Shown here: positions 1-64,000 of the stretch, piece after piece
Numbering within the stretch: the first letter of the stretch is position 1
Layout of the letters: each line of letters starts with the position of its first letter
Assembly (NCBI GenBank): GCA_002742845.1
Contig: DLUH01000005.1
Location: 248,001 to 312,000, forward strand
From: Sulfurovum sp. UBA12169
Lineage (GTDB): Bacteria; Campylobacterota; Campylobacteria; Campylobacterales; Sulfurovaceae
Length of the DNA stretch: 64,000 nt
Direction of reading: 5' to 3'
Translations under genes and position numbers: made by a program
Notes under the pieces: model-generated
What the model was told of the DNA's origin: nothing
Seen by the model: only the letters and a program-made list of their open reading frames with translations
Databases searched by the model: none

Positions 1-54
1 TTTTTTTGATTTAAACCTTCTCGAAACTTTGGTAAGTCTCTAAGAAAACTTTAT

Positions 55-585
55 TTAGATAATTTTCTCTACTTGCGTGTAAAGTATTTCTACCGGTGTA
101 TTTCTACCAAATATAGAGACATTTAATCTCAATTTACCGTGGTCAAGATCATACTCCTCAACCATGCCTGTAAAGTTTGCGAATGGTCCGTCTACAATAC
201 GTACCACTTCGCCTGTTTCAAAGTCTACCTTAGGTCTAGGAGCACTTTTTTTCTCCATTTTTTCCAAGATAAGTTTGATATCTGCTTCACTAAGCGCGGT
301 TGGTGTTTTTTGTTCACCGATAAATCTAGATACTTTTGGTAAACTTTGGATTTTATGCCAAAGGTCAGTATCCAGGTCTATATGTGCAAAAGCATACCCT
401 GAATATAAAGATCTTTCTGTAATTTTTTTTACACCGTTTTTTACTTCAATTACTTCTTCTGTCGGGACAACTACTCTTTCTAGTTTTTCCTCAAGACCGT
501 AATCTTTTACAAGTTGCTCAATTGCTCTTTTGACAGATCGTTCGCTGCCTGCATATGTTTGAATTGCATACCACTGATAAGCCAT
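55..585 (-). CDS. nusG: Transcription termination/antitermination factor NusG
   Basis: NusG binds RNA polymerase and links it to Rho or to the leading ribosome. The 176-residue protein has the usual family length: an N-terminal NGN domain beginning YQWYAIQTYAGSE and a C-terminal KOW motif around residues 128-145 (VRIVDGPFANFTGMVEE). It lies directly after secE, whose stop codon overlaps the AGGAT ribosome site of nusG, so the two are co-transcribed. The first 54 bases of the window, downstream, are the spacer toward the expected rplK and hold an AAGG ribosome-site-like sequence but no gene. Identification is secure from sequence and from the conserved secE-nusG order. Confidence 0.97.
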   Translation of the reverse strand: MAYQWYAIQTYAGSERSVKRAIEQLVKDYGLEEKLERVVVPTEEVIEVKNGVKKITERSLYSGYAFAHIDLDTDLWHKIQSLPKVSRFIGEQKTPTALSEADIKLILEKMEKKSAPRPKVDFETGEVVRIVDGPFANFTGMVEEYDLDHGKLRLNVSIFGRNTPVEILYTQVEKII

Positions 586-593
586 CTTTTATC

Positions 594-773
594 CTATAAA
601 ACTGATGATACGATGGATGACATTACTAAGTCAACCAATGCTAAAAATATTGATATGACAGTCACTACGAGAACAACTGCTAAAAATGCTTGTCTTACTT
701 GTACTTTTGTTGGAAATATTACTTTATGAATTTCGCTTTTTGCATGTGCAATAAATGTTGAAATTTTTCCCAT
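594..773 (-). CDS. secE: Preprotein translocase subunit SecE
   Basis: Small essential subunit of the SecYEG inner-membrane channel. The 59-residue form starting MGKISTFIAHAKSEIHKV was chosen; a longer reading frame would run into the adjacent tRNA-Trp gene. It has the family layout: a short amphipathic N-terminus containing the conserved KVIFPTK segment, then one transmembrane helix (about residues 29-52) near the C-terminus. It sits between tRNA-Trp and nusG, the standard bacterial order, and its stop codon overlaps the nusG ribosome site. High confidence despite its small size. Confidence 0.95.
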   Translation of the reverse strand: MGKISTFIAHAKSEIHKVIFPTKVQVRQAFLAVVLVVTVISIFLALVDLVMSSIVSSVL

Positions 774-789
774 TTGTGTTACCTTTTTG

Positions 790-865
790 TGGCAGGCCAA
801 GAGGGACTCGAACCCCCGGCACCTGGTTTTGGAGACCAGTGCTCTACCAACTGAGCTATTGGCCT
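790..865 (-). tRNA. tRNA-Trp (CCA)
   Basis: Full cloverleaf on the minus strand: acceptor arm AGGCCAA/TTGGCCT, a D-arm containing TAGCTCAGTTGG, an anticodon arm CTGGT-CTCCAAA-ACCAG with anticodon CCA, and a T-arm with GGTTCGAGTCC. The 3' CCA is encoded. It lies between rpmG and secE, its conserved place in this gene cluster. Confidence 0.97.
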
Positions 866-885
866 AAATTTAAAAAATGAAGCTA

Positions 886-1038
886 TTACAGCTTCATCTC
901 TTTATGAACAGTATGTTCTTTGCACCATTTACAATATTTTTTAAGTGCAAGTTTTTCTGTTGTTGTTTTTTTATTTTTAGTGGTGTGATAGTTTCTTCTT
1001 GTACACTTTTCACAACCTAAATGAACTGTTTCTCTCAT
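886..1038 (-). CDS. rpmG: 50S ribosomal protein L33
   Basis: A 50-residue basic protein starting [18 protein letters not shown], a typical L33. Two Cys pairs (residues 9/12 and 36/39) make it the zinc-binding form rather than the Cys-free paralogue. It begins about 60 bases after tuf and is followed by tRNA-Trp, secE and nusG, the conserved order. The start is preceded by an AGGAGAT ribosome site (1040-1047). It part of the large ribosomal subunit near the tRNA exit site. Confidence 0.95.
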
Positions 1039-1063
1039 CTGCTATCTCCTAATAGATAATACA

Positions 1064-1090
1064 TTGCAAGAAGACAAAACCTTCTTGCAA
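1064..1090 (-). terminator. Stem-loop between tuf and rpmG (possible weak terminator)
   Basis: A perfect 10-bp inverted repeat, TTGCAAGAAG and CTTCTTGCAA, around a 7-base loop sits just after the tuf stop. On the minus strand the stem is followed by TGTATTATC, not a clean run of T, so complete termination is unlikely. It may lower readthrough so that EF-Tu is made in excess of L33, or may mark an RNA processing site. The structure is seen; its role is inferred. Confidence 0.45.
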
Positions 1091-1095
1091 AATAA

Positions 1096-2304
1096 TTATG
1101 CAATTACCTTAGTAACAACACCTGCGCCAACAGTTCTACCACCTTCACGGATAGCAAATCTAGTACCATCTTCAAGTGCTACAGGAGCAATAAGTTCAAC
1201 GTTTACTTTAACGTTATCCCCTGGCATAACCATTTCAGTACCTTCTTGAAGTTCGATTGAACCTGTTACGTCTGTTGTACGTACATAAAATTGCGGTCTA
1301 TAATTATTAAAGAATGGAGTGTGTCTTCCACCTTCCTCTTTAGTAAGTACATATACTTCCGCTTCAAATTTAGTGTGTGGTGTAATTGAACCCGGCTTAC
1401 AAAGAACCATACCTCTTTGTACATCGTCTTTACCGATACCTCTGATAAGAACACCGCAGTTATCTCCGGCTTGTCCGCAATCCATCTCTTTACGGAACAT
1501 CTCAACACCTGTTACGGTTGTTTTTTGTGTATTTTTAATACCTACGATTTCAACTTCGTTACCAACACACACTTGTCCTCTGTCGATTTTACCGGTTACA
1601 ACTGTACCACGACCTTGGATTGTAAAAATATCTTCGATTGGCATCAAGAAAGCTTGATCCACATCTCTTACAGGCTCTGGGATATAGCTATCTACAGCAT
1701 CCATAAGTGTAAAAATTTTATCAGCCCATGGTCCAAGGTTACCAGCTTTTGCTTCTTCAAGCGCTTGATACGCTGAACCGGCAATGATTGGAGTATCGTC
1801 TCCCGGAAAGTCGTATTCTGAAAGAAGTTCTCTTACTTCCATCTCTACAAGCTCAAGCATTTCTTCTCTGTCTTCTTCGTCAAGCTGATCTTCTTTGTTT
1901 AGGAAAACTACGATATACGGAACACCGACTTGTTTAGAAAGAAGGATATGCTCTCTTGTTTGAGCCATTGGTCCATCAGTAGCAGCAATTACCAAAATTG
2001 CTCCGTCCATTTGAGCAGCACCGGTAATCATGTTTTTTACATAATCGGCGTGACCCGGACAGTCAACGTGGGCATAGTGTCTTTTATCTGTTTCATACTC
2101 TACGTGAGAAGTAGCGATGGTAATCCCTCTTTCTCTCTCTTCTGGAGCATTATCAATTTGATCATAGTCCATAAATGCAGAGTTGTTTTTAGTTGCAAGA
2201 ACCGCTGTAATTGCAGCTGTCAAAGTAGTTTTACCGTGGTCAACGTGACCGATAGTACCGATATTAACATGCGGTTTGGTTCGTTCGAATTTTGCTTTAG
2301 CCAT
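1096..2304 (-). CDS. tuf: Elongation factor Tu
   Basis: GTPase that carries aminoacyl-tRNA to the ribosome. The 402-residue protein has all the G-domain motifs: P-loop [10 protein letters not shown]3 DCPGHADY, and G4 as NKED, followed by the two beta-barrel domains ending in [14 protein letters not shown]. Start is preceded by AGGAGAAAAGC. It follows tRNA-Thr(GGT), and an extended -10 promoter lies just upstream at 2339-2347, so it can be expressed both from that site and by readthrough from the tRNA promoters. No duplicate tuf copy is in this window. Confidence 0.98.
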
Positions 2305-2338
2305 GCTTTTCTCCTAGCGTAAATATTTTAAAGTTGGT

Positions 2339-2347
2339 ATTATACCA
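2339..2347 (-). promoter_or_regulatory. Extended -10 promoter for tuf
   Basis: On the minus strand TGG-TATAAT is a perfect -10 hexamer with the TGN extension, about 35 bases before the tuf start codon. No good -35 box lies 17 bases upstream, which is common in Campylobacterota promoters. Expected transcript start is near 2331. The surrounding GGTATTATACC is also a small palindrome. Confidence 0.55.
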
Positions 2348-2424
2348 GATTTTTCTTATACCTCATACCCATATGGACAAAACTATTACAAAGCAGTAAT
2401 ACTTTTGTCCATATATCTGAAAGG

Positions 2425-2499
2425 TGGAGCCCAGAAGCGGAATTGAACCGCCGACCTCTTCCTTACCAAGGAAGTGCTCTGCCACTGAGCCATCTGGGC
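2425..2499 (-). tRNA. tRNA-Thr (GGT)
   Basis: Minus-strand cloverleaf starting GCCCAGA with matching 3' TCTGGGC, anticodon arm CTTCC-TTGGTAA-GGAAG (anticodon GGT), T-arm GGTTCAATTCC and encoded 3' CCA. It lies directly upstream of tuf, as in many bacteria. Confidence 0.96.
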
Positions 2500-2527
2500 A
2501 TTATGTGTGTAAAATTACACGTCTATT

Positions 2528-2556
2528 ATTGTATTTAAGCGTCTTTCATTTGTCAA
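2528..2556 (-). promoter_or_regulatory. Sigma70-type promoter for tRNA-Thr(GGT)/tuf
   Basis: TTGACA-N17-TACAAT on the minus strand, about 30 bases before tRNA-Thr(GGT). This is one mismatch from consensus at ideal spacing. A short palindrome (GTGTAA/TTACAC) lies between it and the tRNA. It would give the distal tRNA and tuf a promoter independent of the one upstream of the first three tRNAs. Confidence 0.65.
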
Positions 2557-2679
2557 CAAACAGGAATAAATAAAAACAACGATCGTTTGTGCCTATTATT
2601 GAAGTAATAATTTTTATGGAAAGCTTTTAATGTGAAGTTTTTGTCAGTCAAGTACATAATTCACACAGCTCCCAGTTCA

Positions 2680-2756
2680 TGGAGCGGGAGACGGGACTCG
2701 AACCCGCGACCCTCAGCTTGGAAGGCTGACGCTCTAGCCAACTGAGCTACTCCCGC
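2680..2756 (-). tRNA. tRNA-Gly (TCC)
   Basis: Minus-strand cloverleaf with acceptor GCGGGAG/CTCCCGC, anticodon loop TTCCAAG (anticodon TCC), T-arm GGTTCGAGTCC and encoded CCA. Second from last in the four-tRNA array ahead of tuf. Confidence 0.96.
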
Positions 2757-2780
2757 GTCGTTTATGTGACTTAACATGAA

Positions 2781-2865
<85 letters not shown>

Positions 2866-2917
2866 ACTAAAGTTGTTTGTCATTATTACTGGTCAAACAC
2901 TGATAATTATATTTTCA

Positions 2918-2994
2918 TGGAGCTGGTAAAGGGACTCGAACCCCCGACCTGCTGATTACAAATCAGCTGCTCTAGCCAACTGAGCTACACCAGC
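2918..2994 (-). tRNA. tRNA-Thr (TGT)
   Basis: Minus-strand cloverleaf with acceptor GCTGGTG, anticodon arm GCTGA-TTTGTAA-TCAGC (anticodon TGT), T-arm GGTTCGAGTCC and encoded CCA. First gene transcribed in the tRNA-tuf cluster. Confidence 0.96.
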
Positions 2995-3033
2995 ACCATC
3001 ATTTGAAGTCAACCTGACTAAAAATGGAGTGCA

Positions 3034-3062
3034 ATTATAGGCAAAAATATTTCCAATGTCAA
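3034..3062 (-). promoter_or_regulatory. Perfect sigma70 promoter of the tRNA-tuf cluster
   Basis: TTGACA-N17-TATAAT, an exact consensus promoter at ideal spacing on the minus strand, about 40 bases before tRNA-Thr(TGT). Expected start near 3027. Such a perfect match fits a stable-RNA operon. Confidence 0.85.
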
Positions 3063-3175
3063 GGGTATTTGTGTTTTTTATAAAATTTCTTATGATTTTA
3101 CTGTTTTATCCCCTCCTTCATTCTCTATAAAATTCAAATATCTCATTTCGTATTCCTTGCGCGCCGATAGGTATC

Positions 3176-3635
3176 ATGCTAATCGGGCATTCTATTGAAG
3201 CCAAAAGTATATTGGGGGGCTTCCGATACGCTGGAGGAAGGTGAAAGCAGCTATCTATCTCAGATCATCAATCTTGTCAAGGAGTTGCAAGAAAGCAAAT
3301 CTTATGCGATGGTATTTTGGTGCGCCATAAAGGGTGCGGATATCATCTTGACCAAAAGCGATCTTCTAAGTATCGTCGATGTAATCGCTCTTTCAAAGCA
3401 AACCTACCGTAAAATGCTGCAAAATCTTTGGTGGGCAAGCGGATATAACATTATCGCCATTCCTTTGGCTGCAGGCATTTTGGCAAAATGGGGCATTTTT
3501 ATCAATCCTGCCGTGGATGCTATATTGTTGTCTGCAAATACTGTCATTGTCGCAATAAATGCACAGTTGCTAAAAAATATAAAACCGCGCCAAAGAAAAC
3601 ACATAGAGCATCATTATATGCACTCACATCACTAA
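3176..3635 (+). pseudogene. Remnant of a heavy-metal (P1B) P-type ATPase
   Basis: The open part (TTG at 3195 to 3635, 146 codons) is not a complete protein. Its second half matches the C-terminal end of CopB/ZntA-like metal ATPases: GADIILTKSD, then SKQTYRKMLQNLWWASGYN, two membrane helices and a His-rich tail (HIEHHYMHSHH). Its first half (ESSYLSQIINLVKELQESKS) resembles the stretch after the actuator domain, so the phosphorylation and nucleotide domains between them, including DKTG and GDGxND, are missing. In another frame, 3176-3223 reads MLIGHSIEAK, like a decayed MLTGES motif, so a frameshift is also likely. Inference: a deleted, non-functional copper or zinc exporter. Strong for the C-terminus, weaker for the upstream part. 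Confidence 0.7.
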
Positions 3636-3648
3636 AAAAGAATGAAAA

Positions 3649-4377
3649 ATGAAAATCCTCTTAGCTCCGAGCGAGACCAAATCAAGCGGCGGGACGATCC
3701 CGTTTAGTCTATCTGATCTATGGAGCAATGAGCTGCTTGAAACGAGATCCAAACTAACACAAATTTACCTCGAAGAACTGAAAGACGAACTCAAATCCAA
3801 ACAAATGTTTGGTCTCAAAAAACCACGCGAGATAGAATATTATAGAAATATCAGGCTACATTCTCTTGCTACCAAAGCAGTAAAGAGATATACGGGCGTA
3901 GCATTTGATTATCTGGATTACTCTAGCCTTGATGATAAACAGCAAAATTATATAGACAAAAACGTCATGATATTTTCAAATCTTTTTGGTCCTATTATGG
4001 CCGGTGATCTTATACCAGAGTACAGACTGTCCCAAGGGGCAAAAGTGGGCGAAATTGAGGCAGATAAATATTATAAGGTGCATGGTGCTGAACTCTTGGA
4101 TAAATATTTGGCTGACGAGGAGATACTTGATATCCGTGCAGGATATTATGATAGATTTTATGTGCCATCCAAGCCATACACGACTTTGAAATTCATTAAA
4201 GACGGCAAAGCAGTAAGCCACTGGGCAAAAGCCTACAGGGGTATTGTTTTACGAGAAATTACCAAAGCCGGCGTCAACTCACTTCAAGATTTTATAAAAC
4301 TTCCCATAGAAAATTTAACCGTTCAAGAAATACAAGTCAAAAAAAACAAGACAGAAATCGTCTATGGCCTGGGATAA
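3649..4377 (+). CDS. yaaA: Peroxide stress protein YaaA (DUF328/UPF0246)
   Basis: A 242-residue member of the YaaA family, which in E. coli lowers free iron and limits Fenton damage under hydrogen peroxide. The conserved opening MKILLAPSETKS, the middle YTGVAFDYLDY and the end segment AKAYRGIVLREI fit family signatures. It follows the ATPase remnant and begins a plus-strand run with a small membrane peptide and a SUI1 gene, three bases and then eight bases apart. Cytoplasmic; no signal peptide. The family call is secure, the exact biochemistry is not known from sequence. Confidence 0.9.
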   Translation: MKILLAPSETKSSGGTIPFSLSDLWSNELLETRSKLTQIYLEELKDELKSKQMFGLKKPREIEYYRNIRLHSLATKAVKRYTGVAFDYLDYSSLDDKQQNYIDKNVMIFSNLFGPIMAGDLIPEYRLSQGAKVGEIEADKYYKVHGAELLDKYLADEEILDIRAGYYDRFYVPSKPYTTLKFIKDGKAVSHWAKAYRGIVLREITKAGVNSLQDFIKLPIENLTVQEIQVKKNKTEIVYGLG

Positions 4378-4380
4378 AAG

Positions 4381-4479
4381 ATGAAACTGCCTAGCGAAGA
4401 AACACTGTATAAGATTATGATTTTATTACTTTTTTTGATGGTTTTGCTCGGTATACTGTTGGATACAAATTACGAGTAG
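4381..4479 (+). CDS. Small single-pass membrane peptide (32 aa)
   Basis: A 32-residue reading frame starting MKLPSEETLYKIMILLLF, too short for most gene callers. It begins three bases after the yaaA stop and ends eight bases before the SUI1 start, and a GGGATAAAAG sequence precedes the ATG. About 18 strongly hydrophobic residues (IMILLLFLMVLLGILL) form one predicted transmembrane helix with a charged N-terminus and the tail DTNYE. Its position filling the gap between two co-directional genes argues that it is real. Function unknown. Confidence 0.55.
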   Translation: MKLPSEETLYKIMILLLFLMVLLGILLDTNYE

Positions 4480-4487
4480 GAAGCATC

Positions 4488-4814
4488 ATGGGAAAGAACT
4501 TATTTGAAATGGGTGCAAAATTTGAGGATGAGTGGAATAGTGACAATAAAACCAAAGAAAACACTGCCCCAAAAGAGGTCAAATCACCAAATAAACACAG
4601 GCTTCACTTTGCTAAAGAAAAACGAAGCGGGAAAGTGGTTACTATCGTCAAACCATTTTTTCTCGATGATGACACAACTGAGGCACTTTTGAAAACTCTC
4701 AAAAAATCCCTAGCTACCGGCGGGACTGCCAAAAATGATGCGTTGGAGTTCCAAGGCGAAGTGAGCGAGAAGCTAAAAACTGCACTTATTAAACTTGGGT
4801 ATGGAATGAAGTAG
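4488..4814 (+). CDS. yciH: SUI1/eIF1-like translation factor (YciH family)
   Basis: A 108-residue protein whose second half is a SUI1 fold: KRSGKVVTIVKPFF at about residues 44-57, then TEALLKTLKKSLATGGT, and the closing EKLKTALIKLGYGMK. The eIF1 family controls start-codon choice in eukaryotes; bacterial YciH proteins bind the 30S subunit and are thought to limit initiation under stress. The first 40 residues are polar and probably flexible. It is the third gene of the yaaA run. Confidence 0.88.
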   Translation: MGKNLFEMGAKFEDEWNSDNKTKENTAPKEVKSPNKHRLHFAKEKRSGKVVTIVKPFFLDDDTTEALLKTLKKSLATGGTAKNDALEFQGEVSEKLKTALIKLGYGMK

Positions 4815-4901
4815 CCTGCCCTCCTCTGGGGTGCCTCTCATCGGTTTTTCCAAAAAACGATAGGTTGGGTATGTGCCGAGACACAAGGATGCTTTATGTA
4901 T

Positions 4902-5264
4902 TCATGATACCAAAACGTCAAAAACCTCTAGATGCTGATGTTTTAGCCTCTCAATGTGTGCACAGGCCTCTCTCAATAAACCAGCGTGTTCAATTTCCTG
5001 CATAGCTATTTTTTTGTGTTTTTCGTAAAATGCCATAACCGTGCGTGCTTTAAGCGCTGCATTTTTTCTGTTGCGCTTAAGATGCTCAAAACTTACTGCG
5101 CCATTGATGAGGCCTTTGACAAGATTTTTCAAAGGGTGATCCGCTTTTCGCAAAGGATGCCAAGCTTCTTCCAGCACTTCATGTGCTTCGAAATAGAACG
5201 CGCCCTCAAGAAGCCTGATATACTCTTTGAGTGCGCCTTGCAAATCGTAATTTTCTTTAATCAC
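4902..5264 (-). CDS. DUF309 domain protein
   Basis: About 120 residues with the DUF309 signature FEAHEVLEEAWHPLR, in which the His-Glu pair and later LINGAVSFEHLKR are typical. The family is helical, of unknown function. The start chosen is a GTG (5262-5264) with AAAGGAAT about nine bases upstream; the longer frame would extend into the divergent DksA-type gene and lacks a ribosome site. The 87 bases between its stop and the SUI1 gene hold an AT-rich imperfect hairpin but no clear terminator. Confidence 0.8.
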   Translation of the reverse strand: MIKENYDLQGALKEYIRLLEGAFYFEAHEVLEEAWHPLRKADHPLKNLVKGLINGAVSFEHLKRNRKNAALKARTVMAFYEKHKKIAMQEIEHAGLLREACAHIERLKHQHLEVFDVLVS

Positions 5265-5353
5265 CCAATAATTCCTTTCTGTTTTAAAACATTCGATACA
5301 ATTATTTTTATTTTTTGTATACTCATTGTAAATATACCACGTTAAGGATTGAA

Positions 5354-5692
5354 ATGACGCCCGATGAAAAAAATACAATCAAAAAGAAAATTGAGGGGGA
5401 TATCAAAGCTCTTGAAAAGCAAATAGCTATTTTGCAAGAGAAAACCAAACCGATAGCTCCTGATTGTTCGCTGGGAAGGCTAACCCGTCTTGAAGCGATG
5501 GGAGAACAGCATGTCAACAATAAAATACTCGACGAATCCCGCACAAGACTTACCGGACTGCAAAATGCATTGCTTCGTCTGGAAAAACCGATGTTTGGTA
5601 TCTGCATAGAATGCGACGAAGAGATAAATACAGAACGCATGAAGATACGGCCCGAGAGTGTCAGATGCGTCAAATGCGCAAGCAGGAAATGA
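5354..5692 (+). CDS. DksA/TraR-type C4 zinc-finger protein
   Basis: A 112-residue protein from MTPDEKNTIKKK, with AAGGATTGAA just before the ATG. An N-terminal coiled coil (residues 7-32) is followed by a zinc finger with Cys at 84, 87, 105 and 108 (CIECDEEI and CVKC). This is the layout of DksA/TraR proteins, which enter the RNA polymerase secondary channel and alter promoter use, often with ppGpp. The acidic tip residues of DksA are not obvious, so its effect on polymerase is uncertain. Divergent from the DUF309 gene. Confidence 0.82.
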   Translation: MTPDEKNTIKKKIEGDIKALEKQIAILQEKTKPIAPDCSLGRLTRLEAMGEQHVNNKILDESRTRLTGLQNALLRLEKPMFGICIECDEEINTERMKIRPESVRCVKCASRK

Positions 5693-5797
5693 GTAATGTT
5701 TCACAACGCCTTGAGTATGCAAAATTTTTCATTCCATAAAAAGATCTGACAAACTATACATCACGGTTGCCGGCTGCCATTTTGACCGCTTACCGTT

Positions 5798-6454
5798 TTA
5801 CAAACTTTCTATATTCCCCACTACTTTTCCTACGATTTGCACCTCATCAGAAGCCAGCACCTCAGGAGAGTAGGCTTTGTTGTCAGAAATAAGCTCTATC
5901 CTGCCGTCTGCTTTTTGACGAATGCGCTTGATAAAAAGTCCGGCGGTGGTAGAAGCGATAAAAATTCCCTCTTTATTGATATCGGTTTGCCCTCTGTCCA
6001 CAAAGACGATAGAACCGTCTTGCAAAGTTGGCTCCATCGATTCGCCATCGACATGAATTGCTTCTATTTTTTTTGCTGCGCCAAAGCCAATTATAGTATC
6101 TGCAATGGTTTTGTCTATATTGAGTACTTCATACTCCTCTCCAAAAACTTCCGCTCCTCCTCCTGCACTGGCACGAATATCTGAAAAATAACGCACCTGA
6201 AAAAATCTGTCTGTTTCTTCTTTAAGCATATCAACCGCCTGATCAAAAAAAAGCCAATTGACCGAGATTTTTTTCATGGCACAAAACTCCAATATTTCCT
6301 GATAGGGAATGGAGTTTCTTTTTTTCATCGTTGCGAATGTCGCTTGCGGAATATTCAGTGCTATTGCCACATCCTTGTCAAAAACTTTTCTATTTTGCTT
6401 GCTTTCAGAGATGACATCTTTAAGTTTTTCTATAATTTCACCTAAAACCAACAT
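5798..6454 (-). CDS. Autocleaving S24-type repressor (CI/LexA-like)
   Basis: A 218-residue regulator. An N-terminal helix-turn-helix (residues about 26-48, KDVAIALNIPQATFATMKKR) is joined to a peptidase S24 domain with the nucleophile Ser139 in GESMEP and the general base Lys176 in FIKRI. An Ala-Gly cleavage site (residues 97-98, within SAGGGAE) precedes it. Such proteins self-cleave when RecA filaments form on damaged DNA. Start MLVLGEII has AAAAGGAGTAAAG upstream. Its own promoter -10 (TATGAT, 6484-6489) and a divergent mini-ORF share a spacer with repeated TGACATA boxes. Could be a prophage relic or a resident regulator; most Campylobacterota lack true LexA. Confidence 0.85.
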   Translation of the reverse strand: MLVLGEIIEKLKDVISESKQNRKVFDKDVAIALNIPQATFATMKKRNSIPYQEILEFCAMKKISVNWLFFDQAVDMLKEETDRFFQVRYFSDIRASAGGGAEVFGEEYEVLNIDKTIADTIIGFGAAKKIEAIHVDGESMEPTLQDGSIVFVDRGQTDINKEGIFIASTTAGLFIKRIRQKADGRIELISDNKAYSPEVLASDEVQIVGKVVGNIESL

Positions 6455-6507
6455 CTTTACTCCTTTTATGTTATTTATCCTCAATCATACTATATTTTAA
6501 TTAAAAG

Positions 6508-6516
6508 TATGACATA
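6508..6516. promoter_or_regulatory. Operator-like box 1 (TATGACATA)
   Basis: TATGACATA at the position of the -35 region of the S24 repressor promoter (its -10 is TATGAT at 6484-6489). An identical nonamer lies at 6557-6565. Overlap with the promoter suggests autorepression. The repeat is seen; binding is inferred. Confidence 0.5.
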
Positions 6517-6556
6517 TTGAAATATTTTTAAAGTTTTTCTTGTTTTGTATCTACAA

Positions 6557-6565
6557 TATGACATA
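6557..6565. promoter_or_regulatory. Operator-like box 2 (TATGACATA) with a half-copy
   Basis: Second exact TATGACATA, overlapping the end of a possible -10 (TACAAT, 6552-6557) of the divergent mini-ORF. A third, shortened copy (AGACATA, 6570-6576) follows 11 bases later, one helical turn. The arrangement resembles a phage-type operator between a repressor and a divergent transcript. Confidence 0.5.
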
Positions 6566-6587
6566 AAAAAGACATAAAGGATAGGCT

Positions 6588-6695
6588 GTGGATTTTAAAA
6601 AAAATAAAAGTATATTAAATGAAGCTATCAATTCCGGATGCAAAACAGCCGCAGAACTTGCGCTGTTTTTAAAGATACACATCAAGCTAATCTAA
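6588..6695 (+). CDS. Divergent mini-ORF beside the S24 repressor (35 aa)
   Basis: A GTG-started frame of 35 residues beginning VDFKKNKSILNEAINSG, with AAAGGATAG just upstream. The stretch NSGCKTAAELALFLKI reads like the first two helices of a Cro/Ner-type helix-turn-helix but the protein stops soon after, so it could be a truncated antirepressor-type gene or a real small protein. Its end overlaps the end of convergent moeA by nine bases. Position relative to the repressor and its operators is the main support. Function not known. Confidence 0.4.
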   Translation: MDFKKNKSILNEAINSGCKTAAELALFLKIHIKLI

Positions 6696-7886
6696 AAGCA
6701 AAATATCAACCTGCTCCCCTGTTGCTTTGGAAGTATCTTCTTCGGAAGTAAAAAGAAGTGCTGTTGGTCCAAGCATATTGGTAAGGATAGCAGAAGTGCC
6801 TACTTTTTTCTTATCAAAGTCAACCGTATACACGCCATTGGCAAGTGCGACATTGCATGCAGTAAACTCGGCCTTTTTGGTCCTTTTATGAAACGGCTGC
6901 AGCAAAGTCGCCTTCACTGTGCGAAGCAAACTTTTACCTTGCTGCAGCTTTTCAATCAGCGGCACCGCATACAACAGCGCCGTTACCGTTGATGAATAGG
7001 CAAATCCCGGAAGCCCAACGATAAATTTATCCTCTTTGCGCGCTACCATGATGTGTTGCCCCGGTTTGATACGCACCCCCTTGAAAACAACCTCGCAGCC
7101 AAGCTCTCTGATCACATCTTTCACAAAATCAAAATCCCCTACACTCACTCCTCCTGTTGTTACCACGATATCACTTTTCTCAAGAGCTTGTGCCAAGGCA
7201 ACGGTAATACTCTGCTTATCATCTTTGATGCATCCCAGCTGCAGGGGAATCCCCCCGTATTTTTTCACCAACGCTTCAAGAATATAATTGTTTGAACTTC
7301 TGATTTGGGCATCGTTGGTCTGACTCTCTCCCAGCTCAAGCAGCTCGCTGCCTGTAGAAAGGATAGCAACCGTTGGTTTTTCATACACCAACGGTGAAAC
7401 AATATTTAAACCGGCCATCACTCCGATTTGTGCAAAATCTATCTTTGTACCTTTTGGAATAAGCAGTTCTCCCTTGCGATAGTTTTCTCCTATTTCTCTT
7501 ACAGAATATCCTAAAGGCACCTCTTGGCGGATAATAATCTCATCTTCTTCTACCGTAACATTCTCTATGGGGATAAGGGTATCCGCCCCTTGAGGCATCA
7601 ATGAGCCCGTAAATGTTTTAATGCAGTGCCCGCAGCGCACTTCATCTTTGAGGGGACTCCCGGCAGGATTGATGCTGTCTATTTTTAGTTTCCCGATCAC
7701 CATATCCTCATATCTTATGGCATATCCATCCATCGCGGAAGTGGGAAACTCCGGCGAATTATGATCAGCAACGATATCCTGTGCAAGCACATAGCCTAAA
7801 GCATCAACCAAATAAATCTTTTTTGTTTTATACTGTTTGATCTCAAGATTTTTGATCATCTCAATAGATTTATCAAAATGCAACAT
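6687..7886 (-). CDS. moeA: Molybdopterin molybdenumtransferase MoeA
   Basis: MoeA inserts molybdate into adenylylated molybdopterin, the last step of molybdenum cofactor synthesis. The 399-residue protein has the family motifs PTSAMDGYA (48-56), TGSLMPQGADTLIPIENV, TTGGVSVGD in the MPT-binding domain, and GLPGFAYSS. It runs toward moaE and moaD from the same side: moaD, moaE and moeA are read in that order on the minus strand with a 145-base gap before moeA that contains heptad repeats. The product would serve SoxC at the end of the window and other molybdoenzymes. Confidence 0.96.
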   Translation of the reverse strand: MLHFDKSIEMIKNLEIKQYKTKKIYLVDALGYVLAQDIVADHNSPEFPTSAMDGYAIRYEDMVIGKLKIDSINPAGSPLKDEVRCGHCIKTFTGSLMPQGADTLIPIENVTVEEDEIIIRQEVPLGYSVREIGENYRKGELLIPKGTKIDFAQIGVMAGLNIVSPLVYEKPTVAILSTGSELLELGESQTNDAQIRSSNNYILEALVKKYGGIPLQLGCIKDDKQSITVALAQALEKSDIVVTTGGVSVGDFDFVKDVIRELGCEVVFKGVRIKPGQHIMVARKEDKFIVGLPGFAYSSTVTALLYAVPLIEKLQQGKSLLRTVKATLLQPFHKRTKKAEFTACNVALANGVYTVDFDKKKVGTSAILTNMLGPTALLFTSEEDTSKATGEQVDILLLD

Positions 7887-7907
7887 GAAAAATTCCTTTT
7901 TACAAAT

Positions 7908-8018
7908 TAGGAACCAGAAGTAAGAAGCAAAGAGCTATGGCGGTTTTTAATAAACCTTATATAAAAGCAGTACAAAGCACTACCTGCCAAAACTCCCGAC
8001 TCCTAACTCCCGACTTCC
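7908..8018. repeat. Heptanucleotide repeat tracts between moaE and moeA
   Basis: Two purine/pyrimidine-biased tracts with a 7-base period bracket about 55 bases of other sequence. The first (7910-7937) reads AGGAACC, AGAAGTA, AGAAGCA, AAGAGCT. The second (7991-8018) reads AACTCCC, GACTCCT, AACTCCC, GACTTCC. The first tract borders CCATAGCTCTT (minus strand), an 11-mer also found at the edge of a similar tract inside the epimerase gene at 19391-19434. No coding potential; it lies in the moaE-moeA spacer. Confidence 0.6.
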
Positions 8019-8031
8019 TCCCTTTTGCTTG

Positions 8032-8466
8032 CTAAGCCAACAGTCCTGCACCATCCATGGGCGTGCTTCTGTCTTCAGCATAGATGCGCTTACCGTTTTT
8101 TACATCATATTTCCAGATAGGCGCATTGGCTTTAAAGTCCTCTACAAACTCCTCTATAAGTTCCAGCGCAACACGGCGTTTTGGCGAAAAAACTGCGGAG
8201 ACATACGAAGAGGTACAAACAGGAACATCGCCGATAGAGTGTGCCATTTTCACTACAGCCCCCCGTTTGCGGGCCCTTGCCTGCCAATCATCAAACCACT
8301 TTTGAAGTATCGGCTCGTAGATATCAAAGCTAAGTGCTTCTATGCCGTCTTCAGCGCGTATAATCCCCACAAACGGGATATAAGCACCATAATTTGAAAC
8401 AGCCTGTTCATCCAGCCATCGGCCAAATATCTCTTTAACCTCCAAGGGCCCTTGATAAAGTTCCAT
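8032..8466 (-). CDS. moaE: Molybdopterin synthase catalytic subunit MoaE
   Basis: MoaE, with thiocarboxylated MoaD, converts cyclic pyranopterin monophosphate to molybdopterin. The 144-residue protein has family features: GAYIPFVGIIRAEDG near residue 27, LSFDIYEPILQKW, HSIGDVPV, and the C-terminal APIWKYD with the conserved lysine. It follows moaD by three bases, so the two subunits are translated from one message, as usual. Confidence 0.95.
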   Translation of the reverse strand: MELYQGPLEVKEIFGRWLDEQAVSNYGAYIPFVGIIRAEDGIEALSFDIYEPILQKWFDDWQARARKRGAVVKMAHSIGDVPVCTSSYVSAVFSPKRRVALELIEEFVEDFKANAPIWKYDVKNGKRIYAEDRSTPMDGAGLLA

Positions 8467-8469
8467 CCT

Positions 8470-8691
8470 TCACCCGCCGCATACAGGAGGCAAGATAGAA
8501 ATTCTGTCTCCTTGTTTGAGCGCAATTGAGAGATCGCTTACCATCGTATCATTGAGTGCTACAGCACATTTATCTAACCACTGCGTCAACTCTGCTTCTT
8601 CTTTGAGCTTGGCAGAAACATCAGCCAACGTATTTGCCTCTATCTGTATGGATGTTTTGCCTATAGGGCCTAAAAATTCTACTGTTACCAT
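8470..8691 (-). CDS. moaD: Molybdopterin synthase sulfur-carrier subunit MoaD
   Basis: A 73-residue ubiquitin-like protein beginning MVTVEFLGPIG and ending in the required Gly-Gly (PVCGG), where the thiocarboxylate is made. The internal Met start was chosen because GAAGGC precedes it and because the longer frame adds only six residues. First gene of moaD-moaE; divergent from mqnA, whose extended -10 promoter lies in the shared spacer. Confidence 0.92.
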   Translation of the reverse strand: MVTVEFLGPIGKTSIQIEANTLADVSAKLKEEAELTQWLDKCAVALNDTMVSDLSIALKQGDRISILPPVCGG

Positions 8692-8734
8692 TGCCTTCTC
8701 TTCGTTCAAAATTAGACTGATTATAAAAGTTGTT

Positions 8735-8743
8735 TGCTATAAT
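8735..8743 (+). promoter_or_regulatory. Extended -10 promoter for mqnA
   Basis: TGC-TATAAT on the plus strand, with an expected transcript start near 8750, leaving a leader of about 15 bases that is mostly the AAAAAGGGG ribosome site of mqnA. No strong -35 is seen. Confidence 0.6.
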
Positions 8744-8764
8744 TACGCTTAAAAAGGGGTGGTT

Positions 8765-9418
8765 ATGCTTTTTGGTTCAATCTGCTATCTCAACCTTTTG
8801 CCTTTTCAACTTTTTTTAAAACGCCGTCTCAAAAGCAGCTCAGCCAAGATGGGCTTCAGGTACAAGCGCGCCGTTCCCTCAAAGATCAATCTCTTACTTA
8901 AACGCAGAGAGGTCGATGCCGGATTTATCTCCAGCATTGCCTCTCAAAAATTCAAATGCACCAATTTAGGGATCATCGCCTACAAAAAAGTCTACAGCGT
9001 GCTTGTCTTGCCTCAAGAAGAAGCTTCAGACCCTGCTTCCGCAACTTCCAATGCGCTTGCCAAGCTTTTGCATATCGAAGGAAAAGTCATCATCGGCGAT
9101 GCGGCACTCAAGCACTATCTTGATGCAAAAGAGGGAGTAGACCTGGCTGAAGCATGGTATCAGCAGACAGGACTTCCTTTTGTTTTTGGGCGGCTTTGCT
9201 ACAACAAGCATGGCAAAGCGATTGAGAAACTTGCCAAAAAGTTTGCCCGCACCAAAATGAAAATTCCTCAGTATATTTTAAAAAAAGAGGCCAAAAAACG
9301 GGATATCTCTCCCGAACAACTGTTGTGGTACCTTGAGCATATTTATTATAAGATAGAAGAGAAGGAAAGCAGATCTTTGCGCCTCTTTTTAAAGAGAAGC
9401 AAAAAATACCGTAAGTAG
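8765..9418 (+). CDS. mqnA: Chorismate dehydratase MqnA (futalosine pathway)
   Basis: MqnA dehydrates chorismate to 3-enolpyruvylbenzoate, the first step of menaquinone synthesis by the futalosine route used by Campylobacterota. The 217-residue protein starts MLFGSICYLNLLPF and has the periplasmic-binding-like fold markers AVPSKINLLLKRREVDAGFIS and LPFVFGRLCY. The ATG at 8765 fits AAAAAGGGG six bases upstream better than the earlier GTG. It is shorter than MqnA of actinomycetes, as in other Campylobacterota. mqnD is 37 kb away in this window; mqnB, mqnC and mqnE are not here. Confidence 0.85.
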   Translation: MLFGSICYLNLLPFQLFLKRRLKSSSAKMGFRYKRAVPSKINLLLKRREVDAGFISSIASQKFKCTNLGIIAYKKVYSVLVLPQEEASDPASATSNALAKLLHIEGKVIIGDAALKHYLDAKEGVDLAEAWYQQTGLPFVFGRLCYNKHGKAIEKLAKKFARTKMKIPQYILKKEAKKRDISPEQLLWYLEHIYYKIEEKESRSLRLFLKRSKKYRK

Positions 9419-9424
9419 ACGCTG

Positions 9425-10813
9425 CTATTTTATTTGGGCTATTGCTTTTTGTATACGCACGGCCGTTTCATGTGTGCCTAAAATCGCCATAATCTCATCA
9501 ATCCCTGCGCCTGTCATTGAACCAAGGAGGCTGACACGAAGAGGCATACCTATCTTTCCAAAACCTATTTTTTTATCCTCGACAAGTCTCTCTATGACCG
9601 CATGATAATCAACAGGCAAATGCAGCGGTTTTCCCCAGGTTTGAAGCAAATGTACAAAATCTTCCAAAATCTCTTTGGTATCTTCTTTAAACGCTTTTTT
9701 TGTATCTTTCTCATCATAGTTTTGAGGCGCATTTAAAATGAGATGGATTTGGTCTGCAAGCTCTACCAATGTTTTACCCCGTTCTTTGGTGGCATCGAGC
9801 AGCAGTTCACGCTTGTCATGCTCTTCTATGTGAACTCCATACTCTTTCAACCGTGCCGCCAATTTTGTGTTTGGCATATTTTTGATGTAGTGCGCATTGA
9901 GCCATAAAAGCTTATCCAGATTGTAGTTTGAGGCGCTTTTATTGAGATTTTTGGGATCAAAAAGCGCTACCATCTCTTCAAGGCTGAAAATCTCTTGGTC
10001 GCCATGACTCCAGCCAAGACGCACCAAAAAGTTAAGCAGAGCTTCGGGCAGATACCCCAATGCTTTGTACTCCATCACATCCATTGCCCCGTCTCTTTTG
10101 GAAAGTTTTTTCCCTTGCTCATTGTTGATCATTGCCACATGGTAAAAGTTTGGTATCTTGAATCCCAGTGCTCTATAGACTACGATCTGCTTAGGTGTAT
10201 TGTACAAATGATCATCTCCGCGAATCACATCCGTAAGGCCCATCAATGCATCATCCACAGCCACGACAAAATTATACGTGGGTGCTCCGTCGCTTCTGGC
10301 GATGATAAAATCATCCACTTCGCTCGCAGCGATGCTGATCTCGCCTTTTACCCCGTCTGTAAAATGTATCATGCCGGTTTGGGGCGCTTTGATACGGATC
10401 ACCGGATCGACACCTTGGGGCGGAGTACCCGTAAAATCGCGGTATCTGCCGTCATACCGGGGCCGTTCTTTTCTTGCCGTCTGCTCTTCTCTGAGCGCAT
10501 CAAGCTCTTCTTTGCTCATGTAGCATCGATACGCTTTGCCTTCTGCCAAAAGATAATCGATATACTTTTTATAGATATCAAATCGTTTCGACTGATACAC
10601 AACTTCACCCTCGTAACTCATTCCTACCCAATCAAACGCCTGGATGATCGCCTCTAGCGCCTCTTCGCTGTTGCGCGCCATATCGGTATCTTCAATACGC
10701 AATCTGAACGTGCCGCCCGTATGTTTGGCATAAAGCCAGGAAAAAAGTGCCGTACGAAGCCCGCCGATATGGAGGTATCCTGTCGGTGAAGGAGCAAAAC
10801 GTGTTACAGTCAT
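9425..10813 (-). CDS. gltX: Glutamyl-tRNA synthetase
   Basis: Class I synthetase of 462 residues. The HIGH-type motif is GYLHIGGLRT near residue 12, and the KMSKS-type motif is KKLSKRDG. The C-terminal anticodon-binding helices are complete. Start MTVTRFAPSPTG was chosen because AAGG lies seven bases before it, rather than touching the earlier ATG. Campylobacterota often have two GltX paralogues, one of which charges tRNA-Gln; which one this is cannot be told here. Convergent with mqnA, six bases apart. Confidence 0.95.
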   Translation of the reverse strand: MTVTRFAPSPTGYLHIGGLRTALFSWLYAKHTGGTFRLRIEDTDMARNSEEALEAIIQAFDWVGMSYEGEVVYQSKRFDIYKKYIDYLLAEGKAYRCYMSKEELDALREEQTARKERPRYDGRYRDFTGTPPQGVDPVIRIKAPQTGMIHFTDGVKGEISIAASEVDDFIIARSDGAPTYNFVVAVDDALMGLTDVIRGDDHLYNTPKQIVVYRALGFKIPNFYHVAMINNEQGKKLSKRDGAMDVMEYKALGYLPEALLNFLVRLGWSHGDQEIFSLEEMVALFDPKNLNKSASNYNLDKLLWLNAHYIKNMPNTKLAARLKEYGVHIEEHDKRELLLDATKERGKTLVELADQIHLILNAPQNYDEKDTKKAFKEDTKEILEDFVHLLQTWGKPLHLPVDYHAVIERLVEDKKIGFGKIGMPLRVSLLGSMTGAGIDEIMAILGTHETAVRIQKAIAQIK

Positions 10814-10875
10814 AATCATGCCTTAATAGAATAAAATAAATGAAATTGTAGCGAAGTTGTGGTTAAAGAGGATTG

Positions 10876-11145
10876 TCACTCTTCCTCTTGGGCACGTTTC
10901 GATTTGACATCATTTTGGATATTTTCAGCCGTGCGCGGCCCGATACCTTTGACTCTTTGAAGATCTTCAAAAGATTTAAACTTTTCTTTGCTGCGCTCAT
11001 TGATGATAGCATCCGCTTTGACTTCGCCGATCCCCTTGATCTCCATCAGTGCTTCTTTGGAAGCAGTGTTGAGCCCTTTGAGGCTCATACCGAATAACGA
11101 TGTAGACACACAGACCAATAACCCAAAAACTATCCTCTTAAACAT
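10876..11145 (-). CDS. ComEA-like secreted helix-hairpin-helix protein
   Basis: An 89-residue protein with a signal peptide (MFKRIVFGLLVCVSTSLFG) and two helix-hairpin-helix motifs: LNTASKEALMEIKGIGEVKA and VKGIGPRTAENI. ComEA proteins bind incoming DNA during natural transformation; this short soluble form is common in Campylobacterota. The LNTAS segment, typical of the family, is clear. It stands alone between pglF and gltX, with its start in an AAGGAGG context (11149-11156). Confidence 0.88.
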   Translation of the reverse strand: MFKRIVFGLLVCVSTSLFGMSLKGLNTASKEALMEIKGIGEVKADAIINERSKEKFKSFEDLQRVKGIGPRTAENIQNDVKSKRAQEEE

Positions 11146-11223
11146 TTTGACCTCCTTTTTTTAGTTTTCTTGCCGTCCAAAGACACCTGTAACTACAAAA
11201 ACTGCGAATGACAGATATTGTAC

Positions 11224-12999
11224 CTAAGATTCTCTTGTAAATTCAGGCACAATGTATTGTAAAGCTTTAACTTTATCCTCGGCCTCCAGGAGCGCTTCGA
11301 TATCACGAATTAATGTTTGGCTGTCATAAGGTGTTGGCTTTGCGATAAAAATTGAACTGTATTTTGTTTGCTGCTCACTCTCATCGAGCAGCAACTCTTC
11401 ATACAGTTTCTCTCCGGGACGAAGACCCGTAAATACGATTCCGACCTCATCTTCTTTGCCGTAAAGACGTATCATCTGTTGGGCCAAATCTGCTATCTTG
11501 ACAGGCTCTCCCATATCCAAAATAAAAAGTTCGCCGCCTTTGGCTATGGTGGCTGCCTGCAGCACAAGCTGACATGCCTCCGGGATCAGCATAAAATAAC
11601 GGGTAATTTCAGGATGGGTGACCGTCACCGGCCCCCCTTTTTCAATCTGATGTTTAAACTTGGGGATCACCGAACCGCTGCTTCCCAAAACATTGCCAAA
11701 ACGCACGGCAACAATTTCAGTGTTTTTTGATTCTACATTATTTGCATAAAGTTCCGTTACCCTTTTGGTTGCACCCATCACATTGGTAGGGCGAACTGCC
11801 TTGTCTGTAGAAATGATAACCACTTTTTGCGCATTGTACGCGATACTTGTATCAATCACGTTTTTAGTTCCCAAAACATTATTAAAAACCGCTTTTTCTT
11901 GATTGGCTTCACAAAGCGGTACATGCTTATAGGCAGCCGCATGAATAACGATCTGAGGCAAAGCTTTGCGAAAAACCTCATCAAGCATTTTTTTATCTGT
12001 CACGTCTACCAGTCTCAAATCAGCTTCATCTATCTGCTCTCCTATCTGATAGAGATTGTATTCGCTGTTGTCTACCAACGTCAACGCCAAAGCACCAAAC
12101 TTATTGCATTGCCTTGCGATTTCAGAGCCGATACTTCCTCCTGCTCCGGTAATAAGCACCGATTTGCCTTTAATAAATGTTTTGATGGCATCCGTATCAA
12201 GGTCTTTAGGATGACGCGCCAGAAGATCTTCGATGGAGAGATCTTCCAGTTTTTCATATTCTGCACCTAAAAGTTTGGCTCTTTTAATATCATAGATTCC
12301 CACCTGATGCAATCGTTCTACAATTTTTTTCATCTCTTCGGGAGGTACAATTTGCACGATAATGGCTGCAACAATCTGTTTTTGGACAACAATCTGTTTC
12401 AGTGCGTCCGCCTTGTACACTTTTACGTTATTGATATAAGCATGCGTAGCGGTCTCATCCTCCTCAAAAGAGACAATGGCTACAGGATAATAGCCGATCT
12501 CTTCCCTGAGCGCACTTTGTATAATGGTGCCTGTTTGGCTGTTCACTCCTACCAGAACTGTCGGTTTGATGATGGCATGGCGGCGCTTTTCACTTAAAAA
12601 ACGCTTGACGATCCTCAAAGAACCTATGAAAATAAGCGACAGGAAAAAATCGATAATAATGACACTGCGGGGAAAAGGATTGAAAACATCCGGGAAGACC
12701 ATAAAAAGCAGCAAAAAAACCATATACGCCAACAGATGGGCCTTGATGATATTTTTTGCATCCAGAAAACCAAAGAAACGCCAGACAATAAAATAATTTT
12801 TAAAGAAAAACAGAAAAAGAATCTTTATGGGTACAAGCACTCCAAAGACCAGCCAAAACGGACCCAGAAATGATTCAGGAATTTCAAAACTAAAGCGAAG
12901 CTGGTAAGAAAAATAAAGCGTTACCAAAGAGAGCAGAATGTCTGTCATCACAAAAAAAATGATGCGCTTTAAAGAAGTCGGGCGCAGCCAGGAGATCAT
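11224..12999 (-). CDS. pglF: Membrane UDP-GlcNAc 4,6-dehydratase (PglF/WbpM/CapD family)
   Basis: First enzyme of UDP-di-N-acetylbacillosamine synthesis, removing water from UDP-GlcNAc. About 591 residues: four N-terminal membrane helices, then a nucleotide-binding region, then an SDR domain with TGAGGSIGSE (cofactor site), and the family's STDKA and MGATKR where classic SDRs have Tyr-x3-Lys. The ATG at 12999 overlaps the pglE stop as ATGA, and AAAAGG precedes it. Last gene of the long minus-strand glycan locus. With pglE and pglD it makes a full bacillosamine set. Confidence 0.93.
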   Translation of the reverse strand: MISWLRPTSLKRIIFFVMTDILLSLVTLYFSYQLRFSFEIPESFLGPFWLVFGVLVPIKILFLFFFKNYFIVWRFFGFLDAKNIIKAHLLAYMVFLLLFMVFPDVFNPFPRSVIIIDFFLSLIFIGSLRIVKRFLSEKRRHAIIKPTVLVGVNSQTGTIIQSALREEIGYYPVAIVSFEEDETATHAYINNVKVYKADALKQIVVQKQIVAAIIVQIVPPEEMKKIVERLHQVGIYDIKRAKLLGAEYEKLEDLSIEDLLARHPKDLDTDAIKTFIKGKSVLITGAGGSIGSEIARQCNKFGALALTLVDNSEYNLYQIGEQIDEADLRLVDVTDKKMLDEVFRKALPQIVIHAAAYKHVPLCEANQEKAVFNNVLGTKNVIDTSIAYNAQKVVIISTDKAVRPTNVMGATKRVTELYANNVESKNTEIVAVRFGNVLGSSGSVIPKFKHQIEKGGPVTVTHPEITRYFMLIPEACQLVLQAATIAKGGELFILDMGEPVKIADLAQQMIRLYGKEDEVGIVFTGLRPGEKLYEELLLDESEQQTKYSSIFIAKPTPYDSQTLIRDIEALLEAEDKVKALQYIVPEFTRES

Positions 13000-14096
13000 T
13001 TCAATACCTTTTTTATGCTCTCGCATACACGCAACACATCTTCATCGCTCATGCTTGAGCCGCTAGGCAAACAAATGCCTCTTTTAAAAAGTCTCTCGCT
13101 TGTTCCATCCCGGACAACCAACGCCTCTTTAAAAAGCGGCTGCGTATGCATAGGTTTCCAAAGCGGCCTGCTTTCTATATTTGATTTTTCCAATGCTTCA
13201 ATCACCCTAAAGGGATCGATATGTTCAAAAACAAGTGTCGTAAGCCATCTATTTCCTTGACTGCCTGGAATCTCAGGCATAAACTCTATCCCTTGGATTT
13301 TTTGAAGCCAAGCAGCATACAAATCAAATATTTCACGCCGCCGCTGCACTCTGGATGCCAGCACTTCCATTTGTGCCACTCCTATTGCCGCCAACACATT
13401 GCTCATGCGGTAGTTGTATCCCATCTCCTTATGTTCGTAATGCAAAAAAGGCTCTTTTGCTTGCGTGGAAAGAAATTTCGCTTTGGCAATCCATGCTTCA
13501 TTGCCGCTCACCAACATGCCCCCGCCCGAGGTGGTTAAAATCTTATTGCCGTTAAACGAATATACCCCGATATCCCCGAATGTTCCGCTTTGCTTGTCTT
13601 TGTAAGTAGCCCCTAAAGATTCCGCCGCATCTTCGACAAGATAAATGCCTTCTTCTTTGCAGATCGACACAATTTCATCCAATTTGCACACCTGCCCGTA
13701 GAGATGGGTCACAATAAGTGCTTTTGGCTTCTTGGGTGCTTTTAAAATGGCTTCCTTAAGCAGTCGGGGTGAAATATTCCAACTCTCATCGCTGTCTATA
13801 AAAAAAGGGATCGCATTTTGGTACAAAACAGCATTAATCGAACCGATAAATGTAAAACTGGATGCCAGCACGATATCTCCGGCACCCACACCTAAAACAC
13901 GCAGTGCCAAATGCAGTGCTGCCGTTGCAGAAGAGACAGCCAAAGCATACTCTGCTCCTGTATATTCTTTTATATTCTGCTCAAAACGCTCCACAAATGC
14001 TCCAAGCGGGGCAATATAGTTGCTCTCAAACACTTCACCGATATAGGTTTGCTCTTTGCCGCTCATATGCGGGGGTGAAAGGAAAATTCTATCCAT
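12996..14096 (-). CDS. pglE: UDP-4-keto-sugar aminotransferase (PglE, DegT family)
   Basis: PLP enzyme that aminates the 4-keto product of PglF. The 366-residue protein has the DegT fold: AVSSATAALHLAL near residue 56, EDAAESLGATY, and SFNGNKILTTSGGG, whose Lys should bind PLP. The opening IFLSPPHMSGKEQ is typical of PglE. It overlaps pglF by four bases and follows the PglC-like gene by three, so all are in one transcript. Confidence 0.92.
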   Translation of the reverse strand: MDRIFLSPPHMSGKEQTYIGEVFESNYIAPLGAFVERFEQNIKEYTGAEYALAVSSATAALHLALRVLGVGAGDIVLASSFTFIGSINAVLYQNAIPFFIDSDESWNISPRLLKEAILKAPKKPKALIVTHLYGQVCKLDEIVSICKEEGIYLVEDAAESLGATYKDKQSGTFGDIGVYSFNGNKILTTSGGGMLVSGNEAWIAKAKFLSTQAKEPFLHYEHKEMGYNYRMSNVLAAIGVAQMEVLASRVQRRREIFDLYAAWLQKIQGIEFMPEIPGSQGNRWLTTLVFEHIDPFRVIEALEKSNIESRPLWKPMHTQPLFKEALVVRDGTSERLFKRGICLPSGSSMSDEDVLRVCESIKKVLK

Positions 14097-14099
14097 GCT

Positions 14100-14699
14100 T
14101 TATCCTATAATTGTTTTTATAATATACATTATATCCCGACTTAGCGACCAGTGTTCCATGTAGACCCGATTGATCTTCACCTTGTCCGGCCAGATAATTT
14201 CCCGATTATAACGCTCAGGGTCTTTCGCCTGTGACAAAATGGTCTCTTCGCTTCTATACTTTAAAGAGGCAGGGCCTGTGATGCCTGGTCTTAATTCCAG
14301 AATTTTTCTTTCTTCTCCTTCAAGCTTGTCTGCAAATCCAGGCACATCAGGTCTGGGTCCCACAAAACTCATATCCCCAATTAACACATTCCAAAGCTGC
14401 GGCAATTCGTCTATTTTCATTTTTCTGAAAAAAGCACCGCTTTTCGTGATGCGCGTGTCTTTACTTGTGGTTACGTGTGTATCTGTATGCTGCACATGAT
14501 ACATCGTTTTGATTTTAAAGATGGCAAAAGGTTTAGCATGCCTGCCTATACGCGTTTGAACAAACAAACCGTTACTCCTGGTTTCAAAAGAAGCAGCTAT
14601 CCATGCCAAAAGCACAATCCACCACGTCAAAAGAATTCCCGCTATCGATAAAATGATATCAAAAATTCTTTTTTGTTTTTGCTGTATTTGTGTCAGCAT
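14100..14699 (-). CDS. Sugar-phosphate transferase, PglC-like (first copy)
   Basis: A 199-residue monotopic phosphoglycosyl transferase that moves a sugar phosphate from UDP-sugar to undecaprenyl phosphate. One N-terminal reentrant helix (about 14-36), then [24 protein letters not shown] and the PGITG segment, all family hallmarks. It touches pglB (start immediately after the pglB stop) and precedes pglE. It is one of two such enzymes in this locus; the other (17539-18135) sits with pglD. Which sugar each one takes is not evident; this copy is less like C. jejuni PglC in its C-terminal half. Confidence 0.87.
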   Translation of the reverse strand: MLTQIQQKQKRIFDIILSIAGILLTWWIVLLAWIAASFETRSNGLFVQTRIGRHAKPFAIFKIKTMYHVQHTDTHVTTSKDTRITKSGAFFRKMKIDELPQLWNVLIGDMSFVGPRPDVPGFADKLEGEERKILELRPGITGPASLKYRSEETILSQAKDPERYNREIIWPDKVKINRVYMEHWSLSRDIMYIIKTIIG

Positions 14700-16805
14700 C
14701 TATTTCTTAAGCTTATAGATTTTGCTATACGGCGATGAGACAACAAGCTCAAATAAATTAGGGTCATATTTACCCAGTATGAACATCTGCACATAGGTTG
14801 ATTCAAAGGTTTGAGAATCCATGATCACAAACTGTCCATAGCTTTGCATATAGATAATCACGTACATCCCCTCGACATGATAGGATTGGGACTGGAGCTT
14901 GATATCGCCTTCATTTGTATTTTGCGTGATGATAAAATGCCTGACTTCTCTTTTTTCTGCTCCCATAAAAAGTTCGCCTTTTTTGGCATCAAACTCGATA
15001 CCGTTTGCAAAAATTACTCTCTCGTTATCATTTTTAACCGCGCGCGTAGGATAAAAAACAATTTCTCTCTCTTGTTTGCCTGTGGTCAGATCCAGATTGC
15101 CAAACAGCATCACAGTAGGAAAAATGCTCATCATCCTGTAAGGAAGATAAAGATAAATATCTCTTGTTTTGGGAGGAAGTCTGTATTGGGGGTCTTCAAG
15201 CTCAGCCAAAAGCAGATTGGGTTCAAGCTGATCTTTTTGTCCATTTTTAAACAACACATCAGCCACCTCGGAGTAGTTCGAATCCACATACGTCTCTACG
15301 GCCAAACGGCTTAAATTGGCGGCCAGCTCAGGCGAGGAGGTCTGAAGGATTTTAGAGATGATAAAATTGTCATTATGATGTTTGCCGCCGTCTATGAGCG
15401 TATTGGTATCGGAGTAATACCAGATCGGATAGCCATAGTCCCACCAGCCCAGCGTATAGTCTTTTGTGTCTGCTATCGCATCAAGCTTCGTAAGATCTTC
15501 TACTTCGGCCTTATTGAGCACTGTGGGCACTTTGTAGTCAACTATATGGGCGATATTTGGATACAAAGCCCCAAGCGACAATACACAAAAAAGTACATAT
15601 GCCCCTTTTTTATATTTTATAAATTCCAACGAAATGATATAAAATAAATATATCACCGAAAATGCCGCCATCGGAACAGCATAGATAGTAAATCGCAATC
15701 CTCCCCAATATGCAAAAACCCCGATTCCCAAAAGCGGCAGTGCGATTATAAACTGCTTATGCCTGATTACCAAAATTAGATAGCCTATAATGCTGATTAA
15801 AAATAGTATGGGGCCGCCTATAATTCTATCGGCAACAGTTTGCCATGATATTGATCCTGCTTCTCTTACGGTTTGAATTACTTCATAAAAATGCAATCCG
15901 CTTTCCCTGACTCCCCTGTCTGTATAGATCATAATTTTCTCAAAAATCAAAGAAAACACATTGCCAAAAAAGAAAAATATACCTAAAGCCAATAGCGCCA
16001 AATAAAAAAGTTTTCGTGTGTCTAAAGAATTTTTTATTTTTTCAAAAAATACAAATATTAAAACAAGAACAACTGTTTTGCTCCAAATAGGCACGGCCCA
16101 AAGAGATACAGAAGCCATTATTATAAAAAGATAGGTATGCTGATCTTTTCTTTGATAGAGTACCTGATAAGCGGTCCACAAAAGAAAAACGGCATAGATA
16201 AGACTCAACCCCTGAGGATAAAAGAATGGATAGATTAAAATGGCAAGCATTAACCATAAAATATTTTTATTCTCTTTTGAATACAGCGTAAGTAAAAATA
16301 AATACAAGATCGTAAATTGCAAAAGAACAGCAAACATGTCACTATCATAATAGCCGGTCATAGTTCTATTGTAATAGCTCCAAGCGATTGAACCTAAAAG
16401 TGCAGCAAAAAAACCGACCCACGGCAACCTGACAAGCTGGCCGGTTAAAACAATAGGAATTACTACTAAACTGGATATTATCGCAGGGAGAAAAAGTATG
16501 GTCGTCTCCAGCGACATTGGTGTAAATTTTGTCAAAAAATAGGTAGCATAGATGATAGCCGGATAACTCTCAAGGGCAACAGGAATCCTTGGATTGTCGG
16601 CATGAGCTCCATTGATAAGATGTTCTGCGGCCGATGCAAAAAAATATCCGTCATTGGTGTTGATCATCAGTTGCCCGTTCCAATAAAAATTTGGATTGTC
16701 TTGAAACTGAAAAATCCAGATCATCCGCAGAGCAAAACTAAAAACATATGCGATCAAAATCAATATGCTTATCTCTTTCCAATTTAGTTCATTTTTTTTA
16801 AACAT
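14700..16805 (-). CDS. pglB: Oligosaccharyltransferase PglB (STT3 family)
   Basis: Transfers a lipid-linked glycan to Asn in D/E-X-N-X-S/T sequons in the periplasm. The 701-residue protein matches C. jejuni PglB in length (713). About 11-13 membrane helices fill residues 12-420. Catalytic features visible: Asp52 in NDGYFF, Asp154/Asp156 in YYDSD, a TIxE-type motif TVRE (312-315) and WWDYG (454-458) opening the soluble domain. It has its own sequon at Asn510 (DSNYS). A 131-base gap separates it from pglD and holds a possible -10 (TATGAT, 16867-16872), so pglB may have its own promoter. Confidence 0.96.
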   Translation of the reverse strand: MFKKNELNWKEISILILIAYVFSFALRMIWIFQFQDNPNFYWNGQLMINTNDGYFFASAAEHLINGAHADNPRIPVALESYPAIIYATYFLTKFTPMSLETTILFLPAIISSLVVIPIVLTGQLVRLPWVGFFAALLGSIAWSYYNRTMTGYYDSDMFAVLLQFTILYLFLLTLYSKENKNILWLMLAILIYPFFYPQGLSLIYAVFLLWTAYQVLYQRKDQHTYLFIIMASVSLWAVPIWSKTVVLVLIFVFFEKIKNSLDTRKLFYLALLALGIFFFFGNVFSLIFEKIMIYTDRGVRESGLHFYEVIQTVREAGSISWQTVADRIIGGPILFLISIIGYLILVIRHKQFIIALPLLGIGVFAYWGGLRFTIYAVPMAAFSVIYLFYIISLEFIKYKKGAYVLFCVLSLGALYPNIAHIVDYKVPTVLNKAEVEDLTKLDAIADTKDYTLGWWDYGYPIWYYSDTNTLIDGGKHHNDNFIISKILQTSSPELAANLSRLAVETYVDSNYSEVADVLFKNGQKDQLEPNLLLAELEDPQYRLPPKTRDIYLYLPYRMMSIFPTVMLFGNLDLTTGKQEREIVFYPTRAVKNDNERVIFANGIEFDAKKGELFMGAEKREVRHFIITQNTNEGDIKLQSQSYHVEGMYVIIYMQSYGQFVIMDSQTFESTYVQMFILGKYDPNLFELVVSSPYSKIYKLKK

Positions 16806-16936
16806 TATTATTCCTGACTTTTATTGGGGATATTTATGACTTTCTTTACTGCCATTACGACATAAAATCATACCCGTTTTTTCCTAATTCCAAATACTAT
16901 TACTGACAAATCTTAAAAGGATATTGTATGTCATAT

Positions 16937-17542
16937 TTAACTTTTGACGGCTTCATTTTTTTGTTCTTTGCATGGAACTCCGTAAGCTTTTTTAAAGTCA
17001 CCAATATTTTTTATCACGCTCGACCCTGCGCCTATGATGGTATTTTTTCCTATTGTTATGCCCTGTATCACAGCAGAACCTATCCCAATATGTGTAAAAT
17101 CCCCCACTTTTACATCCCCTGCAAGTGCAGCATTCGGCGAAATATGGACAAAATCTCCTATCCTGCATTCATGCTCTATGATTGAGCCGGTATTGAGTAT
17201 AGCTCCTGCCCCAATCGAAGCTTTTGCATTGATAGTAACATTTGGCATCACGACGCTTCCAATACCGATAACAGCGCTTAAGGACACAACTGCACTCGGA
17301 TGAATCAAGGTAGTTATCGTAAAGCCATGAGCTTTTGCTTTTTCAAAAAGTTTTGCCCTAATACTATTATTGCCTACTCCGATCACTATGGGAATATGAT
17401 TTTCTTTTGAAATATCCTCAAAACTTGGATACATAGCATTAGCGTCATCTATAAACAGAATATTATCATATCCGCATATACCGGCTACCTCAGCTACCAC
17501 CAATCCGTGACCGCTTGCTCCGTAAATATAAATTGGATTCAT
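16937..17542 (-). CDS. pglD: UDP-4-amino-sugar N-acetyltransferase PglD
   Basis: Completes UDP-diNAc-bacillosamine by acetylating the 4-amino group. The 201-residue protein has the PglD opening [15 protein letters not shown] (UDP-sugar domain) followed by a left-handed beta helix of hexapeptide repeats from about residue 85 to 190, with His in IIEHEC as the likely base. It overlaps the end of pglC by four bases. The neighbours pglC, pglE and pglF support the role. Confidence 0.93.
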
Positions 17543-18135
17543 TTTTTATTGCCTTTAAACTTTTCCATAGTAACACTTCTTGATGAACTAATATCGTTTC
17601 TTTTTATCACTTTTAAAAATGTAAGCCATAGTATCTTCATATCAAGAAGAAAGCTTTGATGTTTCACGTACCATATATCATGTTCAAACTTTTGCTCCCA
17701 GCTTATGGCATTGCGTCCATTTACTTGCGCCCAGCCCGTAATGCCTGGTAAGACATCGTGTCTGATTCTTTGCTTCTCATCATACAAAGGCAGGTATTCC
17801 GCAAGCAAGGGCCTAGGACCGACAAAACTCATCTCCCCTTTGAGCACATTAAAAAGTTGCGGCAGCTCATCAATGCTAGTACTTCGTATAAATTTACCTA
17901 CACCATGCAATCTTTTTTCATCTGGCAAAAGCTCTCCATCTTCATCTGTTTCGTTGCTCATAGTACGAAATTTGTATATACCGAATATCTCTTCTTTATA
18001 CCCTGGGCGAGGCTGAGCAAACAGTATAGGTCTGCCCATAGTCACTAAAATCAATAAACTTATCATGACAAAAACAGGTGCAAACAAAATTATCAATATG
18101 ATAGAAAATAGGATATCAAATGATCTTTTAAGCAT
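17539..18135 (-). CDS. pglC: Undecaprenyl phosphate bacillosamine phosphotransferase PglC
   Basis: A 198-residue monotopic phosphoglycosyl transferase very like C. jejuni Pgl[19 protein letters not shown] membrane dip, [27 protein letters not shown] with the Asp-Glu dyad, FVGPRPLL and [14 protein letters not shown]. It should load diNAc-bacillosamine phosphate onto the lipid carrier, starting the N-glycan. It overlaps pglD by four bases and the preceding glycosyltransferase by eight. Confidence 0.92.
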
Positions 18136-19333
18136 TACTTACCTCATCTTGAAGAACCTTCTCCAGCTTATCGACAAGTACTTTGGTGCTATAAAATTTC
18201 TCACAATACTCTCTGTTTCGTCTCCCCATCTGCGTTCTTTGCTCGTGTGTCATGGAAATTATCTGCTTAATAGTGGCTACCAATTCATCCACTTCATCGG
18301 GAGCTATAGTAAATCCTCCGTTTGCTTCTTTGATAGGATTATTCGCAGCATTTGTAGAAAATATAACTACTCTGCCTGCTGCCATATAATCAAAAAGTTT
18401 ATTTGAACTGATCCCGTATCTAAATACCGGGCTGTCTTTGAGATTGAAATACAAAATATCGCTGACTGCAAGGATATCTGGTATTTGGCTTTTGGCTACC
18501 GGGTCTTCAATGGTTATATTCTCCAGTCCTTTGGCTTGCACCATTTCTTTTAGTTTTTGTTTTTCTACTCCATCGCCAATGATACGAAAAATGATATTTT
18601 TATCTTCTTTTAGTTTATCTGCAGCCTCCACCAAAACCCCTAGATTGTTTGCTACTCCCATAGCGCCGGTATAACTGACTACAAATGGACTTGATTCGCT
18701 TTTTTCCTTATAAGAAATATTTCTCAAATCCACCCCATTGCTGATCCATTCAAATTTTTGTGGTGGGGCATAGTCAGATATATACTCATATGCGTATGGC
18801 AGATTTGAAATGATTTTATCCGCTTTTCTATACAAAAATCTCTCTAAAATTCCAAGAATTATAATAAACGGATGCCGCTTGGAGATGCCCATATCTATAA
18901 GTGTTTGAGGCCAAAGATCCCTTACTTCCATTACAAACGGTATCTTATATTTCCGTGAGAGCTTATAAGCAGCATAAACAGCAAACAGATGCACTGAAGA
19001 GCCTATGATAATATCAGGCTTAGACAGATCAAGAGTCGGAATGATTTTCAAAGCTTTTCTGGTATAGCTTAACATGTTTTTTACCCTAGCCATCCCATTG
19101 CCTCTATAAGGAGGGGTTTTCAGCCATACCCACTCTATGCCGTCAACATATTCACAAATATGTTCTTTTTCTTCATATTCTTTCATTTCTATGTATTTGG
19201 AATAGTGAAAACTAGAAGAGATGATGGCTACCTTGTGACCTCTTTTTATGAGCTCTCTTGCAAAATCATAATGTCTTGTTCCACCGCTCATTTGAGGTGT
19301 AAGTGCATGGTGATTGAGTATCCAAATAGTCAC
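18128..19333 (-). CDS. GT4-family glycosyltransferase (WbuB-like)
   Basis: A 401-residue cytoplasmic GT-B enzyme. It begins [20 protein letters not shown], the form seen in WbuB and other aminosugar transferases of O-antigen clusters, and has [15 protein letters not shown] and the donor-site region [17 protein letters not shown]. It starts one base before the epimerase gene ends and ends inside pglC, so is likely the second enzyme on the lipid-linked sugar. Donor and linkage cannot be read from sequence. Confidence 0.85.
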
Positions 19334-20434
19334 TTAATACTCCAATAATGTTTTGATGATATTTTCGCTAGCTTTGCCGCTGCCATATAAATTTGAGGCC
19401 GAAGGCTGAAGGATAAAGGCTGAAGAGCTATGGTAAGCATCAATAATTTTTTCTTTATCTGCACCGACCAATACATTTACTCCCATCTCAACTAATTCCA
19501 CCCACTCAGTTTCATCTCTTAGGGTCATACAAGGCTTAGAGAAAAAATATGCTTCTTTTTGAAGTCCTCCGCTATCTGTCATTACAAGCTCACAATTATC
19601 TATCAGCCATACCATTTCTAAATATCCGACCGGATCGATTATGGTCAGATTTGTGGTCTTTATTTTCAAATTCTGAATTATTTTTTTGGTTCTTGGATGC
19701 AGAGGCAAGACGATCTGTTTCTCTTTGGCTATTTCATTTAGTGCTTCAAAAATAGCTCTAAGCCTAGCTTCATCATCTGTATTTTCTGCCCTGTGAATGG
19801 TACAAAGGATAAATGATGAAGGAGGAAAGAGGAAGGAAGAAGGCTTTTGTGAAAGGTTTTTATAAAAAATTGCTCCGTCTTGCATCACATCACCCACATT
19901 AGCGATCAATTGCTGTTTGTTTGTAGCCATTACAAACGGGAAGCCTTCATTTTTAAGATTTTGCACCGCTGCATTCGTAGGACAAAAAAGTATATCGCTT
20001 ACCCTGTCTGTAAGTATGCGGTTAACCTCTTCTGGCATTTTCATATTGAAAGATCTCAAGCCTGCTTCGACATGGGCAAGCTTAATGTGAAGTTTGCTAG
20101 CTACGATAGCCCCGGCTAATGTAGAGTTGGTATCCCCATACACAAGCATCCAATCTGGTTTTTCTTTTAATACCACCTCTTCGATATGCTCTATCATCTG
20201 TCCTGTCATAGCGCCGTGTGACTTGCCGCCTATGCCAAGGAAATAATCTGGTTTTGGTATTTGCATCTGTTCAAAAAATATATCGCTCATATTGGCATCA
20301 TAATGTTGTCCGGTATGAACTATAACCTCTTCGATACTTCTGCCTTCTGCCTTCTGCCTTCTCGCTTCCCTGCTAACATTTCCGGCTTTTATAAATTGCG
20401 GTCTTGCACCCAGGATGGTTACTATTTTTATCAT
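19334..20434 (-). CDS. wecB: UDP-N-acetylglucosamine 2-epimerase family (WecB/WbpI-like)
   Basis: A 366-residue non-hydrolysing UDP-HexNAc 2-epimerase: TILGARPQFIK at the start, HTGQHYDANMSDIFF, HVEAGLRSFNMKMPEE, TIHRAENTD and DSGGLQKEAY. The MPEExNR form and the presence of wbpB, wbpE and wbpD in the locus favour WbpI, which makes UDP-ManNAc(3NAc)A; WecB or FnlC remain possible. Odd: three stretches of peptide come from 7-base repeats read in frame (SREARRQKAEGRS, QKPSSFLFPPSSF and SSSAFILQPSAS), replacing or lengthening surface regions while leaving the motifs intact. Overlaps the upstream GT gene by four bases. Confidence 0.9.
   Translation of the reverse strand: MIKIVTILGARPQFIKAGNVSREARRQKAEGRSIEEVIVHTGQHYDANMSDIFFEQMQIPKPDYFLGIGGKSHGAMTGQMIEHIEEVVLKEKPDWMLVYGDTNSTLAGAIVASKLHIKLAHVEAGLRSFNMKMPEEVNRILTDRVSDILFCPTNAAVQNLKNEGFPFVMATNKQQLIANVGDVMQDGAIFYKNLSQKPSSFLFPPSSFILCTIHRAENTDDEARLRAIFEALNEIAKEKQIVLPLHPRTKKIIQNLKIKTTNLTIIDPVGYLEMVWLIDNCELVMTDSGGLQKEAYFFSKPCMTLRDETEWVELVEMGVNVLVGADKEKIIDAYHSSSAFILQPSASNLYGSGKASENIIKTLLEY
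19391..19434. repeat. Heptad repeat tract inside the epimerase gene, C-terminal
   Basis: On the minus strand CTCTTCA, GCCTTTA, TCCTTCA, GCCTTCG, GCCTCAA follow one another in 7-base steps, encoding SSAFILQPSAS. It is bordered by CCATAGCTCTT, the same 11-mer that borders the tract at 7908-7942. Confidence 0.65.
19807..19848. repeat. Heptad repeat tract inside the epimerase gene, middle
   Basis: Plus-strand heptads GGATAAA, TGATGAA, GGAGGAA, AGAGGAA, GGAAGAA, GGCTTTT. On the coding strand they give the proline/serine/phenylalanine-rich peptide KPSSFLFPPSSFIL just before the conserved TIHRAENTD. Confidence 0.65.
20327..20368. repeat. Heptad repeat tract inside the epimerase gene, N-terminal
   Basis: Plus-strand heptads CTCTTCG, ATACTTC, TGCCTTC, TGCCTTC, TCGCTTC, CCTGCTA, with two exact copies in tandem. 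On the coding strand they give the basic peptide REARRQKAEGRS about 20 residues from the start, before the conserved HTGQHYD. Confidence 0.65.
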
Positions 20435-21549
20435 TTTATTAGCTCTCCATAAACTCTAAATAGTTTCTCTTCTTCAATGCCCCAATTATACTTTTTTAAA
20501 ACAGCTTTTTTACCATTTTGTCCCATTTGTTCTGCTTCTTGCGGGTGTACAATAATATATTCTATAGCGCGAGCTATCTCTTGTGGTTCAAGAGGATTGA
20601 CACATATTCCGCAATCGTTTTCTTCCACTATTTCTTTCCAGAGTGAAAAATTTGAAGTTATGATAGGTAGTCCCGCAGACATGTACTCGAACATTTTTAT
20701 CGGCAAAGCATCTAAGTAATTTATAGTCGGATAAAGTGTTACAAGTCCAGCTTTCGAGCGGCTCATCACATCTGCTACGCCTTCACGATCTAAAAATCCA
20801 AATTCATTGACATTCTTCCATCCATCATAACTTTTTACTTCAGTTTCTACATCGTTTTCACTAAAGCTGCCAGCTAGATTTAATCTTACATTTTGCGTAA
20901 ATTCCATAGCTTTTACAACTTCTTTTATTCCTCTTGTTTTGGCAATCCCGCCCACATAGCACACCTCATCTTTTTTCTCATCCCAAGGAGTTTTATTGGC
21001 AAGTTCTCCAAGAATTGGGAAGTTATTTATATCTACACTTTTTTTATTTATCTTTAGAAATTTATCTCTGATATGTGGCGTTGCCGTGATGATATAGTCA
21101 AACTTTTTACAAGCGTATTTTTCATAAAGTTCAAAAGTTTTAGAAAGTATCACTTTTGCTACTTTGCCCAGATACGGTTTCCCAAGCAACTGCTTTGGCA
21201 AATCCTCATGAGCATCAAATATCACTTTAAAACCCAGTTTTTTTAACTTCAGTCCTATGGGAATAAGCTCCGGGTCATGCAAATGATAGATATCGCTATC
21301 AAGCTCTTTTGCTTTTTCAAAAACTTTTTTAACTGTTGTCGTCATGCGAGAGATACGACCACCTGTTTTTGGCCCAACATCTACTATATTTACACTATTT
21401 TTTATTTCATCACCTTTGCCATCCGCAACCACCAAACTCACCTTATAGTTTTCATTTTTAGCTAAAGATGAACACATTTTTAAAAATATTCTTGTATCGT
21501 ACCTTTGATGGGCTGATGTAATGTGGGTAATTTTAACCGATTTTGACAT
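20431..21549 (-). CDS. GT4-family glycosyltransferase
   Basis: A 372-residue GT-B glycosyltransferase. N-terminal ITSAHQRYDTRIFLKMCSSL is typical of a group of capsule/O-antigen transferases; YHLHDPELIPIGLKLK and FDAHEDLPKQ follow, and the donor-binding region MFEYMSAGLPIITSNF lies near residue 290. It overlaps the asnB-like gene by 17 bases and the epimerase by four. No signal or membrane helix. Specificity is unknown. Confidence 0.86.
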   Translation of the reverse strand: MSKSVKITHITSAHQRYDTRIFLKMCSSLAKNENYKVSLVVADGKGDEIKNSVNIVDVGPKTGGRISRMTTTVKKVFEKAKELDSDIYHLHDPELIPIGLKLKKLGFKVIFDAHEDLPKQLLGKPYLGKVAKVILSKTFELYEKYACKKFDYIITATPHIRDKFLKINKKSVDINNFPILGELANKTPWDEKKDEVCYVGGIAKTRGIKEVVKAMEFTQNVRLNLAGSFSENDVETEVKSYDGWKNVNEFGFLDREGVADVMSRSKAGLVTLYPTINYLDALPIKMFEYMSAGLPIITSNFSLWKEIVEENDCGICVNPLEPQEIARAIEYIIVHPQEAEQMGQNGKKAVLKKYNWGIEEEKLFRVYGELIK

Positions 21550-23341
21550 TATAAATTTGCTCCCATTTGGCTATATTAAAAAGTTTCCATTTCTGTTCGA
21601 TATCTAATTTGTCAAACTCTACTTTTTTTACAGCAATCATCTTAATTATATTTGATTCCTCTATAGCTGTTTTCATTTGATTTTCTATTGTTTTTAGCCA
21701 GCTTTTTGCAGGCGCCTCAAAGCCCATTTTATTTTTTCTCCAAACTACATTTTTTGGCAAGATATTTTCAACTGTTTTTCTTAAAATATATTTTGTCCAA
21801 CCATTTCTTATTTTATATTGATTATTAATTGATAAAGCTGTTTCAACTACTCTATAGTCAATAAATGGCAATCGTGTTTCAATTGAGTGTCTCATCGAAT
21901 TTCTATCTTCATATCTAAGTAAATGTGGCATCTGGGTATAAAATATCTCTTCATGCTGTAAAGCGAAAAGATTCAAATAGCTTTTTGCATTTTTTTCTAA
22001 AACATCAAATGATGTAAGTTCTAAATATTCTTTTTTAACAAAATTGTTTTTAGTCTTAAGTCTTTTTATTCTTATTTTAGAACTTGTGAAATAAACAAAA
22101 TATGCCAATAATTGTTTCAAGCTAAGTTTTGAATTTTTAGATGCATTGAAAAAGCCTTTAACAAAACCGGTAAATCCTAAACTCATCAAATATGCAGGAT
22201 AATATCTCTCGTAGCCTACTAAAGTTTCATCACCACCTTGACCATCAAGCAAAACTGTACATCCTATCTCTTTTGCTTTTTTCATCACAAAGTATTGCAT
22301 AAAAATTGAAGGGCCTCCAAAAGGCTCTTCTTGAGTATAAATTACATCGTCTATCCTGTTTGAGAAATCTTCTCCTGATGGCTCAATTATATTTAAATCC
22401 AAATCACTAGAGCTAGAAACTTCTTGCGCAAAAAAGCTTTCATCGCTTGTTTTTTCAGATGATTGAGCATGTATAGCAATAAACTTATCAGTGGCTTTAG
22501 ATCTGTAAATATCAGAGGCAATAGCAGCAATAGCAGAGCTATCCAGTCCTCCACTTAAACATGTGCCAACTTTTACATCACTGCGAAGTCTTAGTTTTAT
22601 TGAATCCATCAAATTAGAACGATATTCGTTTACCGATGAAGTTAGATCTAAATTTAATTCCCTTTGTTCAATGTCATAGTATCTTTTGATTTCAAAGCGA
22701 TTGTTTATTAAATCGTAAATTAAGTTATGTGATTGTTGGAGTTTAAATATATTTTCAAAAAAAGTTTCATTTGTATGGTTTTCATATCCTATGACCAAAT
22801 AATCCATTAAATTTTTTTTATTTACAAACCTCTCTTCATAAAATTCTAAAAGTTGCTTTATCTCAGATCCAAATACAAACTTACCATCAACTTCTGCGTA
22901 ATAGAAAGGTTTAACTCCAAATCTGTCCCGACTACAAAATATAATATTTTTTTCTTTATCATATATAGCAAACGCCCACATACCGTTAAATCTATTTACG
23001 CACCCTTGTCCCCACTTATCATAACTAGCAAGTATTACTTCGGTATCTGTATGGGAATGAAATATATATCCCTCTTTTAAAAGTTCGTCTTTTATTTCAA
23101 GGTAATTATAAACTTCTCCATTATAGGTAATGACATACTTATCAAGATAGTGCATAGGCTGATGCCCGTCACTGCTAAGATCTATTATAGAAAGTCTTCT
23201 GTGTCCAAATGCGAAGCTTTTCTCAATATAAAAGCCTTCATCGTCAGGACCCCTGTGTGCTATAAGATCGTTTATCTTCTTTATCTCGTTTTGTTTAATG
23301 GGTTGTTTATTTTTATTAATAATTCCGCTTATGCCACACAT
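21533..23341 (-). CDS. asnB: Asparagine-synthase-type amidotransferase (glycan locus)
   Basis: A 602-residue protein with an N-terminal class II glutaminase domain (Cys2 in MCGISG, RLSIIDLSSDGHQPM) and a C-terminal ATP-pyrophosphatase domain (LSGGLDSSAIAAIA, then DGQGGDE). Asparagine synthase and sugar amidotransferases share this layout. Because it lies between glycosyltransferases and near wbpB/D/E genes for a uronic acid, amidation of a uronic acid carboxyl is a reasonable inference; a general asnB copy also exists at 31272-33059. Shares one base with the upstream gene stop (TAATG). Confidence 0.88.
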   Translation of the reverse strand: MCGISGIINKNKQPIKQNEIKKINDLIAHRGPDDEGFYIEKSFAFGHRRLSIIDLSSDGHQPMHYLDKYVITYNGEVYNYLEIKDELLKEGYIFHSHTDTEVILASYDKWGQGCVNRFNGMWAFAIYDKEKNIIFCSRDRFGVKPFYYAEVDGKFVFGSEIKQLLEFYEERFVNKKNLMDYLVIGYENHTNETFFENIFKLQQSHNLIYDLINNRFEIKRYYDIEQRELNLDLTSSVNEYRSNLMDSIKLRLRSDVKVGTCLSGGLDSSAIAAIASDIYRSKATDKFIAIHAQSSEKTSDESFFAQEVSSSSDLDLNIIEPSGEDFSNRIDDVIYTQEEPFGGPSIFMQYFVMKKAKEIGCTVLLDGQGGDETLVGYERYYPAYLMSLGFTGFVKGFFNASKNSKLSLKQLLAYFVYFTSSKIRIKRLKTKNNFVKKEYLELTSFDVLEKNAKSYLNLFALQHEEIFYTQMPHLLRYEDRNSMRHSIETRLPFIDYRVVETALSINNQYKIRNGWTKYILRKTVENILPKNVVWRKNKMGFEAPAKSWLKTIENQMKTAIEESNIIKMIAVKKVEFDKLDIEQKWKLFNIAKWEQIYNVKIG

Positions 23342-24471
23342 TAAATCAATCCCTTATAAACTTCTAGTAAAACCTTTTCTTGTTGTTCCCAATTATAGAT
23401 AGTCTTTAATTTTTGAATATTGGTTTTTAATTCATCTTTGTCTAACTTTGCAGCCTCTTCTATAGCTACTTTTAACGCATCTGGATTGTTCTCTTTTGCA
23501 ACAATTCCTATTTTATTTGACTCAACCAATCGTTTCATCTCGTAAAGATTTGAAACTATCACCGGTATTTCCGCCATAAGATACTCGAACATTTTATTTG
23601 GAGAACAATAATAGTGATTCAAACAACTATTTTCATAAAATAAAATTCCAAAATCAGCACTGCTTGTATAATCAAGCAAAACATCAGGCGATACCGCCTT
23701 ATAAAAATAGATATTTTTATATTCTTTTGATTCTTCTATTATCAAATTCTCCAATTGTCCATATCCCATAAAAACGATTACAGCATTTTCATGATTCATA
23801 CTTTTAAAAGCTTCAAGAAGTATCTCTATACCTCTGCCTTTACTTAACCCACCTTGATATAAAAATATCGTTTGACTTTCTTGTATGCCTAAAGTCTCTC
23901 GAAATATGTCTTTCTTTTCAATTATTTTATATGGCGGAGTATTTAAAACTAATGCGGGTTTTTCTATATTGTACATTTTTGAATATTCATTTGCTATTGA
24001 ATCACTTACAGTTATTACTTTATCTGCATATTTGATTAAAAATTTCTCAAAAAAATATTTTATCTTTATCTTATATTTACTTTCGTTTGGAGTGTCATTT
24101 ATCTCATACTCATGAGCATCATAGACTATCCTTGCATCACGATTGAAAAACTTTTTTATTAGCACACCTATTGGTAATGTGTTTAAGTCGTTGCAATGAA
24201 AAATATCACTGTTTTTATAATGCTTTACCACCCTATAGATAAATTCAAAATATTTTAAAACCTGAACCAACTTATGCTTTGACCATCCACGACTTTTTAA
24301 TTTTACTCTATGCACGGGAATATTTTGAATTTCATCATACTCTTGCAGGGGCTCTTCATGAAGTGCGACCACCTGCACATCATAGCCGGCTTTTTTTAGT
24401 GAGATATTTTCTTTTAATACGCGACTATCGTTTTTGAAATTATTTAGTACAACCGATGTTATTTTTTTCAA
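23341..24471 (-). CDS. GT4-family glycosyltransferase
   Basis: About 376 residues of GT-B fold: VVLNNFKNDSRVLKENISL, a start typical of family 4 members that act on cell-surface glycans, DAHEYEINDTP, and a donor site near NKMFEYLMAEIPVIVSN. A TTG start at 24471 is preferred, with GAAGGG seven bases upstream; the frame also opens two codons earlier at another TTG. A 78-base gap precedes it. The gene is visibly more AT-rich than pglF-pglE, as are its neighbours from 21.5 to 27 kb. Confidence 0.84.
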   Translation of the reverse strand: MKKITSVVLNNFKNDSRVLKENISLKKAGYDVQVVALHEEPLQEYDEIQNIPVHRVKLKSRGWSKHKLVQVLKYFEFIYRVVKHYKNSDIFHCNDLNTLPIGVLIKKFFNRDARIVYDAHEYEINDTPNESKYKIKIKYFFEKFLIKYADKVITVSDSIANEYSKMYNIEKPALVLNTPPYKIIEKKDIFRETLGIQESQTIFLYQGGLSKGRGIEILLEAFKSMNHENAVIVFMGYGQLENLIIEESKEYKNIYFYKAVSPDVLLDYTSSADFGILFYENSCLNHYYCSPNKMFEYLMAEIPVIVSNLYEMKRLVESNKIGIVAKENNPDALKVAIEEAAKLDKDELKTNIQKLKTIYNWEQQEKVLLEVYKGLI

Positions 24472-24555
24472 ATACAATCCCTTCTTTTTTCATAAACTCG
24501 TAAATTAATTAGCATCGGTATATGAAATATCATTTTTTGATTTATCTTTCCTTGA

Positions 24556-25719
24556 TTATTTTGAACACAATGCACTATATATAGCTATAAGTTTCTGAGA
24601 TATGGCATTTGATGAAAAATTATCGATAATATACCTTCTTATCGCATCATGATTATACTGTGTCTGATAGATTTTTTTCATACCAAACGCCAACTCTCTT
24701 TTGCTATCATTTTGGACAAGCAAACCTAGCGAATCATTCACGATAACAGACTCTGGCCCTCCGCATCTCGTGGAAACAACCGGCAATCCGCAGCTCATGG
24801 CCTCTATCACAACAACCCCGAAAGTTTCATATGTGCTCGACAAAACAAAAGCATCGCTCTCTCTAAGCAGTTCTTTTGCTTCATCTCTACTTGCTCTACC
24901 GTACAAAGAAACTTGATTTTCAAGTTTTAATTTTTTTATCAAGTTATCTAAATTGTCGTATTGCTTTCCGTCTCCAACAATCACCAATTTAACATTTTGT
25001 TCATGTTTAAAAGCTTGACTAAAAGATTCTATAAGCAATTTTTGGTTTTTTATTGGATCCAAAAAAGCTATATTTATAAATTTAAAATCATTTTTAGTTT
25101 TAATTTCGGCTTTGTTAAAATAATCAGTATCGATGCTGTTTGGCAAATAGTTAAACTTTAGATGAAATATCTGCTCCAACAAAATAGCAAATTGATGGCT
25201 CACGGCTATATTATAACTAGAGTTTAAAAAAACATTTTTCGCATAAGCCAAATCTTGTTTGTTATAAATTTTCCTTGCAAAACCCGAAGAATGTTCAGTG
25301 ACGATATAGTTTATTCCAAAATTTTCTTTTATCCAAATAGCTAAATGACCATATAAAAAACTATGCAAATGAACAATATCAGGTTTTCCATATGTAGAAA
25401 TATATTTTTTAAACAATATCTTAAATACTTGCATCCTTACTATTTGTCTTAATTTTTTAAATCTATTGGGGATTGGATAAAGTATATTTATCGTATTAAC
25501 ACCATTGATATCGGAATGAGAATATTCAAAGTTAATGTTTTTAGAATGAAATATATTTCTTGGCGATGATTCATTTATGGCTATACATCCTACTTTTATA
25601 TTATTTTGTTTGGCAAGTGCCTCGGCTTGTTCTTTGAAAAAAATTCCTGAAAGAGGATTTAATGAATTACTATACCACGAAGGCAATATTAATATATGCT
25701 TTTTTTCTTTCAAAAACAT
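24556..25719 (-). CDS. GT4-family glycosyltransferase
   Basis: A 387-residue GT-B glycosyltransferase with ILPSWYSNSLNPLSGIFFKEQ at the start, VTEHSSGFARK, and a clear GT4 donor site: SSTYETFGVVVIEAMSCGLP with the Glu-x7-Glu motif, then VSTRCGGPESVIV. It overlaps the flippase gene by ten bases. Fourth and last glycosyltransferase of the locus in reading order from pglB outwards; acceptor unknown. Confidence 0.88.
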   Translation of the reverse strand: MFLKEKKHILILPSWYSNSLNPLSGIFFKEQAEALAKQNNIKVGCIAINESSPRNIFHSKNINFEYSHSDINGVNTINILYPIPNRFKKLRQIVRMQVFKILFKKYISTYGKPDIVHLHSFLYGHLAIWIKENFGINYIVTEHSSGFARKIYNKQDLAYAKNVFLNSSYNIAVSHQFAILLEQIFHLKFNYLPNSIDTDYFNKAEIKTKNDFKFINIAFLDPIKNQKLLIESFSQAFKHEQNVKLVIVGDGKQYDNLDNLIKKLKLENQVSLYGRASRDEAKELLRESDAFVLSSTYETFGVVVIEAMSCGLPVVSTRCGGPESVIVNDSLGLLVQNDSKRELAFGMKKIYQTQYNHDAIRRYIIDNFSSNAISQKLIAIYSALCSK

Positions 25720-26984
25720 TCCTCTTTTTTGATTATTTTTTTAACATGAAAAATAAGCAGCAAAATAAAAATACCAAGCATAATACTCATACCAAAAGAC
25801 AATATCGACAACACTTTCAAAAAACCCATTTTATAAAATAAAAAAATTACCCCGATTGGAACCAACATATAAAAAAATGAAAAAATAAGCATAATGTCTT
25901 GTCTGCTTATCGCAACAAATACCATAGAAAGCGGTGATGTTAAAAAATTTAAAAACAACCATGGAGCCATTATGGATGCGGCATGTCCTGCAAGCTCCCA
26001 ATTCTTGCCAAAAACTATCATAAAAATATCTACCGCAAAAAAATATATGATTAAAAACAATGGTGCTGCAATCAATGAAGCTTTTATTAAAAACTTTTTC
26101 ACAATTCTATCAAGGTCGTCTGCTCTTGCATGAGAAACCTTTTGAAAAAAAACTTGGGACAGAGAGCTGCCGATCAAAGACATGGGAACCTGCACCATTT
26201 TCCAGGCCAATGAAAACTGCCCTAGAGTAGCTGCAGTAAAAAATTTAGCTACTAAAATACTTATTCCGGATAATCTTATGTTATCGACTAAAGCATTCAA
26301 TAAATTGAACTTTGGAAATTTAATATGTCTTTTTGCTAAAGCAAAAATCTTTAATTTTCTAATTTTATCAAATCTGTTTTTATCTTCTGACCATATCATT
26401 TTACCGAGTATATAGGTCGATATGCCTTGACCAATCACACCTCCCAAGATAAGCCCGCTGCTTCCAAATCCACCAAATCCCATACCAAGATTTGTAGCGG
26501 CAGTGGTCCCGCTTCGAACTATTCTGCTTGTTGCCAATCGTTTGTACTGTTTTTTTCTATTGCTCCAATAGTTGAGACTTTGATAAATACCGGTTAAAAG
26601 TACTGTAATGGGTATCAAATATAACCAATTGGATATTTCCGGATTGCCAAGAAGGGTTGTAATCTGAAAATTAAAGATAAAAACTATAAGTAATGCTATC
26701 AAACTTACAAAAAAAGATATGATGACAGAAAGTGCTGCGATATTGATAGCATCTTCATCTTTTTTGGGAAGCATGATAGCCATCTCATATCTCCCGGTAG
26801 CCGCTACAGCAATAATGCTTGCGATACTCATATAGAGTGCAAACACCCCAAAATCCTCAGGTGTATAGATACGTGTGAGTATCGGACTGATGGCGATGGG
26901 AATCGCCTGGGCGATCGTGGTCCCCGTCATCAGAGTTAGGACATTTCGGCTAAATTCTGAGTGGGGTTTTAGTTTTTTTATCAT
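25710..26984 (-). CDS. wzx: Wzx-type oligosaccharide flippase
   Basis: A 424-residue polytopic membrane protein of the polysaccharide-transport (MOP) family. The N-terminus LMTGTTIAQAIPIAISPILT followed by RIYTPEDFGVFALYMS is the family hallmark, and about 12 hydrophobic segments follow. It should move undecaprenyl-linked oligosaccharide across the inner membrane. C. jejuni uses the ABC transporter PglK for this step; no PglK is in this locus, so Wzx probably feeds PglB. Overlaps wbpE by four bases. Confidence 0.9.
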   Translation of the reverse strand: MIKKLKPHSEFSRNVLTLMTGTTIAQAIPIAISPILTRIYTPEDFGVFALYMSIASIIAVAATGRYEMAIMLPKKDEDAINIAALSVIISFFVSLIALLIVFIFNFQITTLLGNPEISNWLYLIPITVLLTGIYQSLNYWSNRKKQYKRLATSRIVRSGTTAATNLGMGFGGFGSSGLILGGVIGQGISTYILGKMIWSEDKNRFDKIRKLKIFALAKRHIKFPKFNLLNALVDNIRLSGISILVAKFFTAATLGQFSLAWKMVQVPMSLIGSSLSQVFFQKVSHARADDLDRIVKKFLIKASLIAAPLFLIIYFFAVDIFMIVFGKNWELAGHAASIMAPWLFLNFLTSPLSMVFVAISRQDIMLIFSFFYMLVPIGVIFLFYKMGFLKVLSILSFGMSIMLGIFILLLIFHVKKIIKKEECF

Positions 26985-28069
26985 AATTGCTTGCAGATAT
27001 ACGCTATCTCTTCATCAGTCACATAAGGATTCATCGGCAAGCTCATAATCTCTCTAGAAATCATCTCTGCAACAGGGAAATCACCCTCTTTATACCCAAG
27101 ATAATCAAAACACTCTTGCAGATGCAGCGGCATAGGGTAGTGCACTGCGGTTGGGATGCCTGCCTCTTTTAGTTTTTCTTGAAGTTCATCACGATTTTTT
27201 ACTCTGATTGAGTATTGAGCCCATGCTGATGTTGTTTTTTCATCTACATATGGAAGAATCCGATCTGATTTATTTTCCAAAGCTTTTGTATATTTGCTTG
27301 CGACTTCTTGTCTTAATGCCAAATCTTTTTCATAATGCTTCAGTTTGACATTCAACACTGCTGCTTGGATCGTATCGAGTCTTCCGCCCATGCCGATATA
27401 TCTGTGATGATACCTCTTGGTTTGTCCGTGAATTCTTAGGCTTTTCATCTTTTGGGCCAACGCATCATCATCGGTAAAGACCGCTCCGCCGTCCCCGTAG
27501 CAGCCAAGCGGCTTGGCCGGGAAAAAGCTCGTGCAGGAGATATCACCGAGTTTGCTGTCGGTTTTTCCTTTGTAAGTAGAGCCAAACGATTGCGCACCGT
27601 CTATAATAACTTTCAAATCATGTTTTGCAGCGATCGACATAATTTCATCTATATCGCATGGCTGCCCATATAGGCTTACAGGAATGATGGCTTTGGTTTT
27701 ATCGGTAATGGCGGCTTCGATTTTGGATGAATCGATGTTGTATGTAGTTTCATCTATATCAACAAAAACCGGCTTCGCGCCCAAAAATGCGATGGTCTCA
27801 GCCGTTGCAATAAAAGTAAACGGGGTTGTGATGATCTCATCACCGGGCTTTATATCCAAAGCCATCATCGCTAAAAGCAGTGCATCTGTTCCGTTAGAAC
27901 ATGATACGGCATGTTTTGAACCTGTGAACTTTTGCAAAGACTCTTCAAGCTGCGTAATCTCTTCACCCATTATGAAGTTGCATTTTCGGGCTACAGACAA
28001 TATGGCTTGTTCGATTTCATCTTTGTATAAATTATGCTGGTGTTGCAGGTTTGCAAAATCGATTTTCAT
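26981..28069 (-). CDS. wbpE: UDP-3-keto-sugar aminotransferase (WbpE-like, DegT family)
   Basis: A 362-residue PLP aminotransferase: SCSNGTDALLLAMMALDIKP, VIDGAQSFGSTY, and SFFPAKPLGCYGDGGAV containing the PLP lysine. Together with the adjacent wbpD- and wbpB-like genes it would make UDP-GlcNAc(3NH2)A from the 3-keto intermediate. The PAKPLGCYGDGG form is the one seen in WbpE. Three bases after wbpD. Confidence 0.9.
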   Translation of the reverse strand: MKIDFANLQHQHNLYKDEIEQAILSVARKCNFIMGEEITQLEESLQKFTGSKHAVSCSNGTDALLLAMMALDIKPGDEIITTPFTFIATAETIAFLGAKPVFVDIDETTYNIDSSKIEAAITDKTKAIIPVSLYGQPCDIDEIMSIAAKHDLKVIIDGAQSFGSTYKGKTDSKLGDISCTSFFPAKPLGCYGDGGAVFTDDDALAQKMKSLRIHGQTKRYHHRYIGMGGRLDTIQAAVLNVKLKHYEKDLALRQEVASKYTKALENKSDRILPYVDEKTTSAWAQYSIRVKNRDELQEKLKEAGIPTAVHYPMPLHLQECFDYLGYKEGDFPVAEMISREIMSLPMNPYVTDEEIAYICKQL

Positions 28070-28072
28070 TAT

Positions 28073-28648
28073 TTATCCTATCGCTATTAAATTATCATTT
28101 TCTAGTTTATACTTGCTGTTATCAAAACTATCTATAGCTTCGCTATTTTCATCAAATGTCAAAGTATTCCCCGCTCGGCTGACCCATCCTATCTGACGGG
28201 CCGGCACACCGACCATTAAAGCGTACGGCTTGACATCACGATTGACCACCGCTCCGCTGCCGATCAGAGCGTATTTGCCGATCGTTACCCCGCATACGAC
28301 CGTGGCATTGGCGCCGACGGAGCATCCTTTTTTAAGGAGTGTTTTTTTAAACTCTTCTTTTCGTTGTATGAATGCCCGGGGGTTGATCACATTTGTAAAG
28401 ACCATCGACGGCCCCAAAAAAACATCATCTTCTATCTCTACGCCCTCATAGATAGAGACATTGTTCTGTACTTTAACGCCGTTGCCGATAGTGACCTTTG
28501 GACCGACGACACAGTTCTGACCGAACGAACAATCCGAACCTATAACCGTATGGGATAAAATATGCGAAAAATGCCAGATTTTCGTATTGTCGCCTATATA
28601 TACATTTTCATCGATATAGCAAGATTTATGTACGAAGTGATCAGCCAA
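28073..28648 (-). CDS. wbpD: UDP-3-amino-sugar N-acetyltransferase (WbpD-like)
   Basis: A 191-residue left-handed beta-helix acyltransferase. MADHFVHKSCYIDENVYIGDNTKIWHF opens a run of hexapeptide repeats, with FGQNCVVGPKVTIGNG and the loop NVINPRAF before the C-terminal half. This is the WbpD layout, acetylating the 3-amino group of UDP-GlcNAc(3NH2)A. It overlaps wbpB by eight bases. Confidence 0.88.
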   Translation of the reverse strand: MADHFVHKSCYIDENVYIGDNTKIWHFSHILSHTVIGSDCSFGQNCVVGPKVTIGNGVKVQNNVSIYEGVEIEDDVFLGPSMVFTNVINPRAFIQRKEEFKKTLLKKGCSVGANATVVCGVTIGKYALIGSGAVVNRDVKPYALMVGVPARQIGWVSRAGNTLTFDENSEAIDSFDNSKYKLENDNLIAIG

Positions 28649-29609
28649 GGAGCACCTTCTTGCAAAACGGATGGCGCTCCCCCATAGATTCCGTAGGCGT
28701 TAACGCCCGTATCTGCGAAACCGTAGTGATCGAACCGTATGCCTCATCAAGCCCAAAGCCGTTTCCTTTGAGTATCTCCTCATAACTTCTCGTATGCAGA
28801 TCCGTAAACCCTTCGCTGAACTCTATCTCTTCGCCATCCACAGTAATGCTTCTGTAAGTCCTCTGCCCTGCGGCTTTGACCTCGTCAGGGATATACGCAT
28901 AGTTTACGGACAAAAACCAGCGCACTTTTGCATTTTTAAGCTTAAGATAGCCCGCATTCGTATCAGGCGTTTTGAGGTGAACAATATTCTCTTCAACCTC
29001 TCCAAAAATCCAGCACAGCATATCAAAAAAATGCACTCCGATATTCGAAGCGATGCCGCCTGATTTTGCCTGATCGCCTTTCCATGATCTAAAATACCAT
29101 TTGCCCCTGGAAGTCAAATAAGTCAAGTCAATATCATAGACTTTGTCCGGATCCGAAGCGAGTTCTTTGCTGACCTTCTCTTTGAGGGCGATAATGGAAG
29201 GGTGCAGTCTTAGCTGCAAGATGTTGTACACTTTGTGGCCCGTTTCTTTTTCGATGATTTTGAGCTGATCGATATTCCACGGATTGAGCACCAGCGGTTT
29301 TTCACAAATGGCATCCGCACCGCTCTTGAGTGCAAATCGTATATGAGAATCATGTAGGTAATTGGGGGAGCAGATAGAGATATAGTCTATTTTTTTTCCT
29401 GTCTTTCTGCGCCACTTATCCACAAACCTGTCAAATCTTTCAAATTCTGTAAAAAAATCCGCTTCAGGAAAATGACTGTCCATAATCCCTATCCCATCAT
29501 AAGGGTCCAATGCCGCAACAAGAGTATTTCCAGTCTCTTTGATGGCTTTCATATGTCTAGGTGCGATATATCCGGCTGCCCCGATCAATGCAAAATTCTT
29601 TGAATCCAA
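28641..29609 (-). CDS. wbpB: UDP-GlcNAcA 3-dehydrogenase (WbpB-like)
   Basis: A 322-residue Gfo/Idh/MocA oxidoreductase. The opening NFALIGAAGYIAPRHMKAIK is nearly the WbpB signature; SICSPNYLHDSHI and CEKPLVLNPWN are also present. WbpB oxidises C3 of UDP-GlcNAc uronic acid. The start is a TTG with AGGGAGGC just before it (29611-29621). First gene of the long minus-strand locus. wbpA, which would make the uronic acid, is not in the window. Confidence 0.92.
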   Translation of the reverse strand: MDSKNFALIGAAGYIAPRHMKAIKETGNTLVAALDPYDGIGIMDSHFPEADFFTEFERFDRFVDKWRRKTGKKIDYISICSPNYLHDSHIRFALKSGADAICEKPLVLNPWNIDQLKIIEKETGHKVYNILQLRLHPSIIALKEKVSKELASDPDKVYDIDLTYLTSRGKWYFRSWKGDQAKSGGIASNIGVHFFDMLCWIFGEVEENIVHLKTPDTNAGYLKLKNAKVRWFLSVNYAYIPDEVKAAGQRTYRSITVDGEEIEFSEGFTDLHTRSYEEILKGNGFGLDEAYGSITTVSQIRALTPTESMGERHPFCKKVLLG

Positions 29610-29767
29610 TATAGCCTCCCTTTCTCTCTTCTTCTTCTTATTCTGTATTCCTCCATATTATATCAAAAAATCTTTGCCTGCATTTTGCATACCATACACA
29701 AATTTATTTTTTATAGAATCCATTGTCCATCCTGTAAACTATCATTCATATTACATTTAAGCGATTA

Positions 29768-29776
29768 TGTTATAAT
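29768..29776 (+). promoter_or_regulatory. Extended -10 promoter for the SurA-like gene
   Basis: TGT-TATAAT on the plus strand, about 30 bases before the ATG at 29806, with no evident -35. The spacer 29610-29805 between the divergent wbpB and chaperone genes also has a pyrimidine-rich tract (29610-29650) but no gene. Confidence 0.55.
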
Positions 29777-29805
29777 TTTTCAAATTAATTGAACGGGAAA
29801 TACCT

Positions 29806-30624
29806 ATGTATAAACTTTTATCACTTCTACTTGTTGCTTTTGTCGGCTTTTCTCACGCCAAAACAGTTGATGCCATCGCGTTGATCGTTGACGGGGAGGC
29901 TGTTACCACTGCTGAAATACGCGCGGTGCAGCAGCAGATGAATCTTTCCAAAGAAAAAGCCGTCGATCTGCTTATCCAGGACAGGCTGCAAAAAGCTGCG
30001 ATGAAAAACATAGCGGTCTCTGACGATGAAGTCGACAGCAAAATAGCACAAATCGCCGCACAAAACAATATTTCTATCGAGCAAATGCAGCAGATCTTGC
30101 AAGAAAGAGGCACCCCGTGGACGCGCTACAGAAGCAGCATCCAAGAGGCAATGAAAAAAGAGAAATTTTTCAAAGAGCATATCCTTACCTCTATCCCGCA
30201 GCCCAGCGACGATGAATTGAAGATTTTCTACGGAAATCATAAAAACGAATTTACCGCGCCTTCGCAGATCAGCATGATCGAGTATTCAAGCGACTCCAAA
30301 GAAGCGATGGCGGACTTTTTGCGTACACAAAACGCCAAAGGCGTTCAAAGCCGCACTGTTACCAAAAACAGCAGCGAACTAAACCCTATGCTGCTCGGGA
30401 TGCTTTCGCAGACGCAAAACGGCGCATTTACCCGTCCTTTTAATGCGGGAGACAAATATGTAGTCTTTAAAGTGCTTTCCAAAAAAGGCCAAACAGCTAT
30501 GCCTTTTGAAAATGCCAAAAACGCAGTGATCGCAAAATGGAAAGAACAGCAGCAGGAAAAAGCGATCAAAGACTATTTTGAAAAAATGAAAACCAGTGCC
30601 GACGTGCAGATCATACGAAAATAA
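29806..30624 (+). CDS. SurA-like periplasmic chaperone/peptidyl-prolyl isomerase
   Basis: A 272-residue exported protein. The signal peptide [18 protein letters not shown] is followed by the SurA N-terminal domain ([20 protein letters not shown], then [12 protein letters not shown]). A degenerate parvulin-like region lies around residues 145-240 and a C-terminal helix returns to the N-terminal domain, as in C. jejuni Cj1289. It likely helps outer-membrane proteins fold. Nine bases before dcd, in the same direction. Confidence 0.83.
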
Positions 30625-30632
30625 GGAAAAAA

Positions 30633-31199
30633 ATGGGACTGAAATCTGATAAATGGATACGTGAAAAATCTCTCAAAGAAGAGATGATAACGCCCTTTTG
30701 CGAGGGACTTATAGGAGAAGGAGTAGTCAGCTACGGGCTGAGCAGCTACGGATACGATATCCGCGTCAGTGACGAATTCAAGATCTTTACCAATATCAAT
30801 GCGCAAGTCGTTGACCCCAAAGACTTTCATCAAAACAACGTCGTTGATTTCAAAGGAGATGTCTGCATCGTGCCGCCCAACTCTTTTGCGCTGGCAAGAA
30901 CGATAGAGTATTTTAAAATGCCTTCAGACACCTTGGCCATCTGTCTAGGCAAAAGCACCTATGCCCGATGCGGGATCATCGTCAATGTTACCCCTTTTGA
31001 ACCAGGGTTTGAAGGGCACATCACTATAGAGATCTCCAACACCACGCCCCTTCCGGCAAAAATCTATGCCAACGAAGGTATCGCCCAAGTACTTTTCTTG
31101 CAAGGAGACGAACCGTGCGAAACAACCTACCGTGACAGAAAAGGAAAATACCAAAGCCAAACCGGTATTACCCTTCCGCGTATCCTCAAAAAAAACTAG
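30633..31199 (+). CDS. dcd: dCTP deaminase
   Basis: Converts dCTP to dUTP for thymidylate synthesis. The 188-residue trimeric enzyme has [14 protein letters not shown] near residue 35, the catalytic-loop segment [17 protein letters not shown] with the conserved Glu, and the C-terminal KGKYQSQTG that closes over the nucleotide. Start preceded by AAGGAAAAA. It ends 72 bases before the convergent asnB. Confidence 0.95.
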
Positions 31200-31271
31200 G
31201 ATATCCTTCAGGATAACGAATTGCCCCCCATTCCAAAGCACCCAAAGAGACCGACTTCAACTTCTTTGGCG

Positions 31272-33059
31272 CTAAAGACTTCTTTCTATCCATCTGCACA
31301 GCATATAAAGAGAAAAAATATGCTGCTTAAACATCCCCTGCTTGCCCTGCTTGAGCAAAAATTGCAATTTCTCCTCATGAAACAGCCCTTTTTTTTCTTG
31401 TACCCTTTCTATGCATTGCAATTCTCCGGTCTCCAAAAGCCACTCCATAAAAGGATAACTAAACCCTTTTTTCTTTCGCTCTATGATCGAAACAGGGATA
31501 TAATCCCCGGCGATCTCTTTGATCCATGATTTTGGCATTTGATGCAAACGAAGCTGCGGATCGCAGGCAAAAACTGCCCCGACAACCTCTTTGTCCAAAA
31601 AAGGGCTTCTTGCTTCAATGCTGTGCGCCATGCTTATGCGATCAAGCTTACGCAGATAGACTTCGCCCAGCTGGATCTTGAGATCCACAAAACTGTACCA
31701 GTCTGCCGGCGATGTTCTTCCGCTTTTTTCAAACTCTTCTTGATAGCCGGCGAGCGCCTTTAGAGAGTCATTATCGCGTACATTCATGCGAAGCAGTCTG
31801 TTTTGCTGCAAATCAGTAAACACTTCTGCGGTAGAACGAAATAGGGTGCTCTCCTCAAAAATGCGCTTATACCACTCCCACTCTTTATTGTCCGAATAAT
31901 GAGACTTAAAATAGTTGCGAAGCCAATTTTTATATTTAAGCGCTTTGGCCTGTTCGAGATCAAAGTACTCTTTGTAGGTTTTGTATCCCAAAAACAGCTC
32001 ATCGCTCCCGTCTCCGGTAAGTACGACTTTCACTCCCTCTTTTTGTATCTCTTTCATCAAATGATACAGCGGCAGCATCGCAGGATCGCCCAGGGGCTCA
32101 TCGAGTGCCTGGGTCACCTCATCGATGCTTTGCAAAAAATCTTCTTTGCCAAAACCGATCTCATGATGCACTGAGCCGATATGTGCCGCAACCTCCGCGG
32201 CATAAGGTCTTTCGTCATACTGCTCATACCCCTCGTAGCCGATGCTGAATGTATGGATCTTTTTGTGGCGGGAAGCCATTGCCGCGATCAAAGAAGAGTC
32301 CAGCCCTCCTGACAGCAGTGCGCCGCACTCAAGCTCTGCAGGCATACGCAAAGCCACAGACTCCAAAAGCTTTTGTTTGACTGTCTGAATCGCTGTTTTT
32401 TCATCATGTAAAATAATCGGGGATGCCAGAGGAAAAAAATATTTTTTTGTCTCAAGCGCAGCGGTTTTAGTATCAAAGCGCACCATGCTTCCCGCCTCAA
32501 CCTGACTGCTCTCTTTATCAAATGTATGCGGAGCGATGGGCGACTGGTAAGAAAGATATTGAGGGACGATAGCCCTGTCAAACCGTAAAGGCTTTAATGA
32601 AAGTATCGCTTTAAGTTCACTGGCAAAAATCACACGCTCTTTATCATAAGCGTAATAAAGCGGTTTTTTGCCAAAAGGATCACGGAACAGCTTGACGCTC
32701 CCTTTTTCTATGATCGCAATGGCAAACATTCCCCGCAAATGCTCCACAAAAGCATCGCCCCACTTTTTATAAGCATGAAATGCTGCCTCTGTATCATTTT
32801 GGCATGCTGCGCCCAGCTCCTGTGCAAGCGCTTGATAGTTGTATATTTCACCGTTCATCAAAAAAAATGTACCGTCCTCTTCTATGGGCTGGACGGAAGG
32901 GGTGTGTATGCCGGTGATTGCCAGCCTATGAACACCTAAAAAAGCATGCTCGCTGCATATGCTTCTGCTCTCGTCTATGCCCCGATGCGAAAGACATTCA
33001 AATGCTTTTTGTGCCTTTAAATGATTATAGGTTCCTACAATACCAAAAATTGCACACAC
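31272..33059 (-). CDS. asnB: Asparagine synthase (glutamine-hydrolysing)
   Basis: A 595-residue two-domain enzyme: class II glutaminase with Cys2 (MCAIFGIVG) and MNGEIYNYQAL, and an ATP-PPase domain with LLSGGLDSSLIAAMA and LTGDGSDELFLGY. It makes asparagine from aspartate and glutamine. Unlike the copy at 21533-23341 it is outside the glycan locus, next to transport genes, so it is the better candidate for the housekeeping enzyme. The two copies are diverged paralogues. Confidence 0.9.
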   Translation of the reverse strand: MCAIFGIVGTYNHLKAQKAFECLSHRGIDESRSICSEHAFLGVHRLAITGIHTPSVQPIEEDGTFFLMNGEIYNYQALAQELGAACQNDTEAAFHAYKKWGDAFVEHLRGMFAIAIIEKGSVKLFRDPFGKKPLYYAYDKERVIFASELKAILSLKPLRFDRAIVPQYLSYQSPIAPHTFDKESSQVEAGSMVRFDTKTAALETKKYFFPLASPIILHDEKTAIQTVKQKLLESVALRMPAELECGALLSGGLDSSLIAAMASRHKKIHTFSIGYEGYEQYDERPYAAEVAAHIGSVHHEIGFGKEDFLQSIDEVTQALDEPLGDPAMLPLYHLMKEIQKEGVKVVLTGDGSDELFLGYKTYKEYFDLEQAKALKYKNWLRNYFKSHYSDNKEWEWYKRIFEESTLFRSTAEVFTDLQQNRLLRMNVRDNDSLKALAGYQEEFEKSGRTSPADWYSFVDLKIQLGEVYLRKLDRISMAHSIEARSPFLDKEVVGAVFACDPQLRLHQMPKSWIKEIAGDYIPVSIIERKKKGFSYPFMEWLLETGELQCIERVQEKKGLFHEEKLQFLLKQGKQGMFKQHIFSLYMLCRWIERSL

Positions 33060-33111
33060 TTATAAGCTCCAATGATTTGCCGGGTATTTTATCGCATAGT
33101 CAAAAGAAAAA

Positions 33112-34803
33112 TCATGACAGCTTGATTGCTGCAACTTTTTCATCATGATTTTCACTATTGTTGCTATTGTACATAATGTATAAAAAATTTCTCAGTGATT
33201 TAGTAAAACTCTTGCTCAAATGCATATCATTAACAGCGATGGTATTCACCTCTTTGGAAATGTTTCTGTTTTTGATGATATCCGAAAGTACATTGATACT
33301 GTTTTTATAGGATTCCGTGATCTTGCGGTATCGCATCTCCATTTCGTCTATCGCTGCTTTTTCGCCGCTTTTGGCTGCGTTGAAAGATAAGACCGTTTTG
33401 AGTATCTGATAACGGAGGTTTTTGTAAAACTGCTGCTCTTCTGCCGTCTGCGCGCCGGAAAGATACTCAAAATCATGCAGCATATCTTTGATGGACTTAG
33501 CCGCAGTGGCAAGATAGGTTACCGCTTTGATGATCTTTTGTATCTGTTCTTGATAGGCTTTATCCGTATTTTTTGCAGAAAGTATCATTGCAAAATCAAA
33601 GATTTCACCTCCAAGCAACCGAATATTCTCGTAAAGCTTGTCGTATCGTATATCAGGGCGATCCCTATAGCGTTCCAAAAGTTTTTCTGTCGCCATTTGT
33701 CCGCTCAGTGCTTTGGTCGGCGGCAAATCGATAGCCAAAAGAGCAAAATCTTCGATCTTGTGTGCTAGATACTCCACCTCTTTTTTAAGCGCAACGACCG
33801 CCACATCTGTTAATTCGACTGAAACGTTATGGATATAGCGCGTCACGTAGTGCTTCTTTTTTTTGAAAAAATACATCAACCCTTTTGTAAGCAATGGAAT
33901 AAACGGATACCACAGCAAAACTCCCAAAAGATTAAAGAATGTATGAAACAGTGCGATTTGTACGACCGGATCTTTCGAAATACCGACAGCCTCAACAATC
34001 CACACAAGCGGCCACAGCAGCATAAGCGCAACTGCTCCTGTCAAGAGGTTGAAAAAGAGATGGGCTAGGGCCGTACGTTTTTTGTCCGGTGCTCCTCCGA
34101 TGGAGCCAAGCATTATCGTTACCGTCGTTCCGATATTGGCACCTATCACAAACGCTGCTGCCATCTCGAAATTTACCATATGCGCAAACAGCATGCTTTG
34201 CATGATCACAACGGAAGCCGCACTTGACTGGATGATCGCAGTGAGCACGATACCTGCGAGCGAAAACAGATACACATTGAGATGGCCATACTGCGTGACG
34301 TCAAAAGATTTGGAAAAAACAGAAGCGCTCTCTTTCATTCCTTCCAGTCCCAAAAAGATCAGTCCAAACCCTACAATCGCACCGAAAATATTGCGCCATC
34401 GGTTTGACTCTTCGGCCATCACTCCCCCGATACCCCCGATACCGATCATGGCGTAAGCAAGCAGTTTTACATCAAGCTTAAAACCCACAAGCGCAATGAT
34501 CCAGGAGGTAGTTGTGGATCCGATATTGGACCCAAAAATAATCGCAATGGCATTTTCCAAAGAGATCATTCCCGCGCCGATCAAAGAAAGCGCCATCAGC
34601 GATACGATCGAAGAACTTTGAAAAAGCGATGTAGCGCCGACCCCTAGCATCAAAGAACGCAAATGCGTCTGTGTGGCACGTTTTACCCAGACCCCAAAAG
34701 AGCGCCCGACACTCTCTTTGATACGGCTTTCGAGATAAAACATCCCGAAAAGCAAAAGCCCGACAGAAGCAAAGAGATGGATCCAAAGTGTATAATCAGG
34801 CAT
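33112..34803 (-). CDS. Na+/phosphate cotransporter family protein with PhoU-like tail
   Basis: A 563-residue inner-membrane protein of the NptA/YjbB family. It has two inverted membrane repeats, each with a QSS motif: FQSSSIVSLMALSLIG and IQSSAASVVIMQSM, with GSNIGST and GANIGTT after them. From about residue 345 a soluble helical domain resembles PhoU. Substrate is likely phosphate; E. coli YjbB exports it. It shares one base with the stop of the MscS gene (TAATG). Confidence 0.88.
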   Translation of the reverse strand: MPDYTLWIHLFASVGLLLFGMFYLESRIKESVGRSFGVWVKRATQTHLRSLMLGVGATSLFQSSSIVSLMALSLIGAGMISLENAIAIIFGSNIGSTTTSWIIALVGFKLDVKLLAYAMIGIGGIGGVMAEESNRWRNIFGAIVGFGLIFLGLEGMKESASVFSKSFDVTQYGHLNVYLFSLAGIVLTAIIQSSAASVVIMQSMLFAHMVNFEMAAAFVIGANIGTTVTIMLGSIGGAPDKKRTALAHLFFNLLTGAVALMLLWPLVWIVEAVGISKDPVVQIALFHTFFNLLGVLLWYPFIPLLTKGLMYFFKKKKHYVTRYIHNVSVELTDVAVVALKKEVEYLAHKIEDFALLAIDLPPTKALSGQMATEKLLERYRDRPDIRYDKLYENIRLLGGEIFDFAMILSAKNTDKAYQEQIQKIIKAVTYLATAAKSIKDMLHDFEYLSGAQTAEEQQFYKNLRYQILKTVLSFNAAKSGEKAAIDEMEMRYRKITESYKNSINVLSDIIKNRNISKEVNTIAVNDMHLSKSFTKSLRNFLYIMYNSNNSENHDEKVAAIKLS

Positions 34804-36644
34804 TACTTTTCTTTCTGAGTGCTTTCAAATTTCTCTTTTATGATCCGGCGGATATGCACATCAAGCTGAGGAAAGGGAATCTCGATGCGGTGTGCATACA
34901 GTGTCTTATAAAGCAGCACCAAAAAGGAATCCATTGTTCCGGAAGGTTTGACCGTATTATCCCCGTGCACCCACACCCAAAGTTCAAAATCGACACTGCT
35001 TGCGCTCATCGCTTTCATAACCACCTGCGGCTGTTTCTCTTTATCGTAACGGATATATTCTATGTCGCTTTTTTCCAATGCCTCCAAAATGACAGTCTTG
35101 ACATTATCGATATCGCTGCCGTAAGCAACGCCAAAAGGTATATGCATGCGTCTTATGTCATCACTAAGCGTCCAATTGATCACCTGCTCTTGGATGAAAG
35201 TCTGATTGGGGACGATAACATCGATATTGTCATTGGTGCGGATAATGATCGAACGCATACGGATATCCGAAACCCGTCCGCGCAATGTATCGCTGATTTG
35301 TAAAAAATCGCCGATCTTGATACTTTTTTCAAAAAAAAGAATTATGCCTGAAATAAAGTTTGCAATGATATTTTGCAGACCAAATCCGATACCCACCGAA
35401 AGCGCTCCTGCAATCACCGTAAAAGAGCTCAAGTCAAGCCCGATCGTCTTGAGCATCACAAAAAATGAAACAATAACAATAAAATAAGAACCTATATTGC
35501 TTAGAATCACCTGACTTGAAAGTGAAAGATTTTTTACTTTTGAGCCGATCTTTTTGATATAGCGGCGATACAAAGAAGCCAGCAGCAGACCAAAGAGAAA
35601 GATAAACAGCGCCAAAAATAGATCCAAAGTACTGATTTGCTTTTTGTTTACGCTAAATAAAGGATAATGCAATTTCTCTAAAATATCTCTGCCAAGAAGC
35701 ACAAACCCCTCTTTTGTTTGCTCGGCAAGAACTTTTGTGGTTCCTATTCTTTCAGAAATCAACTTATCCATCGCATCGAGCATATTTGCATAAGAACGCT
35801 GCTTGCCGGGTGTCATAGAAGCCATATAATTCTTGATTTCCTCTTTGACACTAAATATATTTTGATTTTTTTCTTTCAGGGCCGCAAAAAAACCGTTTAG
35901 ACTTTTACGAATGGCCGCTTCTGCTATGACATCGATCTCTTCCGAAGTTTTTTTAATCTTTTTTTCTAATCGTTCAATCCCTTTTGCATCCCCAAGAAAA
36001 CCGAATTTCTCTTTTTCGATCTCCAGCCCTTCGCGCTCAAGATACAAATCTTTAATCTTCTTACTTGCCTCTTCAGTGTTTTTTTTAATATCTTTCGTAT
36101 CAAAAGCAATATGTTCGACTGCCTGCAAAAGTACTTTTAGATTTTTCTCTTTTGCCTCTTTGAGTTTATTTTGCCGCTCTTGCAGTTTTTCTTGGGATTT
36201 TACATAAAAAGCATACTGAAGCTGCACGACCGATGGCAATGTTTTGTTGCTCTCTGCGCTTTCATTTTCATCGCTGGCAAAAATCTGATTTTTAAGATAG
36301 GTTGTCTTCTCTTCTTTTTGTTTCAGTTCATTTTTAATACTTTTTCTCTCTGTAAAATTTTCTACATACCCATAAAAAGCCTGAAGATAATCCTGGGAAT
36401 TCTTGATGTTGTCGTACACCAAAAGCGTGATAGAATTTTTTTCGCTTTTGCCGGTCAGCTCTATCAGTCTTGCCAAAAGAGATTTTTGAAGCTGAATGGT
36501 TGCGTTATCTTCATTTTTTACTTTTTCCAGAGCAGAAAGATACAAAGGATAAATTTTCGTACTATTCTCATCAAGAAGTTTTGTCTCAAGAGATGCAGCA
36601 TATACGAAGAAAGAAGAGATGACTAAAAAAAAGAGTGATTTCAC
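34803..36644 (-). CDS. MscS-family mechanosensitive channel with long periplasmic domain
   Basis: A 613-residue protein. A signal peptide (about 1-17) precedes a 310-residue periplasmic coiled-coil region, two membrane helices (about 345-365 and 385-407), and the MscS pore helix ALSVGIGFGLQNIIANFISG, then the cytoplasmic beta domain with GRVSDIRMRSIIIRT. Such channels open on membrane stretch and save cells from hypo-osmotic shock. The periplasmic part carries four D/E-X-N-X-S/T sequons (Asn27, 47, 127, 133), matching the PglB specificity. Co-transcribed with the Na/Pi transporter. Confidence 0.9.
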   Translation of the reverse strand: MKSLFFLVISSFFVYAASLETKLLDENSTKIYPLYLSALEKVKNEDNATIQLQKSLLARLIELTGKSEKNSITLLVYDNIKNSQDYLQAFYGYVENFTERKSIKNELKQKEEKTTYLKNQIFASDENESAESNKTLPSVVQLQYAFYVKSQEKLQERQNKLKEAKEKNLKVLLQAVEHIAFDTKDIKKNTEEASKKIKDLYLEREGLEIEKEKFGFLGDAKGIERLEKKIKKTSEEIDVIAEAAIRKSLNGFFAALKEKNQNIFSVKEEIKNYMASMTPGKQRSYANMLDAMDKLISERIGTTKVLAEQTKEGFVLLGRDILEKLHYPLFSVNKKQISTLDLFLALFIFLFGLLLASLYRRYIKKIGSKVKNLSLSSQVILSNIGSYFIVIVSFFVMLKTIGLDLSSFTVIAGALSVGIGFGLQNIIANFISGIILFFEKSIKIGDFLQISDTLRGRVSDIRMRSIIIRTNDNIDVIVPNQTFIQEQVINWTLSDDIRRMHIPFGVAYGSDIDNVKTVILEALEKSDIEYIRYDKEKQPQVVMKAMSASSVDFELWVWVHGDNTVKPSGTMDSFLVLLYKTLYAHRIEIPFPQLDVHIRRIIKEKFESTQKEK

Positions 36645-36704
36645 TAGTGGAATTCCTTGTCGAAAAATAGATTGATGAACGCTACCCGGTTCCGCTTTGC
36701 GAAA

Positions 36705-37631
36705 CTAGGCACCAATCTTATCTCTGGCACTCCGTTTGCGAGGAGGAGTGTTTTTGGGGGCAATATTTTTTTGGATATAGTCCATGATCTTCCCTGCGAT
36801 ATCGATGCCTGTAGCCTTTTCTATCCCCTCCAATCCGGGTGAAGAGTTGATTTCCATGACCAAAGGACCGCGTTTGGAAGGAATCATATCAACGCCGCAT
36901 ACCCCCAGCCCCATCGCTTTGGCAGCGGCTATGGCCGTAGCTTTCTCTATTCTGGAGAGTTTATACAGCGTTGCGCTTCCTCCCTGGTGCAAGTTGGAGC
37001 GGAAATCCCCCTCGGCGCCCTGCCGCTTCATAGCGCCCACCACTTCGCCGTCGACAACAATCACTCGGATGTCAGCCCCTCCGGCCTCTTCGATAAATTC
37101 TTGCACTAAAAGATTGACATTCATTCCATTAAACGCATCCAATACTGATTTGGCGGCTTTTTTTGTCTCTGCAAGCACGACACCCACCCCTTGTGTTCCC
37201 TCAAGTATCTTCAGCACCAATGGTGTGCCTCCGATCAACTTAATGACATCATTGGCATTTGACCTATTGGAAGCAAAAACAGTTTTAGGCATATCTACAC
37301 CGCGGTTGGAAAGTATCTGAAGACTTCGAAGCTTGTCTCTTGATCGTTTAATCGCAAGAGAACCCGAGATGCTAAACACATTCATCATTTCAAAATGGCG
37401 CACGATCGCAGTACCAAAAAAGGTACGGCTTGCCCCGATACGCGGAATGATCGCATCAGGCGCCTCCAGTTCCTCTCCATGATAGATGATTTTGAGTTCG
37501 TTTTTCATAATCTCCATCGTACATTCCATATAATCAATCACCCTTACATCCCATCCTTTTTTTTTGGCAGCTGCCACTAAACTTTGGGTTGAATAAAGCG
37601 ATTCGTTTCTCGACAATATATAAATTTTCAT
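36705..37631 (-). CDS. rimK: RimK family ATP-grasp ligase
   Basis: A 308-residue ATP-grasp enzyme. RimK adds glutamate to the C-terminus of ribosomal protein S6. Motifs: [35 protein letters not shown], the lid and Mg-binding segment [18 protein letters not shown]. The C-terminus is extended by a short basic tail ([10 protein letters not shown]). It follows a RimB-like protease by four bases, the usual partnership. Whether S6 is the true target here is inferred from homology. Confidence 0.92.
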
Positions 37632-37635
37632 TCAT

Positions 37636-38061
37636 TTAATCCTTTTTGGAAGCTTGGTATTTAACAGATACGTCTACAAGATAACCTTTTGCAAGAAATT
37701 TACGTCCGATAAGCATAGGATACTTCATCTCTTTTCGATCAGCAAGCGATACTGAAGTCAAATAGGTTTTTCCGCCTAATGCAACATGGGTTTTAACAAA
37801 AACCCTTTCTTGCACTTTCCCGTTAGAGCTTTTGACTCTTTTGATCCTAAATATGGGCAGTCTAATCTCTTTTTCGCTGTAATCAGGATGAAAATTATCA
37901 AGCAATTTAAAATGAACTGTCTCATTTTCCTGATCTATTCTGATTTCATTGCAGTGAATCGAACAGGAATCTGCTCCCGTGTCTATCTTTGCATCAATAT
38001 CAAAAAAACCAAAATCAGGCAATGAAGCATGTTCAATATTGCCTACAATAACCATCTCCAT
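37636..38061 (-). CDS. rimB: RimK-associated retropepsin-like zinc protease (RimB family)
   Basis: A 141-residue protein with the aspartic-protease-like motif AKIDTGADSCSIHC near residue 27 and PMLIGRKFLAKGYLVDVS near the C-terminus, typical of the family called ATP-dependent zinc protease. In Pseudomonas RimB removes the glutamate tails added by RimK. The four-base gap to rimK supports the same role. No signal peptide. Confidence 0.87.
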   Translation of the reverse strand: MEMVIVGNIEHASLPDFGFFDIDAKIDTGADSCSIHCNEIRIDQENETVHFKLLDNFHPDYSEKEIRLPIFRIKRVKSSNGKVQERVFVKTHVALGGKTYLTSVSLADRKEMKYPMLIGRKFLAKGYLVDVSVKYQASKKD

Positions 38062-38204
38062 CCATAAAATCCTTCTCTGTAAAATATACTATTATTGTAC
38101 ACAATTATCCACAAAATTAGATAACAAATCCTAACGGCAACGTAGAACAGCTTAATGCGAATCTAACAAAAATAAAAAAGGCTTATACATTTGTTTGTTT
38201 TTGT

Positions 38205-39275
38205 CTATTTTGTTTCAATATATATAGACTCAAGAAGCCTCAGCATTTTCGCAACCGCTTCCGCCCGAACCGTCTCTTTGGTTGTGTGATAGCCGGTTGT
38301 GGGCAACTGCAAAGTAGTTCCTTGAATTTTTCCCCCGCTGGCAAGAGCCACTCTTCCCATTTCCGTACTTCCCAGCGAATAGAGTTTTCCGCCTTCTTTA
38401 AGAAGTTTTTTGTTTTGTTCTTCAAGATAGTGATCTTTAAAACTGTAAGCGATCTCCAGCTGCATACAGCATTCTTCGATCTCTTTGGTGAGCGGGGAAA
38501 CAAAGGAAGCATTTGCGTCACGTGTGCGAAGGACAATGTCTTGCCTGTCGGCATCTTCCCTGGTGGGATAGGGGCTGGTATCAAGCACCAGCAATCTCTC
38601 TGTAGAGATATCAAAGCGGCGAAACCACTCCAGTAAAAAACGCCAGCTCTTCCCTGACTCTTCCTGCGCTGTAAAAAAAGCTGTGCCCTGATATCCTGCA
38701 CGATAAAGATAGATAATCATCGCGGCGCTAATCACATTGTCCAGCTGGGATGAAATCAATCCTTTATTGTAAGCCAAGCCGTCAACATAAGCCACAGGAG
38801 TGCCCGGCAAAAGATACTCAAGTCCTTTTACTTCAAAAATAAGATTGTTGCGGCGTTCACAAATATACGCATTCTCAATCGTTCCAATCCCCATATAACT
38901 GCCGGACCAAGGCTCATACGCCTGTACCGACTGATTTGCAAACCGTTCAAGAATCGCCATATAGGTCTGCTCAGAGACTGAATCTCCTGTAAGGTCGGCA
39001 CGGTTTTGTGTCATAAACGCCGCATACTGAAATTCATTGGGGCCGGTGCAAATCAAACCGTGCCGATCTATATGCGCGCAGAGCATACCGCATTCAGGAT
39101 CACTCCCCTGCGCGACCAAAAGCCCCTCGTAAAGTGTTGTTTTTATCCCGAGCTCGTCGAGTTCGCGCTTAAGACAAAGAAAAAAAGAGTGTTCCGCCCC
39201 TACTACAGACGGCTTTCGCACAAGATACTTTAAAATGTCAAGAAAACCTTTAAAAGGCGTGAAAGTTCTATGCAT
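38205..39275 (-). CDS. M42-like metallo-aminopeptidase
   Basis: About 356 residues starting MHRTFTPFKGFLDIL, with AAAAAGGAATTGT before it. Metal-binding positions are visible as CAHIDRHG, SSQLDNVISA, TAQEESGKS, VLDTSPYP, and the last His in TTGYHTTKE. This matches the M20/M42 clan of co-catalytic zinc peptidases, closest to M42. No signal peptide, so cytoplasmic peptide turnover is likely. The 143-base spacer after it, up to the protease start, has only AT-rich sequence. Confidence 0.82.
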   Translation of the reverse strand: MHRTFTPFKGFLDILKYLVRKPSVVGAEHSFFLCLKRELDELGIKTTLYEGLLVAQGSDPECGMLCAHIDRHGLICTGPNEFQYAAFMTQNRADLTGDSVSEQTYMAILERFANQSVQAYEPWSGSYMGIGTIENAYICERRNNLIFEVKGLEYLLPGTPVAYVDGLAYNKGLISSQLDNVISAAMIIYLYRAGYQGTAFFTAQEESGKSWRFLLEWFRRFDISTERLLVLDTSPYPTREDADRQDIVLRTRDANASFVSPLTKEIEECCMQLEIAYSFKDHYLEEQNKKLLKEGGKLYSLGSTEMGRVALASGGKIQGTTLQLPTTGYHTTKETVRAEAVAKMLRLLESIYIETK

Positions 39276-39474
39276 ACAATTCCTTTTTAGCACCTCACAG
39301 TCAAACAAGAACTTTTCCTTGCAATGATGTATTTTTTGTGCTTTTTGCCTACTAAAATGAGAAAGGATTATACTTTTTTTTCAATTAAAGTCGAAGCGCC
39401 TCTCTTTTCGCGAAGCTCTTTTGCCCAATCGGACACAATATGAAAAAATTTTACCATTTTTACTTACTTTGTGT

Positions 39475-39539
39475 TACAATGCGAAGGAATTCCTGCCATA
39501 AGATACAAGGGAGAGCGGTATCGGACTTCGTTTGATACC
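39475..39539 (+). promoter_or_regulatory. topA promoter -10 and leader hairpin
   Basis: A TACAAT -10-like hexamer (39475-39480) lies about 90 bases before topA, giving a long leader. In that leader GGTATC (39517-39522) pairs with GATACC (39534-39539) over an 11-base loop. No open frame was found there. A supercoiling- or structure-dependent control of topA is possible but unproven. The remaining spacer 39276-39474 holds nothing else recognised. Confidence 0.35.
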
Positions 39540-39566
39540 AAAAAGAAATTAGTAAAGTAAGTATAG

Positions 39567-41765
39567 ATGAAAAATTTAATTATAGTAGAATCGCCTGCCA
39601 AAGCTCGTACCATTACCAACTTTTTAGACAAAGAGTACAAGGTTATCGCCTCAAAAGGACATATACGCGATTTACCCAAGACTACTTTTGGTATCGAAAT
39701 CGATGAAAAAACAGGCGATCTTATACCCAAATATGCCATCCCCAGAGATGCGAATGCTACAGTAAAAGAGTTAAAAAAATTGGCCAAAGAAGCCCAAACG
39801 GTTTTTATCGCAACCGATGAGGATCGTGAAGGGGAAGCCATCGGATACCATATTGCCGAAGCTATAGGAAAAGATCCTCAAACGCTTCCTCGTATCGTTT
39901 TCCATGAAATTACCAAAAATGCCATCATACATGCGCTACAAACACCCCGTAAAGTTAATATGGATAGTGTGGACGCACAGCAAACCAGAAGGCTGCTCGA
40001 TCGCATCGTAGGATACAAACTCTCCCCCCTGCTTGCAAGCAAGATACAAAAAGGGTTAAGTGCGGGAAGAGTGCAAAGCTCCACTCTTAAATTGGTCGTT
40101 GACAGAGAAAGAGAGATTAAGGCATTTCAGCCTGAAGAGTACTGGACAATTGATGCAAAATTTCAAAAAGAAATCGATGCTTCGATCTATGAATACAATG
40201 GTCTGAAAATAGAAAAACTGACAATCAAAAACGAAACAGACGCCAAAGAGATCGTTTCTGCAGCCCAAAATGAATCCTTTTATGTTCTGGCGATAGAAAA
40301 AACAAAAAGAAGTACCAAGACGCCTCCTCCGTTTATGACTTCTACGTTGCAGCAGACCGCTTCAACCCAGCTTGGATTTTCTCCCAAAAAAACAATGATG
40401 GTGGCACAAAAACTCTACGAAGGGGTCAAGACAGACAAAGGAGTTATGGGGGTCATTACCTATATGAGGACAGACAGCCTTAATCTGGCCAAAGAGGCGG
40501 TAGACGACGCCAGAAAGCATATCCAAGCAGTCTACGGAGATGCCTATTTGCCCGGCAAAGATAAAAATTATGTCACCAAGTCAAAAGGAGCGCAGGAGGC
40601 GCACGAAGCAATCCGCCCTACCATGGTTGAATTTGACCCTCAAACCGCAGCAAACTTTTTGGCGCCCGATGAATTGAAGCTCTATCGTCTCATCTATAAT
40701 CGTTTTCTCGCTTGCCAGATGACAGAAGCACAACTTGAATCACAAAGTATTCTTTTTAAAGGAGACACATGCATCTTCAAGGCAAGCGGAAAAAAACTGC
40801 TCTTTGATGGTTTTTACAGGGTTGCGGGGTATACAGAAAAAGACAAACTGCTTCCGGAGCTGAAACAAGGAGAAAATGTTACCCTTGATGAGATCAAAAC
40901 AGAACAACATTTCACAGAACCTCCTGCACGCTACAATGAAGCAAGCCTTATCAAAAAACTCGAATCCTTAGGAATTGGCCGTCCAAGCACCTATGCTCCT
41001 ACGGTAACGATCCTGCAAACCAGAAAATACATAGAAATAGAACAAAAACGCATTCACCCTACCGAAATAGCCTTTACGGTTACGGAGATGTTGGAAAACC
41101 ATTTTCCGGAAATCGTAGATAGCCATTTTACTGCCGATATGGAAGAGGTGCTTGATGAGATTGCCGAAGGCAAAAAAGACTGGCAAAGCACTCTCAAAGC
41201 GTTTTATACACCCTTTTTGCATAAAATTGAAGAGGGGAAAAAGCAGATCAAAAGCCTCAAAGTTGCTGTTCCTACCGGAGAAATGTGTCCGATGTGCCAT
41301 TCGGAACTTCTTTTGCGTAAAGGGCGTTATGGCGAATTTATTGCCTGCAGTAATTTCCCAAAATGCAAATATACCAAAAATATCGACGGCACCGAACCGG
41401 AGCAACCTAAAACAACAGATGTAGCCTGTGATAAATGCGGTGCGCCTATGATCATAAAAGATTCAAAAAAGGGAAAATTTCTTGCTTGTTCGGCCTATCC
41501 AAAATGTAAAAACGCCAAACCCCTTACGCCGCCCAAAGAACTCACCATACCCTGTCCCGAATGCGGAGCCAAACTGCAAGAAAGAGAAGGAAGAAGAGGA
41601 AAATTCTTTGGCTGCACCAATTATCCTCAATGCAAATTTATTGCCAATTTTGAACCGGTTGACAAGCACTGTTCTGAGTGCGGCTATTTGATGGGAATCA
41701 AAATGCTAAGAGGCAAAGAAGTTTACGAATGCTTTAAATGCAAGCATAAAGAAGAGGTAAAATAA
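39567..41765 (+). CDS. topA: DNA topoisomerase I
   Basis: Type IA topoisomerase that relaxes negative supercoils. The 732-residue protein has the TOPRIM domain (NLIIVESPAKARTI, ATDEDREGEAIGYH), the active-site Tyr in ITYMRTDSLNLA, and four C-terminal Cys4 zinc ribbons: CPMC...CSNFPKC, CDKC...CSAYPKC, CPEC...CTNYPQC and CSEC...CFKC. The last ribbon is the most divergent. Directly followed, with no gap, by bioB, an order shared with Campylobacter. Confidence 0.97.
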   Translation: MKNLIIVESPAKARTITNFLDKEYKVIASKGHIRDLPKTTFGIEIDEKTGDLIPKYAIPRDANATVKELKKLAKEAQTVFIATDEDREGEAIGYHIAEAIGKDPQTLPRIVFHEITKNAIIHALQTPRKVNMDSVDAQQTRRLLDRIVGYKLSPLLASKIQKGLSAGRVQSSTLKLVVDREREIKAFQPEEYWTIDAKFQKEIDASIYEYNGLKIEKLTIKNETDAKEIVSAAQNESFYVLAIEKTKRSTKTPPPFMTSTLQQTASTQLGFSPKKTMMVAQKLYEGVKTDKGVMGVITYMRTDSLNLAKEAVDDARKHIQAVYGDAYLPGKDKNYVTKSKGAQEAHEAIRPTMVEFDPQTAANFLAPDELKLYRLIYNRFLACQMTEAQLESQSILFKGDTCIFKASGKKLLFDGFYRVAGYTEKDKLLPELKQGENVTLDEIKTEQHFTEPPARYNEASLIKKLESLGIGRPSTYAPTVTILQTRKYIEIEQKRIHPTEIAFTVTEMLENHFPEIVDSHFTADMEEVLDEIAEGKKDWQSTLKAFYTPFLHKIEEGKKQIKSLKVAVPTGEMCPMCHSELLLRKGRYGEFIACSNFPKCKYTKNIDGTEPEQPKTTDVACDKCGAPMIIKDSKKGKFLACSAYPKCKNAKPLTPPKELTIPCPECGAKLQEREGRRGKFFGCTNYPQCKFIANFEPVDKHCSECGYLMGIKMLRGKEVYECFKCKHKEEVK

Positions 41766-42614
41766 GTGAAAAAAATATTTTTATGCGCCATCAACAATAT
41801 ACTAAGCGGTACTTGCCAGGAGGATTGTAAATTTTGTACGCAAAGTGTAAGATACCATGCTGATATATCTCGTTATAACTATAAGCCGATCGAGCAAATT
41901 GTACAAGAAGCAAGCCAAGCCAAAAAAAGGGGGGCGCTAGGATACTGTTTGGTTACGGCAGGAAAAGGATTGGATGATAAAAAAGTAGATTTTGTTGCGC
42001 GCGCCGCAAAAGCAATAAAATCAGAAATAAAAGGCTTAAATCTTATCGCATGCAACGGCACCGCAACAACAGCCCAGCTTCAGTACCTTAAAGACCATGG
42101 CATTGACAGTTATAACCATAATCTTGAGACTTCAAAACGCTACTATCCGTATGTTTGCCAAACCCATGACTGGGAAGAGCGCTATCAAACATGTGCAAAT
42201 GTCAAATCTGTGGGTTTGGCGCTGTGCAGCGGAGGTATTTTTGGGATGGGCGAACATGAAGAAGACAGGGAAAATCTATTGAAAGCTATTGTTTCGCTTG
42301 ACCCGGAATCTACGCCCCTCAACTTCTTCCATCCCAATCCCGCACTTCCTATCAAAACCCGCAATATTGAGCTGGAAGAAGCACTTCACATCATCTCAAA
42401 GGCACGCACTATGCTAGGGGAAGAAAAACTGCTCATGGCAGCGGGGGGAAGAGAACTTCTTTTTACCGGAAAAGAGGATCAGATGTTTGAAGCAGGCGTC
42501 AATGCTATTGTCATTGGAAATTATCTTACCACAAGCGGTGTGGCTCCCGCTAAAGATATAAAGATGCTAGAAAGCTTCGGGTATGAGGTTGCTACTAACT
42601 GTGATGCATCCTAG
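41766..42614 (+). CDS. bioB: Biotin synthase
   Basis: Radical SAM enzyme that inserts sulfur into dethiobiotin. The 282-residue protein has the cluster motif CQEDCKFCTQS near residue 19, NHNLETSKRYYP, and NFFHPNPALPIK. It uses a GTG start immediately after the topA stop, with its ribosome site (AAGAGG) inside topA, so the genes are translationally linked. It is shorter than E. coli BioB (346), as in other Campylobacterota, lacking the C-terminal tail. Confidence 0.94.
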   Translation: MKKIFLCAINNILSGTCQEDCKFCTQSVRYHADISRYNYKPIEQIVQEASQAKKRGALGYCLVTAGKGLDDKKVDFVARAAKAIKSEIKGLNLIACNGTATTAQLQYLKDHGIDSYNHNLETSKRYYPYVCQTHDWEERYQTCANVKSVGLALCSGGIFGMGEHEEDRENLLKAIVSLDPESTPLNFFHPNPALPIKTRNIELEEALHIISKARTMLGEEKLLMAAGGRELLFTGKEDQMFEAGVNAIVIGNYLTTSGVAPAKDIKMLESFGYEVATNCDAS

Positions 42615-42663
42615 TCGGCTAAACAGAGTAATTCATTTTCTCAAAATACACAAAATTCATAGT

Positions 42664-42731
42664 GCTCAGCATTTGATTGCACGAAAAGAAACTATTAAAT
42701 ATAATCTCGGTCTTTCCGGTTCTTGCTGAGC
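42664..42731 (+). promoter_or_regulatory. Consensus promoter inside an inverted repeat, downstream of bioB
   Basis: TTGCAC-N17-TATAAT (42677-42705) on the plus strand is a near-perfect sigma70 promoter. It is flanked by an 8-bp inverted repeat, GCTCAGCA at 42664-42671 and TGCTGAGC at 42724-42731. No plus-strand gene follows: the next gene is on the opposite strand, ending at 42754. A short RNA, or an antisense transcript into the cgpA-like gene, would be made. Promoter sequence is seen; the RNA is inferred. Confidence 0.5.
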
Positions 42732-42753
42732 TCATTTGCTACAAAAAACCATT

Positions 42754-43440
42754 TTACCTTTCTTCATCCATCTCTTGTATGGCGTCTTGATAATCTTTGT
42801 CAGCATTTTGTTTTGCTTCAAGCTGTTCTTTGGAAACATTGATATCTTGTATCTGTACTGCGGCGCTCTTCTCTTTTTTCACGCCCTCCTGTACTTTGCC
42901 GTCCATCTCCTGTACGGCCTCTTGATAATCCTTGTCGGTGTTTTGTTTAACACCAAGTTGCGCTTTGGAAAGATTGATATCTTGTAGCTGTGCTGCTACA
43001 GTTTTCTCTTTTTCCGCCTCGCCCTGCTCCTTTTTTAACCCTAAAAGCTCATCCTCTTCCTTCTTCAGATTTGAGATTTCTTGCTCTCTTGCTGCCTGTT
43101 CTTCTTTAAGCCGAAGAACTCTTTTTGCTTCTGTACGTAACTTCTCTGCGTCTTGGGTTTCTTTTTCTGAAGGACTTATTCGTTCAGCAGGGGCTTGTGT
43201 GTTTTGTGCCGTCCCGATAGCGGATCTGTTTTCTTCTGTACCGGGTTCAACAAAAATGTCATCCTCTTGCTTGCTCTCTTCTAAAGCTTCTTTTTTTTGC
43301 GCTAAAAGCTTTAGCTCATCAAGAAAAACAGACTGGGCATGATCAATCTTTTGAAGATTCTCTTTCAAATCAAAGGGGTTGTTCTGTGCATTTGCTACGG
43401 TTACTGCAAGCATTATAAGTACGGATAGATATCGTTTCAT
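42754..43440 (-). CDS. Exported coiled-coil repeat protein, CgpA-like
   Basis: A 228-residue protein with a signal peptide (MKRYLSVLIMLAVTVANA) and a charged, Lys/Glu/Gln-rich coiled coil. Two 35-residue units, residues 146-180 and 191-225, are near copies, each with QDIN(L/V)SK and DKDYQ(E/D)A(V/I)QEMD. It occupies the place of C. jejuni cgpA (Cj1670c), a known N-glycoprotein, after recA-eno and a small coiled-coil gene. Three PglB sequons are present: Asn71 (EENRS), Asn156 (DINLS) and Asn201 (DINVS), one in each repeat. Overlaps the preceding gene by four bases. Function unknown. Confidence 0.75.
   Translation of the reverse strand: MKRYLSVLIMLAVTVANAQNNPFDLKENLQKIDHAQSVFLDELKLLAQKKEALEESKQEDDIFVEPGTEENRSAIGTAQNTQAPAERISPSEKETQDAEKLRTEAKRVLRLKEEQAAREQEISNLKKEEDELLGLKKEQGEAEKEKTVAAQLQDINLSKAQLGVKQNTDKDYQEAVQEMDGKVQEGVKKEKSAAVQIQDINVSKEQLEAKQNADKDYQDAIQEMDEER
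42766..42870 (-). repeat. Second copy of the 105-bp coding repeat
   Basis: Encodes residues 191-225 of the CgpA-like protein. It matches the unit at 42901-43005 over its length at protein level, with scattered silent and conservative changes in the DNA, so the duplication is not recent. Confidence 0.7.
42901..43005 (-). repeat. First copy of the 105-bp coding repeat
   Basis: Encodes residues 146-180 of the CgpA-like protein, offset by 45 codons from the second copy. The 30-base linker (residues 181-190) is not repeated. Confidence 0.7.
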
Positions 43441-43694
43441 TCATATTCCTTTGGCTCTAGCTGTTTTAATTCAAAGTACTCTTTTTGAAGCTTTTGGTTT
43501 TCAGACTTCAGATTTTTCTCTTCAATAATCAATCCTTGCTTCTTTTCCTTGAGACTGTTTAAAACAGTAAGAGAATTTTCACCATAAATTAATATACCCA
43601 AATACACACCAAAAAGCAAAATGCCAACCATAGTTATCAAAAGTGTCTTGACTGACAATCCGGCTAACTCTTCAACCTTTTGTGTATCTGTCAT
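43437..43694 (-). CDS. FtsB/DivIC-like small membrane coiled-coil protein
   Basis: An 85-residue bitopic protein: a cytoplasmic N-terminus (MTDTQKVEELAGLS), one membrane helix (about 17-38), then a periplasmic coiled coil (LNSLKEKKQGLIIEEKNLK) ending at residue 85. This is the layout of septum-formation initiators FtsB/DivIC, and it sits between eno and the cgpA-like gene as Cj1671c does in C. jejuni; FtsB is also next to eno in E. coli. Assignment rests on architecture and position, as these proteins share little sequence. Confidence 0.68.
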   Translation of the reverse strand: MTDTQKVEELAGLSVKTLLITMVGILLFGVYLGILIYGENSLTVLNSLKEKKQGLIIEEKNLKSENQKLQKEYFELKQLEPKEYE

Positions 43695-43707
43695 TTTCTT
43701 TCTTTAC

Positions 43708-44991
<1,284 letters not shown>

Positions 44992-45090
44992 TTAGGTTTG
45001 TTATGGGTATAATTTTATCCTATTTTTCCTAAGGAAAGCGCCAGAAAAACTATATGTCCGTCCCTGCCATTAAACCATTTGATGGCTCTT

Positions 45091-46134
45091 TTAATCCTCT
45101 TCTGTGATCTCATCTTGCTCCATGCTAAATGTGCTGCCGCTTACCCCCAAAGCCTCTTTAACTTTTGCTTCAATCTGGGTGCGCAATTGTGGATTTTCCT
45201 TGATGGTCAGTTTTGCGTTTTCTTTTCCCTGGCCCAATTTTTCTGCACCAAAGCTAAACCAAGCGCCCGATTTATCAATAATATCAAGCTTTACGCCATA
45301 ATCGATCAACTCTCCTGTTTGAGAAATTCCCTCTCCAAACATAATATCAAACTCTGCTTGTCTAAACGGAGGAGCTACCTTATTTTTAACGACTTTAGCT
45401 TTAACGCGGTTGCCTATCTGTGACTCCCCTTGTTTAAGCGTTGCTATACGACGCACATCTATTCTTACCGAACAGTAGAACTTTAATGCATTTCCGCCTG
45501 TCGTTGTTTCAGGAGATCCGTACCCCATTGTACCGATTTTCATACGAATTTGATTAATGAAAATGACCGTGGTATTTGTTTTGTGCAAGATTGCTGTAAG
45601 TTTACGAAGCGCCTGAGACATGAGTCGTGCCTGAAGCCCTACATGTGTATCTCCCATATCCCCTTCTATCTCGCTTTTTGGTGTCAATGCAGCCACAGAA
45701 TCCACCACGATAAGTCCTACCGCGCCGCTTCTTGCCAATGTTTCAAGTACGTCAAGCGCCTGCTCTCCGAAGTCGGGCTGAGACACCAGCAGGTTGTCCG
45801 TATCTACCCCTAAATTTTTAGCATACACAACATCCAATGCATGTTCTGCATCAATAAACGCACAAATCATTCCTTGTGCTTGCGCAGATGCGATTGTCTG
45901 CAAAGAAAGCGTTGTTTTGCCCGATGATTCAGGACCGTATATTTCTATAATTCTTCCCTGAGGAATGCCTCCGATCCCCAATGCCATATCAAGCCCAATA
46001 GATCCGGTCGAGATGGTTTCAATGGGCTCAAACTCTTTGTCTCCCAATCTCATCAGCGTCCCTTTTCCAAAGGTCTTGTCTATCTGCTTGATTGCCATAT
46101 CCAGTGCTTTTTGTTTGTTTGCATCCATTGCCAT
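45091..46134 (-). CDS. recA: Recombinase RecA
   Basis: ATP-dependent strand-exchange protein and co-protease. The 347-residue protein from MAMDANKQ has Walker [10 protein letters not shown] (67-75), [17 protein letters not shown] (loop L1/L2 region with [11 protein letters not shown]) and an acidic C-terminus. The ATG at 46134 has AAGGAT eight bases upstream; the earlier ATG at 46140 is too close. Its upstream spacer has a perfect 29-bp palindrome shared with divergent mqnD. RecA would trigger self-cleavage of the S24 repressor at 5798-6454. Confidence 0.98.
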
Positions 46135-46199
46135 TGTCATATCCTTATCCGTAATTATGAAATTCTAACACCATTTTAATAGGTTACACATAGAAGATA

Positions 46200-46228
46200 T
46201 TAAAATATGTCAAATTGACATATTTTAA
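46200..46228. promoter_or_regulatory. Perfect 29-bp palindrome between recA and mqnD
   Basis: Arms TTAAAATATGTCAA and TTGACATATTTTAA around one central A. Each arm contains TTGACA, so the site covers a potential -35 hexamer on both strands. The arms also contain TGACATA, the core of the boxes beside the S24 repressor. The perfect 14-bp arms in an intergenic region argue for an operator; identity of the binding protein is inferred only. Confidence 0.6.
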
Positions 46229-46281
46229 AAAAAGTTGATCCAAATCCAAACCATGATAAAATACAATTACGCCATAACAAA

Positions 46282-47160
46282 GTGAGTACACCGATGATAC
46301 ATACCATACAACTAGCACACTCTCCTGATGCAGACGATATCTTTATGTATTATGCTATTAAATTTGGCTGGGTAAATACCAAAGATTACATGTTTGAAAA
46401 TATCGCACTAGACATAGAAACACTCAATACAGAAGCACTCAAAGGGACTTATGATGTTTCTGCCATTAGTTTTGGAATGTATCCGCTCATCAAAGACGAA
46501 TACGCCTTGTTGCGTACGGCAGTCAGTTTTGGTGAAGGATACGGTCCCAAACTTATCCGCCTTAAAAACAAAAGACTTAAACACAACTTCAAAGTAGCGC
46601 TTTCGGGCAAATATACTACCAATGCCATGCTTTTTAGAATCTATTATCCTCAAGCGCGTCCCGTCTATATGGACTTTTTGGAAATAGAAGAAGCCGTAGT
46701 AAGCGGAAAAGTTGATGCAGGAGTTTTAATCCATGAGTCAATCTTGAATTTTGATGAGAGTTTGGAGGTTGAAAAAGAGATGTGGGATATCTGGGAAGAG
46801 CTCGCGGGCAAAGGCTTGCCTCTTCCTTTGGGCGGCATGGCTCTAAGGAGAAGTCTTCCTCTCAATCGCGCCATTGATATCGAAGACATTCTTATATCGG
46901 GTGTCAAAGTAGCCAATGAAAGAAAAAAAGAGCTTTGCGCCAAACTGGTTTCAGATAACCTTGTTCGCATCGGCAACACTATGCTCGAAAAATATCTTGA
47001 CATGTATGCTTCGGAGGAGTCAATAGAGCTTTCCAAGCTGCAGATAAAAGCCTTGGACAAACTCTATCAAATCGGTTTTGAGCACAGACTGTGGGAGCTT
47101 CCTCTTCAGACAGAAGATTATCTAATCCCCAAAACGTATAAAGCTTTACGAAATAGCTAA
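46282..47160 (+). CDS. mqnD: 1,4-dihydroxy-6-naphthoate synthase MqnD (futalosine pathway)
   Basis: Cleaves cyclic dehypoxanthinyl futalosine to 1,4-dihydroxy-6-naphthoate for menaquinone. The 292-residue protein has the family opening AHSPDADDIFMYYA, the binding segment TYDVSAISFGMYPL, SFGEGYGPKL and the conserved His in VLIHES, plus LPLPLGGMALRR. Start is a GTG at 46282; an ATG at 46294 is the alternative, and neither has a strong ribosome site. Divergent from recA with which it shares a palindrome. Confidence 0.92.
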   Translation: MSTPMIHTIQLAHSPDADDIFMYYAIKFGWVNTKDYMFENIALDIETLNTEALKGTYDVSAISFGMYPLIKDEYALLRTAVSFGEGYGPKLIRLKNKRLKHNFKVALSGKYTTNAMLFRIYYPQARPVYMDFLEIEEAVVSGKVDAGVLIHESILNFDESLEVEKEMWDIWEELAGKGLPLPLGGMALRRSLPLNRAIDIEDILISGVKVANERKKELCAKLVSDNLVRIGNTMLEKYLDMYASEESIELSKLQIKALDKLYQIGFEHRLWELPLQTEDYLIPKTYKALRNS

Positions 47161-47229
47161 AAGAGAGTTGCATGATGACCGGAAACTCTCAATATGTACC
47201 GTTTACTGCTCAAAAAGGAAGGAAATTTC

Positions 47230-48006
47230 TTGTTTTTTAAAACCATAGATTTTTCTAAGTATTCCAGCATCAAAATAGGACAGCCTGCCAAAGTTCTCAT
47301 GATAGAAGAAGATGATCAAATCCCTCAAGACAGATATCTCATAGGAGGGGCAAACAACCTTCTTCTTTCCCCCAATCCCCCACGGCTGATGATGCTAAGT
47401 AAAGATTTTTCCGCTATTAGCCAAAAAGATGATATGCTCACCATCGGCGCAGCTATACCCACCGGGCGTATGGTTTCTTATGCGAAAAAACACAATATTT
47501 CCGGATTTGAATTCTGCTCAAAGCTTCCAGGAACTCTTGGAGGAATGCTGGCGATGAATGCAGGAGTTAAAGAATATGAAATCTTTAATATTTTGCATTC
47601 TGTTGAAATAAACGGCAAATGGATTCTAGCAGAAGAAATTGAATATGGGTATCGATTTGCAAAACTTGGAGGGATAGCTACGCGCGCGCGCTTTAAGATT
47701 CAAAAGGGCTTTGATCAAGAACTATTGAAAAATCTTCTAAATTTGCGTTCAAATCAGCCTTCTCTTCCAAGTGCAGGCTCAATCTTTAAAAATCCAAAAG
47801 ACGACTATGCCGGCAGGCTTATAGAAGCAACCGGCCTTAAAGGAGCAAAAAAGGGAGATATGCAATGGAGCGAAATGCATGCAAACTTTTTAGTTAACCT
47901 AGGAAAAGGCAGCTTCCGCGATGCCTTATATTTGATAAATCTAGCCAAAGAAAAAGTACACAATACGTTTGGCGTCGACCTGCAAGAAGAGATTAAAATT
48001 CTCTAG
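47230..48006 (+). CDS. murB: UDP-N-acetylenolpyruvoylglucosamine reductase
   Basis: FAD enzyme making UDP-MurNAc for peptidoglycan. About 258 residues. YLIGGANNLLLS is the FAD segment; GFEFCSKLPGTLGGMLAMNAG, SAGSIFKNP and the closing catalytic region TFGVDLQEEIKIL match the short (type II) MurB. A TTG at 47230 is proposed as start, with GGAAGGAAA eight bases upstream and the following IDFSKYSSIKIG as in Campylobacter MurB; the frame could open 12 codons earlier at an ATG lacking a good ribosome site. Confidence 0.88.
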   Translation: MFFKTIDFSKYSSIKIGQPAKVLMIEEDDQIPQDRYLIGGANNLLLSPNPPRLMMLSKDFSAISQKDDMLTIGAAIPTGRMVSYAKKHNISGFEFCSKLPGTLGGMLAMNAGVKEYEIFNILHSVEINGKWILAEEIEYGYRFAKLGGIATRARFKIQKGFDQELLKNLLNLRSNQPSLPSAGSIFKNPKDDYAGRLIEATGLKGAKKGDMQWSEMHANFLVNLGKGSFRDALYLINLAKEKVHNTFGVDLQEEIKIL

Positions 48007-48009
48007 TTT

Positions 48010-48534
48010 TTACCTTGCAGATTCAAAATCGCCCGTTTCTTCATTTTCGTCTGCACATCGCACACATCGAATATAGTTTGACTGGGTCGCTGATCTTGCA
48101 TATTGGTATGCATCCGCAGGAAAAACCACATAATATCTATACCCTTCTGTTGGGGTTGACGTCCAGAAGTCATTATCTCTAGAATTACTAAAAACCTGTC
48201 CTTCTTTTGCATGAACATGTATCAATTCATCAGCGGTAGGCAATCTCCAATCCGAGTATCCGCCATACTCTAAGGCGCGGCAGTAGTTGACTGCATGACC
48301 CCATTTTCCGGCCTTTCCGATAGAACCCTCATTTTTAAATGCGCCATCCTCTGCATCCGTATAGTGTTGATCCTGCCACATCAGCCGTGTATCTTCCTCC
48401 ATATAGACCCTGTCGGTCTTGCAAGATGCTTCCCCTATTTGAGCCGTTTGTGGCAAGGCAGGCGAAATATCTCCCCCTCCCATCAATAATGACACCATCA
48501 CTCCCATCCATCCGCCCACAACACTTTTTTTCAT
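48010..48534 (-). CDS. Exported DUF1566 (Lcl-type) domain protein
   Basis: A 174-residue protein with a hydrophobic N-terminus (VVGGWMGVMVSLLMGGG), probably a signal peptide, and a DUF1566 domain: RLMWQDQHYTDAEDG, AVNYCRALEYGGYSDWRLPTADEL, DFWTSTPTEG and a final IRCVRC. Four or more Cys suggest disulfides in the periplasm or at the surface. The domain is widespread, related to C-type lectin/formylglycine folds, with no general function. Convergent with murB, three bases apart. Confidence 0.78.
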   Translation of the reverse strand: MKKSVVGGWMGVMVSLLMGGGDISPALPQTAQIGEASCKTDRVYMEEDTRLMWQDQHYTDAEDGAFKNEGSIGKAGKWGHAVNYCRALEYGGYSDWRLPTADELIHVHAKEGQVFSNSRDNDFWTSTPTEGYRYYVVFPADAYQYARSATQSNYIRCVRCADENEETGDFESAR

Positions 48535-48623
48535 TTTTATCCCCTAAAGTACATTATTATAGTTTATGATAATACAGGTTTTATCAAATTAAGCTAAAAC
48601 CGCTTCTTTCTGTTTGTGCTTGA

Positions 48624-49214
48624 CTATCCATGAATTTCGACAAGAACCCCTCTTTCTACAGCATGCCACAGAATATCTATCGCTCTGTTGCTTAGAGCCA
48701 TACACCCCTCAGTCCAGTCATGTACCAGAGTATAACTATCTCCACGTCCGTCCGCATTCCATTTTGGCTGGCCATGAATTGTTATATAGCCCCCGGGATT
48801 TACGCCTTGTGCTTTGGCTGTTGCACTGTCTTGTTTGTTTGGATAGGAGATCATGAACGATCTGTAAAGTCTTGGATCACACTTTTTTCTTGTAACCGTA
48901 TAATTTCCTTCGGGTGTTCGAAAATCCCCCAGTTTTACTTTGTGCCCTTTGTCTCCATTCTTGCCTAAAGAAATACGAAATTCATATACTGCTTTGCCAT
49001 TTTTATACGCATATAATTTTCTCTTTGATTTATACACAACAATTTTATCTATCTTTTTTTCTTTTATGATTTCCGAACCTAACGCCAATGACTTAAGACA
49101 CTCTTTAGTTTCATAAGGCGTCTTGTCTGCTTTTCCGTAAACCACTGGTTTTTTAACGCACCCGCTCATCAGCAATACAAACAGCACACCCGCAACTCCC
49201 AAAAAAAATTTCAT
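48624..49214 (-). CDS. L,D-transpeptidase-like lipoprotein (YkuD domain)
   Basis: A 196-residue lipoprotein with lipobox LLMSGC (Cys19) and a YkuD catalytic domain: KIVVYKSKRKLYAYKNGKAV, FRTPEGNYTVTRK, GYITIHGQPKWNADGRG and the catalytic HDWTEGCMALSN with the nucleophile Cys. These enzymes cross-link peptidoglycan or attach proteins to it. A PglB sequon lies at EGNYT. It stands in its own unit between the DUF1566 gene and a cytoplasmic coiled-coil gene. Confidence 0.88.
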   Translation of the reverse strand: MKFFLGVAGVLFVLLMSGCVKKPVVYGKADKTPYETKECLKSLALGSEIIKEKKIDKIVVYKSKRKLYAYKNGKAVYEFRISLGKNGDKGHKVKLGDFRTPEGNYTVTRKKCDPRLYRSFMISYPNKQDSATAKAQGVNPGGYITIHGQPKWNADGRGDSYTLVHDWTEGCMALSNRAIDILWHAVERGVLVEIHG

Positions 49215-49307
49215 TTTTTAAACTCTTTAATCTGATATTTTCGCATAGTCAAAAATTTTAGTGTCCAAATATTTCTCTCTTTAACGGCAACAAAAACATT
49301 ATTTTTA

Positions 49308-49694
49308 TCAGCCCCAGTCTTGATTATGGCGTTCTGCTTTGTGTTTCTCTTTTTTGTAAGAGATTCCATTTTTTAATTTTTGCAGCCGATTAAGCTGGGT
49401 CATATGCGCCTCTCTCATCTCGTTAAGCTGTACATCATTAAATTCTTTTGATATACAGATTTGCTCATAAACTTTTTGTATATATATTTTAAGCTGGCGA
49501 TGATATTCAGAATCGAGCTGCACCTCTGTTTTTTCATCCAGTTTTTTTTTCAGCTGATCCAATTTGGCAATCATACTCTGCGCATCCATATGAACGTCTC
49601 GAAACATCCGAAAAAGATTTTTAGCAATTTTTTCAAGTTCGGCAATATACTTTTGTCGATGATATTTATCAATTTGTTTTTGCGTATATCTCAT
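49308..49694 (-). CDS. Uncharacterised coiled-coil protein
   Basis: About 128 residues, highly charged and helical throughout, starting MRYTQKQIDKYHRQKYIAEL. No domain was recognised, no signal peptide and no membrane helix. AGAGGA lies six bases before the ATG at 49694. Predicted coiled coils are at about residues 33-56 and 65-110. It follows tpx in the same direction but beyond the tpx terminator, so is probably transcribed alone. Function unknown. Confidence 0.6.
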   Translation of the reverse strand: MRYTQKQIDKYHRQKYIAELEKIAKNLFRMFRDVHMDAQSMIAKLDQLKKKLDEKTEVQLDSEYHRQLKIYIQKVYEQICISKEFNDVQLNEMREAHMTQLNRLQKLKNGISYKKEKHKAERHNQDWG

Positions 49695-49770
49695 ACCCAA
49701 TCCTCTAAAAGAGTGCTTTTATGGTGTATTCTAGCATGTTTTTTGCAATAAAGTATTTTTTAAAAGAGTA

Positions 49771-49806
49771 AAGAAAAGATAAACGCTCTTGGCAAGAGCG
49801 TTTATC
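49771..49806 (-). terminator. Rho-independent terminator of tpx
   Basis: On the minus strand a 13-bp perfect stem, GATAAACGCTCTT with AAGAGCGTTTATC, closes a 3-base loop and is followed by TTTTCTT. It starts 12 bases after the tpx stop. This is the clearest intrinsic terminator of the window. Confidence 0.92.
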
Positions 49807-49817
49807 TGGAAGAGGAG

Positions 49818-50339
49818 TTATTTTGAAGCAGCTTCTTTTGCAGCAGTAAGTGCTTCTTCATAGTTAGGTTCGGAAGTAATTTCCGGTACAAGTTGCTTAT
49901 AAGCCACATTGCCGTCTTTTCCGACAACAAAGATCGCTCTGGCTGTTATGCCCGCCAAAGGACCATCGGCCAACAGCACACCGTAAGCATTTGCAAAATC
50001 TTTATTTCTAAAATCTGAACATACCTTAATATTATCGATTCCGGCTGCGCCGCACCATCTCGCTGCTGCAAATGGCAGATCCATAGACACAGTAACAACT
50101 TCTACACCTTCTAGGCTCGCCGCTTCCTGGTTAAATCTTCTTGTTTCAGCGTCACACACACCTGTATCAAGTGACGGTACTGCTATAACCATTTGTACTT
50201 TTCCTTCGCCGCCGACTGTCTCGTTTTGGAGCATTGGATTACAGTTTACCACTGTTACCGTTGGCGCTTTATCGCCCACATTGATTTGCGTTCCTGCCAA
50301 GTTGCATACGATATCGTTTTTGAATGTTACTGTTGCCAT
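49818..50339 (-). CDS. tpx: Thiol peroxidase Tpx
   Basis: Atypical 2-Cys peroxiredoxin that reduces hydroperoxides using thioredoxin. The 173-residue protein has the peroxidatic Cys in SLDTGVCDAETRRF, the resolving Cys in IKVCSDFRNKDFANAYG, and GPLAGITARAIFVV. Usual family length. Monocistronic: a strong terminator follows and a 70-base spacer precedes it with AAGGAAAAGAG before the start. Periplasmic in some species, but no signal peptide is seen here. Confidence 0.96.
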   Translation of the reverse strand: MATVTFKNDIVCNLAGTQINVGDKAPTVTVVNCNPMLQNETVGGEGKVQMVIAVPSLDTGVCDAETRRFNQEAASLEGVEVVTVSMDLPFAAARWCGAAGIDNIKVCSDFRNKDFANAYGVLLADGPLAGITARAIFVVGKDGNVAYKQLVPEITSEPNYEEALTAAKEAASK

Positions 50340-50409
50340 CTCTTTTCCTTTTTTAATTGTTTTGTGAAAGCATTATGACCTAAATAGGATAAAATAACTC
50401 TTAATTAAA

Positions 50410-50835
50410 TTATTTCTTTATATCCTTTTTCAATTTTATCTCTTTTTTGCTTTGTTTCAGCACCCGAACAAATGCCGCATCAGCGTCATTTTTATAATCG
50501 CTTTGTACCTTATAGTAACACGTAAAACCTTTTTTTATTTCTAGACGCACATATCCGTCAAAATCACTCCCCGTACTTTTAACCACGGGATTATTGCAGT
50601 CGCCCACATGATATTTTGTCAACTCTACCCGATATTCGCATTCAGGAGTATCTTTCATGCCCAGCGCTTCTTCAATTGCTGTTTTATCGTTTTGGCTATA
50701 AACTGCATAATGAAGACACGGAAGAACCAAAGAGTCATTGTTTTCACAAAAAGAAGAATAAACAGGATACTTTTCTTTGCACCCAAGAAGAATCATCACC
50801 AAGGCCGCATAAAAAAAATATCGTTTGCGCTGCAT
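50410..50835 (-). CDS. Uncharacterised lipoprotein
   Basis: A 141-residue protein with lipobox MILLGC (Cys19), then about 120 residues with five more Cys (in SSFCENND, LPCLHYAV, ECEYRV, VGDCNNP, FTCYYKV), suggesting disulfide bonds outside the cytoplasm. A PglB sequon is present at ENNDS. The C-terminus is lysine-rich. It begins three bases after the preceding gene. No family was recognised. Confidence 0.7.
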   Translation of the reverse strand: MQRKRYFFYAALVMILLGCKEKYPVYSSFCENNDSLVLPCLHYAVYSQNDKTAIEEALGMKDTPECEYRVELTKYHVGDCNNPVVKSTGSDFDGYVRLEIKKGFTCYYKVQSDYKNDADAAFVRVLKQSKKEIKLKKDIKK

Positions 50836-50838
50836 CGT

Positions 50839-51228
50839 CTAGCCCACAATTCCTTTTACCCAGGCTTCCATTGTAGTGTTAGCTTCCGGATTTGGCGCTT
50901 CCAAAAAGCTTATGACGAAAGCATTATCCACTTCAGCCACCCCGATACTTCTTGGTCTGACAGCCAAAACTTCAGCTTTTGACAACACTTTGCCAAAACA
51001 ACAAATAATATTTTTTGCCGCTTTTATCTCATCGGCAATTTGCCCCGCTTCTAAACTTTTGGTATGCGCGTAGTGATCAAATTCGCCTATATACGTTGCT
51101 ACCGGATGGGCTTCTATCTGTTCTTTTAGATAAGCTAAAATCTCGTCTATAGTCTTATGGCGCGTTTCGTTTTTGTTCACCTCCAAGGTGAACACCGGAT
51201 ATTTTTCCATAACAGTTATTTGTTTCAT
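50839..51228 (-). CDS. Conserved uncharacterised protein
   Basis: A 129-residue soluble protein with no signal peptide or membrane helix. Visible features: TLEVNKNETRHKTIDEILAY near residue 15, HPVATYIGEFDHYAHTKSL, a Cys pair in NIICCFGK, and PRSIGVAEVDNAFVISFLEA. A small alpha/beta fold is likely. I believe similar proteins occur across Campylobacterota but cannot name a function. Co-transcribed with the lipoprotein three bases downstream. Confidence 0.68.
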   Translation of the reverse strand: MKQITVMEKYPVFTLEVNKNETRHKTIDEILAYLKEQIEAHPVATYIGEFDHYAHTKSLEAGQIADEIKAAKNIICCFGKVLSKAEVLAVRPRSIGVAEVDNAFVISFLEAPNPEANTTMEAWVKGIVG

Positions 51229-51351
51229 TGACTCTTCTCTTTAGTTTTTATAAAATTTTACTATTATTATGCTTATAATAATTATAATCTATGAAAATAG
51301 TATGAACTCGAAAAATCAATTTCGAATCTATGCTTTTAACAGACTTTATTT

Positions 51352-52521
51352 TTACATACCTGGGAGTCTTGGGATATTTCCAAGCTTTGAATTTTTACAA
51401 TACCATCCCCATCCTTTTTTCATCCAATGCCCAATCCACGGCAACGGTATCATTTTGCCGCCTCTGTCATCCCTGTAAACAAAAGCCGCGCCGCTGCCTG
51501 TATCCATAACACACAAAATATTAAGATGCTCCATGTAGCTTAGTTTTGAATCGATATTTTGGATACGCTGAAAAATATTATAGGCTGTATTTCTTGCCAT
51601 TACCTCGGCCACATGTCCCTGCTTTGCTCTCCATTCGGGCCCCATCAGTGAAGCCGAATCCCCAATGGCATAAATACCTTCCAAGCCTTCGACTTCATTA
51701 TATTCATTTGTAACGACAAATCCGGTATCGCTAAGAGGCAGTCCGGAAGAAGTCAGTACATTGTGGCCTGTGCCTGCGGAAATAAACATGGTCAAATCAG
51801 AATCCAGTTTCGTTTCATCTTCGAAATAAATACCGTCATTCTCAAAGCGTGCAATCTTTGAGCCTATTTTTGTTTGGATATTGTACATTTTAAACATCTT
51901 GTCCATCATATACAGCGCTTTTTCGCCCATCTTCGCACCAGGTTTTTCCATAGGAGCAAAAAAGGTAAGAGCAAAACGCTCTCTCAATCCTTTTTTCTTA
52001 AGCAAGGTATCTATGTTAAAAAGTACCTCAAATGCAGGGCCTCCGCGTACGGCAGAAGTATCTTTCGGGTTGCCGCCAAAGCCTATGGCAATCTTTCCTT
52101 CCCCTTTGGCTATTAAGGCGTTTAGGCGCTCATGAAGCATGGTGGCTTCTTCAGGCTTTCCGCAAATAGAAAGCGTATGCTCCATACCCGGATGCTGTAT
52201 TTTATCTTGACCCAATGCAACGACGATATAGTCATATCCTTCCAAAATACGCCCGCTTTGAAGCGTTACTTTTTTTTCTTCCGCCTCAAACTGTGTGACA
52301 GGATCTACGATCAGCATAAACCCGTGCTTCATTGCTAATTTATCTAAAGGAATACTCACGTCCTCTTTTGTTGCGCCTCCGGTAGGAATCCAAATTGATG
52401 TAGGGTAAATATAAAAATAGTCCCGGTCACTCACCAATGTTACGTCCAGTTCGTTTTTGCGCAAATAGATTGCTGCTTCAATACCTGCAAATCCGCCGCC
52501 CAATACCAATACTTTTGCCAT
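51352..52521 (-). CDS. Sulfide:quinone oxidoreductase-like FAD oxidoreductase
   Basis: A 389-residue two-dinucleotide-binding-domain flavoprotein. FAD site VLVLGGGFAGIEAAIYL at the start, GYDYIVVALGQD, and the second FAD motif GIYAIGDSA near residue 290. Candidate redox Cys are in LSICGKPEE and NILCVMDTGSGAAF, the latter like the C-terminal region of SQR enzymes; the typical pair is not certain, so an NDH-2-like quinone reductase is the alternative. The hydrophobic, Trp-rich C-terminus (WIGHWMKKGWGWY) fits membrane attachment. Twelve bases after ccoG. Confidence 0.78.
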   Translation of the reverse strand: MAKVLVLGGGFAGIEAAIYLRKNELDVTLVSDRDYFYIYPTSIWIPTGGATKEDVSIPLDKLAMKHGFMLIVDPVTQFEAEEKKVTLQSGRILEGYDYIVVALGQDKIQHPGMEHTLSICGKPEEATMLHERLNALIAKGEGKIAIGFGGNPKDTSAVRGGPAFEVLFNIDTLLKKKGLRERFALTFFAPMEKPGAKMGEKALYMMDKMFKMYNIQTKIGSKIARFENDGIYFEDETKLDSDLTMFISAGTGHNVLTSSGLPLSDTGFVVTNEYNEVEGLEGIYAIGDSASLMGPEWRAKQGHVAEVMARNTAYNIFQRIQNIDSKLSYMEHLNILCVMDTGSGAAFVYRDDRGGKMIPLPWIGHWMKKGWGWYCKNSKLGNIPRLPGM

Positions 52522-52532
52522 ATTTTCTCCTT

Positions 52533-53981
52533 TTATTTTTTAATTAAATCCGCACGAGGGTAAACAAAAACCGTATCCCTTTCGACGATAATATTTTCTT
52601 TATCATCCACGGCATATGCTTTTATCTTGACGGGAATCGGAACATCTTTTCTCATATCATTTGCAAGCATATGAGATGTCTTCAGGACCACGACTTTTTT
52701 CCTTTTTTGGCCGGCAGCCAATTCAAAAGGTTCTTTTGGTCTTTCGATCTCTATTTTGTCATTCCCTACGATTTCAAATGTATAGGTATGCTTTTTGCTG
52801 TCAGTGTTGGCAAACAAGAAAAGATAATCATTCTCTACCACGCCATGATCAAGTATTTTATAAAGCCTTGTTGTTTTATTGACATTTAAAAGCATATGCT
52901 CTTTTTTGCTTCCCATTGCAAAAAGCGCCACAAGAACCAGAGCAAGCACTACAAAATAAGCGATGACTTTTGGTCTCAAATAGTTGGTTTTGCCTTCATG
53001 CCTAAGCGTCTCTTTTTCGCTGGACCACTGCACCAAACTCGGTTTGCCCAGCGCCCCCATTACCTGAGTACAGGCATCCACGCACTCAAGACAGTTGATA
53101 CATTCAAGCTGCAGCCCTTTGCGGATATCAATGTGCGTAGGGCATACCGTTACACAGCTTTCACAGGTCGTACACTCTGCACTCGGCATGACAGCCTGGA
53201 GCTCTTTTTGTTTTGTAAACAGTTTTTGACGGCCTTGCCCGTGCCCTTGGTAGATTTCTCCCCCGCGGACAGGATCATATACAGCCATCACCGTATCATC
53301 ATCATAAAGTACCGACTGCACTCGGCTATAGGGACAAACATAGACACAAAAGTCTTCTTTGATAAACACAACATCCACGATCAAGAAACCGGCAATACTA
53401 AGCAAAAAGCCTATAAGCATCATATGCTCATCCGGATTTTGTATATACTGAAAAAAGTCTTCAGGCGGCACAAAATACCATAGAAAATTAGCCGCCGCAA
53501 TAAACGCCAACACAGACCAAAGCAAAATTGCGATCACTTTTTTTACTTTATTCTCCGCCTTGCTCATATCAGGCTCTTGCTGCTTATTTTTGATACGTTT
53601 TCTAAGCCCTAAAAGCTTTGTTTCGATGCCGTCTCTATAAATAACCCTAAAAATTGTTTGGGGGCATGCCCAGCCGCACCATGCTCTTCCGCCTACTGCC
53701 GTGACAGCAAATATCCCCAAAAATAAAAGCATAAGCAAAAATGGCATCAAATAAAGCTCTTGCATATCAAATGCCACTCCTGCCAAATGCAATTTTTTCT
53801 GATCAAAACTCAGCAAAAAAAGATGATTGCCTCCGATTGTGATCCAAGGAATCAAGATCGCAACAATCGTCGCTGCCGCATACACCCAATACCGCTTAAT
53901 TCTATACGGCACCCATCCCTTAAGATATTCTTTTACTTTATTTTTCTTTGCTTCTTGCGTCTTCTCTATTGATGTTTCCAT
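52533..53981 (-). CDS. ccoG: Cytochrome c oxidase accessory protein CcoG (FixG/RdxA)
   Basis: Membrane iron-sulfur protein needed for copper delivery to cbb3 oxidase. About 482 residues, with five to six membrane helices, the conserved WCGWACPQTIFR, CVYVCPYSRVQS and two 4Fe-4S ferredoxin-like motifs (CTTCESCVTVCP and CINCLECVDAC), then a periplasmic Ig-like C-terminal domain. ATG at 53981 is chosen with AGAGGG eight bases upstream. Read after the recombinase-like gene by 18 bases. No ccoNOQP in the window. Confidence 0.94.
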   Translation of the reverse strand: METSIEKTQEAKKNKVKEYLKGWVPYRIKRYWVYAAATIVAILIPWITIGGNHLFLLSFDQKKLHLAGVAFDMQELYLMPFLLMLLFLGIFAVTAVGGRAWCGWACPQTIFRVIYRDGIETKLLGLRKRIKNKQQEPDMSKAENKVKKVIAILLWSVLAFIAAANFLWYFVPPEDFFQYIQNPDEHMMLIGFLLSIAGFLIVDVVFIKEDFCVYVCPYSRVQSVLYDDDTVMAVYDPVRGGEIYQGHGQGRQKLFTKQKELQAVMPSAECTTCESCVTVCPTHIDIRKGLQLECINCLECVDACTQVMGALGKPSLVQWSSEKETLRHEGKTNYLRPKVIAYFVVLALVLVALFAMGSKKEHMLLNVNKTTRLYKILDHGVVENDYLFLFANTDSKKHTYTFEIVGNDKIEIERPKEPFELAAGQKRKKVVVLKTSHMLANDMRKDVPIPVKIKAYAVDDKENIIVERDTVFVYPRADLIKK

Positions 53982-53999
53982 TTCCTGCACCCTCTTTCT

Positions 54000-54659
54000 T
54001 TAATTTTTTTCTCGTACTTTTTCAAATGGACACAGCAGCAAACTATCAACCTCCGCCAAACCTTCTTTGGATCGATCAATTTCAATCCAGGAGTTTCTAA
54101 TAAGTTCCCTGATGCCCCGTGATTCGATATAATCCTTTAAGGAACTTCTGCTCACATCCAATTCTCTTGCAATAGCACTCACACTCAATCCTTCTTTTAG
54201 GAAGGTGATTATCTGCACTTGCGATTTGTCAAACTTAGATGATGACTTGCTCCCTTTTGGGCGTCCAATTTGTCCTGTTTTTGCCTTTCGTGCTTCTCTT
54301 AGATCATTAAGCAAAGGAAACATTTCTGCAAGCGGCGTTTCTTTGGTTATAACTGTTTTTGTGTCAGCCACATATACGGTAATCTTTCGACTTAGGGTAC
54401 AATTTATCAGCTTGACCAGCTCCACCACACAATCAGACAAAACAGAAAGCGTCTCTACAACCATCCCGTCACCCTGTTCAAGAGAATGGATAAAAGCCTC
54501 CAATTGCCGGCGATCTTCTATCGAACGATTTTTGCTTGAATGCTCAACTACTTCCTTGTCAATATGTAAACCGTGAATCAATGAAAAAGAAAAAATACTC
54601 TGTAACTGTTTAGACAAATGATTACCCTGAGGCGTTTGTCTTAAATAGGCATATACCAT
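54000..54659 (-). CDS. Catalytically degenerate serine-recombinase-like DNA-binding protein
   Basis: A 219-residue protein with a resolvase/invertase layout. N-terminal MVYAYLRQTPQGN aligns with the YARVSTxxQ start of the catalytic domain, but the nucleophile Ser is replaced by Thr; LEQGDGMVVETLSVLSD aligns with GDxLVVxRLDRLxR, but both active-site Arg are lost. The C-terminal helix-turn-helix (IGRPKGSKSSSKFDK, SVSAIARELDVSRSSLKDYI) is intact. It is read into ccoG with 18 bases between. Inference: a domesticated recombinase used as a regulator. No inverted repeats or invertible segment were seen nearby. Confidence 0.75.
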   Translation of the reverse strand: MVYAYLRQTPQGNHLSKQLQSIFSFSLIHGLHIDKEVVEHSSKNRSIEDRRQLEAFIHSLEQGDGMVVETLSVLSDCVVELVKLINCTLSRKITVYVADTKTVITKETPLAEMFPLLNDLREARKAKTGQIGRPKGSKSSSKFDKSQVQIITFLKEGLSVSAIARELDVSRSSLKDYIESRGIRELIRNSWIEIDRSKEGLAEVDSLLLCPFEKVREKN

Positions 54660-54682
54660 ATTGCTCCTTTCTCATTTGTATA

Positions 54683-54711
54683 ATATTAACTTATTTGATG
54701 ATTAAAGTCAA
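54683..54711 (-). promoter_or_regulatory. Promoter of the recombinase-like/ccoG unit
   Basis: TTGACT-N17-TAATAT on the minus strand, about 25 bases before the start at 54659 with AAAGGAG as ribosome site. Good spacing, fair hexamers. Confidence 0.5.
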
Positions 54712-54724
54712 TAATTTTAATATA

Positions 54725-54753
54725 TTTTCGTCAAATATTTACTTTTTTCGTCA
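54725..54753. repeat. Direct repeats TTTTCGTCA in the moaC spacer
   Basis: Two exact nonamers at 54725-54733 and 54745-54753, 20 bases apart (about two helical turns), upstream of both the recombinase-like promoter and moaC. A weaker GTCA-bearing copy lies at 54705-54713. Possible operator for the neighbouring DNA-binding protein. Confidence 0.45.
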
Positions 54754-54812
54754 TACGTTTTTTGGCGTGTTTTCAAAATTATGCTAAAATACAAAAAAAA
54801 TAAGGATTTTCT

Positions 54813-55295
54813 GTGAATCTTACACATTTAGACGAACAAAACAAACCAAAAATGGTGGATGTATCCGGAAAAGAGAATACCTTACGTATTGCCACCGCAA
54901 GCGGCATTATCGAGGTAGGACAAGAAGCATACGATAGTGTAGTTGCCAATACGGCAAAAAAGGGACCCGTATTGCAGACTGCCGTAGTTGCTGCCATACA
55001 AGGCACCAAACAAACCAGCACACTCATTCCAATGTGCCACCCCCTAATGCTCACCTCTGTAAAAACCGATATTGAAGAGCTGCCGGAACTGCCCGGTTTT
55101 AGACTGACAGTTACAGCCAAGCTCAACGGTCAAACCGGCGTAGAAATGGAAGCGCTCACCGGCGTAAGCGTGGGGCTGCTCACCATTTATGATATGCTTA
55201 AAGCTATTGACAAGGGTATGATTATCAGAAACGTACAGCTAGAACAAAAATCCGGAGGAAAAAGCGGTGAGTTTAGAAGAAAAACAACCCGATAA
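54813..55295 (+). CDS. moaC: Cyclic pyranopterin monophosphate synthase MoaC
   Basis: Second step of molybdopterin synthesis. The 160-residue protein has family signatures [20 protein letters not shown]-type opening, [36 protein letters not shown] and [13 protein letters not shown] start with AAGGATTTTCT upstream. Divergent from the recombinase-like gene. It works with moaD/moaE/moeA at 6687-8691; moaA is not in the window. Confidence 0.96.
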
Positions 55296-55536
55296 ACCGC
55301 AAATACACTATCCTACGCGGTGGGGATTTAAATTAATTGGGCGCGACAAAAAGAAACTTCTTGCCTGCATCAAAGAAGCGATGGGGGAAAAAGAGCACCT
55401 TTGCTCAATGGGCAACGCATCCAAAACAGGTAAATTTCATAGCTACAATGCCAGTTGTGAAGTTGAAAGCAAAGAAGAACGGGATCGAATATTTAAATAT
55501 TTTCAAGACCATAAAAATGTGGATATGGTCATCTAA
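55267..55536 (+). CDS. DUF493 family protein (YbeD-like)
   Basis: An 89-residue protein with the DUF493 ACT-like fold: [41 protein letters not shown] and a final HKNVDMVI. The family is related to E. coli YbeD and may bind small molecules or partner proteins. Its GTG start lies 29 bases inside moaC, with CGGAGGAAA eight bases upstream, so it is translationally coupled to moaC. Confidence 0.88.
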
Positions 55537-55681
55537 AGTCTCTTGGCTCTTAATTTGAAAATGTCTTTTTGCGCTTAAGCCTATAAACATAAGGAAATTT
55601 CATGATAAAGAAAAAATCATGAAACCCAAAAGAAAATCAAAATGCAAAATAATATATCTGCTTTCAAAAGAAGGATTCAAG

Positions 55682-56461
55682 ATGAATAAAATAGACAGAC
55701 TAAAACAGATAGCCAAAGAAGCCGGAGAGATAGTAAAAGAAGGTTATTATGCTAAAAAAGAAGTATTCCATAAAGGAGTGGTTGATCTTGTTACGTCCTA
55801 TGACGTTAAAACCGAAAATTTTTTACTAAAAGCGCTTAAGGATTGTTTTCCTGATTACCATTTGATAGGAGAAGAGAGCCATCACGGAAGCTACCTGCAC
55901 GACAAAGCTGTCTATATAGATCCTATTGACGGCACAACCAATTTTATTCATGGTATTCCTCATCTTGCAATCTCTTTAGGGGTCTGGGAAGGCGGAGAAC
56001 CCTGTCTTGCTGTGGTTTACAATCCGATTTTAGATGAAATGTTTTGGGCAGAAAAAGGGAAAGGTTCCTACTGCAACAAAATTCCCTTGCAAGTCAGCGC
56101 ACAACCAATACTTCAGCAATCTCTTATTGCCACAGGGTTTCCTTACGCCAAAGTCAATCAAGGCATTGAGTACCGCTGGGCAATCAACAGCCTGGCAAAA
56201 CTTCTTCCTCGCATAAGAGATATTCGCCGATTGGGAGCCGCTTCCCTCGATCTTTGCTATTTGGCGCAAGGCAAAGTGGATGCATTTTATGAGATAGACC
56301 TAAAGCCCTGGGATGTTGCAGGGGGCATTTTAATACTCTTAGAGGCGGGCGGAAAAGTAACCGATGCCTGCAATGAGCCTTTTGCTTTTGACGGTAAAAG
56401 TATCGTTGCAAGCAATGGAAAAGTACATGCTGCCCTGCTGGAACATCTAGAGAAAATTTAA
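55682..56461 (+). CDS. suhB: Inositol monophosphatase family protein
   Basis: A 259-residue Mg-dependent, Li-sensitive type phosphatase. Motif 1 GEESHHGSYL and YIDPIDGTTNFIHG carry metal ligands; motif 2 is LKPWDVAGGILILLEAGG. Start MNKIDRLKQ is preceded by AAGAAGGATTCAAG; the longer frame lacks a site. E. coli SuhB also acts in rRNA antitermination, but that role is not implied here. Follows the DUF493 gene by 145 bases. Confidence 0.9.
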   Translation: MNKIDRLKQIAKEAGEIVKEGYYAKKEVFHKGVVDLVTSYDVKTENFLLKALKDCFPDYHLIGEESHHGSYLHDKAVYIDPIDGTTNFIHGIPHLAISLGVWEGGEPCLAVVYNPILDEMFWAEKGKGSYCNKIPLQVSAQPILQQSLIATGFPYAKVNQGIEYRWAINSLAKLLPRIRDIRRLGAASLDLCYLAQGKVDAFYEIDLKPWDVAGGILILLEAGGKVTDACNEPFAFDGKSIVASNGKVHAALLEHLEKI

Positions 56462-56559
56462 GTGGCTCCAAAACAAGCATTAAACCTTTCAGCCGATGAA
56501 ACATCTTTAAGATCAGTAGTTTGACGGGTCTTAATTTTTTATTCTCAAAAAAAATTTTC

Positions 56560-57009
56560 CTATTTTGTTTTGATACTGTCGGAAAAAAAGTAATGCTGTA
56601 TAACTATCCATATTACAGCCGCATCGATCGCTACATCTGCATAGTTAAACACCGCAAATTTAAACCCGCAGTGCCATGCAACATAGTCCACCACGCCTCC
56701 ATGCACAAAACGATCATACACGTTTCCCAACGCTCCCCCCATCAGCAAACCAAGCGGGAAAGCATACCGCTTCACGTATCCCTCTTTGACGACAACATAA
56801 GCTATGCCTGCAATCAAAAGAGTTTGTATCCACTTTAGATAATCCCCTAAAAATTCAAACATAGAAAAGGCCACACCCCGATTGAAATGCAATTGCAAAT
56901 CTATGCATTTGCCTGTATAGTTATAGCCCTCTAAAAAAATCAATTTTATGCCCTGATCGACAATAAAAGTACCTATGGCCACAAGAAAAAATATGAAAAA
57001 TGGTCTCAT
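56560..57009 (-). CDS. lspA: Lipoprotein signal peptidase
   Basis: Aspartyl protease that removes signal peptides from prolipoproteins. The 149-residue protein has four membrane helices and the two catalytic Asp segments: GALGNVYDRFVHGGVVDYV (Asn-x-x-Asp form) and VFNYADVAIDAAV. HFNRGVAFSMF is also conserved. It follows glmM by two bases, as in other Campylobacterota, and serves the lipoproteins at 48624 and 50410. Confidence 0.95.
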   Translation of the reverse strand: MRPFFIFFLVAIGTFIVDQGIKLIFLEGYNYTGKCIDLQLHFNRGVAFSMFEFLGDYLKWIQTLLIAGIAYVVVKEGYVKRYAFPLGLLMGGALGNVYDRFVHGGVVDYVAWHCGFKFAVFNYADVAIDAAVIWIVIQHYFFSDSIKTK

Positions 57010-57011
57010 CG

Positions 57012-58349
57012 TTAAGCCAAAGCCCCCTTAAAAAACACAACACATTCCTGCATCATCTCTTCTAGTTTTGTTTCATCTCTGCCTTCAAGCAAAAGCCGAA
57101 TTTTATTCTCTGTGCCGGAATACCTAAAAAGATGCCTCATGCCTGCATCTTCTACTTTTTGTTTTAATTTATCCAACCCTTTAATGCCGTCAAACGGTCT
57201 TTTTTCATCCACTAAAAGATTGACAAGCTGCTGGGGATACGAAACATAAGGGTTGAAAGCTTCGCTTGCCTGTTTTCCTGTTTTTACAAGATAGGCCAGC
57301 GCCTGCAGCGCACTGGAAATTCCATCTCCTGTTTTCGCGTAGTCCAAGAAAATAATATGCCCGCTTTGTTCGCCGCCAAAATTAATACCCTTATTCTGCA
57401 TCAATTCAACCACATGCTTATCGCCCACATTGCTTCGGTAAAGTGTTAAATTCTTAGAAGAAAGATACTCGTCCAATCCTTGGTTGCTCATCACGGTTGC
57501 TACCACTCCTCCGCCCCTGAGTTTTCCTTCAGATTCCAAGTGAATCGCAAGTACCGCTATCAGTTTATCTCCGTCTACGATCTCCCCTTTTTCATCCACC
57601 ATCACAAGTCTGTCCGCATCCCCATCAAGAGCTATACCGACATCTGCTCGATATTCCACAACGGCCTTAGCCAAAAGCTCGGGGTGCATGGCACCGCACC
57701 CCTCGTTAATGTTGAATCCGTTTGGCTTATCGCCAATTACAATGACATCTGCTCCCAGCTCTTGAAGAATAGTCGGCCCCACAATATACCCTGCGCCATT
57801 AGCACAATCGATAACTACGCGCTTACCTGCCAGCGTCATAGAAGTTGGAAATGAATTTTTAATATGAACAATGTAGCGGCCGATAACGTCATCGATCCTT
57901 TTGGATTTTCCAATCTCTTTACCGGTTGCCTGCGCCCTCAAAATTGCATCATCATCTTCATAAATCGCTTCTATTTGCTCCTCTTTGTCTCTATTGAGCT
58001 TATTGCCGTGGGCATCAAAAAATTTAATTCCGTTGTCATAGTAAGGATTGTGACTCGCAGAAATCATAATACCCGCATCGCAACGCATATTTTCAGTCAA
58101 AAAAGCAATAGCCGGCGTGGGCATGGGCCCTATTTGTATCACATCAAATCCCACAGCTGTCAAACCCGAGACAATCGCATTTTCTATCATATAGCCGCTT
58201 CGCCTCGTATCCTTGCCCACTAAGATTTTATTTGTTTTCGCCGATGCTTTAAAATAAATCCCTGTCGCCATCGCCAAACGCATCGCACTCACAGCACTTA
58301 TTTTTTTACCCGCTTTACCGCGTACGCCATCTGTTCCAAAAAGTGTCAC
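57012..58349 (-). CDS. glmM: Phosphoglucosamine mutase
   Basis: Makes glucosamine-1-phosphate, the precursor of UDP-GlcNAc for peptidoglycan, lipid A and the sugars of the pgl/wbp locus. The 445-residue protein has [14 protein letters not shown], the phosphoserine loop [16 protein letters not shown], the metal loop [15 protein letters not shown] and the phosphate-binding [10 protein letters not shown]. Usual length. Read with lspA. Confidence 0.97.
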
Positions 58350-58538
58350 TATAGTATCCTTAAATAAATTAACTTAATTTTATCGCAAAATTGATTAATT
58401 TATCTCTCCGGGAAATCCCTCTTCATTTTAATTAATAAATCTTTAATATTTATTTAGCTATCATTCGCGCACTAATTTCACTCGTAAGGCTAGACAGAAT
58501 GTTTGGTTCTTGTTCGAGATATTTCAAAGGAACATACT

Positions 58539-58808
58539 ATGGCACATCATAAGTCGGCAAAAAAACGTATTTTGCAAACTGCTGTAAAAACTGAAAGAAA
58601 CAGATATTACAGAACCAGACTCAAAAACATCACAAAAGCGGTACATGAAGCAGTAGCGGCGGCAGACAAAGCAGCAGCAACTGAAGCGTTTAAAATAGCA
58701 AACAGACAAATTCATTCATTTGTAAGCAAAGGGTTTCTCAAAAAACAAACTGCTTCAAGAAAAGTAAGTCGCCTTCACCAAATGGTAAATGCTATCGAAG
58801 CTGCATAA
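58539..58808 (+). CDS. rpsT: 30S ribosomal protein S20
   Basis: An 89-residue basic helical protein starting [19 protein letters not shown], the expected S20 start, with AAAGGAAC eight bases upstream. The upstream frame extension of 12 codons is not used. Alanine/lysine-rich throughout, ending in [14 protein letters not shown]. It precedes prfA by 45 bases, an order kept in Campylobacterota. Confidence 0.97.
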
Positions 58809-58853
58809 GCAGTTTCGATACCTCCCTAAAATAAACTAACACAAAGAACGCCT

Positions 58854-59921
58854 ATGTTCAAAGAAAAACTTCTGCCTTTTATCAATAGACACAATGAAAT
58901 CAGCAAACTTTTAAGTTCTCCGGATATTGCAAGTGATATTTCAAGAATGACCGAACTAAGCAAAGAACAATCCGGGCTCAGCGAACTTGTCGAAAAAGCC
59001 AAGCTTTATATTCAAACGGCTGACGCCATCGAAGAAAATAAAGAACTTTTAGGGGATGCGGAGTTGGGAGAATTGGCGAAAGAAGAATTAAACCAACTTG
59101 AACCGATGCTGCCTGTTTTGGAAAATGAGATTAAAATTCTCATGATTCCAAAAGACAAAAATGATGATAAAAATATTTTTTTAGAATTAAGGGCCGGAGC
59201 CGGAGGGGACGAAAGTGCTCTTTTTGTTGCCGATGTATTCAAAATGTACACAAGATATGCTGAACAAGTAGGCTGGAAAGTCGAGATTGTAAGTACCAGC
59301 GAAGGTACGGCAGGAGGCTACAAGGAGCTCATTGCACAAATCAAAGGCAAAGGGGTCTACTCTCAACTTAAATATGAAGCCGGAACACACCGTGTTCAAA
59401 GGGTACCGGATACCGAAACACAAGGACGCGTCCACACCTCAGCCATCACTCTTGCCGTGATACCGGAAGTGGATGATGTTGAAGTGGACATTAAACCCAA
59501 TGAAATCAAAATGGATGTCTATCGCTCAAGCGGATGCGGAGGACAGTCAGTCAACACTACCGATTCTGCTGTCCGCCTAACCCATATCCCCACAGGAATT
59601 GTGGTTGCAATTCAAGATGAAAAATCACAGCACAAAAACCGAGACAAGGCGATGAAGGTTCTCAAGGCCAGAGTATATGAAGCGCAAATGCAAAAACAGC
59701 TTGCTGAAACTTCAAGTCAAAGGAAATTGCAAGTTGGCTCAGGCGACAGATCTGAAAAAATACGTACCTATAATTATCCGCAAAACAGATTGACAGATCA
59801 CCGCATAGGACTTACTCTTTACGCACTTGATGATATCATGGAAAACGGCAATCTTAAACTTGTTATCGATCCGCTGATTGCGCACGCACAAGCTGAATTA
59901 ATCCAAGAAGCAGGACTTTAA
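58854..59921 (+). CDS. prfA: Peptide chain release factor 1
   Basis: Recognises UAA and UAG and releases the finished peptide. The 355-residue protein has the GGQ motif in [16 protein letters not shown], and the codon-reading loop near [17 protein letters not shown] with PxT-type recognition as in RF1. [13 protein letters not shown] at the C-terminus is typical. Follows rpsT. Confidence 0.97.
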
Positions 59922-59973
59922 CTCTCTTTTGTCTGCTCTTTGTCCTTTGAAAAAATAAAATCCTGGAGTATTA

Positions 59974-60438
59974 ATGCTGCATTTTAGATCTATCCAGAGT
60001 GACAATAACCTAAAAGAGGTTATTAAATCTGCTTTCGATATGGATCTGTCCGTCTCTGGTTGCTGGGGCTATACACTTGAAGAGCCGACTATTATAGAAG
60101 ATCCCGAGCATACTCCCGCGGAAGAGCTGGAGTATACTATCGCATCCATGCGAACCTATATAGAAATGAATATGACCCTGCCCAAAAAAGAGCGCTACGG
60201 AAGCATTAATCTAACCGAAATACAACGAAAAGAGATTAAAAAAAACAATCTGACCTATCATGAAGTCACCTATTCAATCAGTGCCATGAAAGAAGAGCTG
60301 TATGCATCCTTCATCAATGAATACAAAGAGGGTTTTGGCAAAGAAGATTTTGACCTTGCTTTTCACTTCAAAAAAAGAAAAGAAGCCGCAATCACAAGAG
60401 AGATAAAATATTATTTTGAACTAAGCAAAATACTTTAA
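59974..60438 (+). CDS. Uncharacterised conserved protein
   Basis: A 154-residue soluble acidic protein. Visible features: SIQSDNNLKEVIKSAFDMDL near the start, the unusual SGCWGYTLEEPTII, PAEELEYTIASMRTYIEM and a helical C-terminus. Preceded by CTGGAG. No signal peptide or membrane helix. Its end overlaps the convergent thioredoxin-like gene by four bases. I do not recognise the family; the gene is supported by its length, ribosome site and lack of competing frames. Confidence 0.6.
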   Translation: MLHFRSIQSDNNLKEVIKSAFDMDLSVSGCWGYTLEEPTIIEDPEHTPAEELEYTIASMRTYIEMNMTLPKKERYGSINLTEIQRKEIKKNNLTYHEVTYSISAMKEELYASFINEYKEGFGKEDFDLAFHFKKRKEAAITREIKYYFELSKIL

Positions 60439-60932
60439 TCATCCTCCTCAAACTCCAATATACTCTCAAATGATTCAAAATCTATTGTTTTATAGTTCCC
60501 GCTACTCACATAGTCGAGTATTTTTGAAAACTCTTCTACCTTTCTATACCCGACTACACCGTAAACAATAGTATTGTTTTGATCCATAAAAATTAAAGAC
60601 GGATAGAGTCCTATTTTTAGGGATTTGGCAAAGGCATGTTTTGTTCCGTTAAAATCACGATATTCTACGACACCCTGTTCATCGATATCGACTTTGATAA
60701 AAATGAAATCCTTGGTTAATTTTGATTTTATATCACGGTTTTTCAGACTTTCATCCAGCATTCGTTCACAATAACCGCATCCTTCTTTGTGAAAAAAAAG
60801 AAAAAGATATTTATTCGCCTTCCAGGCCTCTAAAGAAAGTTGATGTATATTGATATTTTCAGATAAATTAGCAGCCAATACAATCAAAGGCAACAAATAG
60901 AACGCAAAAAGTATTCGCATACCGCCCACCAT
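60435..60932 (-). CDS. Exported thioredoxin-like protein (SoxW-type)
   Basis: About 165 residues: a signal peptide (ILFAFYLLPLIVLAA), then a thioredoxin fold with FLFFHKEGCGYCERML carrying the CGYC active site, and LYPSLIFMDQNN with the cis-Pro. Start MVGGMRIL at 60932 is favoured by AAGGGC seven bases before it. It follows soxZ and soxY, so it may keep SoxY's carrier Cys or Sox cysteines reduced, like SoxW or SoxS. Two PglB sequons: DFNGT and DQNNT. Confidence 0.8.
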   Translation of the reverse strand: MVGGMRILFAFYLLPLIVLAANLSENINIHQLSLEAWKANKYLFLFFHKEGCGYCERMLDESLKNRDIKSKLTKDFIFIKVDIDEQGVVEYRDFNGTKHAFAKSLKIGLYPSLIFMDQNNTIVYGVVGYRKVEEFSKILDYVSSGNYKTIDFESFESILEFEEDD

Positions 60933-60998
60933 TCCCTTGCCCTTAATTGTTAAAATATTACATAGGCTCACACTGTAAAGTCCATACAATATTTTTCA

Positions 60999-61022
60999 TT
61001 TTGCCTTCAAGAGAAGGCAAAA
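60999..61022. other. 10-bp stem-loop after soxZ
   Basis: TTTTGCCTTC and GAAGGCAAAA form a perfect 10-bp stem with a 4-base loop, nine bases after the soxZ stop. The U tract lies inside the stem, so it is not a standard terminator on either strand; it may protect the soxYZ message or reduce readthrough into the thioredoxin-like gene. Confidence 0.5.
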
Positions 61023-61030
61023 AACAAAAA

Positions 61031-61330
61031 TTATTTAATCTCTTTGCTGTCTGTTTCGGTTTTGCCCTTAAGATCAACCCAAGTTACTTCAAGTTTATCT
61101 CCAGCCTTTGCTGCAGATGCTTTAAATTTAAATTGAAAAAGCGGATCTTTTGACAAAAACTGACTTGTCGAAGCATCATAGACTACTTTATCGTTTACTT
61201 TAGCACTGATATGCGTGATAAAGTTAGCCTCTGTTCCTTTCTTTTTGGCCTGATCATATGTCAGCATATCATGTTTTGCCATGACTTTCACATCAACTAC
61301 ATCGCCTTTTATTTTTGCTTTTATTCTCAT
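61031..61330 (-). CDS. soxZ: Thiosulfate-oxidation carrier subunit SoxZ
   Basis: A 99-residue Ig-fold protein, partner of SoxY. Features: RIKAKIKGDVVDVKVMAKHDM at the start, NFITHISAKVNDKVVYDA, and LEVTWVDLKGKTETDSKEI at the end. SoxYZ carries sulfur intermediates on a Cys of SoxY in the periplasm. No signal peptide: it is exported together with SoxY. Follows soxY by 48 bases. Confidence 0.93.
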   Translation of the reverse strand: MRIKAKIKGDVVDVKVMAKHDMLTYDQAKKKGTEANFITHISAKVNDKVVYDASTSQFLSKDPLFQFKFKASAAKAGDKLEVTWVDLKGKTETDSKEIK

Positions 61331-61378
61331 TTGTATTCCTTTATTTTCTAATCTATTTATCTATAGAGAAGGAAGGAT

Positions 61379-61825
61379 TTAACCCTCGCATCCGCCAAGT
61401 GCAACTTCTAATGTTTGTTTTCCTACATACAGCTTTCCATCTGTGCCTTCAACTACGGCCGTAATGGTGCCTGATTGTTTCATTTTAATTTTAAGACCAA
61501 AATCAATAATACTGTATTCATTCAATTCAAACGTAGCCACTGCACTTTCAGGGTTAGCGTCCTGGAAGATAGTGACTGTTTTTGCCGGAATATCTGATTG
61601 TACCGTCACAGGAACCGCTCCACCGTTACTTGCGACCTTTGGCGCCTTCACTTTAACATCCTTCTCAATAATCTCAGCTGACCCATAGAGCGCTTTTATC
61701 GCATCCTCCACAGTTTTTGCGGTCCAAGCGTCCGGCTTTGTTGCTCTAAAGTCTGTAGCACTAAGCAATACCGGCAGTGCGGCAAAAGCAGCTACGCTCA
61801 ATCCTAAAAATTTTCTTCTTTCCAT
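61379..61825 (-). CDS. soxY: Thiosulfate-oxidation carrier subunit SoxY
   Basis: A 148-residue protein with a Tat-type signal (MERRKFLGLSVAAFAALPVL) and the carrier Cys146 on a C-terminal swinging arm. The arm reads GGCEG rather than the usual GGCGG, so one Gly is replaced by Glu next to the Cys. The core KVKAPKVASNGGAVPVTV is typical. Between soxD and soxZ on one transcript. The Tat signal would carry SoxZ along. Confidence 0.92.
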   Translation of the reverse strand: MERRKFLGLSVAAFAALPVLLSATDFRATKPDAWTAKTVEDAIKALYGSAEIIEKDVKVKAPKVASNGGAVPVTVQSDIPAKTVTIFQDANPESAVATFELNEYSIIDFGLKIKMKQSGTITAVVEGTDGKLYVGKQTLEVALGGCEG

Positions 61826-61933
61826 TGTTATTCCTTTTTAGTTTTATAATCCGTTTATAACAAAAAGCTGATCCGGCATTGCAGATCAATGCCCTCAACC
61901 AACCATTCTGAAATGATAGCGAGAAAATACCCG

Positions 61934-63070
61934 TTATTTGCTTTGATCCACCATATAATCAACTGTTGCCTTGAGCTGGTCATCCGTCAAATTTGCATTC
62001 CCGCCCTTGGGAGGCATTGCATTGATCCCGCCGATTGCATTTTTATATACAGTATCTATGCCTTTTTTGAGTGCCGCCTCCCATGCTTTCTTGTCTCCCA
62101 ATGCAGGAGCACCCATTGCATCGGTTGCATGACAGACCGCGCACGAAGCTTCATAAATCTTTGCGCCTTCAGATACCGGTGCCGCCGAAGCATCTGCTTT
62201 AGGCAGTTCTCTTGCAGTAGACAACGGCGGAGAAAACTCTTTTATTTCTGTTTGAATTTTAGCAAGTATCGGCTCGCCTTCAAAGCAATTCTTCATGCAT
62301 CTTGTACCATTGCCGTAATTCTCAGGATTACTCATATACTCGCGCATATTGTCTGTTCCTTTTGGGCCATCGATATTTGGCACAAAACCATCCTTATTTG
62401 GCATTTTGATTTTTAGGAATTTTTCTCTGTCAAGCTCATACTCATCATCCAATTCTTCCCCATCAATCGTCATTTCATTGATCGACAACATATAAGCGCT
62501 CAACGCGTACACCTCATCATCGGTTAAGCTCAATGGTGCTGCGTGAGGCATGCCTGTTTTGATATACCACCATAATGTGCTTGCTTGAGGCCAGTAGGTT
62601 CCAAAAACACGAATTGGTCCATCCGTATCGGGTTTTGTTCTTTGATTCTTGAGTGACGCTACACCCTCTTCGGCATTCCCCTTAGCAAGAGACGGATATG
62701 ATCCCGACCCTGAACCAAAATCGCCATGACATGAAACACATTTTGCCTCGTAGAGTTCATCCCCCTCTTCGACGGTACCTTTGCCCTCCGGTAAACCTGT
62801 GCCATCAGGCATGACATCGATATCCCATGCCTTAATCTCATTTTCTGTTGCTTTTTTACCATAGGTATACCCGCCTTGAAGCGTATCTTCATTGATATGG
62901 TAGGCTGCTGTTTTACCATCGACGATAGGATACATTACTCCACCGTCAATGACTCTTTTACCATTTTCATAGGTATCTGATACACTGTTTTGTGCCGCAA
63001 ACACAGTCAAAGAAGTACCGGCAACGACCAACACTGATGATATAAATAGCTTACGATAAGACTTGAACAT
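61934..63070 (-). CDS. soxD: Diheme cytochrome c SoxD
   Basis: A 378-residue exported cytochrome. Signal peptide about 1-25; heme sites CVSCH (111-115) and CAVCH (310-314); likely Met ligands in GMPHAAPLSLTDDEV and INAMPPKGGNANLTDDQ. SoxD receives electrons from SoxC as the periplasmic sulfane dehydrogenase. The start overlaps the end of soxC by 20 bases. The downstream spacer to soxY is 108 bases. The SoxCD arrangement implies full oxidation of thiosulfate sulfur to sulfate. Confidence 0.92.
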   Translation of the reverse strand: MFKSYRKLFISSVLVVAGTSLTVFAAQNSVSDTYENGKRVIDGGVMYPIVDGKTAAYHINEDTLQGGYTYGKKATENEIKAWDIDVMPDGTGLPEGKGTVEEGDELYEAKCVSCHGDFGSGSGSYPSLAKGNAEEGVASLKNQRTKPDTDGPIRVFGTYWPQASTLWWYIKTGMPHAAPLSLTDDEVYALSAYMLSINEMTIDGEELDDEYELDREKFLKIKMPNKDGFVPNIDGPKGTDNMREYMSNPENYGNGTRCMKNCFEGEPILAKIQTEIKEFSPPLSTARELPKADASAAPVSEGAKIYEASCAVCHATDAMGAPALGDKKAWEAALKKGIDTVYKNAIGGINAMPPKGGNANLTDDQLKATVDYMVDQSK

Positions 63071-64000
63071 TGTTCACCTCCCCTTTTTCTGTAACTTCCC
63101 ATGTTGCAATGGCATTTCTATGATACACTGACTCTACACCCATTACTTCTCTCTCAACTTTCACACTTGGCTGAATAAATCCGGCATCGTCTCTTGCGCG
63201 GCTGGATAAAAGCAGAGGTTTTCCTTCGTACTTATACATATAGCTAAATCTTGTCCATGATTTTGGCAATACCAGCCCCTCAAGACTCGCTTCAATCCAG
63301 TTTTTGCCCCCGTCAAAAGAGATGTCAACTCCCTCGATCGTTCCCTGGCCGCTCCATGCCAATCCGCCAATCTGCACAAGATCACCTTTTTTAAGATCCG
63401 TCCATGGTTTTTCAGGGCATGGATTGGTGATGATAGAGTTAACCTCAAGCGGATAAAAGTGCTGTATGGCTTTCCCGTCAGGTTTAAGTACCGTATATTT
63501 TGCCGTCTCTTCTTTGGCATAGAAAGGCTCGGATGCGAACTCTAGTCTGCAAAGCCATTTTACGCATAGATTCCCTTCCCATCCAGGCAAAAGAAGTCGG
63601 ATCGGGTATCCCTGCTCGGGCCTCAATGCTTCTCCGTTTTGACCCCAAACGATCATCGCATCGTCAAGCACCTTATCGATAGGCACCGTTCTACCCATAT
63701 GCGAACTATCGCCGCCTTCTGCCAGCATCCATAATGCTTCTGGCTTAAGTCCCAAATCTTTCAAAATGGTTTTGATATATACGCCTGTCCATTGCGCAGA
63801 ACTCATCATTCCCTTTGAAAATTGAAGAGAGTTAAATTGCGGCCCTCTCCATTCAGGCCCGCCATTCGCCGGACATTCGATAAAATGAATTCTGGTTACG
63901 CTTGGATATCTTTTCAATTGATCCATAGTAAGAACGATTGGCTTTTCGACCAAACCGTGGATCATCAGCCGATGCTTATTGGGATCGATATGCGCCACAC
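63051..64000 (-). CDS. soxC: Sulfane dehydrogenase molybdoprotein SoxC (5' end outside window)
   Basis: About 316 residues of a sulfite-oxidase-family molybdenum enzyme, continuing past the window end; the usual N-terminal Tat signal and about 100 residues are missing. The Mo-binding Cys is in FIECPANGGPEWRGPQ; RTVPIDKVLDDAMIVWGQNG, YPIRLLLPGWEGNLCVKW and a C-terminal dimerisation Ig domain (GVDISFDGGKNW) follow. Electrons go to SoxD. It needs the cofactor made by the moa/moe genes in this window. Confidence 0.92.
   Translation of the reverse strand, partial: VAHIDPNKHRLMIHGLVEKPIVLTMDQLKRYPSVTRIHFIECPANGGPEWRGPQFNSLQFSKGMMSSAQWTGVYIKTILKDLGLKPEALWMLAEGGDSSHMGRTVPIDKVLDDAMIVWGQNGEALRPEQGYPIRLLLPGWEGNLCVKWLCRLEFASEPFYAKEETAKYTVLKPDGKAIQHFYPLEVNSIITNPCPEKPWTDLKKGDLVQIGGLAWSGQGTIEGVDISFDGGKNWIEASLEGLVLPKSWTRFSYMYKYEGKPLLLSSRARDDAGFIQPSVKVEREVMGVESVYHRNAIATWEVTEKGEVNNVQVLS

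Follow-up and report, generated by a model that had tools for sequence, protein, structure and literature searches.

Palindromic elements of Rickettsia are translated foreign DNA at tolerated positions of conserved proteins. For the S23/IVP proteins, which are four-helix bundles, we know of no function. Bacterial genomes have long been known to contain dispersed heptanucleotide repeats, on whose origin there is no agreement. As cited in PMC4692102 and PMC4679880, Mrazek (2007) and work on Calothrix describe such long simple repeats, or cyanobacterial STRR, as 7-bp tandem arrays of three to six copies, with many units per genome and a mostly intergenic location. The GGGACCG elements of Geobacter metallireducens, with four copies of the unit, have one fixed unit in one genome and were read as a regulatory element (PMC2700814). 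The intervening sequence (IVS) in the 23S rRNA of Coxiella carries an S23 ORF and a 28-bp terminal stem (PMC4990558).

Three heptamer tracts in one epimerase gene

The window, i.e., the whole stretch of 64,000 nucleotides that was analysed, covers positions 248001-312000 of contig C5 of a 1.86-Mb genome (G000), the nearest relatives of which belong to Sulfurovum (Campylobacterota). Its epimerase gene matches Pfam PF02350 (5e-110) and NCBIfam TIGR00236 (313.7 bits over cut-off), and the closest solved structures are the UDP-GlcNAc3NAcA 2-epimerases 8sxv and 8sxy (PDB, E ~1e-113). Around it (window 14700-24477) lie genes for a NeuD/PglD-type acetyltransferase, a polyprenyl glycosylphosphotransferase, glycosyltransferases and an asparagine synthase-like protein, together with a PglB-family oligosaccharyltransferase displaying a full-length model match with a score far under the strict cut-off. 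This region is a candidate protein N-glycosylation or surface-glycan locus.

Table 1. Position and features of the epimerase gene, its tracts and the armed PF05635 genes of the same genome (L145 is G000 C5:600001-620000; all other positions refer to the window).
Feature	Position	Strand	Description
Non-hydrolysing UDP-GlcNAc 2-epimerase family gene, WbpI/WecB type	19334..20434	-	366 aa; host of all three tracts
Tract 1	20337..20368	-	coding GAAGGCA, ~4 copies; residues ~22-34 (REARRQKAEGRS); net +4 aa vs common form
Tract 2	19804..19843	-	coding CCTTCNT, ~5 decayed copies; residues ~197-210 (PSSFLFPPSSFIL); net +2 aa
Tract 3	19391..19425	-	coding CCTTCAG/CCTTTAT, ~4 copies; residues ~336-348 (SSAFILQPSAS); length as in tract-less homologues
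Armed PF05635 gene	L145 3036-3479		arms AAATTAG/AATTTCT
Armed PF05635 gene	L145 7019-7494 (gene 7075-7434)		arms AGTGAAT (left), ACTATTC (right)

All three tracts are in frame within the epimerase ORF and are translated (Table 1). Tandem Repeats Finder located period 7 at 19396-19425, 19818-19843 and 20337-20362/20368, and only one further, minimal row of this period in the window (3641-3655, 2.1 copies). By the lag-7 score, 19804-19843 and 20337-20368 were the sole strong segments of the window, while 19396-19425 emerged at a laxer setting. Both methods thus bear out the original prediction of three in-frame tracts in a WecB/WbpI-like gene, with little else of the kind nearby. The units had been given as variants of TGCCTTC or GGAAGAA, of which the period stands and the sequences needed refinement: the coding unit of tract 1, GAAGGCA, is TGCCTTC on the plus strand, and tracts 2 and 3 have the coding units CCTTCNT/CCTTCNG, so that tract 1 is inverted relative to both. 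The unit CTTCTGC has no match within two mismatches elsewhere in its own genome, so that no other locus surviving there can have been the source of tract 1. A 135-bp direct repeat (1.8 copies) within a coding stretch at 42767-43013 of the window shows no relation to the heptamer tracts.

Since the tracts are partial and imperfect, and the net change in loop length is +2 to +5 aa or about 0 and no multiple of 7 aa, heptamer copies are not required in threes; in this respect the initial suggestion, by which they come in threes or are compensated, needed refinement. Between the tracts only conserved epimerase sequence is found and no S23 ORF, and no four-helix-bundle gene lies in or adjoins the epimerase gene of the window.

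In a confident AlphaFold model (mean pLDDT 89.5), tract 1 is predicted to cover the C terminus of the first helix (11-29) together with the loop running up to strand 34-40, tract 2 the loop 193-207 leading into strand 208-212, which precedes the TIHRAEN motif, and tract 3 the loop joining the last two helices (327-335 and 355-365). All three are therefore placed by the model at surface loops, as had been proposed, with "surface" judged from secondary structure and from high variability in sequence and length. The catalytic and invariant positions are outside the tracts.

Period 7 is a property of the DNA. In 90 homologous genes (96.6 kb), segments of period 7, counted at a score of at least 11, were found 24 times, against 0-2 for the other periods from 4 to 17 except 14. 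When synonymous codons were shuffled within each of the 90 genes, keeping the protein, the count fell to a mean of 1.2 and a maximum of 4, which means that the DNA shapes the peptide; amino-acid selection is ruled out as the source of the periodicity. The peptides that had looked foreign between intact catalytic motifs are, indeed, products of DNA-driven tracts. The flanks of the homologues (493 kb) revealed three period-7 runs, all A/T-rich and unrelated, and a Markov-4 sequence with the length of the 464-kb genome sample gave one period-7 segment at a score of at least 11 and none at 13 or above.

The same loops with changing units among relatives

Heptamer tracts occur in the same loops of epimerase relatives, plus one or two more (at about residues 170 and 250), and some relatives carry two or three of them. 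Their units are AACTTCA in L037 and L038, AATTCAA/ATTCAAC in L042 and L044, CACCACT in L041, GAAGGCA/GAAGGTA in L039, and CCTTCAT and AAAAACT in L035. With this last and closest relative (82% nucleotide identity) the query has tracts 1 and 2 in common, the query's tract 2 being decayed, and tract 1 is of equal length in both despite 18% nucleotide divergence, while in loop 3 the heptamers of the two are unrelated. Ordinary protein conservation would have shown as the same peptides from unrelated DNA; instead, the relatives have other heptamers and other peptides at these places.

Loop 1 has a length of 18-29 aa with a tract against 14 aa typically, the loop at 195 mostly 19 aa against 17 aa, and the loop at 335 mostly 22 aa against 21 aa. 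As a tract of 26-40 bp thus goes along with a length change of 0-12 bp, earlier sequence was replaced, i.e., the loops were overwritten and not invaded. When the tract label is mapped on a phylogeny of 80 epimerases, 10 changes are required, no fewer than seven of them forced by well supported branches, showing that the tracts come and go. Units within one gene are more alike than units of different genes (2.0 vs. 2.6 mismatches, permutation p 0.007). The opposite reading of TTCANNN-type units always contains TGA, so that such units can be translated on one strand only, and GAAGGCA is open in both directions; due to this orientation rule, coding tracts are almost always of the TTCA-type strand and inverted ones are GAAGGNA.

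Heptamer arrays and four-helix-bundle genes

The proposed genome search for 7-bp tracts was productive: 857 kb of the own genome, sampled in stretches (46%), displayed 15 strong period-7 arrays, some of them coding, compared to two at most for any other period except 14. Of the coding arrays, one lies in a Mur ligase, directly ahead of its middle domain (L144:15792), and one in a sugar-nucleotide dehydratase, close to its C terminus (L153:9697); hypF of genome G024 (L348) has two coding tracts. Heptamers inside genes represent one aspect of a class of 7-bp tandem arrays spread over the genome, a context that the window alone could not reveal. The three-fold occurrence in one gene, originally considered unusual, is uncommon, but not unique, given the two tracts in HypF and the two or three in epimerase relatives. 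In a PriA-type helicase (L145 5159-7009), the peptide REVNSEKLIVNSGKV between the DNA-binding and helicase domains resembles a decayed heptamer translation, with a score under the threshold.

The heptamer-armed genes carry a PF05635/TIGR02436 ORF (23S IVP, S23-like), and two of the three PF05635 genes of the own genome are framed by inverted heptamer arrays, the third having an array on one side. Both armed genes of L145 have syntenic copies in genome G060, with units partly changed. Arrays within 250 bp flank 42 of 60 PF05635 genes of the genus on both sides and a further 11 on one side only. The arms are inverted and their units matched, with mismatches summing to 24; permuted partners gave 114, and none of 2000 permutations was as low. 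The unit varies from copy to copy. Beyond the genus, arrays stand on both sides at 17 of 28 loci of Campylobacterota and at 14 of 15 on plasmids from Spirochaetota, Bacteroidota, Cyanobacteriota, Bacillota, and Chloroflexota, most of them inverted. A search for a published link between heptamer arrays and four-helix-bundle/IVP genes, short on subscription papers and preprints, found none.

Armed units and their empty sites could be compared on Nostoc plasmids. Three of these have an intact cytosine methyltransferase gene; in three others a 466-bp unit, consisting of an arm, the four-helix-bundle gene and an inverted arm, replaces 328 bp of that gene. In Nostoc C052, an armed unit on one plasmid replaces 188 bp present in a sister plasmid, which is 99.8% identical downstream. 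No direct target duplication was seen at these two Nostoc empty sites. The cas2-cas1 operon also occurs with and without a four-helix-bundle gene between cas2 and cas1 (not aligned base by base). The armed elements examined sit between genes or within protein genes. Array-flanked four-helix-bundle genes beside or between cas2 and cas1 were seen on plasmids of Anabaena and Pseudanabaena (L292, L294), and others in DISARM/BREX or other methylase-helicase operons (L293, L295, L296).

Close strains (L287 vs. L305; Planktothrix L296 vs. L309) have arms that differ in length by entire units. The predicted transcript of the L287 unit has complementary ends with a 38-bp closing stem (z -7.9; own-genome copy, z -4.9). 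In the untouched methyltransferase gene (L306/L307 compared with L287 1425-1435), the arm's heptamer CAATTCG is present once, beside the left junction, a hint that the unit may be taken from a 7-mer of the target; the second empty site gives only AATT, which leaves this as a lead. At L145 12193-12319, two inverted heptamer arrays (AGTGAAG/ATTTTTC) lie about 65 bp apart with no gene between them, and another such pair with a different unit was found in G060 (C13:84627-84748), apparently at the same place; the pair looks like a non-autonomous version of the four-helix-bundle element.

In 61 genomes of the genus, the count of TTCANNN arrays, arms included, tracks that of PF05635 genes (Spearman rho 0.79, p 6e-14, with no correction for phylogeny). 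Arrays sampled directly numbered 0, 0, and 2.2 per 100 kb in three genomes lacking PF05635 and 6.5, 1.5, and 2.0 in three that have it, and G073 has arrays and no PF05635 gene. As for the epimerase, PF05635 above the cut-off is present in 8 of 11 genomes with epimerase tracts compared to 7 of 38 tract-less ones (Fisher p 0.001, uncorrected for kinship and with a few genomes under two locus ids). Phylogenetically independent pairs point in the same direction (3.7 to 0.1), but are too few for significance (p 0.125), and the tract-bearing draft genomes L039, L041, and L044 have no PF05635 over the cut-off. The tie of the epimerase tracts to the element is only correlational because no homologue shows the element inside the epimerase gene. 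In G043 (L002/L256, C1:1272451-1275597), the distance between an armed PF05635 gene and a copy of this epimerase gene that has no tracts is about 1.8 kb.

Possible origins of the tracts and comparison with known systems

We propose, with confidence evenly balanced for and against, that the tracts are the coding part of an array class found throughout the genome, produced by 7-nt copying and going with S23/IVP elements as the probable driver. Such arrays would arise and turn over via reiterated copying of a 7-nt unit, by slippage or template switching, which would overwrite the pre-existing sequence. Within genes, survival would be limited to outcomes that preserve the frame, are free of stops and can be accommodated by a tolerant surface loop, and for this reason different units would strike the same three or four epimerase loops repeatedly. 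Either the element or its protein probably gives rise to the arrays or drives them, and the four-helix-bundle protein or element may act in trans, on the epimerase included. More broadly, and as a tentative reading about which we remain rather doubtful, four-helix-bundle genes (S23/IVP, TIGR02436) with inverted, unit-matched arms may form a distinct and widespread class of mobile elements that generate 7-nt arrays of their own at every site they occupy and replace host DNA in the process, the dispersed heptamers of bacteria, including those coding in enzymes, being their products.

Plain polymerase slippage on 7-nt units, with the four-helix-bundle elements merely sitting in such arrays, or accumulating them, because palindromic arms are prone to slippage, is in our opinion unlikely, though it accounts for several observations. 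Among the long simple repeats of prokaryotes, heptanucleotides are reportedly the most abundant kind in most genomes, and the footprint of the polymerase has been put forward as a hypothesis (Mrazek 2007, as cited in PMC4679880 and PMC4692102). The arrays of G073, a genome lacking the PF05635 gene, the coding tracts of L039 and L044 and the whole-unit differences between the close strains named above fit slippage as well. On the other hand, almost no arrays were seen in three of five sampled genomes with no or few PF05635 genes, array abundance tracks gene number, and slippage leaves unexplained both the inverted arms of the same unit around one gene family in six phyla and the near-constant loop length.

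The tracts could also be scars of armed elements once inserted in the loops and lost through their palindromic arms, leaving one arm in frame. The armed element inside the Nostoc methyltransferase gene, where host DNA was replaced, and the gene-less inverted pairs of the own genome agree with such a history. We regard it as improbable, as none of the 90 epimerase homologues has the four-helix-bundle element in place, every epimerase tract is of single orientation, and clean in-frame losses at the same loops would have to be repeated in many lineages.

A phase-variation (contingency) locus, in which gain or loss of 7-bp units shifts the frame and switches a surface glycan on or off, is suggested by a unit length not divisible by three and by the position of the epimerase among glycan genes, including one of the PglB type; in H. 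influenzae, heptanucleotide repeats mediate the variation of hmw1A (PMC8262952). This reading is unsupported here and very unlikely to be correct: the tracts are short (about four copies) and imperfect, the length of tract 1 is retained between the query and L035, and no frame-shifted (off) homologue was found among the fetched loci, where neither L073, with an unrelated 5' sequence ahead of residue 49, nor the truncated copy L028 is broken at a tract. In-frame insertion of a mobile protein-coding repeat similar to the Rickettsia palindromic elements, as first suggested by the foreign peptides within loops of a conserved enzyme, is hardly credible and was rejected on sequence and length, since the tracts span only 26-40 bp, are neither palindromic nor of common sequence between hosts, lie in one orientation in overwritten loops, and changed the net length by little and not by the length of the tract.

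With 7-nt copying linked to S23/IVP elements as the preferred explanation, the near-constant physical link of heptamer arrays and S23/IVP genes in six phyla, with empty sites, turns two puzzles into one testable question. The epimerase adds the point that the array process reaches conserved enzymes and rewrites their loops in frame, an unrecognised source of loop variation as well as of odd database peptides such as RRQKAEGR and PSSFILHPSSFIL.

Compared to the known systems, the arrays resemble heptanucleotide repeats and STRR, as far as these are described in the citing papers, in their tandem 7-bp units of three to six copies, in the many different units of one genome, in their mostly intergenic location and in the excess of period 7 over other periods in the own genome, but they are also found in conserved enzymes, with up to three per gene and at the same loops in many lineages, where they overwrite the loop, and they are tied to four-helix-bundle genes. 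Unlike the elements of Geobacter metallireducens, their units vary by site and species. Contingency loci likewise have a non-triplet tandem repeat inside a glycan gene, whereas neither length variation nor an off-state was seen among the fetched homologues of the epimerase, with its short and imperfect tracts. The palindromic elements of Rickettsia are longer, palindromic and mutually homologous in-frame insertions. The epimerase tracts are none of these; their units differ between hosts, even between the query and L035 in loop 3, so the copies are not mutually homologous, and net gains of +4, +2, and about 0 aa for tracts of 26-40 bp fall short of a full-length addition. The 23S rRNA IVS shares with the armed elements the PF05635/S23 gene and complementary ends forming a long terminal stem (38 bp in L287 vs. 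28 bp in Coxiella). The armed elements differ from it in their intergenic or protein-gene sites and in arms made of tandem heptamers with a unit differing between copies, and the epimerase tracts in having no S23 ORF between them.
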